Shown: positions 1-64,000 of the stretch, piece after piece | Numbering within the stretch: the first letter of the stretch is position 1 | Layout: every line of letters starts with the position of its first letter | Assembly (NCBI GenBank): GCA_017622215.1 | Contig: JAGARO010000012.1 | Coordinates: 65,043-129,042 of the forward strand | Direction of reading: 5' to 3' | Length of the DNA: 64,000 nt | Origin: Clostridia bacterium | Lineage (GTDB): Bacteria; Bacillota; Clostridia; Monoglobales; Monoglobaceae | Notes under the pieces: generated by a model | Seen by the model: only the letters and a program-made list of their open reading frames with translations | Database searches by the model: none | Told to the model about the DNA's origin: nothing | Made by a program: the position numbers and the translations under genes

Positions 1-2
1 AT

Positions 3-1007
3 TCAGCAGGGGAAAGACGATTTCTTAAGGAGAAGCCTGTTTTATCCTCTGAGACGGTATTAAACGGCGAGTATATGAAGGATTTTGAGGAATATACTGT
101 TGACCAGTTTCCCTTTCGTGATGATTTAAGAGGAGTTAAAGCCCTGTTTTCAACTTATGTACTGAATAAAATGGATAACAATGGACTTTTTGCTGTGGAT
201 GGACATATTTCAAAGCTTGAATATCCTGTGAACCCTGATATGATGGATAATGCAGCGGAAAAATTTGACTTTTTATATGAAAAGTTTATTAAGGGGAAAA
301 CTGATAATGTTTATCTCTCTGTTGTGCCTGACAAAAACATTTTCTTTGGGGAAAAAGGATATCTCACCATTGATTATGAAAAATTTATAGGGGATTTCAG
401 AGAAAAGGTCCCTTATATGAAATACATTGATATTGTCCCATTTTTGTCCTCTGATGATTTTTACAGGACTGATTCCCACTGGAAACAGGAGGAAATAAGG
501 GACATAGCTCTTTATATTGCAAAGGAAATGGGAAGTGATGCTGACGCTGAATATGCGGTGAATACTTTAGATGTCCCATTCCGTGGAGTTTATCTGGGAC
601 AGTCTGCTTTGCCTTTTAAGGCTGATACAATAAAATATCTTACAAACGACATATTATCTTCTCTAAAGGTGTATTATTATGATACAGGAATGAAAGAAGA
701 GGGCGAAATATATAATATGGAGAAAGCAAGAGGCAAGGACCCATACGAGATGTTTTTATCTGGGACTACTCCGCTTGTGGAAATAGAAAACCCGAATGCT
801 TCATCAGGTAAGCAACTTGTGGTTTTCCGTGATTCCTACGGAAGCAGTCTTGTACCGCTTTTAGTACCTGCTTACGAAAAGATTTCTGTGGTGGATATAC
901 GATATATTCAGAGCAATTTTGTTGGAAATTTTGTTGATTTTTCCGATGCTGATGTTTTGTTTTTATACAGCACTACACTTCTTAACAACAGCACGGCTTT
1001 AAGATAA
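3..1007 (+). CDS. DHHW family protein (AlgX/AlgJ-like), 5' end missing
   Basis: The reading frame is open to the left edge of the window, so this is the last 334 residues of a longer gene and the internal ATG at 75 is not the true start. The translated left edge, with ERRFLKEKP, then EYMKDFEEY and QFPFRDDLRG, is typical of DHHW proteins. The catalytic-type motif T-D-S-H-W lies at bases 468-482, and a later RDSYGSS around 829-847 matches the SGNH-like Ser region. DHHW proteins usually sit beside an MBOAT acyltransferase and help O-acetylate exported polysaccharides. The MBOAT partner would lie upstream, outside the window (inference). Confidence 0.8.
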   Translation, partial: SAGERRFLKEKPVLSSETVLNGEYMKDFEEYTVDQFPFRDDLRGVKALFSTYVLNKMDNNGLFAVDGHISKLEYPVNPDMMDNAAEKFDFLYEKFIKGKTDNVYLSVVPDKNIFFGEKGYLTIDYEKFIGDFREKVPYMKYIDIVPFLSSDDFYRTDSHWKQEEIRDIALYIAKEMGSDADAEYAVNTLDVPFRGVYLGQSALPFKADTIKYLTNDILSSLKVYYYDTGMKEEGEIYNMEKARGKDPYEMFLSGTTPLVEIENPNASSGKQLVVFRDSYGSSLVPLLVPAYEKISVVDIRYIQSNFVGNFVDFSDADVLFLYSTTLLNNSTALR

Positions 1008-1014
1008 AATTAAA

Positions 1015-1043
1015 TTGCAAAATATGTGGTTTTGATATATAAT
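1015..1043 (+). promoter_or_regulatory. Sigma-A promoter for the ArsB-like permease
   Basis: TTGCAA (1015-1020), a 17-base spacer and TATAAT (1038-1043). Transcription would start near 1050, so the upstream in-frame GTG at 1026 cannot be the start of the next gene. Confidence 0.7.
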
Positions 1044-1073
1044 GGGAATAATAATTATAAAGGAGTTTTTTTG

Positions 1074-2345
1074 ATGACAGCTGCGATTGTGCTTTTTGCT
1101 TTAACTTATGTGCTTATTCTGGCATTTGGTAAGTGGAGAACCTATATTGCATTGGGTTCAGGTTTAATATTTATTTTGTCGGGAATGCTTCCACTTGGGA
1201 AGATTGTGTCTTCCATTGACTTTAATGTTTTACTTATGATTATCGGAACAATGGGGCTTGTTTCCCTGTTTACAGAAAGCAGGATGCCTATGCTTATGGC
1301 TGATATGGTTATGGAGAAGGTGCCTGATGTTAAGTGGGCAGCGGTTTCCCTTGCTTTGTTTGCAGGTATCATTTCAGCATTCGTTGATAATGTTGCAACT
1401 GTACTTATGGTTGCGCCTATCGGTCTTGCTATATGTAAAAAGCTTGATGTTAACCCTGTGCCGTTTATCATTGCTATTGCAGTTTCCTCAAATCTTCAGG
1501 GGGCTGCAACTTTAGTTGGAGATACAACTGCAATTATGCTTGGCTCGGCTCTTGATATGAGTTTTCTTGATTTTTTCTGGTATAAGGGCAGACCGGGTAT
1601 TTTCTTTGCAGTTGAGCTTGGGGCTGTGCTTTCAGCTCTTATTCTCCTTTTTATATTCAGAAAGGAAAGCAAACCTATTGAAAAATCTTCGGAACGAACA
1701 AAGGTTACAGACTATGTGCCTACCATTCTTCTTTTAATGGTGCTTGTACTTTTAATCGGCGCATCATTTATTCCAAATAAGCCTGATATAACCAACGGTG
1801 CAATTTGCTGTGTACTTCTTATTATCGGTCTTATTTATACTGTGATTAAAAATAAAAGCTTTACTGCGGTTGTAAATCCTCTTAAGGAGATTGATTTACA
1901 GACTTTGGGAATCCTTGTGGGAATCTTCCTTATGATTGGAGGAATTTCACACATGGGAGTAATTGACGCTTTAGCACAGCTTCTTGCAGGTGTGGGCGGT
2001 GGAAATGTCTTTGTTTTATATACAATTATCACTATTGCATCTGTGATTATTTCGGCATTTATCGACAATATCCCTTATGTTGCAACTATGATTCCTGTTA
2101 TTGCGGGGATTGCTGCTGCACTTAACATTGATGCTACACCTCTTTATTTCGGACTTTTATCAGGTGCAACCCTTGGCGGAAACTGCACACCTGTGGGGGC
2201 GTCTGCAAATATCACAGGTATCGGCATTCTGAAAAAAGCAGGATATACTGTTAAAAACGGCGACTTCTTTAAGATTGGTATTCCATTTACAATCGCTGCT
2301 GTTGTTCCTGCATATTTCTTTATTTGGCTTATGTTTGGAATTTAA
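1074..2345 (+). CDS. SLC13 / ArsB-NhaD superfamily anion permease
   Basis: This is a 423-residue polytopic inner-membrane protein of the ion-transporter superfamily (ArsB, NhaD, SLC13/citrate carriers), predicted to move an anion or exchange Na+/H+. Two inverted-repeat halves are visible: FVDNVATVLMVAPIGLAI in the first and FIDNIPYVATMIPVIAGI in the second, the paired D-N signature of the family. GATLGGNCTPVGASAN near the C-terminus is the second conserved loop. I chose ATG 1074 because AAGGAG at 1060-1065 precedes it by 8 bases; TTG 1071 is also possible. The substrate cannot be read from the sequence, and no ars regulator is nearby. Confidence 0.8.
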   Translation: MTAAIVLFALTYVLILAFGKWRTYIALGSGLIFILSGMLPLGKIVSSIDFNVLLMIIGTMGLVSLFTESRMPMLMADMVMEKVPDVKWAAVSLALFAGIISAFVDNVATVLMVAPIGLAICKKLDVNPVPFIIAIAVSSNLQGAATLVGDTTAIMLGSALDMSFLDFFWYKGRPGIFFAVELGAVLSALILLFIFRKESKPIEKSSERTKVTDYVPTILLLMVLVLLIGASFIPNKPDITNGAICCVLLIIGLIYTVIKNKSFTAVVNPLKEIDLQTLGILVGIFLMIGGISHMGVIDALAQLLAGVGGGNVFVLYTIITIASVIISAFIDNIPYVATMIPVIAGIAAALNIDATPLYFGLLSGATLGGNCTPVGASANITGIGILKKAGYTVKNGDFFKIGIPFTIAAVVPAYFFIWLMFGI

Positions 2346-2371
2346 TATAAAATTTACGGAGGAGAATTATT

Positions 2372-4162
2372 ATGAAAATTACGGAAGATATTAAGTATAT
2401 TGGTGTTAATGACCACAAAATTGACCTTTTTGAGGGGCAGTATGTTGTGCCAAACGGTATGGCGTACAATTCATACATGATTATGGATGAAAAGGTGGCT
2501 GTTGTTGATACTGTTGATGCAAGATTCACTCACGAGTGGCTTGACAATATTCAGCATACTTTAGAGGGCAGAACTCCTGATTATTTAATCATTCATCATA
2601 TGGAGCCTGACCACTCTGCAAACATCCACAACTTTATAAAGGCCTACCCTGATGCGAAAATTGTTTCATCTGCCAAGGCTTTTGTTATGATGAAAAACTT
2701 TTTTGGCACTGATTTTGCAGAAAAACAGGTTGTTGTTGGCGAGGGGGATACATTATGCCTCGGCGCTCACACATTAACCTTTGTTACAGCACCTATGGTT
2801 CACTGGCCTGAAGTAATTGTTTCCTACGATTCAAAGGACAAAGTTTTATTCTCTGCTGACGGTTTTGGAAAATTCGGAGCTCTTGATGTGGAGGAAGAAT
2901 GGGCCTGCGAGGCGAGAAGATACTATATCGGTATTGTAGGAAAATACGGAATGCAGGTTCAGGCACTTTTAAAGAAAGCATCAGGACTTGACATTGAGAT
3001 AATCTGCCCTCTTCACGGACCTGTGCTTACTGAAAATTTGGGATATTACATTAACCTTTATGACATCTGGTCAAGCTATGAGGCAGAGTCAGAGGGGATT
3101 GTTATTGCATATACCTCAGTTTACGGAAACACAAAGAAAGCTGTTATGCAACTTGCTGATAAGCTTAAGGCAAAGGGATGCCCTAAGGTTGTTATAAACG
3201 ACCTTGCAAGATGCGATATGGCTGAGGCTGTTGAGGACGCATTCAGATACAACAAGATTGTTCTTGCTACAACAACTTATAATGCTGACATTTTCCCATT
3301 TATGAGGGAGTTTATCAATCATTTAACTGAACGTAATTTCCAGAATAAAACTGTGGGAATTATTGAAAACGGAAGTTGGGCACCTCTTGCGGGCAAGGTT
3401 ATGAAAGGTATGCTTGAAAACAGCAAAAACCTGACTTTCGCTGAAAATACAGTTAAGATTTTGTCTGCCTTAAACGAGGAAAGCTCAAATCAGCTTGAGG
3501 CTCTTGCAGAGGAGCTTTGCCGTGATTATCTTGCACAGCAGGATTCTACTGCAAATAAAAATGATTTGACTGCACTCTTTAATATTGGATACGGACTTTA
3601 TGTTGTAACATCAAACGACGGTAAAAAGGACAACGGTCTTATCGTGAATACTGTTACACAGGTTACAAATACACCAAACAGAATTGCTGTTACAATCAAC
3701 AAGGAAAATTATTCACATCACGTAATCAAGCAGACAGGAATTATGAATATTAACTGCCTTACAGTTGACGCGCCTTTCTCTGTTTTTGAAAAGTTTGGCT
3801 TCAAGAGTGGAAGAAATACTGATAAATTTGAGGGCTGCGAACCCCTGAGATCCGATAACGGTCTTGTGTTCCTCCCTAAATATATCAACTCCTTTATGTC
3901 CTTAAAGGTTGAAAATTATGTTGATTTGGACACTCACGGTATGTTTATCTGTTCCGTAACAGAAGCGAGAGTTATTTCAAATGTTGAAACAATGACCTAC
4001 AGCTATTACTATTCAGATGTAAAGCCGAAGCCTGATACAGAGGGTAAAAAGGGCTACGTTTGTAAGGTATGCGGTTACGTTTATGAGGGAGACGAGCTCC
4101 CTGAGGATTACATCTGTCCGCTTTGTAAACACGGGGCAGTTGATTTTGAGGAAATCAAATAG
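2372..4162 (+). CDS. Flavodiiron protein fused to flavin reductase and rubredoxin domains
   Basis: A cytoplasmic O2- or NO-reducing flavodiiron protein, 596 residues. Residues 1-240 are a metallo-beta-lactamase-type diiron domain with the ligand set H76-x-E78-x-D80-H81, H144, D163 and H215. Residues about 243-390 are flavodoxin (YTSVYGNTKKAV phosphate loop). Residues about 405-540 resemble a flavin-reductase FMN-binding domain. The C-terminus is a rubredoxin with CKVCG (564-568) and CPLC (582-585). In one chain it therefore combines domains that receive electrons, store flavin and reduce oxygen. It protects anaerobes from O2 or NO (family knowledge). GGAGGA precedes the ATG; it follows the permease by 26 bases and may be co-transcribed with it. 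Confidence 0.9.
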   Translation: MKITEDIKYIGVNDHKIDLFEGQYVVPNGMAYNSYMIMDEKVAVVDTVDARFTHEWLDNIQHTLEGRTPDYLIIHHMEPDHSANIHNFIKAYPDAKIVSSAKAFVMMKNFFGTDFAEKQVVVGEGDTLCLGAHTLTFVTAPMVHWPEVIVSYDSKDKVLFSADGFGKFGALDVEEEWACEARRYYIGIVGKYGMQVQALLKKASGLDIEIICPLHGPVLTENLGYYINLYDIWSSYEAESEGIVIAYTSVYGNTKKAVMQLADKLKAKGCPKVVINDLARCDMAEAVEDAFRYNKIVLATTTYNADIFPFMREFINHLTERNFQNKTVGIIENGSWAPLAGKVMKGMLENSKNLTFAENTVKILSALNEESSNQLEALAEELCRDYLAQQDSTANKNDLTALFNIGYGLYVVTSNDGKKDNGLIVNTVTQVTNTPNRIAVTINKENYSHHVIKQTGIMNINCLTVDAPFSVFEKFGFKSGRNTDKFEGCEPLRSDNGLVFLPKYINSFMSLKVENYVDLDTHGMFICSVTEARVISNVETMTYSYYYSDVKPKPDTEGKKGYVCKVCGYVYEGDELPEDYICPLCKHGAVDFEEIK

Positions 4163-4192
4163 CTTCTGACTTAAATTGGAAAAATAAAATTA

Positions 4193-4222
4193 TTGAATTT
4201 TATATATCAGGTATGATATAAT
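4193..4222 (+). promoter_or_regulatory. Promoter with extended -10
   Basis: TTGAAT (4193-4198), an 18-base spacer and TGA-TATAAT (-10 at 4217-4222), upstream of the 176-residue membrane protein and alr. Confidence 0.6.
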
Positions 4223-4256
4223 GAATTCATGGGATTAGTTTTTTAGGAGAGTAATT

Positions 4257-4787
4257 ATGGACGTTTTTATTGAATATCTTGCTAAAAGAAAGACTACTTT
4301 TATTGATACAATTATTGCTGTTTTATCAGTAATTTTCGGGATTTTAGGCGCGGTTTCACTTTTTTGGCTTGGATTTATTTTAAGCCTTTCAATTCCTTTT
4401 GCAGGATTTTTCCTTGTGCTTGCGGGAGTTGCTGTTATTTACGGAATGATAAAGGTTATCGGGGCTTTGAATGTTGAATATGAGTATGCAATAACCAACG
4501 ACGAGCTTGATATCGACAAGGTTGTAAACAGACGAAAGAGAACAAATATGATAAGCTGTACTTTAAGACGGCTTGAGTGGTTTGGTATTGCCAACGACGA
4601 GCTTTGCGACAAGTATTTTGACGATAAAAATATCAGAAATATCTATGCCTGCACTGACCCGTCAGGGGGTTACCACTACATAGTTACTGAAGTTGATTTG
4701 GAGAAGGTTATGGTGCTTTTTAACCCTAACGAAAAGATGGTTGAGCATATTAAAATTCTCAACAGAGACAAGAAATTTTTGGTTTAA
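4257..4787 (+). CDS. Small membrane protein of unknown function (DUF6106-like)
   Basis: 176 residues. Two hydrophobic segments lie at about residues 18-45 and 48-68, followed by a soluble domain of about 100 residues with the stretch ITNDELDIDKVVNRRKRT, which looks like a short PH-like or YcxB-like fold. The N-terminus MDVFIEYLAKRK resembles clostridial DUF6106 proteins, from memory and not from a search. TTAGGAGAG lies just upstream of the ATG. alr follows after 12 bases, so the two are probably one operon. No function can be assigned. Confidence 0.7.
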   Translation: MDVFIEYLAKRKTTFIDTIIAVLSVIFGILGAVSLFWLGFILSLSIPFAGFFLVLAGVAVIYGMIKVIGALNVEYEYAITNDELDIDKVVNRRKRTNMISCTLRRLEWFGIANDELCDKYFDDKNIRNIYACTDPSGGYHYIVTEVDLEKVMVLFNPNEKMVEHIKILNRDKKFLV

Positions 4788-4799
4788 GGAGTTATTATC

Positions 4800-5972
4800 G
4801 TGTTTGATAGCGAAAGAACCTGGACGGAGATAAATTTAGATGCCCTGGCAAGTAACATCAGAAATATTAAAAACCTCTTAAAGCCTGAAACAAAGCTTTT
4901 GGGGGTTGTTAAGGCTGATGCTTACGGTCATGGTGTGTCCACAGTCTGCCGTACAATGATTGAAAACGGCGTTGACAGGTTTGCTGTGTCCTTTATTAAC
5001 GAGGCTATTGAGCTTCGTAAATACGGTTTTGACAACACAATACAGCTTTTAGGTTATTCGCCTCTTGGAACAATTCCTCTTCTGGTGAAGCACGACATTA
5101 TCCCCGCTGTTTTTGACTATGAAAATGCTCTTGCGATTTCTGCTGAGGCTGTGAAACAGGGGAAAACTGTTAAAATTCATTTTAAGGTTGATACGGGAAT
5201 GGGAAGAATCGGCTTCCGTTACATAGAAGATTTAACCGAAAAGGAAGAGTCTGTTGCTGAAATGCTTAAAATTTCAGCTTTACCGAATATTGAAGTAGAG
5301 GGGATCTTTACTCACTTTGCAACCTCTGACGAGGCTGACCGCAGTTTTACTGAATTGCAGTATAAGAGATTTTGTGAGTGTATTGATGCTATTAAAGAAA
5401 GAGGACTCAATATTCCTGTCTGCCATTGCTGTAACAGCGCGGGGATTATAAATTATCCTGAATATCAGATGGATATGGTAAGACCGGGAATTATTCAGTA
5501 CGGACTTTATCCTGCTGAAGATATCGACAGGGAAAGGCTTTGTCTTACACCTGTTATGGATTTTAAGACAAGGATTTCACATATAAAAATAATTGAAAAG
5601 GGTGATACCGTAAGCTACGGAAAAACCTTTGTTGCAACTGAAAAAATGAAGCTTGCAACTATTCCTGTGGGGTATGCTGACGGCTTTTCAAGACACCTGT
5701 CAGGAAAAGGGGAAGTTCTTGTAAGGGGATTTCTTGCGAAAATTGTAGGAAGAATTTGTATGGACCAGTGTATGATTGATGTAACCCATGTCAATAATAT
5801 TAGTGTTGGCGATGAAGTTACTGTTTTTGGTAAAAATCTTCCAATTGAAAAAATTGCTGATATGTCAGGCACAATCAACTACGAAGTTACCTGTCTTATC
5901 GGTAAGAGAGTTCCCCGAATTTATCTGTCCGACGGTATTATTGTTGGCACAAAAGACCTTATTACTGATTAG
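4800..5972 (+). CDS. alr: Alanine racemase
   Basis: PLP-dependent interconversion of L- and D-alanine, supplying D-Ala for peptidoglycan and, in spore formers, controlling alanine germinants. 390 residues, the normal size. VVKADAYGHG (from residue 36) carries the PLP lysine K38. VSYGKTF holds the C-terminal-domain tyrosine, and RICMDQCMID is the conserved racemase motif. The start is GTG at 4800, preceded by AAGGAG overlapping the stop of the upstream gene. The mazEF-like pair follows closely, a common Firmicutes order (alr-ndoAI-ndoA). Confidence 0.97.
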   Translation: MFDSERTWTEINLDALASNIRNIKNLLKPETKLLGVVKADAYGHGVSTVCRTMIENGVDRFAVSFINEAIELRKYGFDNTIQLLGYSPLGTIPLLVKHDIIPAVFDYENALAISAEAVKQGKTVKIHFKVDTGMGRIGFRYIEDLTEKEESVAEMLKISALPNIEVEGIFTHFATSDEADRSFTELQYKRFCECIDAIKERGLNIPVCHCCNSAGIINYPEYQMDMVRPGIIQYGLYPAEDIDRERLCLTPVMDFKTRISHIKIIEKGDTVSYGKTFVATEKMKLATIPVGYADGFSRHLSGKGEVLVRGFLAKIVGRICMDQCMIDVTHVNNISVGDEVTVFGKNLPIEKIADMSGTINYEVTCLIGKRVPRIYLSDGIIVGTKDLITD

Positions 5973-6029
5973 TAATATCAGGGACACGCTGTTTTGCGTA
6001 TAGTATAGTATGAGGTTGGAGGGAGCCTT

Positions 6030-6179
6030 ATGGAAGAAAAGAGAAAAACCACCTGTGAGGAGCTGAAGAACGGCTACGAGGAAATGGCAAAACTCAACAT
6101 AGCGCTCGCCAACGAGGCTGTGCAGTCTGATAACGAAGCACAAGCCCAATACGAACTATATGTAGCGGAGCGTGAATGA
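6030..6179 (+). CDS. Putative MazE-like antitoxin, 49 residues
   Basis: This 49-codon ORF starts at ATG 6030 after TTGGAGGGAG and ends in TGA at 6177-6179, one base before the TTG start of the MazF-type toxin. The peptide is charged and helical ([20 protein letters not shown], then [17 protein letters not shown]) and lacks an obvious ribbon-helix-helix N-terminus like that of Bacillus NdoAI. Its position directly upstream of the toxin, its good ribosome binding site and its tight coupling suggest it is the antitoxin. Antitoxin function is inferred from context; similar short proteins precede mazF in other Clostridia (recollection, unchecked). Confidence 0.75.
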
Positions 6180-6180
6180 C

Positions 6181-6525
6181 TTGAATGTAAAAAGAGGAGA
6201 TATTTATTATGCTGATTTAAGCCCTGTTGTGGGCTCGGAGCAAGGGGGGATACGCCCTGTTTTGATAATTCAGAATGATATTGGTAATAAATACAGTCCC
6301 ACAGTTATTGCAACTGCAATTACATCCCAGATTAACAAGGCGAAAATGCCTACTCACATTGAGCTTGGGGCTAACGAATACGGTCTTTCCAAGGATTCTG
6401 TTGTACTTGCTGAGCAGATAAGGACCATTGACAAAAGACGTCTAAAAGAAAAAATCGGGCACGTTGAAGATGAAAAAATGGCTAGGGTTAATGAGGCTTT
6501 AGAAATTAGCTTTGGTCTTATATAG
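6181..6525 (+). CDS. ndoA: MazF/PemK-type mRNA endoribonuclease toxin (NdoA/EndoA)
   Basis: 114 residues. Cleaves RNA at short sequence motifs; toxin of a type II toxin-antitoxin pair that can also control sporulating populations (family knowledge). [19 protein letters not shown] and RPVLIIQND near the N-terminus, [11 protein letters not shown] in the middle and [11 protein letters not shown] are the conserved MazF blocks and closely match Bacillus NdoA. I chose TTG 6181 over GTG 6172 because the alignment with NdoA begins there and GGAG at 6167-6170 then has a 10-base spacing. It lies downstream of alr, as in Bacillus. Confidence 0.93.
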
Positions 6526-6533
6526 GAGGAAAA

Positions 6534-7004
6534 ATGATGAAAAAGTTTGTTGAAATTTTAGTTGTTTGCTTAGTTGGACTCTCTGTTATTGCTTTTGCTG
6601 ATGCGGGTTCATCAAATGACCCGCTTATTTCACTCAGCTATATCGAAAATACATTAAAGCCACAGCTTGAAAAATACATAGACTCAAAGATTGGTTCTAT
6701 GGATAATTCTTATGGAGGCGGTTCTGTTTCTTCTTCAGGGGACAAGTTTACTGTTGTTAACCTTAAAAAAGGGAACAGGCTTATATGTGAAGCGGGAAGT
6801 GAACTTATTCTCCGAATGGGACAGGCTGTGATTATTGCAACACCAAAGGGCGGACTTGCAGATACAACTGCGGGCTATGATCTGCCTGACGGTACACTTA
6901 TGCCATCTAACCATCTTCTTATTGTTCCCGTTGCTGACGGCCGCGGTATGCTTGCAACAAGCGATGGAATTGTTATGGTTAAAGGCGGATATTCAATTGA
7001 ATAA
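6534..7004 (+). CDS. Exported protein of unknown function
   Basis: 156 residues with a signal peptide (MMKKF, hydrophobic core, cut near AFADA-GSS at about residue 25). The mature part holds a helical stretch SYIENTLKPQLEKYIDSKIG, a Ser/Gly linker, and a compact C-terminal domain with KKGNRLICEAGSELILRMGQ and the motif TPKGGLADTTAGYDLPDGT. I recall this domain as a recurring exported or surface-associated clostridial family without known function. It starts 8 bases after mazF behind AGGAGG, so it may be co-transcribed with alr-mazEF. Confidence 0.75.
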   Translation: MMKKFVEILVVCLVGLSVIAFADAGSSNDPLISLSYIENTLKPQLEKYIDSKIGSMDNSYGGGSVSSSGDKFTVVNLKKGNRLICEAGSELILRMGQAVIIATPKGGLADTTAGYDLPDGTLMPSNHLLIVPVADGRGMLATSDGIVMVKGGYSIE

Positions 7005-7025
7005 TGAATAAAAATTCCTTAAAAT
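6997..7025 (+). promoter_or_regulatory. murA promoter, overlapping the upstream stop codon
   Basis: TTGAAT (6997-7002), 17 bases, TAAAAT (7020-7025). It would give a leader of about 80 bases containing the hairpin at 7059-7093. Confidence 0.6.
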
Positions 7026-7058
7026 GTGCACAATATTTTTGTGCGGAATGGGATACAT

Positions 7059-7093
7059 ACAGCGTTACTTTCCCAGGTAGCGCTGTTTTTTTA
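7059..7093 (+). terminator. Terminator-like hairpin in the murA leader
   Basis: ACAGCG-T-TAC (7059-7068) pairs with GTA-G-CGCTGT (7077-7086), followed by eight T. It ends only 17 bases before the murA ATG, so it must be crossed by any murA transcript: an attenuator is possible, or it ends the upstream operon. Confidence 0.65.
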
Positions 7094-7110
7094 TGATTGG
7101 AGAGAATTGA

Positions 7111-8361
7111 ATGTCCAGATACATTGTGAGAAAGGCAAACGGTCTTTCGGGGACTGTAAAAATCAGTGGGTCAAAAAATTCTGCTTTGCCAATTATTGCG
7201 GCATCTATACTTGCTGAGGGCGAAACTGTTTTAAGTAATGTGCCCAGGCTTACTGATATTGAAAATATGTGCGGTATTATACGCTGTCTTGGGGGAAAGT
7301 GTGAATGGAGCGGAGATAAGCTTTTTATTTCTTTCAAAAAACCAAAAAGTTATATTGTGCCCTATGAGATTGTTACAAAATTCCGTGCATCCTTTTTACT
7401 TTTAGCACCAATGCTTATAAGAATTGGAAAAGTACAGATTCCTTTGCCGGGAGGCTGTCCTATTGGGGCAAGACCTGTGGATTTACATCTTAAGGGTCTT
7501 TCGTCGTTGGGAGCAAAGTTTACTCAGGACCACGGTTTTGTGGAAGGAAAATGCAGAAAGCTTACGGGCACTAAAATTTATCTTGATTTTCCCAGCGTTG
7601 GAGCTACCGAAAACATTATGATTGCCTCGGTGATGGCGGAGGGAGAAACTATAATAGAGAATGCTGCTACAGAGCCTGAAATTTCCGACCTTGCTGACTT
7701 TTTAAATAAAATGGGAGGCAAAATTCAGGGAGCGGGAACTGACAGAATTGTAATAGAGGGAGTAAAGAAACTTAATTCTGTCAGACACAAAATAATCCCT
7801 GACAGGATTGAAGCAGGGACGTATCTTACGGCAGGGGTTATGTGTAAATCGGACATTACAGTTGAAAATATTATTCCTGAACACATTAAGCCTGTTATAG
7901 CTAAATTTTCTGAAATGGGAATTGAAATTATTGAGAATGAAAATTCGGTGAGGGTTATTGCACCGTCAAAAATCAGGCATACTGACATTAAAACCTTGCC
8001 GTTTCCTGGGTTCCCAACCGATATGCAATCCCAGTTTACAGCTCTTATGTCTGTGGCGGAGGGGACAAGCCTCATTGTTGAAACAGTCTTTGAAAACAGA
8101 TTTTTGCACATACCTGAACTGAGCCGAATGGGCGCAAAAATCAAGGTGGACGGCAGAACTGCTATTGTGGATGGAACGAAATCTCTTACAGGGGCAAAGG
8201 TAAAGGCGGGGGACTTAAGAGGAGGAGCATCATTAGTTCTTGCAGGACTTGTGGCACAAGGGGAAACTGAAATTGATTGTATTGAGCATATAGAAAGAGG
8301 CTATGAAAATTTCGGAGAGAAACTTCGCAGTCTTGGAGCAGACATTATAAAAATACAATAA
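7111..8361 (+). CDS. murA: UDP-N-acetylglucosamine 1-carboxyvinyltransferase
   Basis: First committed step of peptidoglycan synthesis: transfers enolpyruvate from PEP to UDP-GlcNAc in the cytoplasm. 416 residues, standard length. GSKNSALP with K22 binds UDP-GlcNAc. The active-site loop LPGGCPIGARPVDLH carries Cys116, the residue alkylated by fosfomycin, so the enzyme has the sensitive form. FPTDMQSQ and GGASLVLAGL are further family motifs. The ATG has GGAGAG upstream. Its leader contains a terminator-like hairpin. Confidence 0.97.
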   Translation: MSRYIVRKANGLSGTVKISGSKNSALPIIAASILAEGETVLSNVPRLTDIENMCGIIRCLGGKCEWSGDKLFISFKKPKSYIVPYEIVTKFRASFLLLAPMLIRIGKVQIPLPGGCPIGARPVDLHLKGLSSLGAKFTQDHGFVEGKCRKLTGTKIYLDFPSVGATENIMIASVMAEGETIIENAATEPEISDLADFLNKMGGKIQGAGTDRIVIEGVKKLNSVRHKIIPDRIEAGTYLTAGVMCKSDITVENIIPEHIKPVIAKFSEMGIEIIENENSVRVIAPSKIRHTDIKTLPFPGFPTDMQSQFTALMSVAEGTSLIVETVFENRFLHIPELSRMGAKIKVDGRTAIVDGTKSLTGAKVKAGDLRGGASLVLAGLVAQGETEIDCIEHIERGYENFGEKLRSLGADIIKIQ

Positions 8362-8389
8362 AAAAAGCAGGTGTTATACCTGCTTTTTT
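8362..8389. terminator. Bidirectional terminator
   Basis: AAAAAGCAGGT and ACCTGCTTTTTT form a 6-bp GC-rich stem with A/T tails on both sides, between the convergent murA and the minus-strand operon. Confidence 0.85.
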
Positions 8390-8399
8390 ATGTAGAGAT

Positions 8400-8861
8400 T
8401 TATCTCTTTAATTCGTCACGGTTGCTCTTAACTGTAACAACACACTGTTCCAGTTCGCGAAGAACGTTTGTAACAACCCTTTCAACATTCTCAAGAAGAT
8501 AGTCTGTGTATTCGATTGACGCGTCCTTTGTAGCCTTTGACTCGGACTGTGCCTTAACCATAATGTCGTTTGCACGGTTCATAGCCTTCTTTGTGATTTC
8601 GTTTTCGTCAACCATTTCGATAATCTGTTCGTTGGCTGTCTTGATAATCTTATCAGCTTCAGCCTTGGCTTCCGCAAGAATACGGTCTCTTTCGGACTTA
8701 ATCCATTTAGCCTGTTTTAAATCATCAGGAAGCTTAAGCTTTATATCCTCAATAATTTCCATAAGCTCGTCCTTGTCTAAAAGACAACGACCTGATAAAG
8801 GAACGGAAACACCTTTATCAACAATATCTTCTAATTCGTCAATAAGTTCTAATAAGTCCAT
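8400..8861 (-). CDS. Coiled-coil protein (ATP synthase B / DivIVA-like), function unknown
   Basis: 153 residues. The N-terminus (MDLLELIDELEDIVDKG, then LSGRCLLDKDELMEIIEDI) is followed by a long helix rich in Ala, Glu and Lys (ERDRILAEAKAEADKIIKTA) resembling V/F-type ATPase stalk subunits or DivIVA-like proteins. It lacks a signal peptide or membrane segment. Clostridia often carry such a gene immediately after rsmD-coaD, as here. A role in cell division or envelope organisation is a guess; only the coiled coil is seen. Confidence 0.75.
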   Translation of the reverse strand: MDLLELIDELEDIVDKGVSVPLSGRCLLDKDELMEIIEDIKLKLPDDLKQAKWIKSERDRILAEAKAEADKIIKTANEQIIEMVDENEITKKAMNRANDIMVKAQSESKATKDASIEYTDYLLENVERVVTNVLRELEQCVVTVKSNRDELKR

Positions 8862-8895
8862 AATAACCTCCTAAAATATGTAAAGTTAATAATTA

Positions 8896-9378
8896 TCACT
8901 TTGAAAAACGGTTCTTTAATTTTTCAGCAACTTCTTCAGTAACCATTCCTGATAAATCGCCACCGTATTTTGCAACTTCTTTAACTGTGCTTGAGCTTAG
9001 AAACATAAATTCGGCTGTGGTAGATAAAAAGATTGTTTCAATTCCTGCGCCGATTTTCTGGTTGGTAAGTGCCAACTGAAATTCATATTCAAAGTCTGTA
9101 ACAGCTCTTAAACCTCTTACAATAACCTTTGAATTCTGCTTCTTCATAAAGTCAACCAGAAGCCCTGAAAAACTCATTATTTCAATATTATCCATATCTT
9201 TTGTGATATTCTTTAAAATTTCAACTCTTTCTTCAACCGAAAAAAGAGGAGTTTTCTTTTCGGGGTTGTCCAGCACTGCAACAATAAGTTTGTCAAACAT
9301 TTTTGACGCTCTTTTTATTATGTCAAGATGTCCGTTTGTGCAGGGGTCAAAGCTCCCCGGATATACTGCAGTAGTCAT
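8896..9378 (-). CDS. coaD: Phosphopantetheine adenylyltransferase
   Basis: Penultimate step of coenzyme A synthesis: 4'-phosphopantetheine + ATP gives dephospho-CoA. 160 residues, the usual length. The nucleotidyltransferase motif [10 protein letters not shown] at the N-terminus holds the T/HxGH signature, and [15 protein letters not shown] is the C-terminal ISSTxVR-like motif. The ATG overlaps the rsmD stop by one base (TAATG), so translation is probably coupled. The rsmD-coaD pairing is conserved in Firmicutes. Confidence 0.97.
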
Positions 9379-9920
9379 TATATCATCTCCGTAAAAACGG
9401 AAACCTGAGTCTTTCCGTATTTTGCTTTTTTGATACAGTCAAAACCCATAAATTCCGTTTCCTCGCCACCAAATTCTGTTTCAACTAAGACTATTCCGTT
9501 CTCTGATAAAAGTTTTCTCTCCTTAACTATTTTAAAAACAGGAGAGAGGAAGCCCTTGTTATAAGGCGGGTCGAGAAATATTATATCAAATTTTTTGTTT
9601 GTAGAATTTAAAAAATCAAAAATGTCTTTTCTTAATATTTCGGACTTGTCCGACACCCTTGCACCCTCAACATTTTTCTTGAGAATATTAAGCGCATCAG
9701 GGTTTGTTTCAATAAAGGTGCAACTTCTTGCACCTCGGCTTAAAGCCTCAATTCCCAGTGCCCCTGAACCTGCAAAGGCGTCGAGAACATTCTGGCAAGG
9801 TATGTATCGTTGTATAATATTAAAAATGGATTCCTTAACCCTGTCTGTTGTAGGACGGGTATTTATTCCTTCAGGTGCAATAAGCTTTTTTCCACGGGCT
9901 GTGCCTGAAATTACTCGCAT
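9378..9920 (-). CDS. rsmD: 16S rRNA (guanine-966-N2)-methyltransferase
   Basis: Rossmann-fold SAM methyltransferase for 16S rRNA G966. 180 residues. [13 protein letters not shown] at the start, [21 protein letters not shown] as the SAM loop, and the catalytic [11 protein letters not shown] (DPPY) are all present. I chose ATG 9920 since the family begins with MRVISG; a GTG or ATG 30 bases further upstream adds an unconserved decapeptide. GAAGGTG precedes it at suitable distance. It heads the minus-strand operon with coaD and the coiled-coil gene. Confidence 0.95.
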
Positions 9921-9961
9921 ATAAACACCTTCACTTTCAAATTTACACAATACTACACTTC

Positions 9962-9990
9962 ATTTTATAATGATAATTGTAATTTGTCAA
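9962..9990 (-). promoter_or_regulatory. Promoter of the rsmD operon
   Basis: On the minus strand TTGACA (9985-9990), 17 bases, TAAAAT (9962-9967). It starts directly behind the T-run that ends the 6S RNA. Confidence 0.75.
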
Positions 9991-10000
9991 GTATTTGAAT

Positions 10001-10198
10001 AAAAAAACCCTGCATGTGCCGTATATTGCATAAGGTAAAAACCTGCATAGCAGGTGGGCTGTAGCCCGATTACTTTACAAGTCCACTGGCATTGCCAAAG
10101 GCAAAGGAGGCATGTGCGCCATAATCGGAGACCTACGTTCCCTTATAAAATGTGTTGGTTTTACATTATTGCAATTAAATACGAACACCGCAGGGTGA
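10001..10198 (-). ncRNA. ssrS: 6S RNA
   Basis: On the minus strand the region is closed by a terminal stem CCCTGCGGTG (5') with CAC-at-GCAGGG (3'), followed by seven T, and is about 195 nt long, the size of 6S RNA. The 5' sequence CCCTGCGGTGTTCG resembles the 6S terminal stem. A long interrupted hairpin with an internal loop fills the middle. A strong promoter precedes it, and no ORF explains the conservation-like structure. 6S RNA mimics an open promoter and holds sigma-A RNA polymerase in stationary phase. Identification is from overall form, not a covariance search. Confidence 0.72.
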
Positions 10199-10206
10199 GC
10201 ATCTTT

Positions 10207-10235
10207 ATAATATCATATTATGCACTTTTCTTCAA
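10207..10235 (-). promoter_or_regulatory. 6S RNA promoter
   Basis: Minus strand TTGAAG (10230-10235), 17 bases ending in TGA, then TATTAT (10207-10212): an extended -10 promoter placing +1 near 10198-10200. Confidence 0.75.
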
Positions 10236-10273
10236 GATATTCGTTAAAATTTATAAATGGAAAAAAATTTTTC

Positions 10274-10302
10274 TTTACAAATTTGTGCAAATATGATATA
10301 GT
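10274..10302 (+). promoter_or_regulatory. mecA promoter
   Basis: TTTACA (10274-10279), 17 bases ending in TGA, TATAGT (10297-10302). It diverges from the 6S RNA promoter. Confidence 0.6.
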
Positions 10303-10332
10303 TATATCAACATATATTATTTTGGTGATTTC

Positions 10333-10902
10333 ATGAGAATAGAAAGGATTTCAGATAACAAAATAAAGGCTTACATATCTCAGGAAGAACTTAAATCCTG
10401 GAATGTTACTATTAAGAATTTTGCTGAGAAAACTCCTGAGGCACAGAAGCTTTTTTGGCACGTAGTCAGGGAGGCTCAACGATGTGTGGATTTTACTGCA
10501 GAACATTCACAGCTTCTTGTTGAGGCTACAGGTTCTGAAAATACCGGTTTTGAAATGACCATAAGCCGTCTGCCTCTTGTTAAAAAAACAGAGGATAGGA
10601 AAACTGATGTTGTGCAAAAAGGCACACTTGTTTATCAGTTTGTTGATTTTGAAAATATATGCTTGTGTGTATCTGAAGTCGGACAAAGATACAAAGGTCA
10701 ATCCAGTTTATATAAATTGGATAACAAATACTTTTTAATTCTGTATCCTGAAAATCTGAATATTTTTAAAGGCATAGAACATATAATTTTAGAGTACGGA
10801 AAAAAGTGCATAAACGACATCAGTGTTGAACTTATAAAAGAAAGAGGAAGTCAGCTGATTTCTGATGTTGCTGTGGAGGTTATTCTTCGGCACTTTAAAT
10901 AG
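10333..10902 (+). CDS. mecA: MecA-family adaptor protein for ClpC/ClpP
   Basis: Adaptor that delivers substrates to the ClpCP protease; in Bacillus it targets ComK. 189 residues. The N-terminal substrate-binding segment begins MRIERISDNKIKAYISQEEL, very like Bacillus MecA. An acidic or variable linker lies around residues 85-100, and the C-terminal Clp-binding domain (about 100-189) contains YQFVDFENICLCVSEV and LYKLDNKYFLILYP. TTGGTGATTTC is the ribosome binding region. In this organism the targets are unknown. Confidence 0.88.
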   Translation: MRIERISDNKIKAYISQEELKSWNVTIKNFAEKTPEAQKLFWHVVREAQRCVDFTAEHSQLLVEATGSENTGFEMTISRLPLVKKTEDRKTDVVQKGTLVYQFVDFENICLCVSEVGQRYKGQSSLYKLDNKYFLILYPENLNIFKGIEHIILEYGKKCINDISVELIKERGSQLISDVAVEVILRHFK

Positions 10903-10921
10903 TTTTGTATAGGAGAATTAT

Positions 10922-11157
10922 ATGAGATTTTTTTAAGGGAGCTCTTTGGATTTGAATATGAGATTTGCAGACGCTGTATTAACGATATGCATAATATCCA
11001 TTTGAAGCCGGAACACTGTGTTTATGACCATTACAGCTATAACTGCCCTCGTTGTGGTGCTCATAGCCACATTGTGAGAAAGCTGACTATTGAGGGACGT
11101 ATTCGTTTATTATTACATAGGAAAAAAGCAAAAGAAATTGAAGAAAATTTGTTATAA
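10922..11157 (+). pseudogene. Frameshifted small zinc-ribbon protein
   Basis: ATG 10922 follows AGGAGA, but its frame stops at once (M-R-F-F-stop) because of a run of seven T (10928-10934). One more T would join it to an open frame running to TAA 11155-11157, giving about 78 residues: MRFFLRELFGFEYEICRRC and onward. The joined product has two Cys pairs, C-R-R-C and C-P-R-C, plus a basic C-terminus (RIRLLLHRKKAKEIEENLL), so a zinc ribbon is likely. No alternative start lies well placed in the second frame. Sequencing error, real inactivation, or slippage on the T-tract are all possible. Confidence 0.7.
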
Positions 11158-11190
11158 AAAAAGAGAGGTTTTTACCTCTCTTTTTATTAT
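11158..11190. terminator. Bidirectional terminator
   Basis: AAAGAGAGGT-tttt-ACCTCTCTTTTT, between the zinc-ribbon frame and the convergent kdgK. Confidence 0.8.
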
Positions 11191-11205
11191 ATATCTCTCT
11201 TTTTA

Positions 11206-12237
11206 TTATCTCTGTACTCGTCCTGAACCGTCGCCGCCCATAAGGTTCTTAACCTCGGCAACTGTAACTAAGTTCATATCGCCTTCGATTGTGTGTTTTA
11301 AGCAGGAGGCTGCAACTGCGAAGTTGATTGCATCGTCGTTGGAGTATCCCTCAAGGAGTGAATAAATAAGTCCGCCGCCGAAGCTGTCGCCGCCGCCTAC
11401 ACGGTCGATAATTGTCATATGATATTTCTTTGATTTATGGAAACTGTCTGATTTTGCGTCGTAGAGGAGAGCTGACCAGTCATTTTCGGAGGCTGAAATA
11501 CTCTCTCTTAAAGTGATTGCAACATATTCACAACCAAATCTTGAAACCAGCTGTTTTGCAACATCTTTATAACCCTCGTCGCTGATTTTTCCACCTGTAA
11601 CGTCTGTGTTGCTGGCGTGAATTCCGAACACCTTTTCAGCGTCTTCTTCATTGGCAATGCAAACATCTACATATTCCATAAGCTTGCCCATAACCTGACC
11701 TGCTTTTTCAGAGGTCCAGAGCTTCTTTCTGAAGTTTAAGTCGCAACTTATCTTAACCCCCATTTCTTTGGCTGTTTTACAAGCCTCAAGACAGAGGTCA
11801 GCACAGCCGTCGCTTAAGGCAGGTGTGATTCCTGTAAAGTGGAACCAGTCTGCACCTTCAAAAATTTCTTTCCAGTTAAAATCGTCTGCTGTTGCAGTAG
11901 AAATAGAGGAGTGGGCTCTGTCGTAAACTACATTTGACGGACGCTGTGATGCGCCCTTTTCACAGTAGTAAATACCAAGTCTTTCTCCGCCTCTTGCAAT
12001 CTTGCTTGTATCAACATTATGCTTTCTGAGTTCTGCAAGACAAGCATCGCCGATTGGGTTAGCAGGAAGCTTTGTAACAAAGCTTGCGTCAAGACCGTAG
12101 TTTGCACAGCTTACGGATACATTAGCTTCACCACCGCCGTATGTAGCCTCAAGGCCTCTTGCCTGAATAAATCTTTCGTGATTATATGTCTGGAGTCTGA
12201 GCATTATTTCTCCGAATGTAACAACTTTCTTAGCCAT
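11206..12237 (-). CDS. kdgK: 2-keto-3-deoxygluconate kinase (PfkB family)
   Basis: Phosphorylates KDG to KDPG in uronate and pectin breakdown. 343 residues. The N-terminus VVTFGEIMLRLQ, the glycine pair GGGEANVS and the C-terminal PfkB motif IDRVGGGDSFGGGLIYSLL with the catalytic Asp are clear. The immediate upstream gene is KDPG aldolase, 12 bases away, so the pair performs the last two steps of the pathway, yielding pyruvate and glyceraldehyde-3-phosphate. Other sugar kinases of the family look alike, but the operon partner favours KDG. GGAGAA precedes the ATG. Confidence 0.93.
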   Translation of the reverse strand: MAKKVVTFGEIMLRLQTYNHERFIQARGLEATYGGGEANVSVSCANYGLDASFVTKLPANPIGDACLAELRKHNVDTSKIARGGERLGIYYCEKGASQRPSNVVYDRAHSSISTATADDFNWKEIFEGADWFHFTGITPALSDGCADLCLEACKTAKEMGVKISCDLNFRKKLWTSEKAGQVMGKLMEYVDVCIANEEDAEKVFGIHASNTDVTGGKISDEGYKDVAKQLVSRFGCEYVAITLRESISASENDWSALLYDAKSDSFHKSKKYHMTIIDRVGGGDSFGGGLIYSLLEGYSNDDAINFAVAASCLKHTIEGDMNLVTVAEVKNLMGGDGSGRVQR

Positions 12238-12249
12238 TTTTTGTTCTCC

Positions 12250-12900
12250 TTATTTAAGATTTTCTCTTGCTATTCTGATATTTTCAACAAATTTCTTTGC
12301 TGTTTCGGTAATCTTATCGTAATCACCTGTTTTTGCGCCTGCTGTTAGAGCACCGCCTGCACCCACTGCAACTGCGCCAGCCTGAATCCATTCGTGAACA
12401 TTGTCAACGGAAACACCGCCTGTCGGCATCATTCTTGCCTGTGGGATAGGGCCGTTAACTGCCTTTATAATCTTTGGACCAAAGGCTTCACCAGGGAATA
12501 CCTTAATTATATCTGCACCTGCTTCCATAGCTGTAACAACTTCTTTGATTGTCATACAGCCAGGCATATATGGAACTCTGTAACGGTTACAGAGCTTTGC
12601 TGTAGCTTCGTCGAAGTATGGGCTTACGATATACTGTGCACCGCTTAAAATTGCAATTCTTGCAGTTTCGCTGTCCATAACTGTGCCTGCGCCTAAGATA
12701 ATTTCGTCTTCTGTATACATCTTGGATAAATCGTAGATTACCTTGTCAGCGTGTGGAACTGTAAAGGTGAGCTCGATTGCAGGAACTCCGCCTGCGATAC
12801 AGGCGTCTGTAATTTTCTTTGCCTGCTCAGCAGATTCGGCACGGACAACTGCAACAATACCTACGTCTCTGATTTTTTTAAGTACCAATTCTTTTTCCAT
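12250..12900 (-). CDS. eda: KDPG/KHG aldolase
   Basis: Cleaves 2-keto-3-deoxy-6-phosphogluconate to pyruvate and glyceraldehyde-3-phosphate. 216 residues. VAVVRAESAEQA at the N-terminus, AIELTFTVPHAD with the catalytic glutamate, PGCMTIKEV, the Schiff-base lysine in ADIIKVFPGEAFGP, and the phosphate loop MPTGGVSVDNV are all present. First gene of a minus-strand operon with kdgK. GGAGGGC lies just before the start. Confidence 0.96.
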   Translation of the reverse strand: MEKELVLKKIRDVGIVAVVRAESAEQAKKITDACIAGGVPAIELTFTVPHADKVIYDLSKMYTEDEIILGAGTVMDSETARIAILSGAQYIVSPYFDEATAKLCNRYRVPYMPGCMTIKEVVTAMEAGADIIKVFPGEAFGPKIIKAVNGPIPQARMMPTGGVSVDNVHEWIQAGAVAVGAGGALTAGAKTGDYDKITETAKKFVENIRIARENLK

Positions 12901-12940
12901 TTATATTGCCCTCCAATTAAAAATCATTTTCAACAATATA

Positions 12941-12968
12941 ATTATACACCATATTATGTAAAAAACAA
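12941..12968 (-). promoter_or_regulatory. Possible eda-kdgK promoter
   Basis: Minus strand TTGTTT (12963-12968), 16 bases, TATAAT (12941-12946). The -35 is weak. Confidence 0.5.
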
Positions 12969-12985
12969 GTACAATTTTTTTCATA

Positions 12986-13020
12986 AATCATATATTTTTG
13001 AGAAAAATAATCATATATTT
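12986..13020 (+). repeat. Two 12-bp direct repeats in the eda/pfkA divergent region
   Basis: AATCATATATTT occurs at 12986-12997 and 13009-13020, 23 bases apart, in a very AT-rich stretch. It could be a regulator site or simply low complexity. Confidence 0.4.
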
Positions 13021-13072
13021 GAAAAAATATTGAAAATTTTTGAAAAAAATAGAAAATAAATGAAAATAACAC

Positions 13073-13101
13073 TTGAAATTTTGTTTTTTTTATAGTATGA
13101 T
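13073..13101 (+). promoter_or_regulatory. pfkA promoter
   Basis: TTGAAA (13073-13078), 17 bases, TATGAT (13096-13101). The leader is about 90 bases. Confidence 0.7.
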
Positions 13102-13195
13102 ATTTTTTGTATTGTTTAATGTGGATATTAATCGTCTTATCTTAATATATAGGATGATTTTTTTAAAAATTGACTTTCGCATGGAGGTAAGTGTT

Positions 13196-14293
13196 ATGAG
13201 CGAAATTAAGAGAATTGGTGTTATGACTGGTGGGGGAGACTGTCCTGGTCTTAACGCTGTAATAAGAGCGGTTACTAAGACTGCTATAATGAAATACGGT
13301 CTTGAGGTTGTTGGTATTAAGCACGGTTACCGTGGCTTATTCCTTGGCGAAAAGGAATTTGTTAACCTTACACTTGATAACACAGACCAGATTTTAGCTG
13401 AAGGCGGTACAATCCTCTTCAGTTCAAACAAGGATAATCTCTTTGATTATACATTTGAAGATGAAACAGGTGTTCACCACGGTGACTATTCACACGTTGG
13501 TGTTGAAAATCTTAAGAAGGCAGGCATTGACGCTCTCGTTGTAATCGGCGGAGACGGCACACTTACAAGTGGACGCGACTTCTCAAGACTTGGCATTAAA
13601 GTTATCGGCGTTCCTAAGACAATTGATAACGACCTTGCGGCTACTGATACAACATTCGGTTTTGATACTGCTGTTGCTGCTGCTACTGACGCTATGGACA
13701 GACTTAAGACTACTGCCCGTTCACACAGCAGAATTATCTGTGTTGAAGCTATGGGCAGATACGCAGGCTTCCTTGCTTTAGCTACAGGTATTGCAGGTGC
13801 TGCTGATGCTATCTTACTTCCTGAAATCGAATTCGATTTAGATAAGGTTGCTGAAACACTTAAGAAGAACCGTGATAACGGTAAGGAATGGGCTCTCGTA
13901 GTTGTTGCTGAAGGCGCAAAGGAAAAGGGCGGTAAGGTTATCGTTTCAAAGGTTGTAGAAGACAGCCCAGACCCAATCAGACTTGGCGGTGTTGCAGCTT
14001 ACGTTGCTGAAGAACTCGAAAAGAGAGTAGGCCTTGAATCAAGAGCTACTGTTCTCGGTCATGTTCAGCGTGGCGGTTCTCCAACTGCTAACGACAGAAT
14101 CTTATCTACAAGATACGGTAGTGCTGCTGTTGAACTCCTTATGGAAGGTAAGTTCGGCAACATGGTTATCTTAAAGGGTAACGAAATGAGCTATGAATCA
14201 CTTGAAAATGTTATTGGCAATAACAAGGGCGTTGAAGTTGATGGCGAACTTGTTAAGGTTGCTAAGGCTATGGGTGTTTCATTCGGCGACTAA
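13196..14293 (+). CDS. pfkA: 6-phosphofructokinase, group III (SLC-type residues G/K)
   Basis: Commits fructose-6-phosphate to glycolysis. 365 residues counted from ATG 13196, which has GGAGG at 13183-13187; the longer upstream frame overlaps the promoter and is rejected. MTGGGDCPGLNAVIRAV is the nucleotide loop. GGDGT (residues 118-122) has the glycine typical of ATP users, while VPKTIDND has Lys141, typical of pyrophosphate users. The same combination is found in actinobacterial ATP-dependent group III enzymes, so ATP is the likely donor. Codon use is strongly biased, fitting high expression. A terminator follows. Confidence 0.95.
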   Translation: MSEIKRIGVMTGGGDCPGLNAVIRAVTKTAIMKYGLEVVGIKHGYRGLFLGEKEFVNLTLDNTDQILAEGGTILFSSNKDNLFDYTFEDETGVHHGDYSHVGVENLKKAGIDALVVIGGDGTLTSGRDFSRLGIKVIGVPKTIDNDLAATDTTFGFDTAVAAATDAMDRLKTTARSHSRIICVEAMGRYAGFLALATGIAGAADAILLPEIEFDLDKVAETLKKNRDNGKEWALVVVAEGAKEKGGKVIVSKVVEDSPDPIRLGGVAAYVAEELEKRVGLESRATVLGHVQRGGSPTANDRILSTRYGSAAVELLMEGKFGNMVILKGNEMSYESLENVIGNNKGVEVDGELVKVAKAMGVSFGD

Positions 14294-14308
14294 TTATGAT
14301 TTATATTT

Positions 14309-14338
14309 TGCAGGGAGCAATTCCCTGCAATTTTTTTA
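14309..14338 (+). terminator. pfkA terminator
   Basis: TTGCAGGGA-gcaa-TTCCCTGCAA followed by eight T. Confidence 0.9.
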
Positions 14339-14423
14339 CTTTTAAACATATAATTTATGGTATTCACACAGATATCACATTTATAAGGTAAAACTGTTTA
14401 AGAATAAGACAGGAGGTTTTATT

Positions 14424-16043
14424 GTGAAGAAATTTCTTGGAAAAGTAAAGAATTTTATTGTAGGTTTTAAAAATAAGCTTGGAATTAAGAAGTTTATTGC
14501 AGTTTGTATTGCGATAATACTTGTTATTTTGCTCCTCTTTTCCTGCGGGGGCAAAAAGGTGGAGCAGAAATCTTATGTTTCAGCAGACGCTTATATGGGA
14601 AACATTGTGGAAACTGTTGAGCAAAGCGGAACTGTTGAGCCTTATGAAAGAAGAGAGATTACTGCTCTTGTAAGGGGAGAAATTATAGACTCTCCTTATA
14701 ACGAGGGTGATCTTGTGGAAGAGGGGGACACTCTTTACAGAATTGATGATGAGGATGCACAGCTTAGTCTTGAAAGAAGCCAGATAAACCTAGACGAAGT
14801 TAACGAAAGTATAAATAATCTCAAGGTTTATGCTCCTGTTTCAGGGGTTCTTTCAAACTTCAGTTTATCTGAGGGAGACTATGTAAACGGTGGAGAAATA
14901 GGTAAAATTCAGAATTCTGACAATATGAAGGTACAGCTTTCTTTCACTCCTTCTGATTTTGATAAAATAAGAATCGGGGACAGGGCTTTGGTTACAAGTG
15001 CTATGTATATGACAAGCCTTGAGGGAACTGTTACATATAAAATTGATTCAGCGTCGGGTACAGCTACCGAGGGAAGCTATCTTAAAAAAGTGGAAATAAC
15101 AATACCAAATCCAGGGGCACTTGCAGAGGGGACAACTGTTCACGGAACTGTGTTTACTGCGTCCGAAACAGTGTATTCTGCAGATTCCAGAGCTATCGAA
15201 AACGGAGGAACAACTTCACTTCGAGCTGAGTCACAGGGCGAAGTGGAAAATGTTTACGTTAAAAACGGTGACAAGGTAAAGAAGGGACAGCTTCTTGCTG
15301 TGCTTTCAAACAGGTCATTAAATAACAGCAAAAAAACCACTGAGCTTTCCTTAAGGTCTGAAATGAAGAATCTTGAGGATTATAATATTACAGCGCCTAT
15401 TTCGGGGACTGTTATTACAAAGAATGTGGAAAAAGGCGATAAAATTGATAACTCTAACGTTTCAACTGTTTTAATGGTTGTGGCGGATATGAGCAAAATG
15501 AAATTTACAATTTCTGTTGACGAGCTTGACATAGGAAGAATAACTATCGGTCAGGATGTAAGGATTACTGCAGATGCTTTGCCTGATGACGTTTTTATGG
15601 GATATGTGTCAAAGATTGCTGCTGAGGGAACTGTAAGCGGTCAGGGTGTTACAACCTTTGATGTGGAAATTGTTATTGATGAGCCAGGGGAACTTAAATC
15701 GGGAATGAATGTTAACGCAAATATTATTATATCTGAAACTAAGAATGTACTTATTATTCCTGAAGAAGCTTTAAACGGTGCCAAGAACAAAAAAGCAACC
15801 GTTTACGTTGCAAAGGGAAAGGTTAGCAAGGACGCTGTGTTCCCTGATGATTTTGTGGAAAGAGAAGTTGAATACGGAAACTCCAACGGTGAGCTTGTGG
15901 AAATTATCTCGGGACTTCAGGAGGGAGAAACTGTTTATTATATTCAGTATTCAGGAAATGAAAATGAATTTATGAAGATGATGCGTGGAATGCATGGAGG
16001 AGACGGAGGCTCAGGCGGAATGGTCGGTCCTCCGGGGATGTAA
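14424..16043 (+). CDS. MacA/HlyD-type efflux adaptor subunit
   Basis: 539 residues; a membrane-anchored adaptor of a MacAB-like exporter. A basic N-terminus and one hydrophobic segment (about residues 25-42, ending FSCGGKK) anchor it. Outside are barrel-sandwich/lipoyl segments (VRGEIIDSPYNEGDLVEEGD and a second copy VENVYVKNGDKVKKGQ), a beta-barrel and a C-terminal MacA-like domain, then a Gly/Met-rich tail (MMRGMHGGDGGSGG). Only one short helical hairpin remains, as in Gram-positive members. GTG start with AGGAGG. First gene of a four-gene operon. Confidence 0.9.
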   Translation: MKKFLGKVKNFIVGFKNKLGIKKFIAVCIAIILVILLLFSCGGKKVEQKSYVSADAYMGNIVETVEQSGTVEPYERREITALVRGEIIDSPYNEGDLVEEGDTLYRIDDEDAQLSLERSQINLDEVNESINNLKVYAPVSGVLSNFSLSEGDYVNGGEIGKIQNSDNMKVQLSFTPSDFDKIRIGDRALVTSAMYMTSLEGTVTYKIDSASGTATEGSYLKKVEITIPNPGALAEGTTVHGTVFTASETVYSADSRAIENGGTTSLRAESQGEVENVYVKNGDKVKKGQLLAVLSNRSLNNSKKTTELSLRSEMKNLEDYNITAPISGTVITKNVEKGDKIDNSNVSTVLMVVADMSKMKFTISVDELDIGRITIGQDVRITADALPDDVFMGYVSKIAAEGTVSGQGVTTFDVEIVIDEPGELKSGMNVNANIIISETKNVLIIPEEALNGAKNKKATVYVAKGKVSKDAVFPDDFVEREVEYGNSNGELVEIISGLQEGETVYYIQYSGNENEFMKMMRGMHGGDGGSGGMVGPPGM

Positions 16044-16055
16044 GGAGGAGATTTT

Positions 16056-16790
16056 ATGTCTGAAAAACTTATATCCGGTGCGGAATATATGATTGACATC
16101 CGTAATATCAAAAAAATCTACAAAATGGGTGAAAATGAGGTCCGTGCTTTAGACGGAATTGACCTTAAAATAAAACCTAATGAATTTGTAGCAATAATCG
16201 GGCCGTCGGGCTCGGGAAAATCTACTCTCATGAATATGATTGGCTGTCTTGATACGCCAACAGAGGGAGATTTTTATATTGACGGAAATATGGCAAGTAA
16301 ACTTAAGGATGATGAACAGGCATTTATAAGAAACAAAAAGGTTGGCTTTATTTTTCAGCAGTACAACCTTTTGTCGAAGCTTACAGTTGAGGAAAATGTT
16401 GAGCTTCCGTTGATTTATGCGGGATTGCCTCAAAGCAAGAGAAAAGAAATGGTGAAAACTGCTCTTGAGAGAGTTGAAATGTATGACAGACGCCACCATA
16501 AGCCATCTGAACTTTCAGGCGGCCAGCAACAGAGAACTTCCATAGCCCGAGCTTTGGCTGCGAGACCGCCTATTATTTTGGCAGACGAGCCTACGGGCGC
16601 TCTTGACTCCAAGACAGGTGCAGAGGTTCTTAAAATGCTTAAGGAACTTCACTCCGAGGGAAAAACAGTTGTTTTAATTACTCACGATAATAAAATTGCT
16701 CATGAGGCAGACAGAATTGTGAGAATTATGGACGGGAAAATTGTTTTTGACAGTGCTGTTGACGGAGATAAATCGGAAGTTAATGTATAG
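16056..16790 (+). CDS. MacB-type ABC transporter ATP-binding protein
   Basis: 244 residues. Nucleotide-binding subunit powering the adaptor/permease pair. Walker [11 protein letters not shown]-loop IFQQYNLL, signature LSGGQQQR, Walker [13 protein letters not shown] and the H-loop LITHD are intact. The LolD/MacB group is recognised by the EPTGALDS tail. It starts 12 bases after the adaptor with AAGGAGGAG. Confidence 0.95.
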
Positions 16791-16802
16791 AGGTGAGATA
16801 AA

Positions 16803-17981
16803 TTGAATTTTTCACAGGCTTTTAAGATGGCTATGAAAAGCATCAGTTCAAGTAAACTGCGAACTTTTCTTACCATGCTTGGAATTATAATTGGTGTTTG
16901 TGCTGTTATTGTTTTAGTCAGCGTTGTTCAGGGCTCAACGGGACAGATTACTGAATCCATAGAGTCTTTAGGGGCTAACGCTATAAGCGTAAACCTTACA
17001 GGAAGAAATTCTTCAAAGAAAATCACCTATGACAAAATGGATGATTTGATTGAGGAATACCCTGATTTAATTAAATATGTTGTTCCTAATATGACATCTT
17101 CTAACGCTATGGTTAAGCGTGATAATGAGAATATATATACAACTGTAACGGGAACTAACCCTGACTATATGAATGTAAACGACAGGGGGATTATGGTTGG
17201 AAGATTTATAAACAGTCTTGATACCGAAAACAGACGAAAAAATGCTGTTGTTGGTACATACATTGTAAATGAACTCTTTGGGGGAAGAAACCCTGTGGGA
17301 GAAAACATAAAGATAAACAACGAGATTTTTAAGGTTGTAGGAGTTTTAGAGGCTGTGTCTGACGGAGAGGAAGGTTCAAACGACGATATAGTTATTGTGC
17401 CATATACTGCAGGACGAACTCTTTTTAAGACTGATGTTATCCGCTCCTATTCGGTATGGGCAACCTCCTCGGAAACTGTGGATTCTGCAACTGACGCAAT
17501 CAAAGCCTTTCTTTACAGACATTTCAGGGACGAGGATGAGTATATTGTAATCAGTGTTGCTTCCATGATGGATGCAATTTCGGAAATTACTGATATGATG
17601 GCAATTCTTACTGCAGGTATTGCGGGAATTTCCCTTGTTGTAGGCGGTATAGGAATTATGAATATAATGCTTGTGTCGGTTACTGAAAGAACAAGAGAAA
17701 TCGGTATAAGAAAGGCTATCGGTGCAAGACGCGCAAGTATTATGACTCAGTTTTTAATTGAGTCTATTGTGGTAAGTTCCATGGGAGGAATAATTGGCAT
17801 CCTACTTGGGACGGCGGGGTCTGTCATACTTGGAAATGTGATGGGAATAAATGCATTTCCAAAGTTTTATGTTATGCTTATTGCCTTTATGTTTTCAGCT
17901 GCAATCGGCATATTCTTCGGATGGGCACCCGCTAATAAGGCATCAAAGCTCAATCCTATTGATGCATTACACGCAGATTAA
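16803..17981 (+). CDS. MacB/FtsX-type ABC permease
   Basis: 392 residues. MacB_PCD-type N-terminus with TM1 (about 20-42: LRTFLTMLGIIIGVCAVIVLV), an extracellular domain of about 230 residues and three more TM helices, including VGGIGIMNIMLVSVTERTRE, which is the family signature. The start is TTG 16803, with GAGGTGAG 12 bases after the ATPase. Mechanotransmission transporter; the substrate (antimicrobial peptide, lipid or surface protein) is unknown. Confidence 0.93.
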   Translation: MNFSQAFKMAMKSISSSKLRTFLTMLGIIIGVCAVIVLVSVVQGSTGQITESIESLGANAISVNLTGRNSSKKITYDKMDDLIEEYPDLIKYVVPNMTSSNAMVKRDNENIYTTVTGTNPDYMNVNDRGIMVGRFINSLDTENRRKNAVVGTYIVNELFGGRNPVGENIKINNEIFKVVGVLEAVSDGEEGSNDDIVIVPYTAGRTLFKTDVIRSYSVWATSSETVDSATDAIKAFLYRHFRDEDEYIVISVASMMDAISEITDMMAILTAGIAGISLVVGGIGIMNIMLVSVTERTREIGIRKAIGARRASIMTQFLIESIVVSSMGGIIGILLGTAGSVILGNVMGINAFPKFYVMLIAFMFSAAIGIFFGWAPANKASKLNPIDALHAD

Positions 17982-17998
17982 GAAGGAAGTGTAATTAT

Positions 17999-19900
17999 AT
18001 GAAAAGAATATTATCTTTATTTTTGGCATTTGCTATGATTTTCTCATCTGCTTTTGCTATGAGCTTTACAGACGTTCCAAGGTCTTCAAGCTACGCGGAT
18101 GCCGTTGAAAATCTTACAAACCTGGGTATTGTTTCAGGCTATAACGGAGAATTTAACCCGTCGGGAAAGCTGAGCCGTGCTGAAATTGCAAAAATTGTGG
18201 TTAAAGCAGGGGGATTTTCTTCCTATGTGGCAGACAATTCTGGAATTATTATGTTTGACGATGTTAAGCTTGGTGAGTGGTACACAGGATATGTAAATAC
18301 TGTGGCAAGACAGAGAATTTTAATCGGTTATCCTGACGGAAAATTTATGCCTGATAAGTCTTTGACCTACGCTGAGGCTACTACAATTATTCTCCGCCTT
18401 TTAGGTTATACACCTGAAGTTTTAGGAGATAACTGGCCTTATGCTTATATGATTAAAGCTAAGGATTTAGGGATTACAGGAAGCCTTTCTTTCGGAGACA
18501 ACGATTATATTACCAGAGCTGATTTTGCTGTGATTATGGATAAGGCGTTAAAATGCAACAAATATAATTCCGATAAAAAGCTTATGGATAATGTTTCTGC
18601 CCTTGATTTAAGCGACCCTGTGGTTGTCAGCGGAAGTGTTTCAGCATCTCTTTCAAAGCTTGGTGTTTCGGATTTTAGTTCTGTAAGAGTAATCAAGGAC
18701 GGCTATATGTCGGAGGTATCTGCTATCGAGCTTGATGATGTTATTTATCTTTGTGAAGATAATGATACTGTTTATGTATATAGCGACAAGGTGTCAGGAA
18801 TTTATGAGGAGGCATATCCGTCAAAGCTTAATCCTGTAACCGTTACAATTTCGGGCAAAACCTTTGAAATAGAAACAAGCACTGCAGAGGGAAAGCTTGG
18901 TGAAAGGGATAATTCCTACAGAATAAATTCAAGGGTTACTGTACTTCTTGGAAAAGACGGAAAGATTGTTGATGTCCTTGGGACAAAAGAGGGAACTTCT
19001 TCAACCTACGGTGTGATTTTATCTTTTGGTGTGGAAACTAAAGAGGATATTAAAAACGAAAACCAGCAGGACAGAGTTGTAACTGTTATGACAGGAGACG
19101 GGGCTGAGGTTTCCTATAAAACTCTTAAGGATTACAGTGATATGATTGGATATCCCGGAGAAATTTCCTTTGACGAGCAGGGTTATATGACCTTTAAGTA
19201 CAAACCGAATACTATTAAAGTTAGCGGTAAGATTGACGGAAAAAACAACAAAATTGGCACAAGAAAGCTGACTGAAAATGCAAAGATAATTGAAATGCTT
19301 TATGTGCCTGATACAAATACAGGTGTGGCTACGGCTCATCTTATTGAACTTGAGGATATTAAAATTGATGAACTGAGCGATAAGAATGTTATTCTTGCTG
19401 TGGAAAGCGGTTCCTTTAATGATATTTCACTTCTCATTGTTGAGAATGTAACTGACGAAAAATACGATTATGGTATTATTTCTTCGAATAATAATATTCT
19501 CGGCATGGGTAATGGCCTTGGTGCATCACAGATAAATTCCTATGGAATTATAACTGACGGCGTGGATACAATGCTTAATTCGGACTTTTATTATTCTCCG
19601 GATAGGTTTAAGAAGGGGACTGTGGTGTCCTTTGTAAGATATGGAAACACAATCAAGACTATGACTGCTCTTAAAAAGCTTGACGGCTCTGTTTGTCAGG
19701 CTCTTGATATGACAAGAATTAAAGTGGGCGGAGAGGTTTACGAAACTGCTCACGATGTGCAGTATTATCTATATTCTGAAAAGGGCTACACAGCTATGTC
19801 CTATAAGACTGCAGAAGGCTATCAGGGCGAGAAAGTAAGAGCTTATGTTGATAAGGATGTAAGAGGAAACAGTTTAGTCAGAATTATAATTTTTGAATAA
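17999..19900 (+). CDS. S-layer-homology (SLH) domain exported protein
   Basis: 633 residues. Signal peptide (MKRILSLFLAFAMIFSSAFA). Three SLH repeats occupy about 20-190: SFTDVPRSSSYADAVENL, FDDVKLGEWYTGYVNTVARQ with LIGYPDGKF, and a third with a less perfect start. SLH repeats bind cell-wall secondary polymer. The remaining 440 residues are beta-rich (many V-T-I/Y-K alternations) with no recognised domain. It follows the permease by 17 bases and ends at the operon terminator, so it is the wall-anchored partner of the efflux system or its cargo (inference). Confidence 0.85.
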   Translation: MKRILSLFLAFAMIFSSAFAMSFTDVPRSSSYADAVENLTNLGIVSGYNGEFNPSGKLSRAEIAKIVVKAGGFSSYVADNSGIIMFDDVKLGEWYTGYVNTVARQRILIGYPDGKFMPDKSLTYAEATTIILRLLGYTPEVLGDNWPYAYMIKAKDLGITGSLSFGDNDYITRADFAVIMDKALKCNKYNSDKKLMDNVSALDLSDPVVVSGSVSASLSKLGVSDFSSVRVIKDGYMSEVSAIELDDVIYLCEDNDTVYVYSDKVSGIYEEAYPSKLNPVTVTISGKTFEIETSTAEGKLGERDNSYRINSRVTVLLGKDGKIVDVLGTKEGTSSTYGVILSFGVETKEDIKNENQQDRVVTVMTGDGAEVSYKTLKDYSDMIGYPGEISFDEQGYMTFKYKPNTIKVSGKIDGKNNKIGTRKLTENAKIIEMLYVPDTNTGVATAHLIELEDIKIDELSDKNVILAVESGSFNDISLLIVENVTDEKYDYGIISSNNNILGMGNGLGASQINSYGIITDGVDTMLNSDFYYSPDRFKKGTVVSFVRYGNTIKTMTALKKLDGSVCQALDMTRIKVGGEVYETAHDVQYYLYSEKGYTAMSYKTAEGYQGEKVRAYVDKDVRGNSLVRIIIFE

Positions 19901-19903
19901 TTA

Positions 19904-19933
19904 AAAAGGACCGATTTCAATCGGTCTTTTTTA
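19904..19933 (+). terminator. Efflux operon terminator
   Basis: GACCGATT (19909-19916) pairs with AATCGGTC (19919-19926), then T-run. Confidence 0.85.
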
Positions 19934-20005
19934 TTGTGTTTTCTGCGTTATAATTTTTCGGATGTTTTTCTTTCGGTTGTGTTCAAAAAAATTCAATATT
20001 TTTTA

Positions 20006-20034
20006 TTGACAAAGTAAAAACAATATGGTAATCT
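20006..20034 (+). promoter_or_regulatory. Acyl-CoA ligase promoter
   Basis: TTGACA (20006-20011), 17 bases, TAATCT (20029-20034). The -10 overlaps a palindrome. Confidence 0.7.
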
Positions 20035-20050
20035 AGTATTAGATACTAGA
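20032..20050. promoter_or_regulatory. Palindromic operator over the -10/+1 region
   Basis: TCTAGTAT-N3-ATACTAGA, perfect 8-bp arms, covering the end of the -10 and the start of transcription. A related half (GAGTATC) lies at 20056-20062. The position is typical of a repressor site; the repressor is not in the window. Confidence 0.65.
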
Positions 20051-20078
20051 TAAACGAGTATCAAAAAGGAGAACATTT

Positions 20079-21659
20079 ATGTATAAAAAGTATGTGCATT
20101 TAAAGGAAATGATTGAAGATTGTGCGGTAAAGTATGAAAACAATATTGCATTTAAGGTAAAAAGTATTGAAAAAGGCAAGGCAGTTTATGATGATATTAC
20201 ATACGCAAGATTTGCCAGAGAAATAGAATATCTTGCTAAAGCCTTTATTGAAACAGGGCTTGCGGGTAAGCGTATAGCTGTTATAGGAAAGAACAGCTAT
20301 GAATGGATTGTTGTGTTTCTTGCCACTGTTTTTGCAGGCGGCACCATAGTTCCTCTTGACAGAGGTCTTCTTGATTATGAGATTGAGGACCAGATAAAGC
20401 GTTCAGAGGCTGTGGCTCTTTTCTACGGCGGAGAATTTAAAGACAGAATTGCAAACTATGATATAGTAAAGGTCTGCACTCAGGACAAAGAGTTTCAGGA
20501 TATGCTCATTCGCGGTAAAGAGGCAGACAACAAAGCAGAATATGATTCTGTTGAAATCAAACCTGATGAGATGAGCGTTCTTTTGTTCACCTCCGGCACC
20601 ACATCAGCATCAAAGGCGGTTATGCTGTCCCAGACAAACATTATGGCAAATGTTTACGGTATGAGTTTATGGGAAAAGTTTTACGAAACTGATGTTAATA
20701 TGGCCTTACTTCCTTTTCACCACACATTTGGTATGGTGCAGACTATGCTGTTTTTGTCCTTCGGTATGTGCAATGTATTCTGCGAGGGGCTTAGAATTGC
20801 AAAGTGCCTTAATGAATACGGAGTTACAATTTTTGTTGGTGTTCCAAGAATTATTGAGGAAATGATGCTTGCGGTAAACCGTAAAATCAAGGCTCAGGGC
20901 AAGGAAAAAACTATAAAATTTGCTCTTAAGCTTTCCAACACCTTAAGAAAAGTTGGCATTGATATCAGAAGAAAGCTGTTCAAACAGATTTTGGACGGTA
21001 TGGGTGGAAAATTACGTCTTGTAATTATAGGTGCTGCTGCCGCTTCTCCTGATGTGTTGAAGTTTTTCAATGATATTGGGGTTCTTTCTATTCAGGGGTA
21101 CGGTCTTACTGAAACATCACCTGTTCTTTCAGCGGAAAATGACAAGCATATGAGAAAGGATTCGGTAGGTCTTGCAATTCCCGGAGTTGAAGTGAGAATT
21201 GATAATCCTGACGAAAACGGAATTGGTGAAATTATTGCCAAAGGCGATAATGTTATGCTTGGATACTATAATGACCCTGAAAAAACTGCGGAGGTTATCA
21301 AGGACGGTTGGTTCTACACAGGCGACCTGGGCAGAAAGGATAAGGATGGATATATCTTCATCTGCGGAAGAAAGAAGAATGTTATAGTTCTTTCAAACGG
21401 TAAAAATGTGTTCCCTGAGGAGCTTGAAACTCTTGTTAATCTCTCTCCTGCTATTAAGGAATGTCTTGTGTATGCAGAGGGTAACGATATCTGCTGTAAG
21501 ATAGTGTCAGACGAAAACTTTGTAGGCGATGTAAATGAGGCTATAGCTAAGCATATTGAAGCTGTGAACGAACAGCTTATACTTTACAAAAAAATCAGCA
21601 GATACACAGTAACAGAAACTGAAATGGCTAAAACTACAACCGGTAAAATAAAAAGATAA
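20079..21659 (+). CDS. Long-chain acyl-CoA ligase-like AMP-forming enzyme
   Basis: 526 residues, ANL superfamily. Activates a carboxylic acid with ATP to acyl-AMP and then to CoA. The P-loop LLFTSGTTSASKAV (about 167-180), GYGLTETSPVLS (A5), WFYTGDLGRKDKDGY (A7) and the C-terminal lysine region TTGKIKR (A10) are present. Architecture and length resemble FadD. With no beta-oxidation genes nearby, fatty-acid salvage or lipid synthesis is a guess. GGAGAA upstream. Confidence 0.88.
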   Translation: MYKKYVHLKEMIEDCAVKYENNIAFKVKSIEKGKAVYDDITYARFAREIEYLAKAFIETGLAGKRIAVIGKNSYEWIVVFLATVFAGGTIVPLDRGLLDYEIEDQIKRSEAVALFYGGEFKDRIANYDIVKVCTQDKEFQDMLIRGKEADNKAEYDSVEIKPDEMSVLLFTSGTTSASKAVMLSQTNIMANVYGMSLWEKFYETDVNMALLPFHHTFGMVQTMLFLSFGMCNVFCEGLRIAKCLNEYGVTIFVGVPRIIEEMMLAVNRKIKAQGKEKTIKFALKLSNTLRKVGIDIRRKLFKQILDGMGGKLRLVIIGAAAASPDVLKFFNDIGVLSIQGYGLTETSPVLSAENDKHMRKDSVGLAIPGVEVRIDNPDENGIGEIIAKGDNVMLGYYNDPEKTAEVIKDGWFYTGDLGRKDKDGYIFICGRKKNVIVLSNGKNVFPEELETLVNLSPAIKECLVYAEGNDICCKIVSDENFVGDVNEAIAKHIEAVNEQLILYKKISRYTVTETEMAKTTTGKIKR

Positions 21660-21672
21660 TAAAACACATATA

Positions 21673-21705
21673 ACCGACGGCAATAATTATGCCGTCGGTT
21701 TTTTT
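21673..21705 (+). terminator. Acyl-CoA ligase terminator
   Basis: ACCGACGGC-aataattat-GCCGTCGGT then T-run. Confidence 0.9.
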
Positions 21706-21725
21706 GCATAAGTATGTAATTTTGG

Positions 21726-21754
21726 TTGAATTTGGAGAGAATGTGTGATATAAT
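21726..21754 (+). promoter_or_regulatory. Promoter upstream of the SGNH hydrolase
   Basis: TTGAAT (21726-21731), 17 bases ending TGA, TATAAT (21749-21754). Confidence 0.75.
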
Positions 21755-21796
21755 AATCTTTAATTATGGAATTTATGGCAAAGGAGGGGGAGAAAA

Positions 21797-22873
21797 GTGA
21801 AAGGAAAAATTCAAGATGAGAATTTTTACAGAAATGAAACTGCAGAAGAAAGCTCTGTGGTATGGTTTGAATTGCCTTGTGATAAATTTGAAATTTATGG
21901 GGTAACCCCTGAAGAAAATGGAATTTTGTCCCGAAGAATGCCTCTTGATGTAGCCTACACTGTTAGTGGCGACGTAGCAAGTATGTGTGGCTACGGCGCA
22001 GGCGGAAGAGTTTTGTTTTCAACTGACTCGGCCTTTGTTGCAGTGAAAGCTGAGTACAAAAACGGTGGCGTGCCTACGGTTTGTAACTACTGTGTCTGCT
22101 ATGGCTTTGACCTTTACAAATCAGATGAAAATGGTCAGGAATCCTTTGTTGGAGCTTGCAGACCTGTTAATGAATTTGACCATAAAAATGCTGAATATAA
22201 GGTTGATACAAATAATATGGGGGAAATGACATATTACACACTTAATATGCCTGTTTTCTCAGAAGTTAAGAAGCTTTGGATTGGCTTGGAAAAAGGCTCA
22301 CAGCTTGGCAAGGGTAAGAATTACAGAAACCATAAGCCTGTTGTGTTTTACGGCTCGTCAATTACTCACGGTGCTGCTGCGGGAAGACCCGGTAACATAT
22401 ATGAAAATTTTATCTCACAGAAATATAATCTGGATTATATCAATCTTGGCTTTTCAGGAAGTGCAAGAGGGGAAGAGACTATGGCACGATATATTTCAAG
22501 TTTAGATATGAGTGTTTTTGTCTGCGATTATGATTATAACGCCCCTGACGCTGAACATCTTAGAAAAACCCATTTTCCATTTTATGAAATAATCAGAGAA
22601 AAGCATCCTGATATTCCATACATTATGATTTCAAGGCCTAACTTCTCGCCTTATAATGATGATAATGAAAGAAGAAAAGTGATTTTTGAAAGCTTTGAAA
22701 AGGCTAAATTGAATGACAAAAATGTTTATTTTATAGACGGAGAAACACTGTTTGATGGGGAATTTAAAAATTCCTGTACCAGCGACGGTGTTCATCCAAA
22801 TGACCTTGGTTTTTACCGAATGGCTGACAAAATTGGTACTGTTATTGCACAGGTACTTGCTATAAATCTCTAA
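21797..22873 (+). CDS. SGNH/GDSL-family hydrolase with N-terminal beta domain
   Basis: 358 residues. An N-terminal all-beta domain (about 1-170) precedes the SGNH domain. Catalytic Ser sits in FYGSSITHG, the oxyanion Gly/Asn region is NLGFSGSARG, and the Asp-His pair is in SDGVHPNDLG. There is no signal peptide, so it acts in the cytoplasm, probably deacetylating an imported sugar or oligosaccharide (inference). GTG start with GGAGGGGG. The order here resembles acetylxylan-esterase-like proteins of gut Firmicutes. Confidence 0.85.
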   Translation: MKGKIQDENFYRNETAEESSVVWFELPCDKFEIYGVTPEENGILSRRMPLDVAYTVSGDVASMCGYGAGGRVLFSTDSAFVAVKAEYKNGGVPTVCNYCVCYGFDLYKSDENGQESFVGACRPVNEFDHKNAEYKVDTNNMGEMTYYTLNMPVFSEVKKLWIGLEKGSQLGKGKNYRNHKPVVFYGSSITHGAAAGRPGNIYENFISQKYNLDYINLGFSGSARGEETMARYISSLDMSVFVCDYDYNAPDAEHLRKTHFPFYEIIREKHPDIPYIMISRPNFSPYNDDNERRKVIFESFEKAKLNDKNVYFIDGETLFDGEFKNSCTSDGVHPNDLGFYRMADKIGTVIAQVLAINL

Positions 22874-22908
22874 TGAGATTCAATATATAAATAACGGAGG
22901 AATAAATT

Positions 22909-24123
22909 ATGGCTGAAAAAATTAAAATGACTACTCCCCTTGTTGAAATGGACGGAGACGAAATGACCAGAATTATCTGGAAAATGATTAAGGATATTCT
23001 TATTTATCCTTATGTTGACTTAAAGTCTGAATACTATGACTTAGGTCTTGAATACAGAAATGAAACTAACGACAAGGTTACAGTGGATTCTGCGGAGGCT
23101 ACAAAGAAGTACGGTGTTGCAGTTAAGTGTGCGACAATTACTCCTAACGCTGACAGAATGACTGAATACAACTTAAAGGAAATGTGGAAGTCACCTAACG
23201 GAACTATCCGTGCAATCCTTGACGGAACTGTTTTCAGAACACCTATTATCGTTAAGGGAATTACACCTTACATTCCTACATGGACAAAGCCTATCACTAT
23301 TGCAAGACACGCATACGGCGATGTTTACAAGAATACTGAAATGCAGGTTAAGGACGGAGCGAAGTGTGAACTTGTTGTAACTGATAAGGACGGCAAGGAA
23401 ACAAGACAGCTTATTCACGAATTCAAGGGCTCTGACGGTATTATTCAGGGACTTCATAACATTGACAAGTCAATCGGAAGTTTTGCAAGAGCTTGTTTTA
23501 ACTTTGCACTTGATTCAAAGAAGGATTTATGGTTTGCTTCAAAGGATACAATTTCAAAGAAGTATGACCACAGATTCAAGGACATCTTCAACGAAATTTT
23601 TGAGGCTGAATATAAAGAAAAGTTTGACGAGGCCGGTATCGAATATTTCTACACACTTATCGATGACGCTGTGGCTCGAGTTGTACGCTCTGAGGGTGGA
23701 TATATCTGGGCTTGCAAGAACTATGACGGCGACGTTATGAGTGATATGGTAGCTACAGCTTACGGAAGCCTTGCTATGATGACATCTGTTCTTGTATCTC
23801 CTGACGGAGTTTACGAATATGAGGCAGCTCACGGAACAGTACAGAGACATTACTACAAGCACTTAAAGGGAGAAGAAACTTCTACTAACAGCGTTGCTAC
23901 TCTCTTTGCATGGACAGGCGCTTTAAGAAAGCGTGGAGAACTTGACAAACTCCCTGAACTAATGAATTTTGCAGATAAGCTTGAAGAGGCTACAATCAAG
24001 ACAATAGAAGATGGCGTTATGACAGGGGATTTATATCTCCTCTCAAACCTTGAAAACAAGAAGAAGGTTAACACTGAAGATTTCTTGCTTGCAGTAAACG
24101 ACAGACTTAAGGAAATGTTATAA
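22909..24123 (+). CDS. icd: NADP-dependent isocitrate dehydrogenase
   Basis: Oxidative decarboxylation of isocitrate to 2-oxoglutarate. 404 residues, of the eukaryote-like homodimeric type [15 protein letters not shown]-like start, [28 protein letters not shown] with the substrate-binding Ser/Asn/Arg, and [22 protein letters not shown]. Together with gdhA later in the window it supplies glutamate. GGAGGAAT precedes the ATG. Strong codon bias. Confidence 0.96.
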
Positions 24124-24150
24124 ATTGCCCTTTGAAAGGTGGAAATTTTA

Positions 24151-24882
24151 ATGTTTGATGCAATTAAAGTTAAAAATGACTGCGTTGAATGGATAAGGAA
24201 TTTTTTCGCTGAAAACGGCAGAGATTGTAATGCAATCATCGGCATTTCAGGAGGAAAGGACAGCTCTGTTGCAGCGGCGCTTTGCGTTGAGGCTTTAGGT
24301 AAAGACAGGGTTATCGGCGTCCTTATGCCTTGCGGAGAGCAGTCTGACATTGACTGTTCAAGACAGCTTGTGGAATTTTTAGGAATTAAAAATTATACAG
24401 TTGATATAAAAGATGCTGTTGAGGGGCTTACGAATGCTTTGCCTGATGGAATGGAAATTACTGCCCAGACAAGAACAAACATTCCTCCGAGAGTGAGAAT
24501 GGCTACACTGTACGCCATTGGACAGTCAAATAACGGCAGAGTTGTGAATACCTGTAACCTGTCGGAAGACTGGGTTGGATATTCCACACGCTACGGTGAT
24601 GCTGCAGGGGATTTCAGCCCCCTTTGTCATCTGACTGTGGCTGAAGTTAAGGAGATTGGAAGAGTTTTGGGACTTCCTGAAAATCTTATTGAAAAAGCTC
24701 CTGCAGACGGGCTTTGCGGTAAGACTGATGAGGATAACCTTGGTTTTACTTATGCGGTACTTGACAAATATATCCGCACAGGCATTTGTGAAGATGAAAA
24801 AACAAAGGAGAGAATTGACTATCTCCACAGGATTTCAAGATTTAAGCTTGAACTTATGCCACAGTTTCGTCCTGAAATATAA
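24151..24882 (+). CDS. nadE: NAD synthase, ammonia-dependent
   Basis: Converts nicotinate adenine dinucleotide to NAD+ using ATP and ammonia. 243 residues, so the glutaminase domain of the larger form is absent. The PP-loop IIGISGGKDSSVAAAL binds ATP, NTCNLSEDWVGYSTRYGDAAGDF is the substrate region, and KAPADGLCGKTDEDNLGFTY closes the site. I chose ATG 24151 with AAAGGTGG at 24136-24142 instead of the GTG 24139 that lies within this site. It follows icd by 27 bases. Confidence 0.95.
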   Translation: MFDAIKVKNDCVEWIRNFFAENGRDCNAIIGISGGKDSSVAAALCVEALGKDRVIGVLMPCGEQSDIDCSRQLVEFLGIKNYTVDIKDAVEGLTNALPDGMEITAQTRTNIPPRVRMATLYAIGQSNNGRVVNTCNLSEDWVGYSTRYGDAAGDFSPLCHLTVAEVKEIGRVLGLPENLIEKAPADGLCGKTDEDNLGFTYAVLDKYIRTGICEDEKTKERIDYLHRISRFKLELMPQFRPEI

Positions 24883-24897
24883 ATTGACGAAAAACTA

Positions 24898-24925
24898 TTG
24901 ATTTTTGCGGTAAATGTGGTATTAT
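24898..24925 (+). promoter_or_regulatory. argGH promoter
   Basis: TTGATT (24898-24903), 16 bases, TATTAT (24920-24925). No Arg box was recognised. Confidence 0.5.
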
Positions 24926-24956
24926 ATAAAGAAAATATTTATTGGAGGCTTTATTT

Positions 24957-26186
24957 ATGAATAAGGAAAATATAAAGAAAGTAGTTTTAGCTTATTCCGG
25001 CGGACTTGATACATCTATTATCATTCCTTGGCTTAAGGAAAACTACAATAACCCTGAAATTATTGCTGTTTCAGGTAACGTTGGACAGGCTGATGAGCTT
25101 GAAGGTCTTGAAGAAAAGGCTATTAAGACTGGTGCGTCCAAGATTTACATTGAAGATTTAACAAAGGATTTTCTTGATAACTACGTATTCCCTTGCGTTC
25201 AGGCAGGTGCGCTTTACGAAGATTATATGTTAGGTACAGCTTTCGCTCGTCCACCGATTGCAAAGAGAATTGCTGAAATTGCTATTGCTGAGGGTGCTGA
25301 CGCTATCTGTCATGGCTGTACAGGTAAGGGTAACGACCAGGTTCGTTTTGAAATGGCTGTTAAGGCTTTTGCTCCTGATATGCCAATCATCGCCCCTTGG
25401 CGTGAATGGGATATTAAGTCCCGTGAGGAAGAAATTGATTATGCTGAAGCACACAATGTTCCTCTTAAGATTAACCGTGAAACAAACTACTCAAAGGATA
25501 AGAACATCTGGCATTTATCCCACGAAGGACTTGACCTTGAGGATCCTGCAAATGAACCATTATACAACAAGGAAGGCTTTCTTGAAATGGGCGTTTCACC
25601 TGAAATGGCTCCTGACAAACCAACTTACGTTACAATCCACTTTGAAAAGGGTATTCCTACAAAGGTTGACGGAGTTGAAATGGATTCTGTTGGCGTTGTT
25701 ACAAAGCTTAACGAACTTGGCGGAGCTAACGGTATCGGTCTTTTAGATATCGTTGAAAACAGACTTGTTGGTATGAAGTGCCGTGGCGTATACGAAACAC
25801 CGGGCGGTGCAATTTTATACAAGGCTCACAATGTTCTTGAAACAATTACACTTGACAAGGACACAATGCACTACAAGGCATTAGTTGCACAGAAGCTTGC
25901 TGAAATGGTATATAACGCACAGTGGTTCACACCTCTTACAGATGCTATCTTAGCATTTGTTAAGGAAACACAGAAGACTGTTACAGGTGATGTAACACTT
26001 AAGCTCTACAAGGGTAATATGATTAACGCCGGTGTAACTTCACCATATTCACTTTATGACCCTGAAATTGCTACTTTTGATGAAGACGAGGTTTATGACC
26101 AGAGCGAAGCTACAGGCTTTATTAACCTCTACGGTCTTTCAACAAAGGTTTATGCAAAGATGAAGAAAAAGAACGGATTAAACTAA
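24957..26186 (+). CDS. argG: Argininosuccinate synthase
   Basis: Joins citrulline and aspartate using ATP. 409 residues. [16 protein letters not shown] is the ATP loop, [13 protein letters not shown] the citrulline/aspartate motif, and [17 protein letters not shown] is also conserved. ATG 24957 is preceded by GGAGG; the upstream in-frame TTG 24942 lies before that site and is rejected. Forms a two-gene operon with argH, 14 bases apart. Confidence 0.97.
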
Positions 26187-26200
26187 AGTAGGGAATTATT

Positions 26201-27577
26201 ATGGCAAAAATGTGGGCAGGAAGAACTGCCGGAATTACAAATAAACTTGCTGATGACTTCAACTCCTCAATACATTTTGATAAGAGAATGTATAAGCAGG
26301 ATATTGAGGGAAGTATGAGCCACGCTTTAATGCTTGGAAAATGCGGAATTATCGGCGAAGATGAGGCTGAAAAGATAATAGAAGGTCTTAAGGGGATTCT
26401 TGCTGACTTGGAATCAGGTAAGCTTGAATTTGATTTGACCTGCGAAGATATCCATATGTTTGTGGAGCAGGTTTTAACTGAAAGACTTGGTGATTTAGGC
26501 AAAAAACTTCATACTGCAAGGTCAAGAAACGACCAGGTTGCCCTTGATATAAGAATGTATTTAAGGGAAGAGCTTGACGAAATACAGGAACTTCTTATTG
26601 ATTTTGTAAGGGTGATTACAAATAAGGCTGAGCAGTATAAAAATGCAATTCTCCCTGGTTATACTCATCTCCAGAGAGCACAGCCTATTGTTTTCGGACA
26701 CCAGCTCATGGCTTATGCTATGATGATTTCAAGGGATATTGAAAGACTTTCTGACTGCAGAAAGAGAATGAATATTTCTCCAATCGGCTCCTGTGCCTTA
26801 GCAGGTACAACATATGAAACTGACAGAGAATTTGAGGCTGAGAACCTTAATTTTGATGGAATCTGTCTTAACAGTCTTGACGGCGTATCCGACAGAGATT
26901 TTGTTCTTGAACTTTTAAGCGATATTTCAATTATTATGGTTCACCTTTCAAGGTTTGCAGAGGAAATTATTCTCTGGTCAAGCTGGGAATTCAAGTTTGT
27001 TGAGCTTTCTGACGAGTACACAACAGGCTCATCAATTATGCCGCAGAAGAAGAACCCTGATATGGCTGAGCTTGTTCGCGGTAAGACGGGCAGAGTTTTC
27101 GGCGACCTTATGGGACTTCTTACTACTCTCAAGGGGCTTCCTCTTGCCTACAACAAGGATATGCAGGAAGATAAAGAGGGCATTTTTGACGCTGTGGATA
27201 CAGTTAAGATGTGTATAGAGGTATTCGCGGGAATGGTTGATACTATGACTGCTAACACCGAAAATATGTTGAACGCTGCGAAAAAGGGCTTTATAAATGC
27301 CACAGACCTTGCAGATTATCTTGTTAAAAATGGCTTGCCTTTCAGGTCTGCATACAAGATTTCGGGACAGATTGTAAGTAAATGTATCGCTGAAGATAAG
27401 GTTTTGGAAAGCCTGACTTTAGAGGAATACAGGGAATTCTCCGATTTATTCAACGAAGATTTATTTAAGGAGATTGACCTTGTAACCTGCGTTGAAAAGC
27501 GTATCTCAAAGGGCGGAACATCAGTTAAATCCGTTGAAGAACAAATTAAATATATAAGGGAAAAGTTTAATATATAA
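26201..27577 (+). CDS. argH: Argininosuccinate lyase
   Basis: Splits argininosuccinate into arginine and fumarate. 458 residues. The fumarase/aspartase superfamily signature GSSIMPQKKNPDMAEL with the catalytic serine loop is present, as are HTARSRNDQV and GYTHLQRAQP. The rest of the arginine pathway is outside the window. A bidirectional terminator shared with spoVA follows. Confidence 0.97.
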   Translation: MAKMWAGRTAGITNKLADDFNSSIHFDKRMYKQDIEGSMSHALMLGKCGIIGEDEAEKIIEGLKGILADLESGKLEFDLTCEDIHMFVEQVLTERLGDLGKKLHTARSRNDQVALDIRMYLREELDEIQELLIDFVRVITNKAEQYKNAILPGYTHLQRAQPIVFGHQLMAYAMMISRDIERLSDCRKRMNISPIGSCALAGTTYETDREFEAENLNFDGICLNSLDGVSDRDFVLELLSDISIIMVHLSRFAEEIILWSSWEFKFVELSDEYTTGSSIMPQKKNPDMAELVRGKTGRVFGDLMGLLTTLKGLPLAYNKDMQEDKEGIFDAVDTVKMCIEVFAGMVDTMTANTENMLNAAKKGFINATDLADYLVKNGLPFRSAYKISGQIVSKCIAEDKVLESLTLEEYREFSDLFNEDLFKEIDLVTCVEKRISKGGTSVKSVEEQIKYIREKFNI

Positions 27578-27606
27578 AAAAGATGGTCTTTCGACCATCT
27601 TTTTTA
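27576..27606. terminator. Bidirectional terminator between argH and spoVAE
   Basis: AAAAAAGATGGTC-tttc-GACCATCTTTTTT. Confidence 0.9.
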
Positions 27607-27960
27607 ATATTTGTCCTTTGGGGTGAAGATTAAGGCTACCAGGAAACCGAAGAGGATAGAGGCGGTTATGCCTCCTGCGGCGGCTGTAATTCCACCTGTG
27701 AAAATCCCTATAAAGCCTTTTTCGTTTACAGCTTTCATAACGCCTTTGGCGAGGGTGTTGCCAAAGCCCATAAGGGGAACTGTGGCACCTGCGTGGCCTA
27801 CTCTTTCAATTATATCGTATAGTCCCAGAGCACCTAAAACTGTGCCCACTACAACATAAAGCACAAGAATTCTTGCAGGGGTCAGCTTTGTTTTGTCAAT
27901 TAAAATTTGGGCTATTGCACAAAGGATTCCGCCAACTATGAATGAGCCAAGGTATGCCAT
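27604..27960 (-). CDS. spoVAE: Stage V sporulation protein AE
   Basis: 118 residues, four hydrophobic segments. Part of the SpoVA channel that moves dipicolinic acid into the forespore and releases it at germination. MAYLGSFIVGGILCAIAQILID and the motif GHAGATVPLMGFGNTLAKGV are typical. It directly abuts spoVAD (stop at 27961-27963). Confidence 0.95.
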   Translation of the reverse strand: MAYLGSFIVGGILCAIAQILIDKTKLTPARILVLYVVVGTVLGALGLYDIIERVGHAGATVPLMGFGNTLAKGVMKAVNEKGFIGIFTGGITAAAGGITASILFGFLVALIFTPKDKY

Positions 27961-28956
27961 TTAGTCCACCTCCCTTGAAATTGCAACTGCGTGGGCTATG
28001 CCCGGGATTGTTTCGCCCTGAAGAGTGGAGGTGGGGCTGAGGAGAGCTCCTGTGCCTGCAAAAAGAACATTTTTAAGCTCTCCGCTTTTTATTTTCTCCA
28101 TAATAAAGCCACAGAGAGTGATTGCGATACAGCCACAGCCTGAGCCTCCTGCGTGCATATCCTGTTTTTCCAAATCAAAGACCATACATCCGCAGTCATT
28201 ATAGTTGCTTCTCATATCATAGCCCTTTTCAAGCATTTTTTCAATAACAATCTCCTTGCCGATTTTCCCTAAATCCCCTGTTACAATCAGGTCGTAAAAG
28301 TCGGAGGTTCTGCCTGTATCCTTAAAATGTGCTGTAAGGGTGTCGATGGCAGCAGGTGCCATGGCTGCGCCCATATTGTTTGCATCGTTTATGCCCATAT
28401 CAACAATTTTTCCTGTTGTTATATGGGTTATATAGGGGGATTTTCCTGTTCCTAAAACCATTGCTCCTGAGCCTGTTACAGTCCATTGGGCAGAGGGCGG
28501 ACGTTGGCCTCCGTATTCAAGGGGCTGACGGTACTGTCGTTCTGCTGTGCAGAAATGACTTGAGGTTACAGCCACGGCGTAATCTGCGTAGCCTGAGGAA
28601 ACTGTAATTGAGGCAAGAGATGTGCTTTCTGCCATTGTAGAGCAGGCTCCGTAAAGTCCGAAAAATGGTATTTCAAGATTTCTTAAGCCAAAGCTTGAGG
28701 CTATGCACTGGTTAAGAAGGTCTCCTGCAAAAATATAATTCATATCCGTAGGCTTTAAGTTTGCTTTTTCAAGAGCCTTTGTTACAGCAAAGGTCTGCAT
28801 TTTACTTTCAGTTTTTTCCCAGGTTTTTTCGCCCCACTCTGCATCTTCTAAAACCTTGTCGTAAAAATTTTTGAGAGGACCAAGTCCCTCCTTGACACCT
28901 GCAACAGAGGCGGAGGATAGAATTGATACAGGAGTTTTAAGTTTTATTGTCTGCAT
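27961..28956 (-). CDS. spoVAD: Stage V sporulation protein AD
   Basis: 331 residues, a thiolase-fold peripheral membrane protein that binds dipicolinic acid. YGACSTMAESTSLA carries the thiolase-like Cys position, followed by TSSHFCTAERQYRQPLEYG and the glycine-rich HAGGSGCGCIA. The ATG overlaps the spoVAC stop by one base. Middle gene of spoVAC-spoVAD-spoVAE. Confidence 0.97.
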   Translation of the reverse strand: MQTIKLKTPVSILSSASVAGVKEGLGPLKNFYDKVLEDAEWGEKTWEKTESKMQTFAVTKALEKANLKPTDMNYIFAGDLLNQCIASSFGLRNLEIPFFGLYGACSTMAESTSLASITVSSGYADYAVAVTSSHFCTAERQYRQPLEYGGQRPPSAQWTVTGSGAMVLGTGKSPYITHITTGKIVDMGINDANNMGAAMAPAAIDTLTAHFKDTGRTSDFYDLIVTGDLGKIGKEIVIEKMLEKGYDMRSNYNDCGCMVFDLEKQDMHAGGSGCGCIAITLCGFIMEKIKSGELKNVLFAGTGALLSPTSTLQGETIPGIAHAVAISREVD

Positions 28957-29399
28957 TACATCATACCTCCTATAAAATAGTAAATCAGTCCCACAATAAC
29001 GGAAGCTGTTATGCCGTAAACCAAAACGGGACCTGCTACGGTAAACATTTTTGCGCCAAGTCCTAAAACAAGTCCCTCCCGCTTAAATTCCATAGCAGGG
29101 GATACAATTGAGTTAGCAAAGCCTGTGATTGGAACAATAGTGCCTGCTCCTGCGTACCGTGCAAGTTTATTGTAAAGGTTAAGACCTGTAAAGAGTGCAC
29201 CTAAAAATACCATAGTTATAGGTACAGCTGTTTTGGCGTCTTCGGCACTCAGGTTAAACATAATTCTGTAAAAGTCGGAAAATGCCTGTCCCACGCAACA
29301 GATAAGTCCGCCAATAATAAATGCAAGTACTGTGTTTTTAAGTATCTTGCTGTTTGGGGTTTTCTTGTTGACGTAATCAATATATTCTTTGTTTGTCAT
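28956..29399 (-). CDS. spoVAC: Stage V sporulation protein AC
   Basis: 147 residues with four hydrophobic segments; the mechanosensitive-channel-like component of SpoVA. LNLYNKLARYAGAGTIVPITGFANSIVSPA is the family signature. The start ATG has GGAGTG upstream. The three genes form the minimal operon often found in Clostridia; spoVAA and spoVAB are absent. Its promoter region faces that of the radical SAM gene. Confidence 0.95.
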   Translation of the reverse strand: MTNKEYIDYVNKKTPNSKILKNTVLAFIIGGLICCVGQAFSDFYRIMFNLSAEDAKTAVPITMVFLGALFTGLNLYNKLARYAGAGTIVPITGFANSIVSPAMEFKREGLVLGLGAKMFTVAGPVLVYGITASVIVGLIYYFIGGMM

Positions 29400-29435
29400 A
29401 ATTTCACTCCTTTATGATTATTGTTTCGAAAAACA

Positions 29436-29463
29436 TTGACTTTATGCAGAAAAAAATTATAAT
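29436..29463 (+). promoter_or_regulatory. Promoter of the radical SAM gene
   Basis: TTGACT (29436-29441), 16 bases, TATAAT (29458-29463). Predicted +1 near 29469-29470, at or next to the first ATG. Confidence 0.7.
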
Positions 29464-29468
29464 AAATT

Positions 29469-30356
29469 ATGGTGATAATTATGTTTGATGTGAGGAGTTG
29501 CAGACTTTGTCCAAGGCAATGCGGTGCTGACAGAAGTACAGGGGCAGGGTTTTGCGGAGCCACAGATAAAATTAAAATTGCAAGAGCAGGACTTCACTTC
29601 TGGGAAGAGCCTTGTATAAGCGGAAAAAATGGCTCGGGAACAGTTTTTTTCAGCGGTTGTACTATGAAGTGTGCCTATTGCCAGAATTACGAAATAAGCC
29701 ACGAAAATTTTGGGAAAACTGTAACTGCCCAGCGACTTGCGGAAATTTTTAATGAGCTTCAGGAAAAGGGTGCTCATAATATAAATCTTGTTACGCCGAC
29801 ACATTATCTCCCATGGATTGCAGAGGCTTTAGAAATTGCAAAACCGAAAATTCCTGTGGTTTATAACTGCGGTGGCTATGAAAACAGGGAAACAATCCGT
29901 GAATACGGAAAATATTTTGATATATTTTTGACTGATATTAAGTATTATTCAGAGGAATTGTCCGCAAAATACTCTAAGGCTCCTGATTATTTTAAGTTTG
30001 CGTTAGAGAGTGCAAAGGAAATGGCTGAAATTACAGGAGAGCCTGTTTTTGAGGACGGAATTATGAAAAAGGGCACAATTATAAGACACCTTGTCTTACC
30101 TGGGCACAGACAGGATTCCATTGAGGTTTTAAGGCATATTGATATTCCGAAAGAAAAGTTTATTTTAAGCCTTATGAGTCAGTTTACACCTAAGGGTGAG
30201 GCTGAAAAAATTGGTCTTGGAAGAAGAATTACAAGCTTTGAATACAACTCGGTAGTTGATGAGGCTTTAAGGCTTGGCTTTGACACAGGCTATATGCAGG
30301 AAAAATCAAGCGCCAATGAGGAATTTATACCTCCCTTTGACTTGACGGGAGTGTAA
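29469..30356 (+). CDS. Radical SAM protein, PflA/PflX-like
   Basis: 295 residues. A [4Fe-4S]/SAM enzyme related to pyruvate-formate-lyase activases. An N-terminal Cys-rich segment (CRLCPRQCGADRSTGAGFCG) precedes the radical SAM cluster FFSGCTMKCAYCQNYEISH (C-x3-C-x2-C). The partner glycyl-radical enzyme is not in the window. The start is uncertain: ATG 29469 coincides with the predicted transcription start (a leaderless reading), ATG 29481 has only a weak GGTGAT before it. Confidence 0.85.
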   Translation: MVIIMFDVRSCRLCPRQCGADRSTGAGFCGATDKIKIARAGLHFWEEPCISGKNGSGTVFFSGCTMKCAYCQNYEISHENFGKTVTAQRLAEIFNELQEKGAHNINLVTPTHYLPWIAEALEIAKPKIPVVYNCGGYENRETIREYGKYFDIFLTDIKYYSEELSAKYSKAPDYFKFALESAKEMAEITGEPVFEDGIMKKGTIIRHLVLPGHRQDSIEVLRHIDIPKEKFILSLMSQFTPKGEAEKIGLGRRITSFEYNSVVDEALRLGFDTGYMQEKSSANEEFIPPFDLTGV

Positions 30357-30370
30357 AAAAGTGCTAAAAT
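30342..30370 (+). promoter_or_regulatory. mrp promoter inside the 3' end of the preceding gene
   Basis: TTGACG (30342-30347), 17 bases ending TGC, TAAAAT (30365-30370). Confidence 0.6.
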
Positions 30371-30403
30371 ACAAAAAGATGTTTATGAAAGGAAAGATAT
30401 ATA

Positions 30404-31219
30404 ATGAGCGAATGTACACATGATTGTTCAACTTGCTCGGCAAACTGTGCCGACAGAGACCCAAAGAGTTTTCTTGAAGCACCTAATGCTATGAGCAATA
30501 TAAAAAAGGTTATCGGAGTTGTATCAGGTAAAGGGGGAGTAGGTAAATCCTTAGTTACTTCACTTTTAGCTACAGCTGTGCAGAAAAGCGGAAAGAATGC
30601 CGCTATTTTAGATGCGGACATTACTGGCCCTTCAATCCCTAAAATTTTTGGTTTAGACGGCGTTCGTGCTGATGCTAACGACTTCGGACTTCTTCCTGCT
30701 GAATCAAAGGAAGGGGTTAAGATTATGTCAATTAACCTTCTTTTAGATGATGTAACTTCTCCTGTTGCTTGGAGAGGACCTGTTATCGGCGGAGCTGTTA
30801 AGCAGTTCTGGACAGACGTTGTATGGGAAGATGTTGACGTTATGTTTGTGGATATGCCTCCTGGCACAGGGGACGTTCCACTTACAGTTTTCCAGTCAAT
30901 TCCTGTTGACGGAATTGTTGTTGTAACATCTCCTCAGGAGCTTGTTTCAATGATTGTGGCTAAAGCTGTTAATATGGCGAAGATGATGAATATTCCGATT
31001 ATCGGAATGGTTGAAAATATGAGCTATGTTGAGTGCCCTGACTGTGGAAAGAAGATTGAAATCTTTGGTGAGTCCCACGGGGAAGAGGTTGCAAAGGAAA
31101 ATGGAATTGAATTCCTGGCAAGAATTCCTTTCAGACCTGAAATTGCAAAGCTTTGTGATGCAGGAGAATTTGAAACACTTTCAGACAATCCTCTTGAAGC
31201 TGTAATAGAAAAATTATAA
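30404..31219 (+). CDS. Mrp/NBP35-family Fe-S cluster carrier ATPase
   Basis: 271 residues. P-loop protein that assembles or transfers Fe-S clusters. The deviant Walker A GVVSGKGGVGKS (about 38-49), switch DADITGPSIP, VDMPPGTGD and the cluster-binding pair C-P-D-C (near 209-212, YVECPDCGKK) are visible. An N-terminal Cys-rich segment (C4, C8, C11, C15) resembles Nbp35. Fits an iron-sulfur-rich anaerobe. Confidence 0.93.
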   Translation: MSECTHDCSTCSANCADRDPKSFLEAPNAMSNIKKVIGVVSGKGGVGKSLVTSLLATAVQKSGKNAAILDADITGPSIPKIFGLDGVRADANDFGLLPAESKEGVKIMSINLLLDDVTSPVAWRGPVIGGAVKQFWTDVVWEDVDVMFVDMPPGTGDVPLTVFQSIPVDGIVVVTSPQELVSMIVAKAVNMAKMMNIPIIGMVENMSYVECPDCGKKIEIFGESHGEEVAKENGIEFLARIPFRPEIAKLCDAGEFETLSDNPLEAVIEKL

Positions 31220-31243
31220 AAAGGGCCTTATGGCTCTTTTTTA
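31216..31243 (+). terminator. Probable weak terminator after mrp
   Basis: AAAAAGGGCC-ttat-GGCTCTTTTTT, an imperfect stem. Confidence 0.5.
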
Positions 31244-31260
31244 CGGAATGGAGAGATATT

Positions 31261-31914
31261 ATGTATAAAGCTGTTGTTTTTGACTTAGACGGCACACTTA
31301 CAGATACTATAACTACAATTGCATACTACGGAAATAATGCTTTAAAGGCTTATGGCTACCCTGAAATTGACGTCAATATGTATAAAATTTTTGTAGGGGA
31401 CGGCACAAGAATTCTTGTTAAGAGAATGATGGAGTATGTAGGGGAAGATAGCCCTGAAATCTACGAAAAGGTATTTAAGATGTACTGTGAGGAATATGAC
31501 AAGGATACAATGTACTTAACTACTGTTTATGACGGTATGCAGGAACTCTTAAAAGAACTTAAGGCAAGGGGAATGAAGCTTGGCGTTGTTTCAAACAAGC
31601 CTCATTTTACTATGATTGATGTACTTAAAAACTTCTTCGGCGAGGATATGTTTGACGGTTTTTACGGCGTGAGAGAGGGTGTTCCTGTTAAGCCTGACCC
31701 TGTATCACTTCTTCAGATTTTAGATGATTTTGGTGTTAAGCCAACAGAGTGTATCTATGTTGGGGACACTAAAACTGATATGATGACAGGTAAAAATGCA
31801 GGTGCATATACAGTTGGCGTTCTTTGGGGCTTCAGGGACAGAGCTGAGCTTGAGGAACATAAGGCTGATGCGATTGTTGAAAAGCCTTGCGAAATTCTTG
31901 GAATTCTGGAGTAA
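31261..31914 (+). CDS. HAD-family phosphatase (phosphoglycolate phosphatase-like)
   Basis: 217 residues. Motif I FDLDGTLTDT with both catalytic Asp, motif II VVSNK, motif III lysine in VKPDP, and motif IV YVGDTKTDM are intact. The helical cap is of the Gph/PgmB type. The exact substrate is unknown: phosphoglycolate or a sugar phosphate. GGAGAGAT lies before the ATG. The epimerase-like gene follows 4 bases later. Confidence 0.88.
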   Translation: MYKAVVFDLDGTLTDTITTIAYYGNNALKAYGYPEIDVNMYKIFVGDGTRILVKRMMEYVGEDSPEIYEKVFKMYCEEYDKDTMYLTTVYDGMQELLKELKARGMKLGVVSNKPHFTMIDVLKNFFGEDMFDGFYGVREGVPVKPDPVSLLQILDDFGVKPTECIYVGDTKTDMMTGKNAGAYTVGVLWGFRDRAELEEHKADAIVEKPCEILGILE

Positions 31915-31918
31915 AATT

Positions 31919-32764
31919 ATGATTTTTGAGATTAAAAATGATTTTCTTACTGTGAAAATAAGCAGTCTTGGAGCTGAAATTCAGAGCGTAACTGACGGAG
32001 AAAAAGAATATATCTGGAACGGGGACGAAAAGTTCTGGACAGGGAAAGCTCCTGTGCTTTTCCCAATTTGCGGTGGACTTCCTGATGATGAGTTTACCTA
32101 TAAGGGAAAGAGTTATACCCTTAAAAAGCACGGCTTTACAAGGCACAGCGAATTTGAGGTTGAAAAATCAGAGGAAGATAGAATTGTTTTTCTCTTAAAA
32201 TCCAACGAAGAAACATTAAGACAATATCCTTTTGAATTTGAACTACGCCAGATTTATGAGATTTCGGGAAATATGCTTAAGGTTGAAACTGCTGTGAATA
32301 ATTTGACTGACGGGGAGATGTATTTTACAACAGGCTCTCACGAGGCTTATGCCTGCCCTGAGGGGATTGAGGATTACAAAATAATCTTCGATAAAGATGA
32401 GGAGCTTATTGCAAATGCATTAAAGGGAAACCTCCTAACAGAGAATACACAGGTTATTCTCTCGGGAGAAAAAGAACTGCCTCTTAAGGAAAGCTATTTT
32501 GAAATTGACGCTCTTGTTTTTAAGAAGCACAATTCTGATAAGGCTGTACTTACAAACGGAAAGAGAACTATTGAGGTTGATTTTGCAGGCTATGAATACC
32601 TTTTAATTTGGCAGAAATGCGGTGCAGGGTATATCTGTATTGAGCCGTGGCACGGAATTCCTCCTATGGAAAATTCTTCAAAAGCAATAGAAGAAAAAGA
32701 GGGAATGATTAAGCTAAAAAAAGGCGAAAATTATTCCACAGTTCATACAATTAAATTCAGTTAA
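31919..32764 (+). CDS. Aldose 1-epimerase family protein (LacX-like)
   Basis: 281 residues. Galactose-mutarotase fold. FPICGGLPDDEFTYKG, KHGFTRHSEFEV and the later catalytic-type IEPWHGIPP motif are those of the LacX/YeaD-like branch. The start is ATG 31919, with CTGGAG from the overlapping end of gph as ribosome binding site; upstream in-frame starts lie within gph and are rejected. Confidence 0.9.
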   Translation: MIFEIKNDFLTVKISSLGAEIQSVTDGEKEYIWNGDEKFWTGKAPVLFPICGGLPDDEFTYKGKSYTLKKHGFTRHSEFEVEKSEEDRIVFLLKSNEETLRQYPFEFELRQIYEISGNMLKVETAVNNLTDGEMYFTTGSHEAYACPEGIEDYKIIFDKDEELIANALKGNLLTENTQVILSGEKELPLKESYFEIDALVFKKHNSDKAVLTNGKRTIEVDFAGYEYLLIWQKCGAGYICIEPWHGIPPMENSSKAIEEKEGMIKLKKGENYSTVHTIKFS

Positions 32765-32767
32765 AGA

Positions 32768-32798
32768 AAAACCCTTGGGATTTCCCAAGGGTTTTATT
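32768..32798. terminator. Terminator between the epimerase and PBP1A
   Basis: AAAACCCTTGG-gattt-CCCAAGGGTTTT. Confidence 0.9.
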
Positions 32799-34937
32799 TT
32801 ATTCAATTACGATGTCTGCCGAGGAGTTTGTTGTGTCTTCCGTAACCTCTCCGCCGACTTCAACTATTACTGTAGATTCGCCGTGTGGGAGCTTACATTT
32901 TTCCTTTGCAAGTTTATTATCAACAAACCAGAATGTTTCAACATCCTCGCCACAGTTGTCGCCTGCAGGCTTGCCTGACTCTTTACAGTAAGTAACTTCG
33001 ATTACGTCCTTTGGACGCTTGATTGTTTTTTCTGTAACCTTTTCGTGCACCTTGTCCATAACTGTTTTGAAAGTAGATACACAAGGGTTTCCGCCAGGGA
33101 TTGTTCTTGGCTGGTCCCAGCCATACCATACTCCGCATACATAGTTCGGAGTAAAGCCTACAAACCATCTGTCTTTCATATCAGAGGTCGTACCTGTTTT
33201 ACCTGCTGTGAAGCTTGCTTTTGAAAGCTGTGCACCGCCACCTGTACCTGATGTAACAACTGCACGGAGCATCTGTGCTGTGACATAGGCTGTGGATGGG
33301 CTTAAGGCTTCTGTTGTCTTTTCGTCAGCATACAAGATTTCCTTGCCCTTTGAATCGTAAACTGATTTATAAATATGCGGTTTTGTGTAGATACCGCTGT
33401 TTACAAATGGCTGGTAGGCTGCGGTAAGTTCCTTTAAGGAAATACCGTCTGTAAGACCGCCCAAAGCGAGAGAGGAGAGGTTTATATCTGAATAAACCTT
33501 GCCGTCAATTGTTCTTGATTTAACAAGTGAAGTTACACCTAAATTGTTAACAAGGTGGTCAAAGGATTCGTGTGTTCCAAGGTCGTCAAGTACCTGAACA
33601 GCGATTGTATTTACTGAATTTCTAAGTCCGTTTCTTACTGTCATAGGACCGCTGTATGTAAAGTCATAGTTTTTTGGTACCCAGCCGTTGTAATCAATAG
33701 CCTTATCTTCGTAGATTGTACCCGGTGTAACAATTCCTGCCTCAATTGCAGGGGAATATACTGCAATCGGCTTGATGGTTGAACCAGGCTGACGGAATGT
33801 GCCTGTTGCACGGTTTAAAATTCTGTCCCCTGTTTTTTCACCAATACCCCCTGCCATACCTTTGATTTCACCATTGTATGGGTCAATCACTATAATTGAG
33901 GACTGTGGCATTGGGTCCATATTTGTATTAGGAAAGTTTGCTTTGTCTGCATAAACTGAATCAATTGCGTTCTGAACGTTCGGGTCGTAGGTTGAAACAA
34001 TTTTAAGTCCCCCTGTGTAGAGAAGCTTTTCTGCAATTACTTCAGGGTAACCCTCTTCGATAAGGTCAGCTAAAACCTGTTCGATAACCTCGTCAATAAA
34101 GTAGGAGTTGATGTTATCGGCTGTGGCTGTAACGGCTTTTTCTTTGAATACAAGCTTATAATTTACAGCCTCGTTGTATTCTTCTTCTGTGATATAGTCA
34201 AGCTCAAGCATTTTCTTAAGCACGATCTCCTGCTTTTTCTTATTGTTTTCAGGATTGTGAAGGGGGTCATAGGTAGTTGGTGCCTGTGTTATACCTGCGA
34301 TACAGGCTGACTCTGCGATGTTAAGCTTTGAAACAGGCTTACCGAAGTACTTATAAGAGGCAGTCTGAATACCGCTGCAACCGTTTGCAAGATAGATTGT
34401 ATTTACATACATTTCAAGTATCTGGTCCTTGGAAAGATGTCTTTCAAGGTTAACAGACTGGGAAATCTCGCGGATTTTTCTTGCAGAGGTCTGTTCTCGG
34501 TCCATAGTTATATTTTTAATAAGCTGTTGAGTAATTGTACTTCCGCCAAAAGTTGTAGGACGTCTTGTGATTTTGTTGAAGAAATGCACAAAAACAGCCT
34601 TTGTTGTTCTGAAAAGGTCAAAGCCGTTGTGGGAATAAAAACGTTCATCTTCAATGGCTACAAAAGCGTCGAGCATATGCTGTGGGATTTCTTCCTTGTC
34701 AACCCATACTCTGTTTTCATCTGAGGACAGGGAGTCTAAAAAGACTTCCTCGCCGTTTTTGTCAATATAGTAAACGGCAGAGGAGGTATTAAGAGTAAGA
34801 GATTCCACATCTACTCCGTTAATATCTCCCAAAAGTCCGTAGGACGCACAGATAACCACTAGTCCGCAGATAAGCAGACCTACTCCGCACATTGCTCCTA
34901 AAATTATTAAAAATTTTTTCAAATAAGGATTTTTCAT
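32799..34937 (-). CDS. Class A penicillin-binding protein (PBP1A)
   Basis: 712 residues. One N-terminal TM helix (about 9-32), then glycosyltransferase 51 (EDERFYSHNGFD, GGSTITQQLIKN), then a transpeptidase domain with SxxK in PGSTIKPIAVY, SxN in SVNTIAV and KTG in GKTGTT. The C-terminus has a short Cys-containing tail (CKESGKPAGDNCGED) and an acidic end. I chose ATG 34937, with GGAAGTG upstream; the 16 extra residues further upstream are not conserved-looking. Peptidoglycan polymerase at the cell surface. Confidence 0.95.
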   Translation of the reverse strand: MKNPYLKKFLIILGAMCGVGLLICGLVVICASYGLLGDINGVDVESLTLNTSSAVYYIDKNGEEVFLDSLSSDENRVWVDKEEIPQHMLDAFVAIEDERFYSHNGFDLFRTTKAVFVHFFNKITRRPTTFGGSTITQQLIKNITMDREQTSARKIREISQSVNLERHLSKDQILEMYVNTIYLANGCSGIQTASYKYFGKPVSKLNIAESACIAGITQAPTTYDPLHNPENNKKKQEIVLKKMLELDYITEEEYNEAVNYKLVFKEKAVTATADNINSYFIDEVIEQVLADLIEEGYPEVIAEKLLYTGGLKIVSTYDPNVQNAIDSVYADKANFPNTNMDPMPQSSIIVIDPYNGEIKGMAGGIGEKTGDRILNRATGTFRQPGSTIKPIAVYSPAIEAGIVTPGTIYEDKAIDYNGWVPKNYDFTYSGPMTVRNGLRNSVNTIAVQVLDDLGTHESFDHLVNNLGVTSLVKSRTIDGKVYSDINLSSLALGGLTDGISLKELTAAYQPFVNSGIYTKPHIYKSVYDSKGKEILYADEKTTEALSPSTAYVTAQMLRAVVTSGTGGGAQLSKASFTAGKTGTTSDMKDRWFVGFTPNYVCGVWYGWDQPRTIPGGNPCVSTFKTVMDKVHEKVTEKTIKRPKDVIEVTYCKESGKPAGDNCGEDVETFWFVDNKLAKEKCKLPHGESTVIVEVGGEVTEDTTNSSADIVIE

Positions 34938-34983
34938 TGTAAACACTTCCTGATACTGAAAAATGTATAATTTCCTAAATAGC

Positions 34984-35011
34984 ATTATATCACAGTTTTT
35001 TCCATTTGCAA
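34984..35011 (-). promoter_or_regulatory. PBP1A promoter
   Basis: Minus strand TTGCAA (35006-35011), 16 bases ending TGA, TATAAT (34984-34989). Confidence 0.7.
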
Positions 35012-35061
35012 AGTATATTTTTGTTTTTTGATGGAAATACTTTTCAAAAGGAGGAAAGTAT

Positions 35062-35421
35062 ATGAAAAATTTTAGAAAATTTCTTACTATATTTTTAATA
35101 TATTGTATTCTTGCTGTGGGAACAGCATATCTTAGCTATTATGTAACGGTTAAAAATTTAGAGGAAAATGCGGAGGCTGTTACAGTTTCAAGTTTTACCC
35201 CTGACGGTTACAGAGAAAAAGGTGATAAACAGTTCTTTGTTTGTCTGGATGGTAATAAACTTTCTATATATGAATGTGAAAACGGCAACAAAAGATATAT
35301 TTATTCAGAAAGAATTTCCACCTCTGCACTTCCAAAAAACGATATAGAACTTCTTGAAACGGGAGTTGTTTTAAAGAGCAAGGCTGAACTTACCGAATTT
35401 ATAGAAAATTTTGTAAGCTGA
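35062..35421 (+). CDS. BofC C-terminal-domain-like membrane-anchored protein
   Basis: 119 residues: a basic N-terminus, one hydrophobic segment (about 8-29), then a small domain containing KQFFVCLDGNKLSIYECENG and SALPKNDIELLETGVVLKSK. The pattern (an inspected beta hairpin, then 'LP..D..LL..GI....EL...ieny') matches the C-terminal domain of BofC, the intercompartmental signalling protein that controls sigma-K activation. GGAGGAAAG is upstream. The assignment is by resemblance only. Confidence 0.65.
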   Translation: MKNFRKFLTIFLIYCILAVGTAYLSYYVTVKNLEENAEAVTVSSFTPDGYREKGDKQFFVCLDGNKLSIYECENGNKRYIYSERISTSALPKNDIELLETGVVLKSKAELTEFIENFVS

Positions 35422-35444
35422 TTGTGTCCATTCTGTGAATTGCC

Positions 35445-35473
35445 TTGACAATTAAATTTCTATGGATTAAAAT
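35445..35473 (+). promoter_or_regulatory. ABC exporter promoter
   Basis: TTGACA (35445-35450), 17 bases, TAAAAT (35468-35473). Confidence 0.75.
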
Positions 35474-35505
35474 AAAAAATAGGAATTTTATAGGAGGGGT
35501 ATGGA

Positions 35506-37233
35506 TTGATTAAGAAGCTTTCTAAATGTATCGGCGAATATAAAAAAGATGCAATCCTTTCACCTGTTTTTGTGGGATGTGAAACTTTTCTAGAAGTTTT
35601 AATTCCATTTTTAATGTCAAAGCTTATTGATAAAGGTATAAATGCAGGTAATTTAAGTGAAATTGTGAAGTATGGAAGTATTCTTATTGTTTTTGCACTT
35701 TGTTCTCTTACTTTCGGCATTCTTGCAGGCAGTTACGCTGCCAAGGCGTCAACAGGATTTGCGAAAAATATAAGAAAAAGAATGTTTTATAATGTGCAGA
35801 ATTTCTCTTTCAGAAATATTGATAAATTCTCCACTGCAAGTATTGTAACAAGACTTACAACTGATGTAACCCATCTTCAGAATTCATTTTTGATGATTAT
35901 AAGAACAGCTGTGCGTTGTCCTGCTATGCTTATTTTCTCTTTGGCAATGACTATGTATATAAGCGGAAAAATGTCCCTTATATTCCTTGTTCTTTTGCCT
36001 TTTATGGCTGTTGCTTTATTCCTTATTTCAAGCTCGGCACATCCGATTTTTAAGAAGATGTTTAAGACCTATGACAAGCTTAACAGGATTGTTCAGGAAA
36101 ACTTAAGAGGTATAAGAGTTGTAAAATCCTATGTTCGTGAAGACCACGAGGCAGGCAAATTTAAAGAGGTTTCAGGGGAAATTTACAACTACTCCACAGG
36201 GGCGGAAAAAATTCTTTCCTTTAACGGTCCTGTAATGCAGTTTGCTACATATACGGCAATAATTGCTATTGCCTGGTTCGGAGCGAAGATGATTGTTGTG
36301 GGCAATCTTACAGAGGGTCAGCTTGTAAGCCTTTTATCCTACGTTATGCAGGTGCTTATGAGCCTTATGATGCTTTCTATGGTATTTGTTATGCTTGTTA
36401 TGTCAAGGGCGTCGGCTGAACGTATTACCGAAATTCTTGACGAGGAAAGCGATATTAAGAATCCTGAAGAGGCGGTTATGGAGCTTAATTCAGGTAAAAT
36501 TGAGTTTAAAAATGTATTCTTTGGTTACTCCGATAACAAGGACAGATACTGCTTAAAGGATATAAATTTAACCATTGAATCGGGAGAAACTGTGGGAATT
36601 ATCGGCGGAACAGGTAGCTCTAAGAGTACCCTTGTTCAGCTTATTCCAAGACTTTATGACACAAAAGAGGGAGAAGTTTTAGTTGATGGCAGAAATGTCC
36701 GTGAATATGACCTCGAAGTCTTAAGAGATTCTGTAGCTATGGTGCTTCAGAAGAATGAACTGTTTTCAGGTACTATAAAAGACAATCTTTGCTGGGGCAA
36801 TAAAGACGCCACAGATGAGGAGATTGTAAGGATATGCAGACTTGCACAGGCAGACAGCTTTATCCAGTCCTTCCCTGAAAAATATGAAACAAAAATTGAG
36901 CAGGGCGGAACTAATGTTTCAGGTGGACAGAAGCAGAGGCTCTGTATTGCAAGAGCTCTTCTTAAAAGCCCTAAAATTCTCATTTTAGACGATTCTACCA
37001 GCGCTGTTGACACTCGGACTGATGCTGAAATCAGACGGGCATTCAGGGAAGAAATCCCACATATTACAAAGCTTATTATTGCCCAGAGAATTTCCTCTGT
37101 TCAGGATGCTGACAAAATTATCGTTATGGATAACGGACGCATTGACGCTGTTGGAACACATGACCAGCTTCTTGAAAGCAACGAAATTTACCGTGAGGTA
37201 TATAACTCACAGGTGAAGGGAGGGGAAGAATAA
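35506..37233 (+). CDS. Heterodimeric ABC exporter, degenerate-site subunit
   Basis: 575 residues: six TM helices (about 1-310) then a nucleotide-binding domain. Walker A GGTGSSKST and signature VSGGQKQR are normal, but Walker B reads LILDDSTSAVD, with Asp in place of the catalytic Glu, and the H-loop reads IIAQR, with Gln in place of His. These changes mark the inactive half-site of TM287/288- or BmrCD-like heterodimers. TTG start with TAGGAGGGG. Its stop overlaps the partner's ATG by one base (TAATG). Confidence 0.95.
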   Translation: MIKKLSKCIGEYKKDAILSPVFVGCETFLEVLIPFLMSKLIDKGINAGNLSEIVKYGSILIVFALCSLTFGILAGSYAAKASTGFAKNIRKRMFYNVQNFSFRNIDKFSTASIVTRLTTDVTHLQNSFLMIIRTAVRCPAMLIFSLAMTMYISGKMSLIFLVLLPFMAVALFLISSSAHPIFKKMFKTYDKLNRIVQENLRGIRVVKSYVREDHEAGKFKEVSGEIYNYSTGAEKILSFNGPVMQFATYTAIIAIAWFGAKMIVVGNLTEGQLVSLLSYVMQVLMSLMMLSMVFVMLVMSRASAERITEILDEESDIKNPEEAVMELNSGKIEFKNVFFGYSDNKDRYCLKDINLTIESGETVGIIGGTGSSKSTLVQLIPRLYDTKEGEVLVDGRNVREYDLEVLRDSVAMVLQKNELFSGTIKDNLCWGNKDATDEEIVRICRLAQADSFIQSFPEKYETKIEQGGTNVSGGQKQRLCIARALLKSPKILILDDSTSAVDTRTDAEIRRAFREEIPHITKLIIAQRISSVQDADKIIVMDNGRIDAVGTHDQLLESNEIYREVYNSQVKGGEE

Positions 37234-39122
37234 TGCCTCCTGTAAGACACTATGCGGGACCTAAAACAAGAGATGTTAAGGGCTCCCTTTTAAGACTCCT
37301 TTCCTATTTCAAGGAGTATAAGCCACATCTTTTCTTCGTTGTAATCTGTATTATAATTTCTGCTGTAGCAGGCGTAAGAGGCTCTGTGTTTATACAGACG
37401 CTGATTGACGACCACATTGTTCCAATCTCCAACAACCCGTCTATTGGTTATTCGGGACTTTTGAGTGCAATTATTAAAATGGCATTTATATATCTTCTTG
37501 GGGTTGTGTCAAACTTTACATTTAACAGAATTATGGTTGTTGTGTCCCAGGGGATTTTAAGAGATGTTAGAAATCAGATGTATGACCATATGGAAAAGCT
37601 TCCAATCAGGTATTTTGATACTCATACCCACGGGGATGTTATGAGCCATTATACAAACGATACGGATACTCTCAGGCAGATGATTTCCCAGAGTATGCCA
37701 CAGCTTTTCTCTTCTGCAATTACAATTGTATCTGTGTTCTCCGCTATGATAACTATGAGCTGGCAGATGACAATTATTGTTATCTGTATGGTATTTATTA
37801 TTCTTAACTGCACAAAGATTATAGGCGGAAAGAGCGGTAAGTTCTTCGGTGCACAGCAGAAATCAATCGGTCAGGTTAACGGCTACATTGAAGAAATGAT
37901 AAACGGACAGAAAGTTATTAAGGTTTTCTGCCATGAGGAAGAAGCAAAGAAGAATTTTGATAAGCTTAATGATGAGCTTTTTGAAAATGCAAATCTTGCC
38001 AATAAGTATGCAAATATTATTATGCCTGTAAACGGTAACCTGGGAAATATCCAGTATGTACTCGTTGCATTCTTCGGCGGACTTTTGTCTATTGTATTTA
38101 AAGTACCGGGACTTACTGTTGGTACAATTGCAGCATTTTTACAGCTCAGCAAGAGCTTTACTATGCCTGTCAGTCAGGTTTCACAGCAGTTTAACTACAT
38201 CGTTATGGCGCTTGCGGGGGCTGAAAGAATTTTCGACCTTCTTGATGAAGAGCCTGAAACTGACGAGGGCTATGTCACTTTGGTTAATGCAAAAGTGGAA
38301 GATGGACAGATTACGGAAACCCTTGAAAGAACAGGTATGTGGGCGTGGAAACATCCTCACGGCGACGGCTCTGTAACCTACACGGAACTTAAGGGAGATG
38401 TGGTTTTAGAAAATGTTGACTTCGGATACAACCCTGAAAAGACTGTGCTTCACAATATAAGTCTTTATGCAAAGCCAGGTCAGAAGGTTGCATTTGTTGG
38501 TGCAACAGGTGCAGGTAAAACTACAATCACAAATCTTATAAACCGTTTCTACGATATTCAGGACGGAAAAATCCGTTATGATGATATAAATATAAATAAG
38601 ATTAAGAAAGCTGATTTAAGACACTCTCTTGGAATTGTTCTTCAGGACGTAAACCTCTTTACAGGTACTGTTATGGAGAATATCAGGTACGGAAAGCTTG
38701 ATGCAACAGACGAAGAGGTTATTGCTGCAGCTAAACTTGCTAACGCTGACGGATTTATAAATATGCTTCCTGATGGGTATAACACTGTGATTTCAGGAGA
38801 CGGCTCTGACTTGTCCCAGGGACAGCGTCAGCTTATCTCTATCGCCCGTGCAGCTGTTGCTGACCCGCCTGTTATGATTCTTGACGAGGCTACATCAAGC
38901 ATTGATACAAGAACTGAAAGCATTGTACAGCAGGGTATGGTCCGACTTATGAAGGGCAGAACTGTCTTTGTAATAGCTCACAGACTTTCAACTGTGCAGA
39001 ATTCTGATGTTATAATGGTTCTTGAAAACGGCAATATAATTGAGCGTGGAACTCACGATGAGCTTATCCTGCAGAAAGGCAAATATTATCAGCTCTACAC
39101 AGGTGCATTTGAGCTTGAATAA
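37233..39122 (+). CDS. Heterodimeric ABC exporter, catalytic subunit
   Basis: 629 residues: six TM helices, then a nucleotide-binding domain. Walker A GATGAGKTT, signature LSQGQRQL, Walker B MILDEATSSID with catalytic Glu, and H-loop VIAHRLS are canonical. An insertion between TM and ATPase domains (about 355-395, EDGQITETLERTGMWAWKH) is typical of this subfamily. Probably a multidrug or lipid exporter; substrate not deducible. Confidence 0.95.
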   Translation: MPPVRHYAGPKTRDVKGSLLRLLSYFKEYKPHLFFVVICIIISAVAGVRGSVFIQTLIDDHIVPISNNPSIGYSGLLSAIIKMAFIYLLGVVSNFTFNRIMVVVSQGILRDVRNQMYDHMEKLPIRYFDTHTHGDVMSHYTNDTDTLRQMISQSMPQLFSSAITIVSVFSAMITMSWQMTIIVICMVFIILNCTKIIGGKSGKFFGAQQKSIGQVNGYIEEMINGQKVIKVFCHEEEAKKNFDKLNDELFENANLANKYANIIMPVNGNLGNIQYVLVAFFGGLLSIVFKVPGLTVGTIAAFLQLSKSFTMPVSQVSQQFNYIVMALAGAERIFDLLDEEPETDEGYVTLVNAKVEDGQITETLERTGMWAWKHPHGDGSVTYTELKGDVVLENVDFGYNPEKTVLHNISLYAKPGQKVAFVGATGAGKTTITNLINRFYDIQDGKIRYDDININKIKKADLRHSLGIVLQDVNLFTGTVMENIRYGKLDATDEEVIAAAKLANADGFINMLPDGYNTVISGDGSDLSQGQRQLISIARAAVADPPVMILDEATSSIDTRTESIVQQGMVRLMKGRTVFVIAHRLSTVQNSDVIMVLENGNIIERGTHDELILQKGKYYQLYTGAFELE

Positions 39123-39125
39123 TCA

Positions 39126-39154
39126 TTGACAAAACAAATAAAAACTGCTATAAT
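39126..39154 (+). promoter_or_regulatory. Consensus promoter of tRNA-Leu
   Basis: TTGACA (39126-39131), 17 bases, TATAAT (39149-39154): a perfect consensus match, starting 4 bases after the ABC exporter stop codon. Confidence 0.9.
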
Positions 39155-39187
39155 GTTAAGGCTACGCAAAGTAGCCTTAACATTTTT
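39153..39187 (+). terminator. ABC operon terminator overlapping the tRNA promoter
   Basis: ATGTTAAGGCTAC (39153-39165), loop GCAAA, GTAGCCTTAACAT (39171-39183), then TTTT: a perfect 13-bp stem. Only transcripts coming from upstream contain the whole 5' arm, because the tRNA promoter would start near 39160-39161. Confidence 0.75.
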
Positions 39188-39189
39188 AT

Positions 39190-39275
39190 GCGGGTGTGGC
39201 GGAATTGGCAGACGTGCAAGATTTAGGTTCTTGTGTCCAGTAGGCGTGCAGGTTCAAGTCCTGTCACCCGCACCA
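39190..39275 (+). tRNA. tRNA-Leu (anticodon UAG)
   Basis: 86 bases including encoded CCA. Acceptor stem GCGGGTG pairs with CACCCGC; D-arm GGCGGAATTGGCAGAC, anticodon loop TTTAGGT with anticodon TAG at 39224-39226, a long variable arm of class II type, and T-arm GGTTCAAGTCC. It reads CUA and other CUN codons. Confidence 0.97.
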
Positions 39276-39295
39276 AACAAAAGAATAAACGCAGG

Positions 39296-39452
39296 CCATC
39301 AGATGTATAGTGCATCTGTTACCGGACATACTGCAGGACGGTATTGTCAGGTGATAAGGGAATACGGTGGGAATCCGTAGCAACAGCCATTGCCGTAACT
39401 CTTGCTAAGGCAAGTCAAGTCGGAATGCTTATCGGTTTGTGATACATAAAAG
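39296..39452 (+). promoter_or_regulatory. Cobalamin riboswitch aptamer
   Basis: The core AAGGGAATACGGTGGGAATC (39357-39376), then CAACAGCCATTGCCGTAAC and AAGTCGGAATGC, matches the B12-box architecture, with CCATTG in place of the usual CCACTG. Hairpin CAGATG-N6-CATCTG and another stem lie before it. A terminator follows. It governs the lipoprotein and ECF component downstream. Boundaries are approximate. Confidence 0.85.
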
Positions 39453-39456
39453 TCTC

Positions 39457-39484
39457 TTGGGCAATATGGGGAGATGTGTATAAT
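39457..39484 (+). promoter_or_regulatory. Possible internal promoter after the aptamer
   Basis: TTGGGC (39457-39462), 16 bases, TATAAT (39479-39484). The -35 matches only 3 of 6, so this is weak; it would bypass the aptamer but not the terminator. Confidence 0.3.
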
Positions 39485-39516
39485 CAGGTTTTTGTATAAT
39501 TGTGCCTGAATTTTAC

Positions 39517-39547
39517 AGTACCCTCATAGAAGGGTACTTTTATTTTA
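39517..39547 (+). terminator. Riboswitch expression-platform terminator
   Basis: GTACCCT (39518-39524) pairs with AGGGTAC (39531-39537), followed by a T-rich tract, 30 bases before the lipoprotein start. Confidence 0.8.
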
Positions 39548-39577
39548 TCCTTTTGAAAAAAGAAAGGATTGAGAAAT

Positions 39578-39994
39578 ATGAAAAAATTTTTATGTGCAGT
39601 GCTTGTTGCTATTTTGATTTTCAGTTTTACTGCCTGTGGAAGCTCTGTTGACAAGGCGGGATTATGGGAAAATGCAATTTATCTTGAGGATACTGTTCTT
39701 GGCATTGGAGAAAAAACATTCACAGCAGAAGTAGAAGCAGGGGAAGAGGTTGTTGTGTTTACTGTGAATACTGATAAAAAGACTGTGGGAGAGGCTTTGA
39801 CCGAACTTAAGCTTGTTGACGGAGAGGAAGGACCTTACGGCCTTTATGTTAAAGCTGTAAACGGCATAACTGCCGACTACGACGTTGACAAGAGCTACTG
39901 GGCATTCTATATTGGCGAGGAGTATGCAACATCAGGCATGGATACAACTGAAATTACAGAGGGAGCTACATACAGAATTGTTTACACGAAATAA
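39578..39994 (+). CDS. DUF4430 (transcobalamin-like) lipoprotein
   Basis: 138 residues. Lipoprotein signal with the lipobox FTAC (Cys about 20), then a DUF4430 domain: the motif VDGEEGPYGLYVKAVNGITADYD, then YWAFYIGEEYATSGMDT, as in transcobalamin-like binding domains. It sits between the B12 riboswitch and an ECF S component, so it likely captures cobalamin or a related corrinoid at the surface. ATG 39578 with AAAGGA; TTG 39569 is the longer alternative. Overlaps the next gene by 17 bases. Confidence 0.88.
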   Translation: MKKFLCAVLVAILIFSFTACGSSVDKAGLWENAIYLEDTVLGIGEKTFTAEVEAGEEVVVFTVNTDKKTVGEALTELKLVDGEEGPYGLYVKAVNGITADYDVDKSYWAFYIGEEYATSGMDTTEITEGATYRIVYTK

Positions 39995-40520
39995 TGGTGC
40001 TACGGGCAGAGGAAAACAAGCTCTGAGCGTTAAAGAAATGGTCGTGTTTGCCATGCTTGGCACGATTATGTTCTGTTCAAAGATTATTATGGAGCTTTTG
40101 CCAAACATTCATCTTATCGGGATGTTTACAATGGTTTTTACGGTTGTATTTCGTAAAAAGGCTTTAATTCCGATTTACATTTATGTTATTTTGAGCGGTA
40201 TTTACGCAGGCTTTACAAACTGGTGGATTCCATACCTTTATATCTGGACAGCTCTCTGGGGAGTTACAATGCTTTTGCCAAAGAATATGTCCGAAAGGGT
40301 TGCCTGTATAGTTTATCCCGTTGTATGCCTTATGCACGGTCTGTTCTACGGTGTACTTTATGCTCCTGCTCAGGCGTTACTGTTCGGTCTTAATTTTAAA
40401 CAGGCTCTGGCATGGATTATATCGGGATTGCCTTTTGATATAATGCACGGAATAGGAAACTTTTGTGCAGGATTCCTTATTCTGCCTTTGTCAAAGGTAC
40501 TTATAAAATTGAATAAATAA
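39978..40520 (+). CDS. ECF transporter S component, predicted cobalamin-specific
   Basis: 180 residues with about five or six TM helices (e.g. VVFAMLGTIMFCSKIIMELL, YLYIWTALWGVTMLLP). Substrate-binding subunit for energy-coupling-factor import; the shared EcfA/EcfA'/EcfT module is elsewhere. The cobalamin riboswitch and the DUF4430 lipoprotein point to vitamin B12 or a precursor (inference). Start uncertain: TTG 39978 or ATG 40038; GAGGGAG at about 39958 favours 39978. It overlaps the lipoprotein gene, so translation is coupled. Confidence 0.8.
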   Translation: MFTRNNGATGRGKQALSVKEMVVFAMLGTIMFCSKIIMELLPNIHLIGMFTMVFTVVFRKKALIPIYIYVILSGIYAGFTNWWIPYLYIWTALWGVTMLLPKNMSERVACIVYPVVCLMHGLFYGVLYAPAQALLFGLNFKQALAWIISGLPFDIMHGIGNFCAGFLILPLSKVLIKLNK

Positions 40521-40552
40521 AAAAGCACTTGATTTTTCAAGTGCTTTTTATT
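40521..40552. terminator. Terminator after the ECF gene
   Basis: AAAAAGCACTTGA-tttt-TCAAGTGCTTTTT; serves both convergent genes. Confidence 0.9.
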
Positions 40553-40553
40553 A

Positions 40554-41498
40554 CTATTTTTCTTCGCCGAATTCCATATATCTTAAGTATTCCATCTGTT
40601 CAGGGTCGAAGGAGCCGTCGTTGTCAATCCAGATATCATAAGTGATAACCGAGCTGTCTCTCTTTGCTCTGTTCATAAATGCTCTTAAATATTCCTTTGA
40701 ACACATTGAACCCTTTCTCCACCAGTCACCTTTACCTGTTTCAGGGTTAAAGCCGAGAGTTACGAGGAGGTGCTGCTGTCCGCCGATACGGAAACGTCCT
40801 GTTGGAATATATTCGTAGCTTACAGCTTCGCCTGTGATAAAATCACCATGTCCCCAGTTCATTTCGTTTCCACCCTTTACGCCGTTGTTAAATGCACAAA
40901 TTGCGTTAGGGTTACCTTTTTTAACTGCTCTCTTATAGTAGTCGATAAGTTCCTGATGATAGCCGAGAACGTCGTACATACCGTCAAACCACCAGCCCTT
41001 AACGCCTTCGCCGTAACGTACAGCGTATTCTTCTAAAACTGCTGTCCAGTTCTTAACAAATTCTTCTGTAACAGGGTGCATATTATACATTGGGTTTTCT
41101 TTTAACATATCCCCTTCGTACATTCCCATTGCTCTGCCTGCAACTTCGTCGAGATGTGGGCCGTCCCCTGTATAGTAGAGGTAAGTGTCGATGCCGTGCT
41201 TATCAAGTTCTTCGATAATTTCAGCAACAAGGTCTCTCTCTGAACAAGCTTCGCCAGGCTTGAAACCTGTAATCTTGTTGTATGTATCGTTAGGGCCAAG
41301 CATCCATCTTCCGCCCTGCATTATTGTGATAAAATAATATCTTGCACCAACATACTTAAGCTGTTCTGCAAGTTTCTTTACGTCAAAGCTGTTAACCTTT
41401 GCATTCCACTCTTCTGCAGTTGTGCAATCCTTAATTCCAAGATAGTGTGTGAAAACACCCCACTGACTTTTACAAAATCTGTCTGTAATATGTGCCAT
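40554..41498 (-). CDS. GH29-like (alpha-L-fucosidase fold) protein
   Basis: 314 residues, a (beta/alpha)8 domain related to GH29. QWGVFTHYLG near the start, YYFITIMQGGRWM, and GVKGWWFDGMYD with a nucleophile-position Asp resemble the family. The C-terminal beta domain of true fucosidases is absent and there is no signal peptide, so it acts inside the cell, if at all as a hydrolase. I chose the second ATG (41498), 9 bases after GGAGG; ATG 41504 is 3 bases from it. Confidence 0.72.
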   Translation of the reverse strand: MAHITDRFCKSQWGVFTHYLGIKDCTTAEEWNAKVNSFDVKKLAEQLKYVGARYYFITIMQGGRWMLGPNDTYNKITGFKPGEACSERDLVAEIIEELDKHGIDTYLYYTGDGPHLDEVAGRAMGMYEGDMLKENPMYNMHPVTEEFVKNWTAVLEEYAVRYGEGVKGWWFDGMYDVLGYHQELIDYYKRAVKKGNPNAICAFNNGVKGGNEMNWGHGDFITGEAVSYEYIPTGRFRIGGQQHLLVTLGFNPETGKGDWWRKGSMCSKEYLRAFMNRAKRDSSVITYDIWIDNDGSFDPEQMEYLRYMEFGEEK

Positions 41499-41640
41499 AA
41501 CCATATTCCTCCAAAAATAATTGTTAAGTTCATTTAAGCATATTAAAATACAAAAGTCAATAAGTTTTTAACATTTTAACACTATAAGATTTATTGCATA
41601 TTATAATGAAGTTTATTAATGAGCCATGGAGGGATGTTTT

Positions 41641-41808
41641 ATGAATTCCTGTGAACTTACAGCTTCTGTAACTGCAGTTGCAAATGCAATTTCCTGCAAG
41701 CTGACAGTGGAGGAGATTACCGTTCTTGCAGCGGTTTTGGTACAGCTCGGGGATACCCTTGCCACAATTGCGACTTTCAGGTCAATCTGTTGCCCTGATG
41801 AAAAATAA
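41641..41808 (+). CDS. Small conserved protein (DUF6774-like)
   Basis: 55 residues from ATG 41641, with GGAGGG 9 bases upstream. MNSCELTASVTAVANAISCKLTVEE and the hydrophobic VLAAVLVQLGDTLATIA match short clostridial DUF6774 proteins as I recall them. No function known. The longer version from ATG 41626 would start inside the ribosome binding site. Confidence 0.65.
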   Translation: MNSCELTASVTAVANAISCKLTVEEITVLAAVLVQLGDTLATIATFRSICCPDEK

Positions 41809-41811
41809 ACA

Positions 41812-41985
41812 AAAAAAAGACCGCCATAAAGGCATCTTCCCATAGGGATTAGCCAACTTGAAACTTTGCATTTATGGCGTTGTACTACGGAAAAAGCCTC
41901 GTTAATCCATACAGGATTAACTTCGTTTTTTGCCTTGTCCATCATCCAAAATGCTTTGTTTCAAGCAATAAATTGTTTGGATAAA
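41812..41985. other. Structured intergenic element (repeat or ncRNA), identity unknown
   Basis: On the minus strand, GTTAATCC-tgta-GGATTAAC is followed by CGCCATAAA...TTTATGGCG enclosing TCCC-tat-GGGA and ends in eight T; on the plus strand the first stem is followed by a T-run. It overlaps no convincing gene. It may be a dispersed palindromic repeat or a small RNA of about 150 nt. Confidence 0.5.
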
Positions 41986-41988
41986 TAA

Positions 41989-42026
41989 TAAAACCCTTAC
42001 GATACCTGGTATCGTAAGGGTTTTTG
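41989..42026. terminator. rpsT terminator (palindromic)
   Basis: AAACCCTTACGATACC and GGTATCGTAAGGGTTTTT form a 15-bp stem; reads on both strands. Confidence 0.85.
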
Positions 42027-42084
42027 TAATCTTGAAATCCAAATTGACTTCTCCCTAAGGGAAGACGCCTAAAGGCGGTTTGCA

Positions 42085-42345
42085 TTAAGCAATTTTGTTC
42101 ATTTTGTTAGCATACTGGCTCTTTCTTCTGGCAGCTGTATTCTTATGAAGAATACCCTTTGCTACTGCCTGGTCAGTTGCCTTAATCAATGCAGTGTATG
42201 CATTTGTTGCAGCTTCCTTACCTTCTGTAAGTGCCGCTTCAAACTTCTTAACAGCTGTCTTAAGCTGAGTCTTTAACATCTGGTTCTGAAGAGTCTTTGT
42301 AGCGATAACCTTAACTCTCTTTTTAGCTGACTTAATATTAGGCAT
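42085..42345 (-). CDS. rpsT: 30S ribosomal protein S20
   Basis: 86 residues, highly basic. MPNIKSAKKRVKV is the invariant start; LKTAVKKFEAAL and the C-terminal KNTAARRKSQYANKMNK are typical. ATG 42345 has GGAGGTGA 5 bases before it; the longer GTG 42354 lies inside this site. Monocistronic. Confidence 0.98.
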   Translation of the reverse strand: MPNIKSAKKRVKVIATKTLQNQMLKTQLKTAVKKFEAALTEGKEAATNAYTALIKATDQAVAKGILHKNTAARRKSQYANKMNKIA

Positions 42346-42388
42346 TAATTTCACCTCCGAAAATAGTATAACTTAATCAATCCATACT

Positions 42389-42417
42389 ATATTAACACAG
42401 AGGTTTTGAAAATGCAA
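42389..42417 (-). promoter_or_regulatory. rpsT promoter
   Basis: Minus strand TTGCAT, 17 bases ending TGT, TAATAT (42389-42394). Confidence 0.65.
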
Positions 42418-42444
42418 GTCTTTTTTTAAAAAAAATTCAAATTA

Positions 42445-42473
42445 TTGACAAAAGTTCCTATAAGTTATAAAAT
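42445..42473 (+). promoter_or_regulatory. Chromate transporter promoter
   Basis: TTGACA (42445-42450), 17 bases, TAAAAT (42468-42473). Confidence 0.75.
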
Positions 42474-42499
42474 TAAGTGGTTAAAGGAGTTGCAGGCTT

Positions 42500-43036
42500 T
42501 TGAAAGAATTGTTTTTATTATTTTATTATTTTGCTAAAATCGGCCTTTTTACATTCGGAGGCGGACTTGCTATGCTTCCTATGATAAAAAAGGAAGTAGT
42601 TGAAAAAAATAAATGGGCCACTGAAGATGAAATTATGAATTACTATGCAATCGGACAGTGCACACCAGGGATTATTGCGGTAAATACTGCAACCTTTGTG
42701 GGCTACAAGAAAAAGGGTGTACTCGGCGGAATTTTTGCCACATTAGGCGTAGTTTTTCCGTCAGTTGTGATTATTGTGATTATTGCAGCGCTGATTAGCA
42801 ATTTTTCTTCAATTTCATATGTGCAGTATGCTTTTTCGGGAATTAGAGTTGCGGTTTCAGTTTTAGTTTTTGACGCTGTTATAAAATTTATAAAGTCAGG
42901 GGTTAAGGATAAAATTACATTTTTAATTTTCTTTGTTTCTTTAATTCTTGCCTTGATTTTTGATGTATCTTCCATATATCTTGTTCTCGGGGGGATTCTC
43001 CTTGGTGCTTTAATCGGCGAAAGGGGGAAGAAGTAG
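42500..43036 (+). CDS. Chromate transporter, first half (CHR family)
   Basis: 178 residues. FTFGGGLAMLPMIKKEVV and GQCTPGIIAVNTATFVGYK are the CHR domain signatures. Membrane protein with about five TM helices. Encoded as a single CHR domain; the partner follows with TAGTG overlap. TTG start with AAAGGAG. Chromate export or another oxyanion role is family inference. Confidence 0.93.
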   Translation: MKELFLLFYYFAKIGLFTFGGGLAMLPMIKKEVVEKNKWATEDEIMNYYAIGQCTPGIIAVNTATFVGYKKKGVLGGIFATLGVVFPSVVIIVIIAALISNFSSISYVQYAFSGIRVAVSVLVFDAVIKFIKSGVKDKITFLIFFVSLILALIFDVSSIYLVLGGILLGALIGERGKK

Positions 43037-43626
43037 TGAACCTTTTTATTCTTTTCTTTGAGTTTTTTAAGATAGGGCTTTTTGCTATCGGCGGAGGAAT
43101 GGCTACTCTTCCGTTCCTTTATGATTTGGCAGGGAAATATCCTGAGTTTTTATCTGAACAGATGCTTGCTGATATGATTGCTGTATCTGAGTCCACACCT
43201 GGACCAATCGGCGTAAACTGTGCAACCTATGTGGGATATAATTTTGCGGGAATTTTCGGGGGAGTTATTGCGACGCTGGGACTTATAATGCCGTCCATTA
43301 TAATAATCCTGATTATTGCAAAGGCTCTTGATAAATACAGCGAAAGCAGGTTTGTAAAAAATGCCTTCTACGGACTTCGTCCTGTGGTGGCGTCCCTTGT
43401 GTGCTGTGCCCTTGTGTCAATCCTTAAAAGTGCATTTTTGCCAAGGATTTCAACCCTTTCCGAAAGCTTTAATATTAAACAGATAATCGGCATAATTGAA
43501 ATACCTGCAGTAATTCTTTTTGCTGTACTTTTTGCAGTTACAAGAAAGGTGAAAATTCACCCGATTTTTATTATACTTTTGTCTGCTGTAATAGGCGTTA
43601 TTTTCAAATTTCAGCCTGTTTTGTAA
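43036..43626 (+). CDS. Chromate transporter, second half (CHR family)
   Basis: 196 residues. LFAIGGGMATLPFLYDLAGKYP and SESTPGPIGVNCATYVGYN repeat the CHR signatures. GTG start at 43036 shares one base with the stop of the first subunit. The pair probably assembles with opposite membrane orientation, as known for bipartite CHR transporters. Confidence 0.93.
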   Translation: MNLFILFFEFFKIGLFAIGGGMATLPFLYDLAGKYPEFLSEQMLADMIAVSESTPGPIGVNCATYVGYNFAGIFGGVIATLGLIMPSIIIILIIAKALDKYSESRFVKNAFYGLRPVVASLVCCALVSILKSAFLPRISTLSESFNIKQIIGIIEIPAVILFAVLFAVTRKVKIHPIFIILLSAVIGVIFKFQPVL

Positions 43627-43643
43627 AAAAGTTCAATATTCTC

Positions 43644-43672
43644 TTGAAAAAACAGAGAAATTGTGATAAAAT
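43644..43672 (+). promoter_or_regulatory. pta promoter
   Basis: TTGAAA (43644-43649), 17 bases ending TGA, TAAAAT (43667-43672). It rules out the ATG at 43663 as a start. Confidence 0.75.
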
Positions 43673-43716
43673 TATCATTTGGAAATTATTTTATTTTAAT
43701 ATACGGAGGAAAAATC

Positions 43717-44709
43717 ATGGGATTTATTGATGTAATCAAAGAAAGAGCCAGAGCTGATAAGAAAACAATTGTTCTTCCTGAGTCTATGGACAGAAGAACT
43801 CTTGAGGCTGCTGAAACAATTTTAAAGGAAGGAATTGCTAACCTTGTAATCATCGGTACACCTGAAGAAATCGAAGCAAACGGTAAGGGACTTGATTTAA
43901 CAGGTGCAACAATTATCAATCCTTTCACTTATGAAAAAACAGAAGAATACTTAAACCTTTTTGTTGAGCTCAGAAAGTCAAAGGGCTTAACATACGAAGA
44001 AGCAAAGGAAACTGCTCTCGGAGATTATATGTATTATGCTTGTCTTATGGTTAAGGCAGGGGACGCTGACGGTGTTGTTTCAGGTGCTTGTCATTCAACT
44101 GCTAACACTTTAAGACCAAGTCTTCAGATTATTAAGACAAAGCCGGGCGTAAAGCTTGTTTCAGCTTTCTTCTTAATGGTTGTTCCTGACTGTGAATACG
44201 GCGAAAACGGTACATTCATTTTCGCAGACAGCGGTCTTGAACAGAATCCTGACCCTGAAAAGCTTGCTGCTATTGCTGCTTGTTCTGCTGAAAGCTTTGA
44301 ACTTCTTGTTCAGAAGCAGGCTAAGGTTGCTATGCTTTCACATTCAACAATGGGCAGTGCAAAGCACGCTGATGTTGATAAGGTAGTTGAAGCTACAAGA
44401 ATCTGTAAGGAAATGAACCCTGACCTTTTAGTTGACGGTGAATTACAGCTTGACGCTGCTATCGTTCCATCTGTTGGTGAGTCAAAGGCTCCGAACAGCC
44501 CTGTTGCAGGTAAGGCAAACGTCCTCGTATTCCCTGACCTTGATGCAGGTAACATCGGCTACAAGCTGGTTCAGAGACTTGCTAAGGCTGAAGCATACGG
44601 ACCTGTAACTCAGGGTATTGCTATGCCAATCAACGACTTGTCAAGAGGTTGCAGCGCTGACGATATCGTAGGCGTAGTTGCTATCACTTGTGTTCAGGCA
44701 CAGGCGTAA
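43717..44709 (+). CDS. pta: Phosphate acetyltransferase
   Basis: Acetyl-CoA + phosphate gives acetyl phosphate; first step of the acetate/ATP pathway. 330 residues, the short PTA_PTB form. IVLPESMDRRTLEAAE near the N-terminus, DGVVSGACHSTANTLRPSLQ, and the C-terminal FPDLDAGNIGYKLVQR are conserved. ATG 43717 has CGGAGGA upstream. Strong codon bias. Confidence 0.97.
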   Translation: MGFIDVIKERARADKKTIVLPESMDRRTLEAAETILKEGIANLVIIGTPEEIEANGKGLDLTGATIINPFTYEKTEEYLNLFVELRKSKGLTYEEAKETALGDYMYYACLMVKAGDADGVVSGACHSTANTLRPSLQIIKTKPGVKLVSAFFLMVVPDCEYGENGTFIFADSGLEQNPDPEKLAAIAACSAESFELLVQKQAKVAMLSHSTMGSAKHADVDKVVEATRICKEMNPDLLVDGELQLDAAIVPSVGESKAPNSPVAGKANVLVFPDLDAGNIGYKLVQRLAKAEAYGPVTQGIAMPINDLSRGCSADDIVGVVAITCVQAQA

Positions 44710-44733
44710 ATTTTACAAAAGGAGAAAATCAAA

Positions 44734-45933
44734 ATGAAAATTTTAGTTATAAATGCAGGAAGCTCATCACTTAAGTATCAGCTTATTGATATGGAAACTG
44801 AAAATGTAATGGCAAAGGGTCTTTGCGAAAGAATCGGTATTGAAGGCTCAAAGCTTAACCACACTCCTGACGGAGGAGAAAAGGTTGTCATTGAGAAACC
44901 TATGAAAGACCATGCTGACGCAATCAAGATGGTTCTTGACGCTTTAACTGACGGAAATCACGGCGTAATTTCTTCAATGGATGAAATTTCAGCTGTAGGC
45001 CACAGAGTTGTTCACGGCGGAGAAGAATTTACTGGCTCTGTTATTATCAATGATGAGGTTATGAAGGCTGTTGAAGCTTGTAACCCACTTGCACCACTTC
45101 ACAATCCTGCAAACATTATCGGTATTAAGGCTTGTGAGGCTGCTATGCCAGGCGTTCCTATGGTTGGTGTATTTGATACAGCTTTCCACCAGACAATGCC
45201 TGCTGAATCATTTATGTATGGTATTCCTTATGACCTTTATAAAGAAAATAAAATCAGAAGATACGGTTTCCACGGAACATCACACAAGTATGTTACACAG
45301 GAAGCTGCTAAAATGCTGGGCAAGAATGTTGATGATGTTAAGATTATCACTTGCCATTTAGGTAACGGCTCAAGTATTACTGCTGTTGACGGCGGTAAGT
45401 CAGTTGATACATCAATGGGCTTTACACCTCTTGCAGGTACAGTTATGGGTACACGTTGCGGTGATATTGACCCTGCTATCGTTAAGTTTATCGCTGATAA
45501 TAAGGGTATGACTCTTGATGAAGTTGATACTCTCTTAAACAAGAAGTCAGGTGTTGACGGTATTTCAGGTATCAGCAGCGACTTCAGAGATCTTGAGGCT
45601 GCTGAAGCTGAGGGAAATGAAAGAGCACACCTTGCACTTTCTATGTTCTCACACAGCGTAAGACACTTCGTTGGTGCTTACCTTTTTGAACTTGGCGGTG
45701 CTGATGCTATCGTATTTACAGCAGGTATCGGTGAAAATACTGTTATTATTAGAAGAGACATCTTAAAGGGTGTTGAAGCTCTCGGAATCAAGATTGACCC
45801 TGAGAAGAATGAAAAGGCAATCCGTGGCGTACAGATGGATATTGCAACTGATGATTCAAAGGTAAGAGTTCTTGTAATTCCTACAAACGAAGAGCTTATG
45901 ATTGCTAAGGAAACAGAAGCTTTAGTAAAATAA
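44734..45933 (+). CDS. ackA: Acetate kinase
   Basis: Acetyl phosphate + ADP gives acetate + ATP. 399 residues. [48 protein letters not shown] and FTAGIGENT are all signature motifs. It follows pta by 24 bases, preceded by AAGGAG. This pair provides substrate-level ATP, as in fermenters. Confidence 0.98.
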
Positions 45934-45950
45934 TTTTCGGAGGCTATACC

Positions 45951-46562
45951 TTGGAATATAGAAACCCAAACTATGATTCTCTGCCTGACGAAAGTCTGGC
46001 TGAACTATCCCTTAATGGAGATAAAATAGCAACAGAGTTTCTGCTTGAACGATATAAGGACAGGGTTCGCTCCTGTGCAAGACTTTATTATCTTGCAGGG
46101 GGAGATGATGATGACCTTATTCAGGAGGGTATGATTGGTCTGTTTAAGGCAATCTGCACCTTCGACAAGGATAAAAATTCTTCTTTTAATACCTTTGCAA
46201 ATCTCTGTATAAAAAGGCAGATGATTACTGCAGTTAAAACTGCAAACAGAAAAAAACATCTGCCCCTTAACAGCTATGTGCCTCTTACAGGCTACGGAGA
46301 GGAAGATGAAGAAGAAAAAATCCTTGATTTTCTTGTGTCAAACCCTGAAGAAATATTTATTGATAAAGAAAATATGGAGATAATTGAGGAGAAAATCAGC
46401 GATGGACTCAGTTTCCTTGAACAGACGGTGCTTTATCTTTATGTCAAAGGGAATTCCTATCGTGAGATTTCTGAAATATTAAAGAAAGAACCAAAGTCAA
46501 TAGATAATGCTCTTCAGCGTCTAAAAAAGAAAATGGTTGATATAATTGAGAACAGCGATTAG
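45951..46562 (+). CDS. sigH: RNA polymerase sigma-H-type factor
   Basis: 203 residues. The sequence resembles Bacillus SigH along its length: DLIQEGMIGLFKAI (region 2), TFANLCIKRQMITAVKTANRKKHLPLNSY, and SIDNALQRLKKKM in region 4. SigH starts sporulation and stationary-phase genes. TTG start with CGGAGG. Only 17 bases separate it from ackA with no terminator, so it is probably part of the pta-ackA transcript. A terminator follows. Confidence 0.93.
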   Translation: MEYRNPNYDSLPDESLAELSLNGDKIATEFLLERYKDRVRSCARLYYLAGGDDDDLIQEGMIGLFKAICTFDKDKNSSFNTFANLCIKRQMITAVKTANRKKHLPLNSYVPLTGYGEEDEEEKILDFLVSNPEEIFIDKENMEIIEEKISDGLSFLEQTVLYLYVKGNSYREISEILKKEPKSIDNALQRLKKKMVDIIENSD

Positions 46563-46578
46563 CTGTTCTCTTTTTTTG
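46548..46578 (+). terminator. sigH terminator, overlapping the stop codon
   Basis: GAGAACAGC-gatta-GCTGTTCTC then seven T; the stem includes the last codons. Confidence 0.9.
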
Positions 46579-46601
46579 TGGCTATAAATTCGCAAAATCG
46601 G

Positions 46602-46630
46602 TTGACATATCTGTTTTTAAGTTGTAAAAT
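46602..46630 (+). promoter_or_regulatory. Promoter of the SGNH protein
   Basis: TTGACA (46602-46607), 17 bases, TAAAAT (46625-46630). Confidence 0.75.
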
Positions 46631-46663
46631 ATTGGGGATAACATTTTAATGGAGGAAATCATT

Positions 46664-48226
46664 ATGAATGAGATTTCAAAGGTATATAATGTGTTAAAAT
46701 CCAAGGAGTCCTTAATGGATGCCTGTGATTTTAAGACTGAAAAATATTTTGCATACGGAGAACAGGAAGGTGCTACTGCAGAGTTCAAGCTTGGCTTTGA
46801 TAAAAAAGGTCTTTACATTTTTGTGAAGGTGCTTGATGATACTCCTGAATATGATTCGGAACTTTCCTGGGAAAACGACTCTGTGGAAATTTTTATTGAC
46901 GAAAAGAATATTAAGCTTTCTGAACCAGACGAAAACTGCTATTTCTTCAGAATTACAAGAAGTGGACAGGTTGTAAATGGTGAAATGCCTGGAAACAACT
47001 TTGAAATTTCTGCTGAAGTTCAGGAGTTTGGTGACTACTATACAATTTCAACTTACATTCCATTTAAGAATGAACTTGAAAGTGAAGTTACTCTTATGGG
47101 CTTTGATCTTATTGTAAACGACAGAAGAAATGGAAAGAGAAGATCTATGTCAGCCCTCAGTGATGCTGAATGTCTTTCATTCCAGAACTCTGAAAAGTAT
47201 TCTACATTGGCTGTGGGTGTTCCTGAAAGTCCTAAGATGATTATGAATGATTCAATGGTTCTTGACTTGTTAAACAAGGACGGAAAACTCTATATTGATT
47301 TTGATTTATTTATCAACAAATCAAAGTTTGCAAGAGTTTTAGAAGAAGAGGGAAGAAGATACGTTGAACTTTCCCGTAGCCGACTTTACATAGACGGCGA
47401 AACATTCTCTATTGATGAAGAAACACTTGATGTTGAGGCTATGACAGTTGACGGAAAGCTTTATGCTTCAACTGATATTATCGAAAAAATCGGTGCAAAG
47501 TTTGTATATGAAGAAGAAATTAAAATTGCTTACGCTTATGTAAGGGCTGACGTTTTCTCAAGTCCATACAGTTTAAAGGGTAAGATTTGTAACTTCTTAG
47601 GTGACAGTATTACATGGGGTGTAGGTGCTACTACTCCTGAAGATGTTTATCACGCTGTTTTTGCAAAGAAGAACAATGTTGGTCTTGTTAGAAACTACGG
47701 TATAAGTGGCACAAGAGTTGCTGATTGCTATGATGAAAATGGCGTTTTAGATGACAAGTTTGGCTCATCATTCGTTGCAAGATTTGAATTTATGGATGAT
47801 GATGCTGACATTATCTGTGTGTTTGGTGGTACAAACGACTATGGTCATGGTACACCTGATTTTGGAACAATGGATAGCCGTGACAGGGCATCATTCTATG
47901 GAGCACTCCATTATCTTGCATCCGGTCTTATTGAAAAATATCCTGATAAGTTCATTATGTTTATGACACCGCTCCACAGAACAGATGAAAATCTTCCTGG
48001 ACCTGCAGGAAGACCTCTTATCGACTACTCACGTGCTATAAAAGAGGTTTGCGAATTTTATTCAATCCCTGTTTTAGACCTTTATGCTAACGCCGGTATC
48101 TACTGTGACAGTGCAAAGCACAGAAAACAGTGGGCAACAGACGGATTACATCCAAACGATAACGGATATGAAAGAATAGCAAGTCTTTTAACAGGCTTTT
48201 TGAAAAACTATTTCCCTGAAAATTAA
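46664..48226 (+). CDS. SGNH hydrolase with N-terminal CBM9-like domain
   Basis: 520 residues from ATG 46664 (SD GGAGG at 46651-46655). Residues about 25-165 look like a family 9 carbohydrate-binding module (FDKKGLYIFVKVLDDTPE, WENDSVEIFIDEKN). A middle region (about 215-300) has copper-amine-oxidase-like repeats (YVELSRSRLYIDGETFSID). The SGNH domain follows: FLGDSITWG, GGTNDYGHG and DGLHPNDNG. It lacks a signal peptide, so an intracellular esterase acting on imported glycans is plausible. The substrate is unknown. Confidence 0.82.
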   Translation: MNEISKVYNVLKSKESLMDACDFKTEKYFAYGEQEGATAEFKLGFDKKGLYIFVKVLDDTPEYDSELSWENDSVEIFIDEKNIKLSEPDENCYFFRITRSGQVVNGEMPGNNFEISAEVQEFGDYYTISTYIPFKNELESEVTLMGFDLIVNDRRNGKRRSMSALSDAECLSFQNSEKYSTLAVGVPESPKMIMNDSMVLDLLNKDGKLYIDFDLFINKSKFARVLEEEGRRYVELSRSRLYIDGETFSIDEETLDVEAMTVDGKLYASTDIIEKIGAKFVYEEEIKIAYAYVRADVFSSPYSLKGKICNFLGDSITWGVGATTPEDVYHAVFAKKNNVGLVRNYGISGTRVADCYDENGVLDDKFGSSFVARFEFMDDDADIICVFGGTNDYGHGTPDFGTMDSRDRASFYGALHYLASGLIEKYPDKFIMFMTPLHRTDENLPGPAGRPLIDYSRAIKEVCEFYSIPVLDLYANAGIYCDSAKHRKQWATDGLHPNDNGYERIASLLTGFLKNYFPEN

Positions 48227-48247
48227 GATGTAATAAGGAGATATATT

Positions 48248-49543
48248 ATGTTAGATATTAAATTTGTAAAAGAAAACCCAGAACTTGTTAAGGAAAACAT
48301 TAAAAGAAAGTTCAAGGACCACAAGCTTCCGTTAGTTGACGAGGCTATTGCCCTTTATGATGCAAAGAAAGATGCAAACGATAAGGCAGGCATTCTTCGT
48401 GCCAACAGAAATAAGCTCAGTAAAGAAATCGGTATGCTTATGGGACAGGGCAAAAAGGAAGAGGCTGAGGCTATCAAGGCTCAGGTTACAGCACAGGCTG
48501 ACGAGCTTAAGGCTCTTGAAGTGCAGGAAACTGAACTTGAAGCAAAGCTTAAGGATGTTATGATGAAAATTCCTAACATCGTTGACCCATCTGTTCCTGT
48601 TGGTAAGGATGACTCTGAAAACGTTGAAGTTAAGCAGTACGGTGAAAAGACTGAAAAGAACTTTGAAATTCCATATCACACAGATATTATGGCTAAGTTT
48701 GACGGTATTGATAAGGAAGCTGCAGGCCGTGTTGCAGGTGAAGGTTTCTATTACCTTATGGGTGATATTGCAAGACTTCACAGCGCTGTTACAGCTTACG
48801 CAAGAGATTTTATGATTGATAAGGGATTTACATACTGTATCCCTCCGTTTATGATTAGAAGTAACGTTGTTACAGGCGTTATGAGCTTTGAAGAAATGGA
48901 CGCTATGATGTATAAAATTGAGGGCGAGGATTTATACCTTGTTGGTACATCTGAACACTCAATGATTGGTAAGTTTATTGATACAATTACACCTGAATCA
49001 AAGCTTCCTATGACTCTTACAAGCTACTCACCTTGTTTCAGAAAGGAAAAGGGTGCACACGGTATTGAAGAAAGAGGTATCTACAGAATCCATCAGTTTG
49101 AAAAGCAGGAAATGATTGTTGTCTGCGACCCGGCTGAAAGTATGGAATGGTTTGACAAGATGTGGAGCTACAGCGTTGAGCTTTTCCGCTCCCTTGATAT
49201 TCCTGTAAGAACTTTGGAATGCTGTACAGGTGATTTGGCTGACCTTAAGGTTAAGTCTTATGACGTTGAAGCCTGGTCTCCAAAACAGGGTAAATACTTT
49301 GAAGTTTGCTCTTGCTCCAACCTTGGTGATGCACAGGCAAGAAGACTTGGCATCAGAGTTAAGAAAGAGGATGGCACAAAGTATTTTGCTCACACTCTTA
49401 ACAATACAGTTATTGCTCCGCCAAGAATGCTTATTGCATTTTTAGAGAACAATCTTGAATTTGACGGAGAAAAGTATTCAGTTAAAATCCCTGAGGCTTT
49501 AAGACCTTATATGGGTGGAAAGTCCGTAATTGAAGAAAACTAA
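48248..49543 (+). CDS. serS: Seryl-tRNA synthetase
   Basis: Charges tRNA-Ser. 431 residues. MLDIKFVKENPELVKENIKRK is the typical start, followed by a long coiled-coil arm (about 30-105). Class II motifs: SYSPCFRKEKGAHGIEERGIYRIHQFEKQE (in two segments, motif 2) and the C-terminal NNTVIAPPRMLIAFLEN (motif 3). Codon bias is high; a terminator follows. Confidence 0.98.
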   Translation: MLDIKFVKENPELVKENIKRKFKDHKLPLVDEAIALYDAKKDANDKAGILRANRNKLSKEIGMLMGQGKKEEAEAIKAQVTAQADELKALEVQETELEAKLKDVMMKIPNIVDPSVPVGKDDSENVEVKQYGEKTEKNFEIPYHTDIMAKFDGIDKEAAGRVAGEGFYYLMGDIARLHSAVTAYARDFMIDKGFTYCIPPFMIRSNVVTGVMSFEEMDAMMYKIEGEDLYLVGTSEHSMIGKFIDTITPESKLPMTLTSYSPCFRKEKGAHGIEERGIYRIHQFEKQEMIVVCDPAESMEWFDKMWSYSVELFRSLDIPVRTLECCTGDLADLKVKSYDVEAWSPKQGKYFEVCSCSNLGDAQARRLGIRVKKEDGTKYFAHTLNNTVIAPPRMLIAFLENNLEFDGEKYSVKIPEALRPYMGGKSVIEEN

Positions 49544-49548
49544 TTTTT

Positions 49549-49577
49549 AAGCCCTGATTTATTTCAGGGCTTTTCTT
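49549..49577 (+). terminator. serS terminator
   Basis: AAGCCCTGA-tttat-TTCAGGGCTTTTC. Confidence 0.9.
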
Positions 49578-49593
49578 TATGTAATATTGAAAG

Positions 49594-49628
49594 AAAGCAC
49601 TCATATTTTATATAAAGGAGTGCTTTTT
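49594..49628 (+). promoter_or_regulatory. Hairpin covering the ribosome binding site of the carboxypeptidase gene
   Basis: AAAGCACTC (49594-49602) pairs perfectly with GAGTGCTTT (49618-49626); the stem includes part of AAGGAG and is followed by five T directly before the ATG. It could act as an attenuator or block translation. Confidence 0.55.
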
Positions 49629-50738
49629 ATGAGGAGAATCTTGTCTTTGGTTTTGGTTTTTATTTGCCTTACTACAACTGTTTTTGGCGCAGAATGTTAT
49701 GTTGTTATGGATGCTTTGTCGGGAAGAGTTTTATACAGCAAAAACGAAAATATAAAGCGTGGAATGGCAAGCACAACAAAGATTATGACAACTGTAACAG
49801 CTCTGGAGAACGCTGATGCAGACAGGGAGGTTGTTGTATCTGCAAGTGCCTCAGGAGTTGAGGGCTCGTCAATGTATCTGAAAGCGGGGGAGAGGCTTAA
49901 ACTTAAGGATTTGCTTTACGGAGTTATGCTTGTGTCAGGAAATGACGCGGCTACTGCTACGGCAGAAGCTGTGGGCGGAAGTGAGGAAAAATTTGTGGAG
50001 ATGATGAATGAAAAGGCAGAGGAAATGGGGCTTAAAGACACTCACTTTGATAACCCCCACGGATTGTCCTCGGATAACCACTACACCACAGCTTTTGAAC
50101 TTGGACAGATTATGAGATATGCTCTTTTAAGCCCTGATTTCAGGGAGATTTCTTCACAGAAAAGTAAGACTGTTACCACTTCCGAGGGGGAAAAATATCT
50201 TAAAAATCACAACAAGCTTTTAAGTACCTGTGATGGTTGTTTTTCGGGGAAAACAGGCTTTACAAAAAAAGACGGAAGATGTCTTGTTTCAGCCTGCAAC
50301 AGAGAAAATATGGAGCTTATCTGTGTAACCCTTTATGACCCTGACGACTGGAATACCCACAGCACCCTTTATAACACAGCTTTCGCGGAGTATGAAGGTG
50401 TAAAATTTGTTGAGGGTGGCACATATTTATCTGAAATCAAAGTGAAAAAGGGAGAGAAACAGACTGTGCCTGTTCTTGCAGAAAAAGATATAATTATTCC
50501 TTTGAAAGAGGGAGAAAGTACAGAATTTGAGCTGATTTGCGATATTCCTGAAAAGATAATTGCACCAATGAAAAAAGGAGATGTGGCAGGTGAATTTTAC
50601 ATAAATACAAATTACGGAAAGTTCGGTCCTTTTAAGGCTGTTTTAGGGGAGGATGCTATAAGACGAAAAGTTACAGGAGGTACATTCTTAGATAGTCTTG
50701 AAAGGTTTTTCTCTGTGTGGATTAAAACTTTTGCCTGA
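49629..50738 (+). CDS. D-alanyl-D-alanine carboxypeptidase (DacF-like)
   Basis: 369 residues. Signal peptide (RRILSLVLVFICLTTTVFGA). The serine active site SxxK is in MASTTKIMTT, SGN in LVSGNDAATA and KTG in SGKTGFTKKDGR. The C-terminal half holds a beta-rich PBP5-like domain, with a hydrophobic tail (RFFSVWIKTFA) for membrane attachment. Trims peptidoglycan stem peptides; DacF acts in the spore cortex in Bacillus, so a sporulation role is possible. ATG 49629 with AAGGAG. Confidence 0.92.
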   Translation: MRRILSLVLVFICLTTTVFGAECYVVMDALSGRVLYSKNENIKRGMASTTKIMTTVTALENADADREVVVSASASGVEGSSMYLKAGERLKLKDLLYGVMLVSGNDAATATAEAVGGSEEKFVEMMNEKAEEMGLKDTHFDNPHGLSSDNHYTTAFELGQIMRYALLSPDFREISSQKSKTVTTSEGEKYLKNHNKLLSTCDGCFSGKTGFTKKDGRCLVSACNRENMELICVTLYDPDDWNTHSTLYNTAFAEYEGVKFVEGGTYLSEIKVKKGEKQTVPVLAEKDIIIPLKEGESTEFELICDIPEKIIAPMKKGDVAGEFYINTNYGKFGPFKAVLGEDAIRRKVTGGTFLDSLERFFSVWIKTFA

Positions 50739-50741
50739 ATC

Positions 50742-50770
50742 TTGACCTGCTCGAATAAATATGATAAAAT
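50742..50770 (+). promoter_or_regulatory. Promoter of the PfkB kinase, implying a leaderless mRNA
   Basis: TTGACC (50742-50747), 17 bases ending TGA, TAAAAT (50765-50770). +1 would fall at or next to ATG 50778; no Shine-Dalgarno is present. Confidence 0.7.
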
Positions 50771-50777
50771 ATTTGTT

Positions 50778-51707
50778 ATGAATATTTTAACAGTAACACT
50801 TAACCCATGCCTTGACAAAACTGTCAGGGTAGAAAAACTTAATATATCGGGACTTTCCAGAGCTGAAATTGAAAAGGTTGACTTTGGGGGAAAGGGGATA
50901 AATGTTTCCAAAATTCTTAAAAATTTTGGCACAGACAGTATCTCTACAGGAATTATGCCTATGGGCAACAGCCGACCTGTTTTCGACTATATGGCGAAAA
51001 AGGAAATTGAAAATGACTATGTAATTTCCAACGGCTTTCTTCGAACTAACCTTAAGGTTCTTGATTTGTCCACAAATGAAATTACCGAGATTAACGAAAA
51101 AGGCCCTGAAATTGAGGAGAAGTATATAAACGACTTTGCGGACAAGTTTACAAGACTTTCTGCTATGTGCGAATATGTGGTGATTTCGGGAAGTCTGCCC
51201 CGTGGTTTTTCAGAGGACTTTTATGCAAAGCTTGTAGAAATTGCTTCAGTTTCTTCCAAAGTGATTTTGGACTGCGATGGAATACAGCTTAAAAATGCAA
51301 TTGAGAAAAAGCCTTATATGATTAAGCCGAACATTTATGAATTTTCAGGTCTTATGGGCAGAGAATATAAAACCGACGAAGAAATTGCAGAGGATATGCT
51401 AAAGCTTAATAAAGATATCCCTTGTATAATCGTTTCAATGGGCGAAGATGGGGCTATGTTCTGTTTTGAGGGACAAGTTATTAAAACTACTCCTTTTGAG
51501 ATTGAGTTCGGCAGTTCTGTTTGCGCAGGGGACTCAATGGTTGGAGCAATGGTTTACGCAGAGATAAATGATTTTGATTTTGAGAAAACAGCAAGGTTTG
51601 CAACAGCCTGCGGTACGCTTACTGCATCGAAAAAGGGCAGTGAAGTTTGTGAACTTCAGGAGGCTCTTGAAAATATGGACAGAATTAAGGTTGAAAAGGT
51701 GAAATAA
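50778..51707 (+). CDS. 1-phosphofructokinase-type hexose kinase (PfkB family)
   Basis: 309 residues. TVTLNPCLDKTVRV and GGKGINVSKILKNFG bind sugar, and SSVCAGDSMVGAMVYA carries the catalytic Asp. Closest in form to FruK/LacC, phosphorylating fructose-1-phosphate or tagatose-6-phosphate. There is no phosphotransferase gene nearby, so the substrate is open. The gene ends in TAATG shared with rluB. Confidence 0.9.
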   Translation: MNILTVTLNPCLDKTVRVEKLNISGLSRAEIEKVDFGGKGINVSKILKNFGTDSISTGIMPMGNSRPVFDYMAKKEIENDYVISNGFLRTNLKVLDLSTNEITEINEKGPEIEEKYINDFADKFTRLSAMCEYVVISGSLPRGFSEDFYAKLVEIASVSSKVILDCDGIQLKNAIEKKPYMIKPNIYEFSGLMGREYKTDEEIAEDMLKLNKDIPCIIVSMGEDGAMFCFEGQVIKTTPFEIEFGSSVCAGDSMVGAMVYAEINDFDFEKTARFATACGTLTASKKGSEVCELQEALENMDRIKVEKVK

Positions 51708-52465
51708 TGGTTAGATTACAGAAATTTATGGCTGATTGTGGCGTGGCCTCAAGAAGAAATGCAGAGAAAATTATCCTTGAAAGACGCGTTAAAGTTAACG
51801 GCGAAGTTGTAACTGAAATGGGCGTTAAGGTTGACGAGGAATATGATGTTGTAGAGGTTGACGGAAGAGAAATCAAGCCACAGACAAAGAAAATTTATAT
51901 AATGCTCAATAAACCTGAGGGTTTTGTTACAACTGTTTCCGACGATAAGGGAAGACCTACTGTAATGGAGCTTGTTTCGGATATTGAACAGAGAATTTAC
52001 CCTGTGGGCCGACTTGACTATGATACTGAGGGACTTCTTATTATGACAAATGACGGGGACCTTACATTTAAGATTTCACACCCAAAGCACAACATTTCAA
52101 AAACTTATGTTGCAGAGGTTACAGGCAATATCACAATGGAAACCCTTATCAACTTAAGACGCGGGGTTGAAATTGACGGGTTTAAGACAAGCCCTGCTGA
52201 AGTTGAGGTTGTTGGGGCTACACAGCTTGGTACAAAACTTGAAATTACAATTCACGAGGGACATAACCGTCAGGTAAGAAAGATGTTTGAGTCCCAGGGC
52301 TGTATTGTTAAAAAACTTAAGAGAATTAAAGAGGCTGGACTTCAGCTCGGTCATCTTCCAATCGGAAAATGGAGAAAGCTTTCCGAATCGGAAGTGAATA
52401 TGCTTAAGAAAATCGGAACTGAACCAAAGAAAAAGTTTGTTCCAAGATATAAGAAAAGAAAATAG
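51707..52465 (+). CDS. rluB: 23S/16S rRNA pseudouridine synthase, RluB/RsuA family
   Basis: 252 residues. S4 RNA-binding domain (MVRLQKFMADCGVASRRNAE) followed by the catalytic domain with GRLDYDTEGLLIMTNDGDL, where the first Asp is the nucleophile. RKMFESQGCIVKKLKRI is the family's C-terminal motif. ATG overlaps the kinase stop. Confidence 0.95.
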   Translation: MVRLQKFMADCGVASRRNAEKIILERRVKVNGEVVTEMGVKVDEEYDVVEVDGREIKPQTKKIYIMLNKPEGFVTTVSDDKGRPTVMELVSDIEQRIYPVGRLDYDTEGLLIMTNDGDLTFKISHPKHNISKTYVAEVTGNITMETLINLRRGVEIDGFKTSPAEVEVVGATQLGTKLEITIHEGHNRQVRKMFESQGCIVKKLKRIKEAGLQLGHLPIGKWRKLSESEVNMLKKIGTEPKKKFVPRYKKRK

Positions 52466-52467
52466 TT

Positions 52468-53685
52468 ATGGATATTATTGTAATTGGCGGTGGAGCTTCA
52501 GGTATGATGGCGGCAGGGACTGCTGCGAAGAATGGGCACTCCGTAACTTTAATTGAGAAAAATGAAATACTTGGGAAAAAGGTGCTTATAACAGGCAAGG
52601 GAAGATGTAATATTACCAATGCCTGTGAGGATGTTGAAACACTTATAAATAATGTTACAAAAAACAGTAATTTCCTATATAGTGCCTTTTATACCTTTAC
52701 TAACGCTGATACAGTTAAGTTTTTCAATGATTTGGGAGTTGATACAAAAGTGGAAAGAGGGGAAAGGGTTTTCCCTGTTTCAGATAAAAGCCACGATGTA
52801 GTTGACGCCCTTAAAAAGCATATGAGGGAAAACGGCGTAAAGGTAATCTGCGATACTGTTACTGAGATTATTGCAGAGGGGAATAAGGTAAAGGGTGTTA
52901 AGACTCTTGGAAATAAGCTTCTTGCTTGTGATAAGGTTATTGTTGCAACAGGCGGAGCATCTTACCAAAGAACAGGCTCAACAGGCGACGGTTACAGATG
53001 GGCGGAAAAACTTGGACACACCGTGGTTTCTCCTGTGCCATCCCTTGTGCCACTTGTGGTAGAAGAGGATATTTCAGGTCTTGAGGGACTTTCTCTTAAG
53101 AATGTTGCAATCAAGGTTATGGACGGCAAAAAGAAGATTTACGAGGACTTCGGGGGGATGATGTTTGCTCATTTCGGGCTTACAGGCCCTGTGATTTTAA
53201 GTGCATCAGCCCACACAAGACCTATGGATACGGGAAAATATAAAATCTATCTTGATTTAAAGCCTGCACTTGATGAAAAGAAGCTTGACGAGAGAATACT
53301 CAGGGACTTTTCACAGAATATCAACCGTGATTTCCGTAACTCCTTAGGGGAACTTCTGCCACAGCGATTGATTGACACCATAATAAAGCTGTCGGAGATT
53401 GACCCGTTCAAAAAGGTTAATTCCATAACTAAAGAGGAAAGAAGAAGACTAGTTTCCATAATTAAAAATATGGAATTTACAGTTATTGACTATTGTCCAA
53501 TTGAGCAAGCCATAATTACATCAGGAGGCATTTCTGTTAAGGAAATTGATTCTTCAACTATGAAGTCAAAGATAGTTGAAAATCTTTATTTCACAGGTGA
53601 AATAATTGACGTTGACGCTTACACAGGCGGTTTTAATCTGCAGATTGCTTTTTCAACAGGTTATCTTGCGGGGATTTCAGTTTAA
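52468..53685 (+). CDS. HI0933/YhiN-family FAD-dependent oxidoreductase
   Basis: 405 residues. FAD loop IVIGGGASGMMAAGTAAKNG, the signature GKGRCNITNA, and the C-terminal GEIIDVDAYTGGFNLQIAFSTGY. Physiological role unknown. It starts 2 bases after rluB and has no Shine-Dalgarno of its own, so translation is coupled. rluB-HI0933 is a common Firmicutes pairing. Confidence 0.95.
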   Translation: MDIIVIGGGASGMMAAGTAAKNGHSVTLIEKNEILGKKVLITGKGRCNITNACEDVETLINNVTKNSNFLYSAFYTFTNADTVKFFNDLGVDTKVERGERVFPVSDKSHDVVDALKKHMRENGVKVICDTVTEIIAEGNKVKGVKTLGNKLLACDKVIVATGGASYQRTGSTGDGYRWAEKLGHTVVSPVPSLVPLVVEEDISGLEGLSLKNVAIKVMDGKKKIYEDFGGMMFAHFGLTGPVILSASAHTRPMDTGKYKIYLDLKPALDEKKLDERILRDFSQNINRDFRNSLGELLPQRLIDTIIKLSEIDPFKKVNSITKEERRRLVSIIKNMEFTVIDYCPIEQAIITSGGISVKEIDSSTMKSKIVENLYFTGEIIDVDAYTGGFNLQIAFSTGYLAGISV

Positions 53686-53694
53686 AAAATATAT

Positions 53695-53724
53695 AAAAGA
53701 TAGTCTATATGACTATCTTTTTTT
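53695..53724 (+). terminator. Terminator after the HI0933 gene
   Basis: AAAGATAGTC-tatat-GACTATCTTT then T-run. Confidence 0.85.
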
Positions 53725-53774
53725 GACAAATTTTATAAAATTTTGAAAAATTTTTATGAGATATTAAAAAATTC

Positions 53775-53803
53775 TTGCATACAAAAAAAGAGTGTGCTAT
53801 AAT
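53775..53803 (+). promoter_or_regulatory. gdhA promoter
   Basis: TTGCAT (53775-53780), 17 bases ending TGC, TATAAT (53798-53803). Confidence 0.8.
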
Positions 53804-53837
53804 TATTTCAGTTATTTTTATATAGGAGATGATATCA

Positions 53838-55193
53838 GTGAGTATCAAAAACGAATATCTGCTCAGAGTTTATGCAGATGTTGAAAAAAGAAATCCTGGT
53901 GAAAAGGAATTTATGCAGGCTGTATATGAAGTATTAGAATCTTTAGAGCCTGTTGTTGAAAAGCATCCTGAATATGAAGCTAAAGGCTTGATTGAAAGAA
54001 TGGTTGAACCTGAAAGAATGATTACTTTCAGAATTTCATGGGTTGATGACAATGGTAAGGTACAGGTAAACCGTGGTTTCAGAGTACAGTTTAACAGTGC
54101 TATCGGACCTTACAAGGGTGGTTTAAGATTCCATCCATCTGTTTATGCCGGAATTATTAAGTTCTTAGGCTTTGAACAGACATTTAAGAACAGCTTAACA
54201 GGTCTCCCTATCGGCGGCGGTAAGGGTGGTTCTGACTTTGACCCAAGAGGTAAGAGCGACGGCGAAATCATGAGATTCTGTCAGGCATTTATGACAGAAC
54301 TTTACAGACATATCGGTCCTGACGTTGACGTTCCTGCTGGTGATATTGGCGTTGGTGCTAGAGAAATCGGTTATTTATACGGTCAGTATAAGAGAATTAA
54401 GGGCTGTTGGGAAAACGGCGTACTCACAGGTAAAGGCCTTGAATACGGCGGTTCTTTAATCAGACCTGAAGCTACAGGTTTTGGTGCTACATACTATGCA
54501 AACGAAGTTCTTGCTCACTTTGGCGAAACATTCGAAGGCAAAACAGTTGCAATCTCAGGCTTCGGTAACGTTGCTTGGGGTGTTTGTATGAAGGTTGCTG
54601 AACTTGGCGGTAAGGTTGTTACAATCTCTGGTCCTGACGGTTATGTTTATGACCCAGACGGCGTTACAACAGAAGAAAAGTTTAACTACCTCCTCGAAAT
54701 GAGAGCTTCCGGCCGTGATAAGGCTCAGGATTACGCTGATAAGTTTGGTTGCGAATTCCATGCTGGTGAAAAGCCATGGGGCGTTAAGGTTGATATCTGT
54801 ATGCCATGTGCTACACAGAACGAAATTGATGAAGTACAGGCTGAAAAGATTATTGCTAACGGCGTTAAGTACTACATTGAAGTTGCTAACATGCCAACAA
54901 CAGCTGAAGCTATGGCTCTCCTCAGAGGCAAGGGTCTCGTTGTTGGACCTGCTAAGGCTGTAAACGCTGGTGGTGTTGCAGTTTCTGCTCTTGAAATGGC
55001 ACAGAACTCAATGAGATATAGCTGGACAGCAGAAGAAGTAGATGAAAAGCTTAAGGGTATTATGATTAATATTCATAAGGTTTCTATGGAAACAGCTGAA
55101 GAATACGGTCTTGGCTATGACCTCGTAGCAGGCGGTAACATTGCAGGCTTTAAGAAGGTTGCAAACGCTATGATGGCTCAGGGTATTGTATAA
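53838..55193 (+). CDS. gdhA: NADP-specific glutamate dehydrogenase
   Basis: Hexameric enzyme making glutamate from 2-oxoglutarate and ammonia. 451 residues. YKGGLRFHPSVYAGIIKFLGFEQ, the catalytic lysine in PIGGGKGG, and the Rossmann loop VAISGFGNVAWG are conserved. I chose GTG 53838, 9 bases after GGAG; ATG 53829 overlaps it. Works with icd to assimilate ammonia. Strong codon bias. Confidence 0.97.
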   Translation: MSIKNEYLLRVYADVEKRNPGEKEFMQAVYEVLESLEPVVEKHPEYEAKGLIERMVEPERMITFRISWVDDNGKVQVNRGFRVQFNSAIGPYKGGLRFHPSVYAGIIKFLGFEQTFKNSLTGLPIGGGKGGSDFDPRGKSDGEIMRFCQAFMTELYRHIGPDVDVPAGDIGVGAREIGYLYGQYKRIKGCWENGVLTGKGLEYGGSLIRPEATGFGATYYANEVLAHFGETFEGKTVAISGFGNVAWGVCMKVAELGGKVVTISGPDGYVYDPDGVTTEEKFNYLLEMRASGRDKAQDYADKFGCEFHAGEKPWGVKVDICMPCATQNEIDEVQAEKIIANGVKYYIEVANMPTTAEAMALLRGKGLVVGPAKAVNAGGVAVSALEMAQNSMRYSWTAEEVDEKLKGIMINIHKVSMETAEEYGLGYDLVAGGNIAGFKKVANAMMAQGIV

Positions 55194-55210
55194 TTAAAAA
55201 AATTTTTTTC

Positions 55211-55240
55211 AGGTGTCCGATTTTGGACACCTGTTTTTTT
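55211..55240 (+). terminator. gdhA terminator
   Basis: CAGGTGTCC-gatttt-GGACACCTG then eight T. Confidence 0.95.
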
Positions 55241-55300
55241 GTACTAAAAATTCAAGATAATTGAAAAGCTTGTCAAGAGCATTTTGAAGAAAATTTTTTA

Positions 55301-55530
55301 ATATTATGTAAACTGAATTGGATTTCTAAAAATATAATTAGTTTACATAATATGACGGTTTTTTCAAAAACCCCCATAAATCAGTTATTCACAGCCTTTT
55401 CCACTTTTTCCACAGGTAAGGTTAAAAAAGTGGATAATTTTTGCTAAAAAATGGTAAAAAACTGTGGAATGCGATAATATCGGGCTTTTTAAATTTGTAA
55501 TTCTGAATTTTAATATGGTTTACATAATAT
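55301..55530. repeat. Three copies of a 13-mer in the gdhA-smpB gap
   Basis: GTTTACATAATAT occurs at 55341-55353 and 55518-55530, and its inverse at 55301-55313. The first two are inverted with 27 bases between. This 375-bp gap holds no ORF; its middle has the DnaA-box-like sites. Confidence 0.7.
55385..55437. promoter_or_regulatory. DnaA-box-like site cluster
   Basis: TTATTCACA (55385-55393) fits TTATNCACA; TTTTCCACA (55406-55414) and, inverted, AGTGGATAA (55429-55437) each differ by one base from TTATCCACA. No dnaA gene or classical origin neighbours are in the window. Confidence 0.55.
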
Positions 55531-55557
55531 TTACAAATATTTTTACAAAAAGATACA

Positions 55558-55586
55558 TTGACGATAAGAATTAGATGTGATATACT
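55558..55586 (+). promoter_or_regulatory. smpB-ssrA promoter
   Basis: TTGACG (55558-55563), 17 bases ending TGA, TATACT (55581-55586). Confidence 0.75.
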
Positions 55587-55616
55587 TATTTAAAGTTTCT
55601 TTAAAGGAGGGGTTCT

Positions 55617-56087
55617 ATGAAGGCGGAAGAAAAGGATATTAAGATTGTTGCGCAGAATAAAAAGGCACTGCACGACTATTTTGTTGATGCTGAATACGAA
55701 GCAGGAATAGAACTCTTTGGAACTGAAGTCAAATCCATACGAAACGGTGCTGTGAATTTAAAGGACAGTTATGTTTCTGTTAAAACGGGCGAAGCGTATC
55801 TTCTGGGGATGCATATTTCTCCTTATGAAAAGGGAAATATTTTTAACCGAGACCCACTGAGGTCAAGAAGATTGTTGCTTCACAAGAGGGAAATCCATAA
55901 GCTTATCGGCCTGACCCAACAGGACGGCTACACTTTAATTCCGCTTAAAATGTATTTTGTTGGACAGTATGTTAAGGTTTTAATCGGAGTCTGCCGAGGT
56001 AAGAAGAACTATGATAAGCGAGACAGTATAGCTGAAAGAGATTCAAAGCGTCGTATGGAAAGAGCCTTTAAGGAACTTAATCAATAA
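55617..56087 (+). CDS. smpB: SsrA-binding protein SmpB
   Basis: Partner of tmRNA in ribosome rescue. 156 residues. [29 protein letters not shown] at the N-terminus (an OB-fold), then NLKDSYVSV and the basic C-terminal tail [18 protein letters not shown] that enters the mRNA channel. AAAGGAGG precedes the ATG. Its stop codon is immediately followed by the first base of tmRNA. Confidence 0.98.
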
Positions 56088-56433
56088 GGGGGCGTAAAGG
56101 TTTCGACGGGGATTTTGAAGTTTTCGGAGCGAGCCGTGGCGGGCACCACGTTAAAAGTCCATTTTAAAATTAAACGCTAACAAAAATTTAGCTTACGCTG
56201 CCTAATTATGGCAACTGCTCCCCTTGTGTAACCACAGCATAAGCAAGGAGTATCAAAGTATGTGGTGAACGAGTCCTGTAAAGCTTTGAACAGGTCTTGT
56301 ATTTATGAAGCTACCAAAGGGATTGGATTGTTAATGAACCTGTCCCTGAGGGAATTTTAATCATTAACTACGCTCGTAGCGCTGATTATGAATAGGTCTT
56401 CGGACACGGGTTCAATTCCCGTCGCCTCCACCA
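56088..56433 (+). ncRNA. ssrA: Transfer-messenger RNA
   Basis: 346 nt, one-piece. 5' GGGGGCGTAAAGG pairs with the 3' CGCCTCC, followed by encoded A-CCA; the T-arm GGTTCAATTCC lies at 56408-56418. The tag reading frame is GCT at 56176 to TAA 56203-56205, encoding ANKNLAYAA after the Ala from charged tmRNA. The tag ends in AYAA rather than the usual ALAA. A 15-bp terminator follows. Confidence 0.95.
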
Positions 56434-56436
56434 AGA

Positions 56437-56477
56437 AAAAGAGATAATTTTACTTTTGGTAAAATTATCTCTTTTTC
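56437..56477 (+). terminator. tmRNA terminator
   Basis: AAAAAGAGATAATTTTAC-ttttg-GTAAAATTATCTCTTTTT, a long perfect stem. Confidence 0.95.
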
Positions 56478-56700
56478 AGTTATATTTGCCTTACGGCAAG
56501 TTATATTGCTTCGCAGTTTTATTTGTCTTTGCCAAGTGGTATTGTGCTTCGCACAGTTTGAAAGGCAAATATAATACCACTAAAACCGCGAGATTTTAAT
56601 AACACTTTTACGGAGTAAAAATACCACTTCATCAAAGATGGAATACCACTGACAGTAAAATCATATCGTTCCACCATAAATCCGTACATGAAGGTGTGCG
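56478..56700. repeat. Repeat-like palindromic region between tmRNA and nagB
   Basis: TTATATTTGCC (56479-56489) faces GGCAAATATAA; ATACCACT occurs directly at 56574-56581, 56621-56628 and 56643-56650, with an inverse at 56535-56542. Small stems TGCCTTACGGCAA and GTGCTTCGCAC add to it. No ORF is present. Likely a decayed dispersed repeat. Confidence 0.6.
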
Positions 56701-56731
56701 GAATTTTTTTTAAAAAAATTTTTTCAAATTA

Positions 56732-56760
56732 TTGACATTTTTTGGTAAAAGTGTTATTAT
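56732..56760 (+). promoter_or_regulatory. nagB promoter
   Basis: TTGACA (56732-56737), 17 bases ending TGT, TATTAT (56755-56760). Confidence 0.8.
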
Positions 56761-56804
56761 TTTTTTGAAAAATTAACCATTCCCTATTTTAGGAGGAGTA
56801 AAAA

Positions 56805-57515
56805 ATGAAATATGTTACAGTAAAAAGTTACGAAGAGTTAAGTAAGATGGCTGCTGACATCGTTGCTGATGTTGTAGCTGCAAAGCCTGACTGTGTTATC
56901 GGTCTTGCTACAGGTTCTTCACCTGTTGGACTTTACAATTGCTTAGCTGACTATTGCAAGAGCGGAAAGCTTGATTTCTCAAAGGTTAAGAGTGTTAACC
57001 TTGATGAATATGAAGGTCTTCCAAACGACAATGAACAGAGCTACAGATACTTTATGAATGAAAATCTTTTCTCAAAGATTAACATTGATATCAACAACAC
57101 TCACTTCCCTGACGGTTGTGCAGAAGATTTAGTTGCTGAAGGTAAGAAGTATGACGAACTTATCGAAAGCCTCGGCGGAACTGATGTTCAGGTTCTCGGT
57201 ATCGGTGTTGACGGTCATATCGGATTCAACGAACCAGACGATGTATTCACATTAGAAACACATCCTGTTGTTCTTGATGAATCTACAATCGAAGCTAACG
57301 CACGTTTCTTCGAATCAATCGACGACGTTCCACGTCACGCTATTACAATGGGTATCGGCGCTATTATGGCTGCTAAGAAGATTGTTCTTGTTGCTAACGG
57401 TGCTAACAAGAAGGAAATCATGGAAAAGGCTTTCTTTGGTCCAATTGACCCTAAAGTTCAGGCTTCAATTCTTCAGGTACACCCTGATGTAACTGTAATC
57501 TACAGCGAAGTTTAA
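56805..57515 (+). CDS. nagB: Glucosamine-6-phosphate deaminase
   Basis: Converts glucosamine-6-phosphate to fructose-6-phosphate and ammonia. 236 residues. VIGLATGSSPVGLYN, NLDEYEGLPNDNEQSYRYFM, and GVDGHIGFNEP with catalytic Asp/His are present. No nagA is adjacent, so hexosamine use or cell-wall recycling is undecided. GGAGGAG upstream; terminator after. Confidence 0.96.
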   Translation: MKYVTVKSYEELSKMAADIVADVVAAKPDCVIGLATGSSPVGLYNCLADYCKSGKLDFSKVKSVNLDEYEGLPNDNEQSYRYFMNENLFSKINIDINNTHFPDGCAEDLVAEGKKYDELIESLGGTDVQVLGIGVDGHIGFNEPDDVFTLETHPVVLDESTIEANARFFESIDDVPRHAITMGIGAIMAAKKIVLVANGANKKEIMEKAFFGPIDPKVQASILQVHPDVTVIYSEV

Positions 57516-57526
57516 TATTTGCATAT

Positions 57527-57556
57527 AAAAAAGGTGGTCCTAATTGACCACCTTTA
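57527..57556. terminator. Terminator between nagB and the DtxR gene
   Basis: AAAAGGTGGTC-ctaatt-GACCACCTTT; touches the regulator's stop codon. Confidence 0.85.
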
Positions 57557-57922
57557 TTTATTTTTATAATAAAATTCTTTTATTTTTTCAAAACTTTCAT
57601 CGCTTAAATCGTGCTCAATTTTACAGCTGTCTTCATAGGCTGTTTCCTCGCTGACACCAAGTATCATAAGCACATGGGCAATAATTTCGTGTCTCTCATA
57701 TACCTGGGTTGCAATTTCCATTCCCTTGTCTGTAAGAGAAATTATTCCGTCTTTATCAACATTTATATAGCCGTTTTCCCTGAACTGTTTCATTTTGACA
57801 GAAACGCTTGGCTTGGAGAAATTCATCTCATTTGCAACGTCAATGCTTCGTACAGCCCCAATACGTTTTGATAAAACATATATTGTTTCAAGGTAGTTTT
57901 CGGCTGATTCTTTAATAATCAT
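57554..57922 (-). CDS. DtxR/MntR-family metal-dependent repressor
   Basis: 122 residues. Winged-helix DNA-binding domain (ENYLETIYVLSKRIGAVRSIDVANEM, SKPSVSVKMKQF) then a dimerisation/metal domain (YERHEIIAHVLMILGVSEETAYEDSCKIEH) with the metal-ligand His/Glu/His. It lacks the SH3-like third domain, like MntR or short IdeR forms. It diverges from feoA, 176 bases apart, so Fe2+ control of feo is likely. Its own start region contains a GTTAGT half-site. Confidence 0.93.
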   Translation of the reverse strand: MIIKESAENYLETIYVLSKRIGAVRSIDVANEMNFSKPSVSVKMKQFRENGYINVDKDGIISLTDKGMEIATQVYERHEIIAHVLMILGVSEETAYEDSCKIEHDLSDESFEKIKEFYYKNK

Positions 57923-58014
57923 AACACTAACCTCACTTTTTTCGTTATCATTTTAACATACTAAAGCGGTTTTGTCAAATTCTGAAATTTTCTTAATAAT
58001 TTGCAAAAAATACC

Positions 58015-58043
58015 TTGACAAATTTATAACAATATGGTAAATT
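58015..58043 (+). promoter_or_regulatory. feo promoter
   Basis: TTGACA (58015-58020), 17 bases, TAAATT (58038-58043). Confidence 0.7.
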
Positions 58044-58050
58044 ATCTAAG

Positions 58051-58070
58051 GAGTTAGTTGTGACTAACTC
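58051..58070. promoter_or_regulatory. Metal-repressor operator upstream of feoA
   Basis: GAGTTAGT-N4-ACTAACTC, perfect 8-bp arms, directly after the feo -10. Confidence 0.8.
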
Positions 58071-58098
58071 AAAAAAATTTGGAATAGGGTGTCTTATA

Positions 58099-58314
58099 AT
58101 GAAATTATCTGAAGCAACAGAAGGAAAGGAATACATAATCAAAGATATACTCGTAGACGACGAAGAAGTAACATCTTTTTTGTTTTCTTTAGGTTGCTAC
58201 AGCGGAGAAGCGGTTACTGTTATTTCACGATTAAGGGGAAGCTTTGTTGTTTCCATAAAAGAGGGAAGATACAGCTTTGATAACCAGCTTGCTGAATTTA
58301 TAGAAGTTGAATAA
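58099..58314 (+). CDS. feoA: Ferrous iron transport protein A
   Basis: 71 residues, SH3-like fold: KEYIIKDILVDDEEVTSFLFSLGCYSGEAV and GSFVVSIKEGRYSFDNQLAEFIEV. Cytosolic helper of FeoB. ATG 58099 with AGGGTG; the GTG 58060 would sit within the operator and is rejected. A second operator lies behind the gene. Confidence 0.93.
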   Translation: MKLSEATEGKEYIIKDILVDDEEVTSFLFSLGCYSGEAVTVISRLRGSFVVSIKEGRYSFDNQLAEFIEVE

Positions 58315-58328
58315 TTTTTTTACCCCGT

Positions 58329-58346
58329 AGTTAGTCAAGACTAACT
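58329..58346. promoter_or_regulatory. Second metal-repressor operator, between feoA and feoB
   Basis: AGTTAGTC-AA-GACTAACT, a perfect palindrome with the same half-site as the first operator. Confidence 0.75.
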
Positions 58347-58383
58347 CGAATAATTCCGATAAAACTCAGGAGGAATATATAGT

Positions 58384-60360
58384 ATGAAAATTGCGTTGAC
58401 AGGTAATCCTAATTCGGGAAAAACCACAATGTTTAATGCACTGACAGGCTCTAATGAGAGAGTTGGAAACTGGGCAGGTGTTACAGTAGAGAAGAAAGAA
58501 CATCTTTTAAAAAGAGCTTACCATAAAGAAGAAGTTGTAGTAGTTGACCTACCGGGTGCATATTCTATGTCGCCCTTTACTTCAGAAGAGTCAATTACAA
58601 GCTCATACATAAAACAGGAAAACCCTGATGTTATTATAAATATTGTTGATGCAACAAACCTTGGACGAAGTCTTTTCTTTACAACTCAGATTTTAGAGCT
58701 TGGCATACCTGTGGTTGTTGCCCTTAATAAGTGGGACATTAATAAGAAAAAGGGGACAAAGATTGATGAAAAACTCCTTTCAGAAAAGCTTGGTTGTCCA
58801 GTTGTAAAGACAATTTCCACAAATTCAAAGGGTCTTGAAGACATTGTTTCTGTTGCTGTGGGACTTGTGGGACAGTCCCAGACTGCACCGTTTTCACAGG
58901 GAAATGTTGTTTTAACAAGTAAGGAAGCATCGGAACTTGCTGACAGAGAACGTTTTAAGTTTGTAAATGAAATTGTTTATGCTGTTGAAAAGAGAAAGAT
59001 ACATACAAAGGACAGAAATTTCGGCGATAAAATTGATGCTGTACTTACAAATAAGTGGCTTGGAATTCCGATTTTTGCCGTTGTAATGTTCCTTGTTTTT
59101 CATATTTCACAGGCAGAGGGCCCTCTTGGTATCGGTAAGTGGCTTGAGGGAATTTTAACGAGAGCGATTGACTCTTTTCAGGGTTATGTAGGCGAGCTTT
59201 TATCTGATGCAAGTCCTTTGCTTCAGGCAATAGTTGTGGACGGTATAATCGGCGGAATTAGTGCTGTTATGGGATTTTTGCCTCTTGTTATGGTAATGTA
59301 TTTCCTTATTGCACTTTTAGAGGACTGTGGATATATGTCCCGTGTTGCAGTTGTTTTAGACCCGATTTTCAAGAAAGTGGGACTCTCGGGAAAGTCTGTT
59401 ATTCCTTTTGTAATTACAATCGGTTGTGCTGTGCCTGGGGTTATGGCAAGCCGTACAATCAAAAATGAAAGAGAAAGAAAAGCTACGGCTATGCTTGCTC
59501 CGTTTATGCCATGCGGTGCAAAAATTCCTGTAATAGCTTTATTTGCAGGTGCATTTTTTGATAATGCAGGCTGGGTAAGTACAGTTATGTACCTGTCAGG
59601 AATTGTATTTATATTCCTTGGAGCGCTTCTCATAAATAAAATTACAGGTGTAAAAAATAAAAAGTCATTCTTTATTATTGAACTTCCTGAATATAAAATT
59701 CCGTCATTCTGGGGTGCATTCAAGTCAATGTGCAGCAGAGGCTGGTCATATATTGTTAAGGCTGCTACAATAATTCTTCTCTGTAATATGGCTGTTCATA
59801 TTATGCAGTCATTTACCTGGAACTTTAAGGTGGCTGAAACTGCAGACGCATCAATTTTAGCTTCAATTGCAAGTCCTTTTGCCTATCTTCTTGTGCCGAT
59901 TGTTGGTGTACTCAGCTGGCAGCTTGCGGCAGCTGTTGTTACAGGTCTTATCGCAAAGGAAAATGTTGTAGGCACACTTGCGGTTTGCTTTGTGGGACTT
60001 GAAAATCTTATTGATGCAGAGGAACTTGCTCTTGTAGAGGGTGCAGGGGGAGAAGTTGCAACTGTTTTTGCAATCACAAAGGCTGCAGCACTTGCATATC
60101 TTATGTTTAACCTTTATTCACCTCCTTGCTTTGCGGCAATCGGTGCTATGAATGCAGAAATGAAGAGTGCAAAATGGCTCTGGGGAGGCATTGGACTTCA
60201 GCTTTTCGTTGGCTATACAGTTGCATACATCGTTTATACAGTGGGAACAATTATATTTAATCCTGAAATGCTTAATATAACAGCAGCTATAATCGGCGGA
60301 GGAGCAATCCTTTTGGTGTCAGGCTACATAAGTTATCTCTGCGTTAAAAATAACAGATAA
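58384..60360 (+). CDS. feoB: Ferrous iron transporter B
   Basis: 658 residues. N-terminal G-protein: GNPNSGKTT (G1), DLPGAYS (G3), NKWD (G4), then a GDI helix bundle and a polytopic membrane domain with two Gate motifs (CAVPGVMASRTI and a second). Imports Fe2+ across the cytoplasmic membrane. CAGGAGGA precedes the ATG. It is of the shorter type without a C-terminal zinc domain, but a Cys-rich peptide follows. Confidence 0.97.
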   Translation: MKIALTGNPNSGKTTMFNALTGSNERVGNWAGVTVEKKEHLLKRAYHKEEVVVVDLPGAYSMSPFTSEESITSSYIKQENPDVIINIVDATNLGRSLFFTTQILELGIPVVVALNKWDINKKKGTKIDEKLLSEKLGCPVVKTISTNSKGLEDIVSVAVGLVGQSQTAPFSQGNVVLTSKEASELADRERFKFVNEIVYAVEKRKIHTKDRNFGDKIDAVLTNKWLGIPIFAVVMFLVFHISQAEGPLGIGKWLEGILTRAIDSFQGYVGELLSDASPLLQAIVVDGIIGGISAVMGFLPLVMVMYFLIALLEDCGYMSRVAVVLDPIFKKVGLSGKSVIPFVITIGCAVPGVMASRTIKNERERKATAMLAPFMPCGAKIPVIALFAGAFFDNAGWVSTVMYLSGIVFIFLGALLINKITGVKNKKSFFIIELPEYKIPSFWGAFKSMCSRGWSYIVKAATIILLCNMAVHIMQSFTWNFKVAETADASILASIASPFAYLLVPIVGVLSWQLAAAVVTGLIAKENVVGTLAVCFVGLENLIDAEELALVEGAGGEVATVFAITKAAALAYLMFNLYSPPCFAAIGAMNAEMKSAKWLWGGIGLQLFVGYTVAYIVYTVGTIIFNPEMLNITAAIIGGGAILLVSGYISYLCVKNNR

Positions 60361-60371
60361 AGAGGGATTTT

Positions 60372-60515
60372 ATGATTGATTTTATTGTTATAGCCATAAT
60401 TGTTCTTATAATTTTTTCTGCATCTCTTTATATTTATAAAGAAAAGAAAAAAGGGAAAAAATGCATTGGATGTCCTTACGCAGGAGAATGCAGCAAGAAG
60501 AACTGTAATCATTAA
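60372..60515 (+). CDS. FeoB-associated Cys-rich membrane peptide
   Basis: 47 residues starting at ATG 60372, 11 bases after feoB. One TM segment (FIVIAIIVLIIFSASLYI), a basic patch KEKKKGKK and Cys ligands in CIGCPYAGECSKKNC. This matches the FeoB-associated protein family (PF12669 form, by memory). Likely assists Fe2+ transfer. GAGGGATTT is the ribosome site. Confidence 0.9.
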   Translation: MIDFIVIAIIVLIIFSASLYIYKEKKKGKKCIGCPYAGECSKKNCNH

Positions 60516-60517
60516 AA

Positions 60518-60550
60518 ATAAGGCATAAACCGAAAGGTTTGTGCCTTTTT
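60518..60550 (+). terminator. feo operon terminator
   Basis: AGGCATAAACC-gaaa-GGTTTGTGCCT then T-run. Confidence 0.9.
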
Positions 60551-60604
60551 GTATATTTTTCTTTTTGGGGGTAATAATATCCAAAAAAGAAAGGAGACAA
60601 AAAT

Positions 60605-61039
60605 ATGGTTGAACAGGATACAATAAGACTACTCAGAGAATGCGACGCGGGAGTAAAAATGGGAATTTCATCAATAGAAGATGTGCTTGACAATATTGTA
60701 AATAACGAGTTTAAGGACAGGCTTACTAAGGCTAAAGAGGAGCATTGTGAAATTGACGGAAAATTACAGAAGTTGCTTGAAAATTATCAGGATGAAGGAA
60801 AAGACCCAAATGTAATGGCGAAGAGTATGTCCTGGATTAAGACAAATGTAATGATGGCAATGAACAATTCTGATGAAACGGTTGCTGATTTAATTACGGA
60901 TGGCTGTAATATGGGAGTAAAAACCCTTAATAAATACCTGAATAAATATAAGGCTGCTGATGAAAATTCAAAGAATATAACAAATGAACTTATTAGGTCA
61001 GAGGAAAGTCTTGCAGTGGATATAAGAAGATTTTTATAG
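60605..61039 (+). CDS. Helical protein of unknown function (ferritin-like/DUF2383-like)
   Basis: 144 residues, entirely helical in look: four amphipathic stretches (DTIRLLRECDAGVKMGISSIEDVL, FKDRLTKAKEEHCEIDGKLQ, KSMSWIKTNVMMAMNN, KTLNKYLNKYKAADENSKNI). The arrangement resembles short four-helix bundles of the ferritin-like type, with E-x-x-H spaced in the second helix (KEEHCEI). This is inference; a metal site is not assured. Monocistronic; AGAAAGGAG upstream. Confidence 0.6.
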   Translation: MVEQDTIRLLRECDAGVKMGISSIEDVLDNIVNNEFKDRLTKAKEEHCEIDGKLQKLLENYQDEGKDPNVMAKSMSWIKTNVMMAMNNSDETVADLITDGCNMGVKTLNKYLNKYKAADENSKNITNELIRSEESLAVDIRRFL

Positions 61040-61063
61040 TCTGATTTATGGTTTTGGATAGAT

Positions 61064-61100
61064 AAAGACCCGAAAATTTTTTTCAGGTCTTTATTTTTAT
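61064..61100 (+). terminator. Terminator after the helical protein
   Basis: AAAGACC-N15-GGTCTTT followed by a T-rich run. Confidence 0.6.
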
Positions 61101-61131
61101 TAAAATATTACAAAAATATTACAAAAAACTC

Positions 61132-61160
61132 TTTACTTTTTATTACAATGATGTTATACT
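61132..61160 (+). promoter_or_regulatory. Promoter of the large secreted protein
   Basis: TTTACT (61132-61137), 17 bases ending TGT, TATACT (61155-61160). Confidence 0.55.
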
Positions 61161-61245
61161 TATTCTGTACGATAGTGAGATATTATCGGTAAAATTTATA
61201 ACTTTGTATTAAATTAAGATTTTATATACACAAGGAGTGGACAAA

Positions 61246-63711
61246 ATGAAGAAAAGAACATTTTTGAAAGTCGTATCATTGATGACTTGCGTGTTTGTAC
61301 TGGTTTCCACAGTTGCATTCGCTGGAACAGCCAGCCTTGCTACAAACAACCTCATTCTTATGAAGGACGCAATTCAGTTTGATAAGGCAAGTTTCAGATG
61401 GGGAACAACTGTAGGTAATAACGGTATGACTGCATGGCCTGCATCTGATGCTTATGCAGATATTGCAGGCTATATGCTTGACAATCTGGGAGGAAAGGCA
61501 AGTGAGCTTATCGGAGACTCTGATAACCTCTACTTTGTAAACCCTGAATCTGTATATGACAATTATGATTTCTTAAACGATGAAAACAGAACTTTAACTA
61601 CTATGGCTATGACAGAGTGGAATGGATTCCTGTTTGTTGTTGCAAAGGGTTATGGTGTTGCTACTGCTACATATAAGTCGGGAAGCACAACTGTATCCTA
61701 TAACGCAAGAACAAATTCAAGCGTTAACGATTCTTATCTTTATATCTTTGATATAAGCGAAGGTAAGAACTGGAAGGATTGTCTCTACGGTGCATGGTCC
61801 TTTGAGGAGCTTGGAATTGCTTCTGCTGATAAGCCATTACTCTACGGCGAAGCTATTGAGGTTACAGATAAGTTCATTATCATTGAATCATACAACGCAA
61901 ACGACGGTAAGTATGCTTCAATCCTCGATAACAATGTAAAGCGTGGCGATGAAGGCACAATGCCTGAAAACGTTACAGACAGCGTTGCTGGCGGATATGC
62001 ATTTATCGAATCTTCTGCAGTAGGCTTTGCGTCAACTTCAACTGATATGGTTGGGGATTTCAGAATTGCAAGAAGACGTGATACGAGAAGACCTGTATGG
62101 GATTTAAAGAGCGACAGCGTTATTATGACAGCTGTTGACTATAAGAACGCTCCTGCTGTTGGAGGAACATATTTCTATTCAGGAACAGGTGTTGCCGACC
62201 AGAAAGTAAAGCCACTTTCAGAAGTGCTTGACCCTGCTGTTGTTACAGACGGAAGACTTTCTTCATGGGACGAGGCAGAAAAGGTACAGATTAACGATAT
62301 CGTATTTGACGGAAACACAGCTTATATGTCAGTTGTTTACTATATTCCAGACTTTGAAGCCGGAAGTTGTAAGGGCGTATTCAACTCAGCCTGTGTTGTA
62401 GATTTCAGCGATGCGTTAAATCCTGTAATCCTTGGTGCTTATCCATTCCCTACAAATGCTGATAGTACACAGCTTGGTTCTGTTGGTACAATTGGTTACG
62501 GCGATGGAAATATTTATATAACAAATTCCTATTATCTTGTAAGCAAAAATGTTACAGATGAAGCTAAGGCTATGGGATATACAGCACTCCATTATGACCC
62601 TGTTTCAGGTAAGGATAGCTTTATATATAAAGGTGAAAAATATTTCACAGCTGCATACCGCAGTATGTATGGTACACTTAAGCTTAGCGTAACAAAGAAT
62701 GTTAACGGAACTGTTTCGATGGAATGGGACCCAAGACACCAGACTTCAATGGACGGTACTTTCGGAAGTAGTTACTTTATTCCAACTAGTGGGGGTTCAA
62801 ACATTGTTCCTGTGGGACATCTTGTATTTGGTTTTGTTCCTGGACAGAGTCAGGTTCACGCATTCCTTATGAGACCTGAGGGTTATGCAGCTCCTAACTT
62901 CTATGATGCTAAGATGGGCGTATCAAACGAAGCCCGTTGGGGACATACTGACGGCGGTAACTCAGTTCACGTTGACCACCCAAGTATAGATTATACAAAT
63001 ACAAACGCTGCAGATTACACAATTGACCCTGTTGTTTATAAGTCAAGAATTTATACAGCTATAAACAGCGGTATTGTTGGCGGTGTGCAGGTATTCAACT
63101 TTGCAAAGACTGCTCCAGTTACTCTTACAATGAACGCAGTTTCACCTACTGTAACTGCTCCTTATACAATAACAGGTACAGCCTATAACGCAAACAGCGT
63201 TTATGTTTCATTTAACGACGGTGAATACTATAAGGCTGACACAAAGAAGAACAGCGACGGCACACTCACTTGGTCATATACATTATATGAACCTGGTATG
63301 GGCGCAAAGCTTTCTGCTAAGGCGGCTGTATTTGAAGATACACCGATTGACAACACAGAAGAATATACATATATAAATGTAGTTTCTTCATCTAACGACG
63401 GCGTAGCTGTTGAATATGCTCACAGCGTTGAGGGTTCAACTGTTTCTGTTACACCAACAGTTACAAATTCACAGGCAACCCCAATTTCTGCGGTAACTGT
63501 TGTTTCACTCTTTGATGAAACAGGCAAGCTTGTTGCATCTACTGTTGCTGATGTTCAGTATGCAAATGGCGAAAACGCAACTTCAACACTTGAAACAATT
63601 GAAGTTCAGATTCCTGACACAAGCAAGACATATACAGCAAAAGTTCATATGTTCTTTGACCTTGAACATATTGTTCCAATCACAGACGAAGTTACATTCA
63701 GTACTAAATAA
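61246..63711 (+). CDS. Large secreted protein of unknown function
   Basis: 821 residues. Signal peptide (basic MKKRTFLK, hydrophobic core, cut near AFAG). The mature N-terminal 550 residues contain recurrent blocks such as LYIFDISEGKNW, ACVVDFSDALNPVILGAYPF and GNIYITNSYYLV that look like blades of a beta-propeller. Then comes an Ig-like segment (PYTITGTAYNANSVYVSFNDGEYYK) and a final module (VVSLFDETGKLVASTVADV, IQVPDTSKTYTAKVHMFFDLE-like) common on gut clostridial surface proteins. ATG 61246 with AAGGAG; no wall anchor is seen. Function unknown. Confidence 0.75.
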   Translation: MKKRTFLKVVSLMTCVFVLVSTVAFAGTASLATNNLILMKDAIQFDKASFRWGTTVGNNGMTAWPASDAYADIAGYMLDNLGGKASELIGDSDNLYFVNPESVYDNYDFLNDENRTLTTMAMTEWNGFLFVVAKGYGVATATYKSGSTTVSYNARTNSSVNDSYLYIFDISEGKNWKDCLYGAWSFEELGIASADKPLLYGEAIEVTDKFIIIESYNANDGKYASILDNNVKRGDEGTMPENVTDSVAGGYAFIESSAVGFASTSTDMVGDFRIARRRDTRRPVWDLKSDSVIMTAVDYKNAPAVGGTYFYSGTGVADQKVKPLSEVLDPAVVTDGRLSSWDEAEKVQINDIVFDGNTAYMSVVYYIPDFEAGSCKGVFNSACVVDFSDALNPVILGAYPFPTNADSTQLGSVGTIGYGDGNIYITNSYYLVSKNVTDEAKAMGYTALHYDPVSGKDSFIYKGEKYFTAAYRSMYGTLKLSVTKNVNGTVSMEWDPRHQTSMDGTFGSSYFIPTSGGSNIVPVGHLVFGFVPGQSQVHAFLMRPEGYAAPNFYDAKMGVSNEARWGHTDGGNSVHVDHPSIDYTNTNAADYTIDPVVYKSRIYTAINSGIVGGVQVFNFAKTAPVTLTMNAVSPTVTAPYTITGTAYNANSVYVSFNDGEYYKADTKKNSDGTLTWSYTLYEPGMGAKLSAKAAVFEDTPIDNTEEYTYINVVSSSNDGVAVEYAHSVEGSTVSVTPTVTNSQATPISAVTVVSLFDETGKLVASTVADVQYANGENATSTLETIEVQIPDTSKTYTAKVHMFFDLEHIVPITDEVTFSTK

Positions 63712-63735
63712 TAAAGGAAAAGGAGGAAAATTATT

Positions 63736-64000
63736 ATGAAAAAGATTATTAGCTTATTACTTTCAATTATTATGATTTTATCTGCCTTTTCTGTAACTTC
63801 TGTTTCTGTTTTTGCAGGAACAATTGAAGATGAGGTAAAGGTACAGTATAGCGAAAATGCCTTGAAATATGGCGCAAATGAGTTCTTTATTTATGGTAAG
63901 AACGAAACTGATACTGCAAAGATTTACAGCGTTTATGCATCACTTTTCTATGAGGGTGCACTTGTTAAGACTGAAAATGTTGGTTCATATACAGCTGTTC
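63736..64000 (+). CDS. Secreted protein, 3' end missing
   Basis: ATG 63736 after AAAGGAGGAAA, open to the window edge (88 codons). A signal peptide (MKKIISLLLSIIMILSAFS then SVSVFAG) is followed by EDEVKVQYSENALKYGANEF and IYSVYASLFYEGALVKTEN, which resembles the last module of the preceding protein. Start 25 bases after that gene's stop, so one operon. Confidence 0.75.
   Translation, partial: MKKIISLLLSIIMILSAFSVTSVSVFAGTIEDEVKVQYSENALKYGANEFFIYGKNETDTAKIYSVYASLFYEGALVKTENVGSYTAV

Follow-up and report, generated by a model that had tools for sequence, protein, structure and literature searches.

Riboswitches are usually described as the 5′ leaders of mRNAs with promoters of their own, and the excision of tRNAs by RNase P and 3′ nucleases is established. 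Transcription units that combine a tRNA with an mRNA are known (PMC4448216). One such unit of a tRNA and a protein gene is secG–leuU of Escherichia coli, which is cited in PMC3985628. Among transporters, ECF–CbrT of Lactobacillus delbrueckii is a vitamin B12 transporter (PMC5997447, PDB ID: 6FNP).

Here, we analyzed a stretch of 64,000 nucleotides (the window) from the 1.18-Mb genome of a Clostridia bacterium, in which a tRNA-Leu(UAG) gene, a cobalamin riboswitch, a DUF4430 lipoprotein gene, and the gene for an ECF-type S component follow each other on the forward strand. The first-pass annotation had placed the tRNA and the riboswitch on one transcript, and both the sequence and the comparison with relatives support this. 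It is very likely that the tRNA, the riboswitch, and the two protein genes form one unit transcribed from the tRNA promoter, and the strongest support for this reading is that the terminator expected of the tRNA and the promoter expected of the riboswitch are both missing at one junction.

The tRNA-Leu(UAG) gene and its boundaries

The tRNA-Leu(UAG) gene (39190–39275, CCA encoded) was detected by ARAGORN and scored 52.7 bits with Rfam. It is the sole UAG copy found in the genome, where the remaining leucine tRNAs found are UAA, GAG, CAA, and CAG. Its promoter (TTGACA-17-TATAAT, 39126–39154) had been called a perfect consensus; it does match at 12 of 12 positions, carries a TG 5′ of the −10 hexamer, and scores 17.05 in the sigma-70 scoring versus a random best of 7.0 ± 2.1. 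Both hexamers are the same in the other available genome of the genus (G016, Clostridia bacterium RGIG8470 from water deer cecum, an independent metagenome assembly). The predicted start of the transcript is a G at 39160 or 39161.

An ABC transporter operon ends just 5′ of this promoter. Its second gene (37233–39122; Pfam ABC_membrane and ABC_tran), which is paired with a partner at 35506–37233, has its stop codon at 39122. A perfect 14-bp hairpin and its adjoining T tract (39152–39184, −19.9 kcal/mol) lie 30 nt past the stop codon, and the left arm of the hairpin covers the −10 hexamer and the start site of the tRNA. This hairpin is probably the intrinsic terminator of the ABC operon, and the predicted terminator also shields the tRNA unit from that operon. 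RNA started at 39160 or 39161 retains 6 or 5 bp of the hairpin (−10.1 or −6.4 kcal/mol, respectively), separated from the T tract, so the element should not halt transcription of the tRNA. One DNA stretch would thus both close the ABC unit and open the tRNA unit. The hairpin is absent from the first-pass annotation and was not listed by the terminator pattern scan, probably because the scan extended its stem into the T tract.

On the 3′ side of the tRNA, the first-pass annotation had reported no terminator before the riboswitch, and our scan likewise found none until the terminator of the riboswitch itself (39517–39538). When the 3′ sides of all other tRNA units found in this genome were compared, an intrinsic terminator began no more than 10 nt past the CCA end in 21 of the 23; such a terminator was found at 20 of 1500 random window positions. 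Every readable orthologue of tRNA-Leu(UAG) from the family's other genera (23/23) had a candidate terminator that begins no more than 25 nt downstream. Because all of these orthologues have one, the terminator is most likely a feature that was lost here rather than one that was never needed.

The scans also brought up other features. At tRNA-Val(UAC) (L107, G000:C7:55561–55633), no terminator is present, and the start codon of yceD lies ~23 nt on, followed by rpmF (L32); this is a probable further tRNA–mRNA unit in the genome. Downstream of tRNA-Ser(CGA) (L120, G000:C1:155895–155983), there are a hairpin whose T tract is poor, a ribosome-binding site, and a thioredoxin reductase-like gene, into which partial read-through is possible. 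The window additionally contains a 6S RNA (10003–10199, reverse strand) and a tmRNA (56088–56433, forward strand; tag ANKNLAYAA).

The riboswitch and the genes behind it

The tRNA is separated from the aptamer by a spacer of 14 nt (39276–39289), which holds neither a promoter nor a terminator and is identical in G016. The aptamer (39290–39441) is closed by P1, formed by 39290–39297 and 39434–39441. The RF00174 match covers 39306–39450 with 30.4 bits (E = 6.6e-6), for which the curated cut-off is 31.5; the orthologue in G016 scores 31.9, above the cut-off. This is the only RF00174 match in the genome. Since P1 starts at 39290, 5′ of the Rfam boundary at 39306, the aptamer is nearer to the tRNA than Rfam suggests.

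Three copies were compared, namely the riboswitch of the window, its G016 orthologue, and a diverged second copy in G016 (L039). P1 is conserved in all of them, and the three one-sided changes seen in it are consistent with the stem. The P13 hairpin (39452–39475) presents the loop GGCAAU (39460–39465), complementary to AUUGCC of L5 (39389–39394), and this L5–L13 kissing loop is kept in 94% of cells in the three-copy comparison. The antiterminator strand UAUGGGG (39465–39471) forms seven pairs with CCUCAUA (39522–39528), and this pairing is mutually exclusive with both L13 and the terminator. The terminator hairpin (39517–39538, −10.8 kcal/mol), followed by a T tract, is present in the diverged copy as well. 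In that copy, the antiterminator pairing has become AUUGGGG with CCCCAAU, by two compensatory double changes and one change from wobble to Watson–Crick. The antiterminator is 100% paired, versus 32 to 48% in slid controls, with the whole structure counted; the covariation, from three sequences only, was matched by 48 of 500 shuffles. The compensatory changes are therefore suggestive support for an intact switch. With kissing loop, terminator, and antiterminator all present, the riboswitch looks intact, and its logic would be that of the usual off-switch, in which B12 stabilizes the kissing loop and P13 and thereby frees the terminator.

The first gene of the putatively regulated operon encodes a DUF4430 lipoprotein (39578–39994; Pfam PF14478, 5.9e-7; PDB ID: 3u7z, E = 2.6e-11). 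The second (39996–40520) encodes an ECF-type S component, assigned from similarity to CbrT (6fnp_A, E = 0.0015) and from its predicted fold. The model (pLDDT 80.7) has the S-component fold, as its nearest PDB folds are S components; the top match is TmRibU (TM 0.69, prob 0.99, E = 0.64). The first-pass annotation had labeled the operon ECF/B12. The fold part of that label is borne out by the model, and specificity for B12 is suggested by the riboswitch context and the weak similarity to CbrT, so that the protein is a probable cobalamin uptake subunit. No clear start codon of the S component was seen at 39990–40040; the starts of homologues align near residue 10 of the frame, at CTG AGC GTT, and an in-frame ATG first appears at about 40038.

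These data also bear on the possibility that termination or cleavage ahead of the riboswitch affects most tRNA transcripts, which would leave read-through as a minor source and the operon practically silent or in decay. The slightly substandard Rfam score of the aptamer and the small, compact genome would fit such a state. However, the switch persists and its antiterminator shows compensatory changes, the lipoprotein and S-component frames are open and 96 to 98% identical in G016, and no terminator lies between the tRNA and 39517, which makes decay very improbable.

Distribution of the junction and the search for a riboswitch promoter

Adjacency in relatives had been named in the first-pass annotation as a check on the shared transcript, and each of the two genomes available for the genus (this genome, G000, and G016) carries the tRNA–riboswitch junction, with ~98% identity, a comparison whose depth is that of two closely related genomes. 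An assembly chimera was ruled out, as the junction is common to two separate metagenome assemblies.

The diverged G016 copy (L039) has no tRNA and is 87% identical to the tRNA-linked copy over the shared part. The sequence shared by the tRNA-linked and tRNA-free copies starts 2 nt past the CCA end, which points to the riboswitch cassette itself as the unit that is mobile or was duplicated. The region 5′ of the tRNA-free copy (L039:487–646) recurs in G030 (79%) and G019 (69%) and stops just before the riboswitch. It adjoins an uncharacterized ORF of opposite orientation, resembles a mobile-element terminus, and contains a 15-bp hairpin over a −10-like TAGAAT site. This region was considered as the ancestral promoter of the riboswitch and rejected; given its recurrence in other genomes, a mobile element has probably replaced whatever stood there.

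A tRNA just before the riboswitch was found at none of ~40 other riboswitch loci in the family, and only one of these loci (L045) has a tRNA nearby at all, a tRNA-Ser in the opposite orientation. We also searched 84,980 species for the cobalamin core within about 60 to 90 nt behind a tRNA, with a core pattern that found 32 of the 40 family loci and thus misses some. Both parts were confirmed in only 4 of the 23 matches: L060, which is G016, and three from unrelated lineages, a deltaproteobacterium (L048), Erythrobacter (L049), and Fimbriimonadales (L069), in which the riboswitch lies 41 to 51 nt past a tRNA on the same strand. The other matches proved to be either tRNAs beside spurious core matches or riboswitches that lack a tRNA. 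So few confirmed matches indicate that the arrangement is rare and sporadic, with no obvious selection for it elsewhere. The DUF4430/S-component pair occurs without riboswitch or tRNA in G031, G032, and G020; the links to the riboswitch and the tRNA are accordingly later or separate.

The first-pass annotation had seen no convincing promoter between the tRNA and the riboswitch, and the scoring, which covers sigma-70 only, agrees. The best site for a start at 39258–39295 reaches only 1.45 bits, a value attained by 83% of random window stretches. A strong dedicated promoter (score ≥10) precedes 25 of the 38 riboswitches from the family's other genera, and in 24 of these 25, the −10 hexamer ends 3 to 34 nt before the aptamer; no strong riboswitch promoter was found in the two genomes of this genus. 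Since the remaining 13 of the 38 are likewise without an obvious promoter by sigma-70 scoring, its absence alone is a weak argument, and the 14-nt spacer is a stronger one.

The riboswitch might nevertheless use a hidden promoter in the tRNA body or the spacer, perhaps one for an alternative sigma factor, and its position behind the tRNA would then be incidental. Such a promoter would accord with the majority of family riboswitches, and at least one of the three unrelated tRNA–riboswitch lineages (L069) has an extended −10 within its gap of 51 nt. We consider a hidden promoter unlikely, because the best site scores below most random stretches, a spacer of this length would require the elements to be encoded within an invariant tRNA, and the sequence shared with the diverged copy does not extend 5′ of the spacer, so that the copies have no common promoter further 5′.

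A start 3′ of the aptamer, at ~39490, would let the B12 operon escape the aptamer altogether. The weak candidate put forward in the first-pass annotation for this position (TTGGGC-16-TATAAT, 39457–39484) does exist, and its TATAAT is also present in G016_C7. However, its score of 7.9 bits is near the random mean of 7.0, and it sits on P13/L13: TTGGGC is conserved because it is part of that element, whose GGCAAU pairs with L5, and TATAAT is not conserved in the diverged copy. RNA started there would still reach the terminator, and would do so without the antiterminator strand. A start at this site is therefore extremely improbable, and the tRNA promoter is the preferred origin of the operon RNA.

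Proposed shared transcript and comparison with known systems

We infer the start site, co-transcription, the response to B12, and tRNA processing from the features of the DNA, and propose the following course. The RNA would begin at ~39160, within the predicted terminator hairpin of the ABC operon, and the remnant of that hairpin would be too short to terminate the tRNA transcript. RNA polymerase would continue through the tRNA into the aptamer, and this transcript would be constitutive. When B12 is bound, L5 would kiss L13, P13 would hold, the terminator at 39517–39538 would form, and the RNA would stop at 39538. Without B12, the 3′ strand of P13 and L13 would pair with the 5′ side and the loop of the terminator, and the uptake genes would be transcribed. 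RNase P and 3′ nucleases would free the tRNA in either case; as the riboswitch decides only what follows the tRNA, the tRNA supply would be independent of B12. The terminator of the riboswitch would also act as that of the tRNA gene. In the simplest history, the cassette landed directly behind tRNA-Leu, and the tRNA terminator and the riboswitch promoter were then lost, which would have left one unit.

An evolved two-input gate is possible, and we regard it as rather doubtful; in it, the tRNA promoter, under growth-rate or stringent control, would determine the amount of B12-uptake RNA initiated, and B12 the amount completed. If it were true, uptake capacity would scale with translation capacity, and the riboswitch terminator would be the only terminator of the tRNA. 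More generally, a metabolite switch behind a tRNA would mean that a housekeeping non-coding gene provides the transcription and the riboswitch provides the 3′ terminator of the tRNA. The junction may illustrate how promoters come to be shared as a genome shrinks, in this case the small genome of an uncultured gut Clostridia bacterium. The locus further offers a straightforward natural means of testing whether a riboswitch remains functional once RNase P has removed its 5′ neighbor.

No precedent for the co-transcription of a tRNA and a riboswitch was found in the literature searched, most subscription journals lying outside it. The tRNA–mRNA unit and the cobalamin riboswitch are each known, and their combination appears to be undescribed in that literature. 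The riboswitch resembles RF00174 members of the transcription-terminating type in its core, its L5–L13 kissing loop, its mutually exclusive antiterminator and terminator, and its location before B12 uptake genes. Unlike these, it has no promoter of its own, lies 14 nt past a tRNA, and has a marginal score (30.4 versus 31.5). The S component is similar to CbrT in length and fold, whereas the sequence similarity is weak (E = 0.0015) and the gene is linked here to that of a DUF4430 lipoprotein. As in tRNA–mRNA dicistronic units, a tRNA and protein genes would share one proposed transcript from which the tRNA is excised, and the locus has the sequence hallmarks of such units, a single upstream promoter and no terminator separating the tRNA from what follows it. 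In the known examples cited here, the protein gene comes first, whereas here the tRNA comes first and a metabolite switch stands between it and the genes.

Follow-up and report, generated by a model that had tools for sequence, protein, structure and literature searches.

A 423 bp non-coding gap between gdhA and smpB, in a Clostridia draft genome, carries three copies of one 13-mer arranged around a group of DnaA-box-like sequences, DnaA being the initiator protein of chromosome replication. This raises the question of what such an arrangement is: an origin of replication, a control region of the adjoining genes, or a site of another kind where proteins assemble on DNA.

The locus lies in a window of 64,000 nucleotides, which is the whole stretch of DNA analysed here (G000:C10:65043-129042). 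Genome G000 is a draft of 1.18 Mb in 14 contigs and is 93.6% complete. In the window, gdhA (53829–55193) is followed by the gap, by smpB (55617–56087) and, directly after smpB, by the tmRNA gene (56088–56433). The gap was put at 375 bp in a first-pass annotation made from the letters of the sequence; this figure is corrected here to 423 bp. An Rfam match to permuted tmRNA (55877–56205) overlaps smpB and the normal tmRNA gene, and is probably a cross-hit of the true tmRNA. The window also encodes sigH (45951–46562; NF006148, above cut-off), 8.7 kb from the element, and a 6S RNA (10003–10199, minus strand; Rfam RF00013).

A search with SmpB returned relatives from the same family and order. The nearest named records by this protein are Oscillospiraceae and other Clostridia bins, with at most 83% identity. 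The set of relatives comprises 60 genomes including G000, with 51 in the order and 38 in the family; SmpB is present in 55 of the 60. G000 and its sister species G001 belong to genus g1. The features of the gap are as follows.

55208–55242, plus strand: hairpin and T-run, likely the gdhA terminator; left border of the element (read by eye)
55301–55313, plus strand: site C, half-site ATATTATGTAAAC, inverted relative to site B, with 27 bp between the TTATGTAAAC cores
55341–55353, minus strand: site B, half-site ATATTATGTAAAC; its TTATGTAAAC core is 34 bp from DnaA box 3
55383–55413, minus strand: 31 bp core GTGGAAAAAGTGGAAAAGGCTGTGAATAACT (pattern search), with its kin the source of the search pattern for the triple
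55385–55393, plus strand: DnaA box 3 of the triple, TTATTCACA, matching the consensus exactly and separated from box 2 by 3 bp
55397–55405, plus strand: DnaA box 2 of the triple, TTTTCCACT, abutting box 1
55406–55414, plus strand: DnaA box 1 of the triple, TTTTCCACA, one mismatch
55429–55437, minus strand: DnaA box TTATCCACT, one mismatch; reads TTTTCCACT in G001
55462–55470, minus strand: weak DnaA-box-like sequence ATTCCACAG, conserved in G001
55518–55530, minus strand: site A, dif-type half-site ATATTATGTAAAC on the smpB side of the cluster, identical in G001
55558–55586, plus strand: promoter-like TTGACG-N17-TATACT of smpB; right border of the element (read by eye)

The 13-mer and the DnaA boxes of the gap

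The 13-mer GTTTACATAATAT has three exact copies in the gap, at 55301–55313 on the minus strand and at 55341–55353 and 55518–55530 on the plus strand. The two direct copies and one inverted copy around the DnaA boxes that the first-pass annotation described are therefore present. No further exact copy is found anywhere in the window, where an order-1 model of the window predicts 0.0045 copies against the three observed. A genome-wide count shows that the 13-mer is rare in G000, with four exact copies, and that the reversed pattern does not occur. The fourth copy (C5:257-269) stands alone and begins one base past the parB stop codon, a placement kept in G001 (C25:39857). The 13-mer was considered as a ParB site and rejected; a canonical parS is found at C5:2032, and its sequence differs. 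Over the 60 relatives the exact 13-mer occurs at 49 places in 31 genomes against 23 places for the reversed pattern, and thus the enrichment of the 13-mer by itself outside G000 is only moderate. The 10-mer TTATGTAAAC is not rare: G000 has it at 10 places and G001 at 13, against 2 and 8 for the reversed pattern, and several of the places fall within apparent genes.

One exact and two one-mismatch DnaA boxes had been noticed between the 13-mer copies, and these are confirmed, all within 53 bp. In total, the gap has five DnaA-box-like sequences and three 13-mers. Single DnaA boxes are common in the window (107 matches with at most one mismatch versus 82 expected). The cluster in the gap is the highest-scoring DnaA-box cluster of contig C10 by our own score and, in the manner of B. 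subtilis clusters outside oriC, is located in a non-coding region away from oriC. The cluster scan took in four contigs, with C1 only to 135 kb. A cluster at C1:34482-34607, with five DnaA boxes in about 125 bp, outscores that of the gap; its neighbours are genes read as ruvX and rpiB.

Conservation of the DnaA-box triple

Three of the boxes form a head-to-tail triple with a geometry of 9+9+3+9 bp, i.e. box 1, box 2, 3 bp and box 3. A pattern for the triple was derived from 12 loci of the family that carry a pair of half-sites (see below), and the order was searched with at most three mismatches. Of the 51 genomes of the order, 43 carry the triple; G003 has two copies and the other 42 have one each. 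The reversed control matches in none of the 51. Eight of the 51 show no triple by this pattern and threshold. Within the family it is present in 36 of 38 genomes. The arrangement is conserved in relatives, and neither of the two observations that the first-pass annotation would have counted against it, high genome-wide frequency of the motifs or lack of conservation, was made. The two element copies of G003 (L250 and L366) lie one at sigH and the other near a gene read as rpmE, which suggests duplication and relocation.

In a class-wide sample of 148 genomes, searched with at most two mismatches, the triple appears in 33, six of which are in the family. Among 24 triple loci examined outside the family, sigH is found at four, all in one other family, and one half-site motif at four. 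The only triple of G042 sits directly downstream of dnaA, a placement like that of an oriC.

The genes that adjoin the triple vary by genus. They are smpB and gdhA in g1, and sigH in g6, g7, g9, G008 and the second G003 copy; in g9, the gene on the A side varies within the genus by our reading. Overall, 24 of the 44 places have sigH no more than 1.5 kb from the triple, and two more have partial matches; for this reason the sigH–ackA neighbourhood looks ancestral. Upstream regions of smpB were read in 30 cases, and the element is present in two, those of the g1 species G000 and G001. Because the neighbours change between genera and the element stays, it need not regulate smpB. Regulation of smpB as the sole role was dropped on the count of two in 30.

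Half-sites and composite geometry

The order of the element, site A, DnaA triple, then sites B and C facing each other, is fixed in three genera. Thirteen of the 51 genomes of the order carry a single inverted pair of the form TTATGTAAA-N16-45-TTTACATAA, and none has a match to the reversed control. Twelve of these genomes belong to the family (g1, 2 of 2; g9, 9 of 9; g3, 1 of 2). The thirteenth, G048, is outside the family; its genome lacks the triple, and DnaA boxes are absent from the 300 bp on either side of the pair. At all 12 family loci the pair adjoins DnaA boxes and a third half-site is found on the far side of the boxes, as TTATTGTAAAC or TTATTGTCAAC in g9 and g3 and as TTATGTAAAC in g1.

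In all 12 genomes of the three genera, the distance between box 3 and site B is exactly 34 bp, and that between the end of site A and box 1 is 102–104 bp. The spacer between B and C is 27 bp in g1, 20 bp in g9 and 29 bp in g3. In an alignment of G000 with G001, the motif columns are identical at 88 of 90 positions versus 119 of 142 for the other columns (Fisher p 0.0004). A helical phasing of site C relative to the triple (offsets of 63, 70–73 and 84–87) is suggestive, but was set aside as post hoc and failing in g1. A CTTGAC stretch follows site C in L361–L366 and L346–L349. The TTGAC hexamer after site C was considered as a promoter and rejected: it is conserved by eye, but has no convincing −10.

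Half-site motifs were also counted around all triples with the set TTAT(G|TG|GG)TAAA, which was picked after inspection of the data. Within 200 bp of the 44 triples there are 61 motifs (3.22/kb) versus 4 in 92.8 kb of their own outer flanks (0.043/kb), and 28 of the 44 triples have at least one. With the 12 source loci excluded, 29 motifs remain at 16 of 32 places (2.10/kb) versus 4 in 66.9 kb (0.060/kb), which is an enrichment of about 35-fold. Upstream half-sites lie 100–118 bp ahead of the triple in the family and in G041. Downstream half-sites in the family lie 32 bp (B) and 63–87 bp (C) past the triple pattern. The positions in G044, G046 and G049 deviate from those of the family.

The half-sites are not universal. 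The 12 places in g6 and the one in g7, 13 of the 37 family places, have a triple without any half-site motif of the set. Since the triple is kept there, the half-sites are dispensable for its role in g6 and g7.

Relation of the 13-mer to dif and to xer genes

The dif site is where chromosomes are separated once replicated. Read as ATATTATGTAAAC, the 13-mer is wholly contained in the B. subtilis dif sequence ACTTCCTAGAATATATATTATGTAAACT as given in PMC3025954. By its letters it is a dif arm, a point absent from the first-pass annotation, and it corresponds to the XerD-side arm. The exact outward two-arm pattern of dif is absent from G000 and G001, and no second arm was seen by eye beside the TTATGTAAAC sites.

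Two-arm forms are found elsewhere. Exact outward palindromes of the arm with a 5 bp centre occur in four of 51 genomes of the order (G012, G005, G014 and G015), and all four lie behind a xer gene. This gene, of the L217 type, is found in 35 of 60 genomes, and its downstream sequence was read at 30 loci; the locus in G004 is cut off downstream. Imperfect two-arm forms lie behind xer in G008, G019, G028, G041 and G011, the form TTATGTCAAC in G030, and a single TTATGTAAA arm in G002, G010 and G007. No arm form was seen behind xer at the 11 g6 loci or at the more distant loci. The cumulative skew maximum is within 1 kb of the dif-like site in six of ten genomes: G012, G028, G030, G019, G015 and G005, the last with its site at a contig end and thus with skew from the left side only. 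It is 5–9 kb away in G008 and G014, and 15 kb away in G041, which has almost no skew; the G011 contig is too short. For the most part, then, the xer-adjacent sites show the behaviour of a terminus dif.

In NCBIfam, the L217 protein reaches the cut-off of neither XerC nor XerD, and a TTGCACAAAAT-type palindrome precedes its gene in four of four loci read (L018, L205, L207 and L217). Together with the dif-like site that follows it in several genera, this xer gene makes up a module resembling xerS–difSL.

G000 encodes XerD on contig C7 (TIGR02225, 350.2 bits versus a cut-off of 329.6). An L217-type xer gene was not found in G000 or G001 (E 1e-40), nor was a full dif by exact or one-mismatch patterns. 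The pattern ATAA-N6-TTATGTNAA with one mismatch gave 52 and 54 matches in G000 and G001 versus 41 and 49 for the reversed pattern, with no clear dif among those read. The comparison of half-sites with a genome's own dif therefore comes from other genera. In g5 and g8, site A has the sequence TTATTGTAAAC, unlike the dif-like arms of G012, G005 and G014, which are TTATGTAAAC. In G041 there is a parallel change: site A, TTATGGTAAAC, is the same as the left arm at the xer-adjacent site of that genome. The G041 change points to a Xer partner, unlike the g5/g8 mismatch. In G007, of genus g7, a TTATGTAAA arm follows xer despite a sigH-linked triple that is free of half-sites; loss of the arm from dif can thus not explain the half-site-free state of g7. 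A dif of g6 was sought in G021, where only an unproven palindrome at 233.4 kb was found.

Position relative to origin and terminus

Tandem DnaA boxes with iteron-like 13-mers recall a replication origin of a chromosome or plasmid, still active or a remnant, and a plasmid-like origin remnant had been put forward for this gap. GC skew at the locus speaks against it. Every 5 kb bin of C10 has positive skew, both in the 120 kb on the left of the element and in the 14 kb on its right, and thus there is no change from minus to plus at the site. Eleven element loci were profiled, and in all 11 the skew does not change sign at the element, though its sign is weak in G006, G017 and G030. Neither dnaA nor dnaN adjoins the element in G000; dnaA is on C12 and dnaN on C5. 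A better oriC candidate is found on C5, with DnaA boxes at C5:16134 and 16247 (16.1–16.3 kb) between dnaN and rsmG, followed by a small ferredoxin-like open reading frame (by eye) before rsmG. The skew near this candidate goes from negative to about zero and is positive from 35 kb on. The origin proposal was dropped on the skew evidence, and the occurrence of the triple once in 42 of 51 genomes and the C5 candidate also speak against a remnant. The related triple directly behind dnaA in G042 is in its favour. An origin at this site is highly improbable.

The dnaA gene of G000 (C12, L046) is detached from dnaN and lies beside a gene read as mnmE and a tRNA gene (by eye); there are few DnaA boxes upstream of it. 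Detachment is also found in G021, a single contig of 2.76 Mb, with dnaA at ∼1.345 Mb and dnaN at ∼1.52 Mb, about 175 kb apart, and no skew flip in the stretches read. An origin of G021 at dnaA or dnaN was dropped, as neither is at a skew flip.

Two genomes allow the element to be placed relative to the terminus. In G021 the skew is mostly positive over the first 206 kb and negative between 206 and 290 kb. With the element at 102 kb, 104 kb separate it from the skew maximum of the first 290 kb; the L217-type xer gene lies at 221 kb. In G017 the skew of the first 100 kb has a weak maximum at 44 kb; the element lies 19 kb from it, at 63 kb, and xer is found at 33 kb. Terminus nearness is seen only in these two genomes. 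Both belong to g6 and are without half-sites, and for this reason terminus nearness of the element in g1 is only a lead.

Interpretation and comparison with known systems

The element is very probably a conserved DnaA-box cluster with dif-type half-sites. Order-wide conservation and fixed geometry support the first-pass view that proteins assemble on the DNA here, perhaps at a cluster that titrates DnaA or serves regulation. The best reading is a non-origin DnaA-box cluster that would follow the logic of datA and DARS, with a Xer recombinase as architectural partner; for the full mechanism we put the probability at about 0.5. DnaA would load cooperatively on the triple and be held away from oriC. 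The site would then be a DnaA sink or a place where DnaA activity is reset, as in the B. subtilis clusters and E. coli datA/DARS, the latter acting on the ATP/ADP state of DnaA. A Xer recombinase, in G000 most likely the XerD encoded on C7, may bind the isolated sites A, B and C; it would bind without recombining, as no second arm is seen beside these sites. Xer on the half-sites would shape the DnaA complex, a role that IHF and Fis have at datA and DARS2, and it may also provide a link with dif or with the unloading of SMC. The fixed 34 bp spacing and the flanking half-sites fit a DnaA complex with a Xer partner. Against such a partner speak the half-site-free triples of g6 and g7, in g7 despite the arm behind xer, and the difference between site A and the dif-like arms in g5 and g8.

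The E. coli loci datA, DARS1 and DARS2 are, like the present element, non-coding and built of DnaA boxes, and their binding sites are more conserved than their spacers, as here, according to the account in PMC4585315. In that account datA and DARS2 also carry sites for architectural proteins (IHF, Fis), and the architectural protein belongs to the DnaA complex. The three-box core of DARS1/2 described there resembles the triple in its number of boxes. Unlike datA/DARS, the putative partner sites are dif arms rather than IHF or Fis sites. In B. subtilis, joint deletion of six DnaA-box clusters leads to early initiation (Okumura et al., 2012, as cited in PMC5295017 and PMC13220808). Those clusters are likewise DnaA boxes away from oriC, and seem to lower free DnaA. 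They differ in being titled oriC-proximal, and dif-type half-sites are not named for them in the parts of these two papers that concern them; here the geometry of the triple is fixed over genera, and so are the half-sites in part of the family.

The arm sequence ATATTATGTAAAC is identical to that of B. subtilis dif as printed in PMC3025954. Unlike dif bound by XerCD, the arms here face inward 20–29 bp apart or are isolated, and there is no 28 bp two-arm core. As far as sequence tells, the element is not a recombination site. A precedent for XerD acting apart from dimer resolution is the unloading of SMC that depends on it in B. subtilis (Karaboja et al., 2021, as cited by others); the present element differs in having DnaA boxes built in.

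This SMC unloading is the main rival explanation of the half-sites. XerD unloads SMC condensin at the B. subtilis terminus, as reported in the relevant portions of PMC12322038, PMC8242196 and PMC8669397, and A, B and C might be XerD sites of this kind to which the DnaA cluster is merely adjacent. Isolated half-sites suit binding without recombination, and the elements of G021 and G017 are 104 kb and 19 kb from a skew maximum, the latter a weak one. However, the two genomes with the element placed near the terminus have no half-sites; in addition, the exact spacing between B and box 3, kept in all 12 genomes, speaks for a joint complex. On balance, a purely condensin-related role is unlikely. 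A further possibility is that the 13-mers are operators of an unnamed regulator, and that the match to the dif arm is coincidental. Inverted pairs and palindromes are usual operator shapes, and the lone copy after parB in both g1 species and the 49 versus 23 places over the relatives would agree with this. Against it are the presence of the 13-mer inside B. subtilis dif and the paired form behind xer, often at a skew flip, and coincidence thus appears improbable.

Control of smpB–ssrA by DnaA and a 13-mer-binding factor is doubtful to a similar degree. Site A ends 27 bp ahead of the promoter-like TTGACG of smpB, and G007 (L035) has two abutting DnaA boxes, TTATCCACA and TTTTGCACA, with one TTTACATAA/TTATGTAAA arm ∼340–390 bp upstream of smpB. 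These observations would favour such control, but the adjoining gene is smpB in g1, sigH at most 1.5 kb away at 24 of 44 places plus the two partial matches, and differs on the A side within g9; only two g1 species of the 30 read have the element upstream of smpB.

The reading of a DnaA-box cluster with a Xer partner could be extended to a composite switch, in which one complex of fixed geometry would couple control of initiation to terminus processing, i.e. dimer resolution or SMC unloading. This extension is tentative, and we regard it as possible rather than probable. No composite of DnaA with Xer or dif is named in the CC-licensed papers searched, among the matches listed.

Significance

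To our knowledge, little is known about how DnaA is restrained outside the origin in Clostridia.

For B. subtilis itself, a 2017 review states that no DnaA-box clusters were yet known to have a significant role in regulation, though removing six together leads to early initiation (PMC5295017). The order-wide triple of tandem boxes, often beside sigH, is a concrete candidate for such restraint. If the half-sites bind Xer, then DnaA and the recombinase of dimer resolution would share one site, and this would hint at a link between the start and the finish of the cell cycle.
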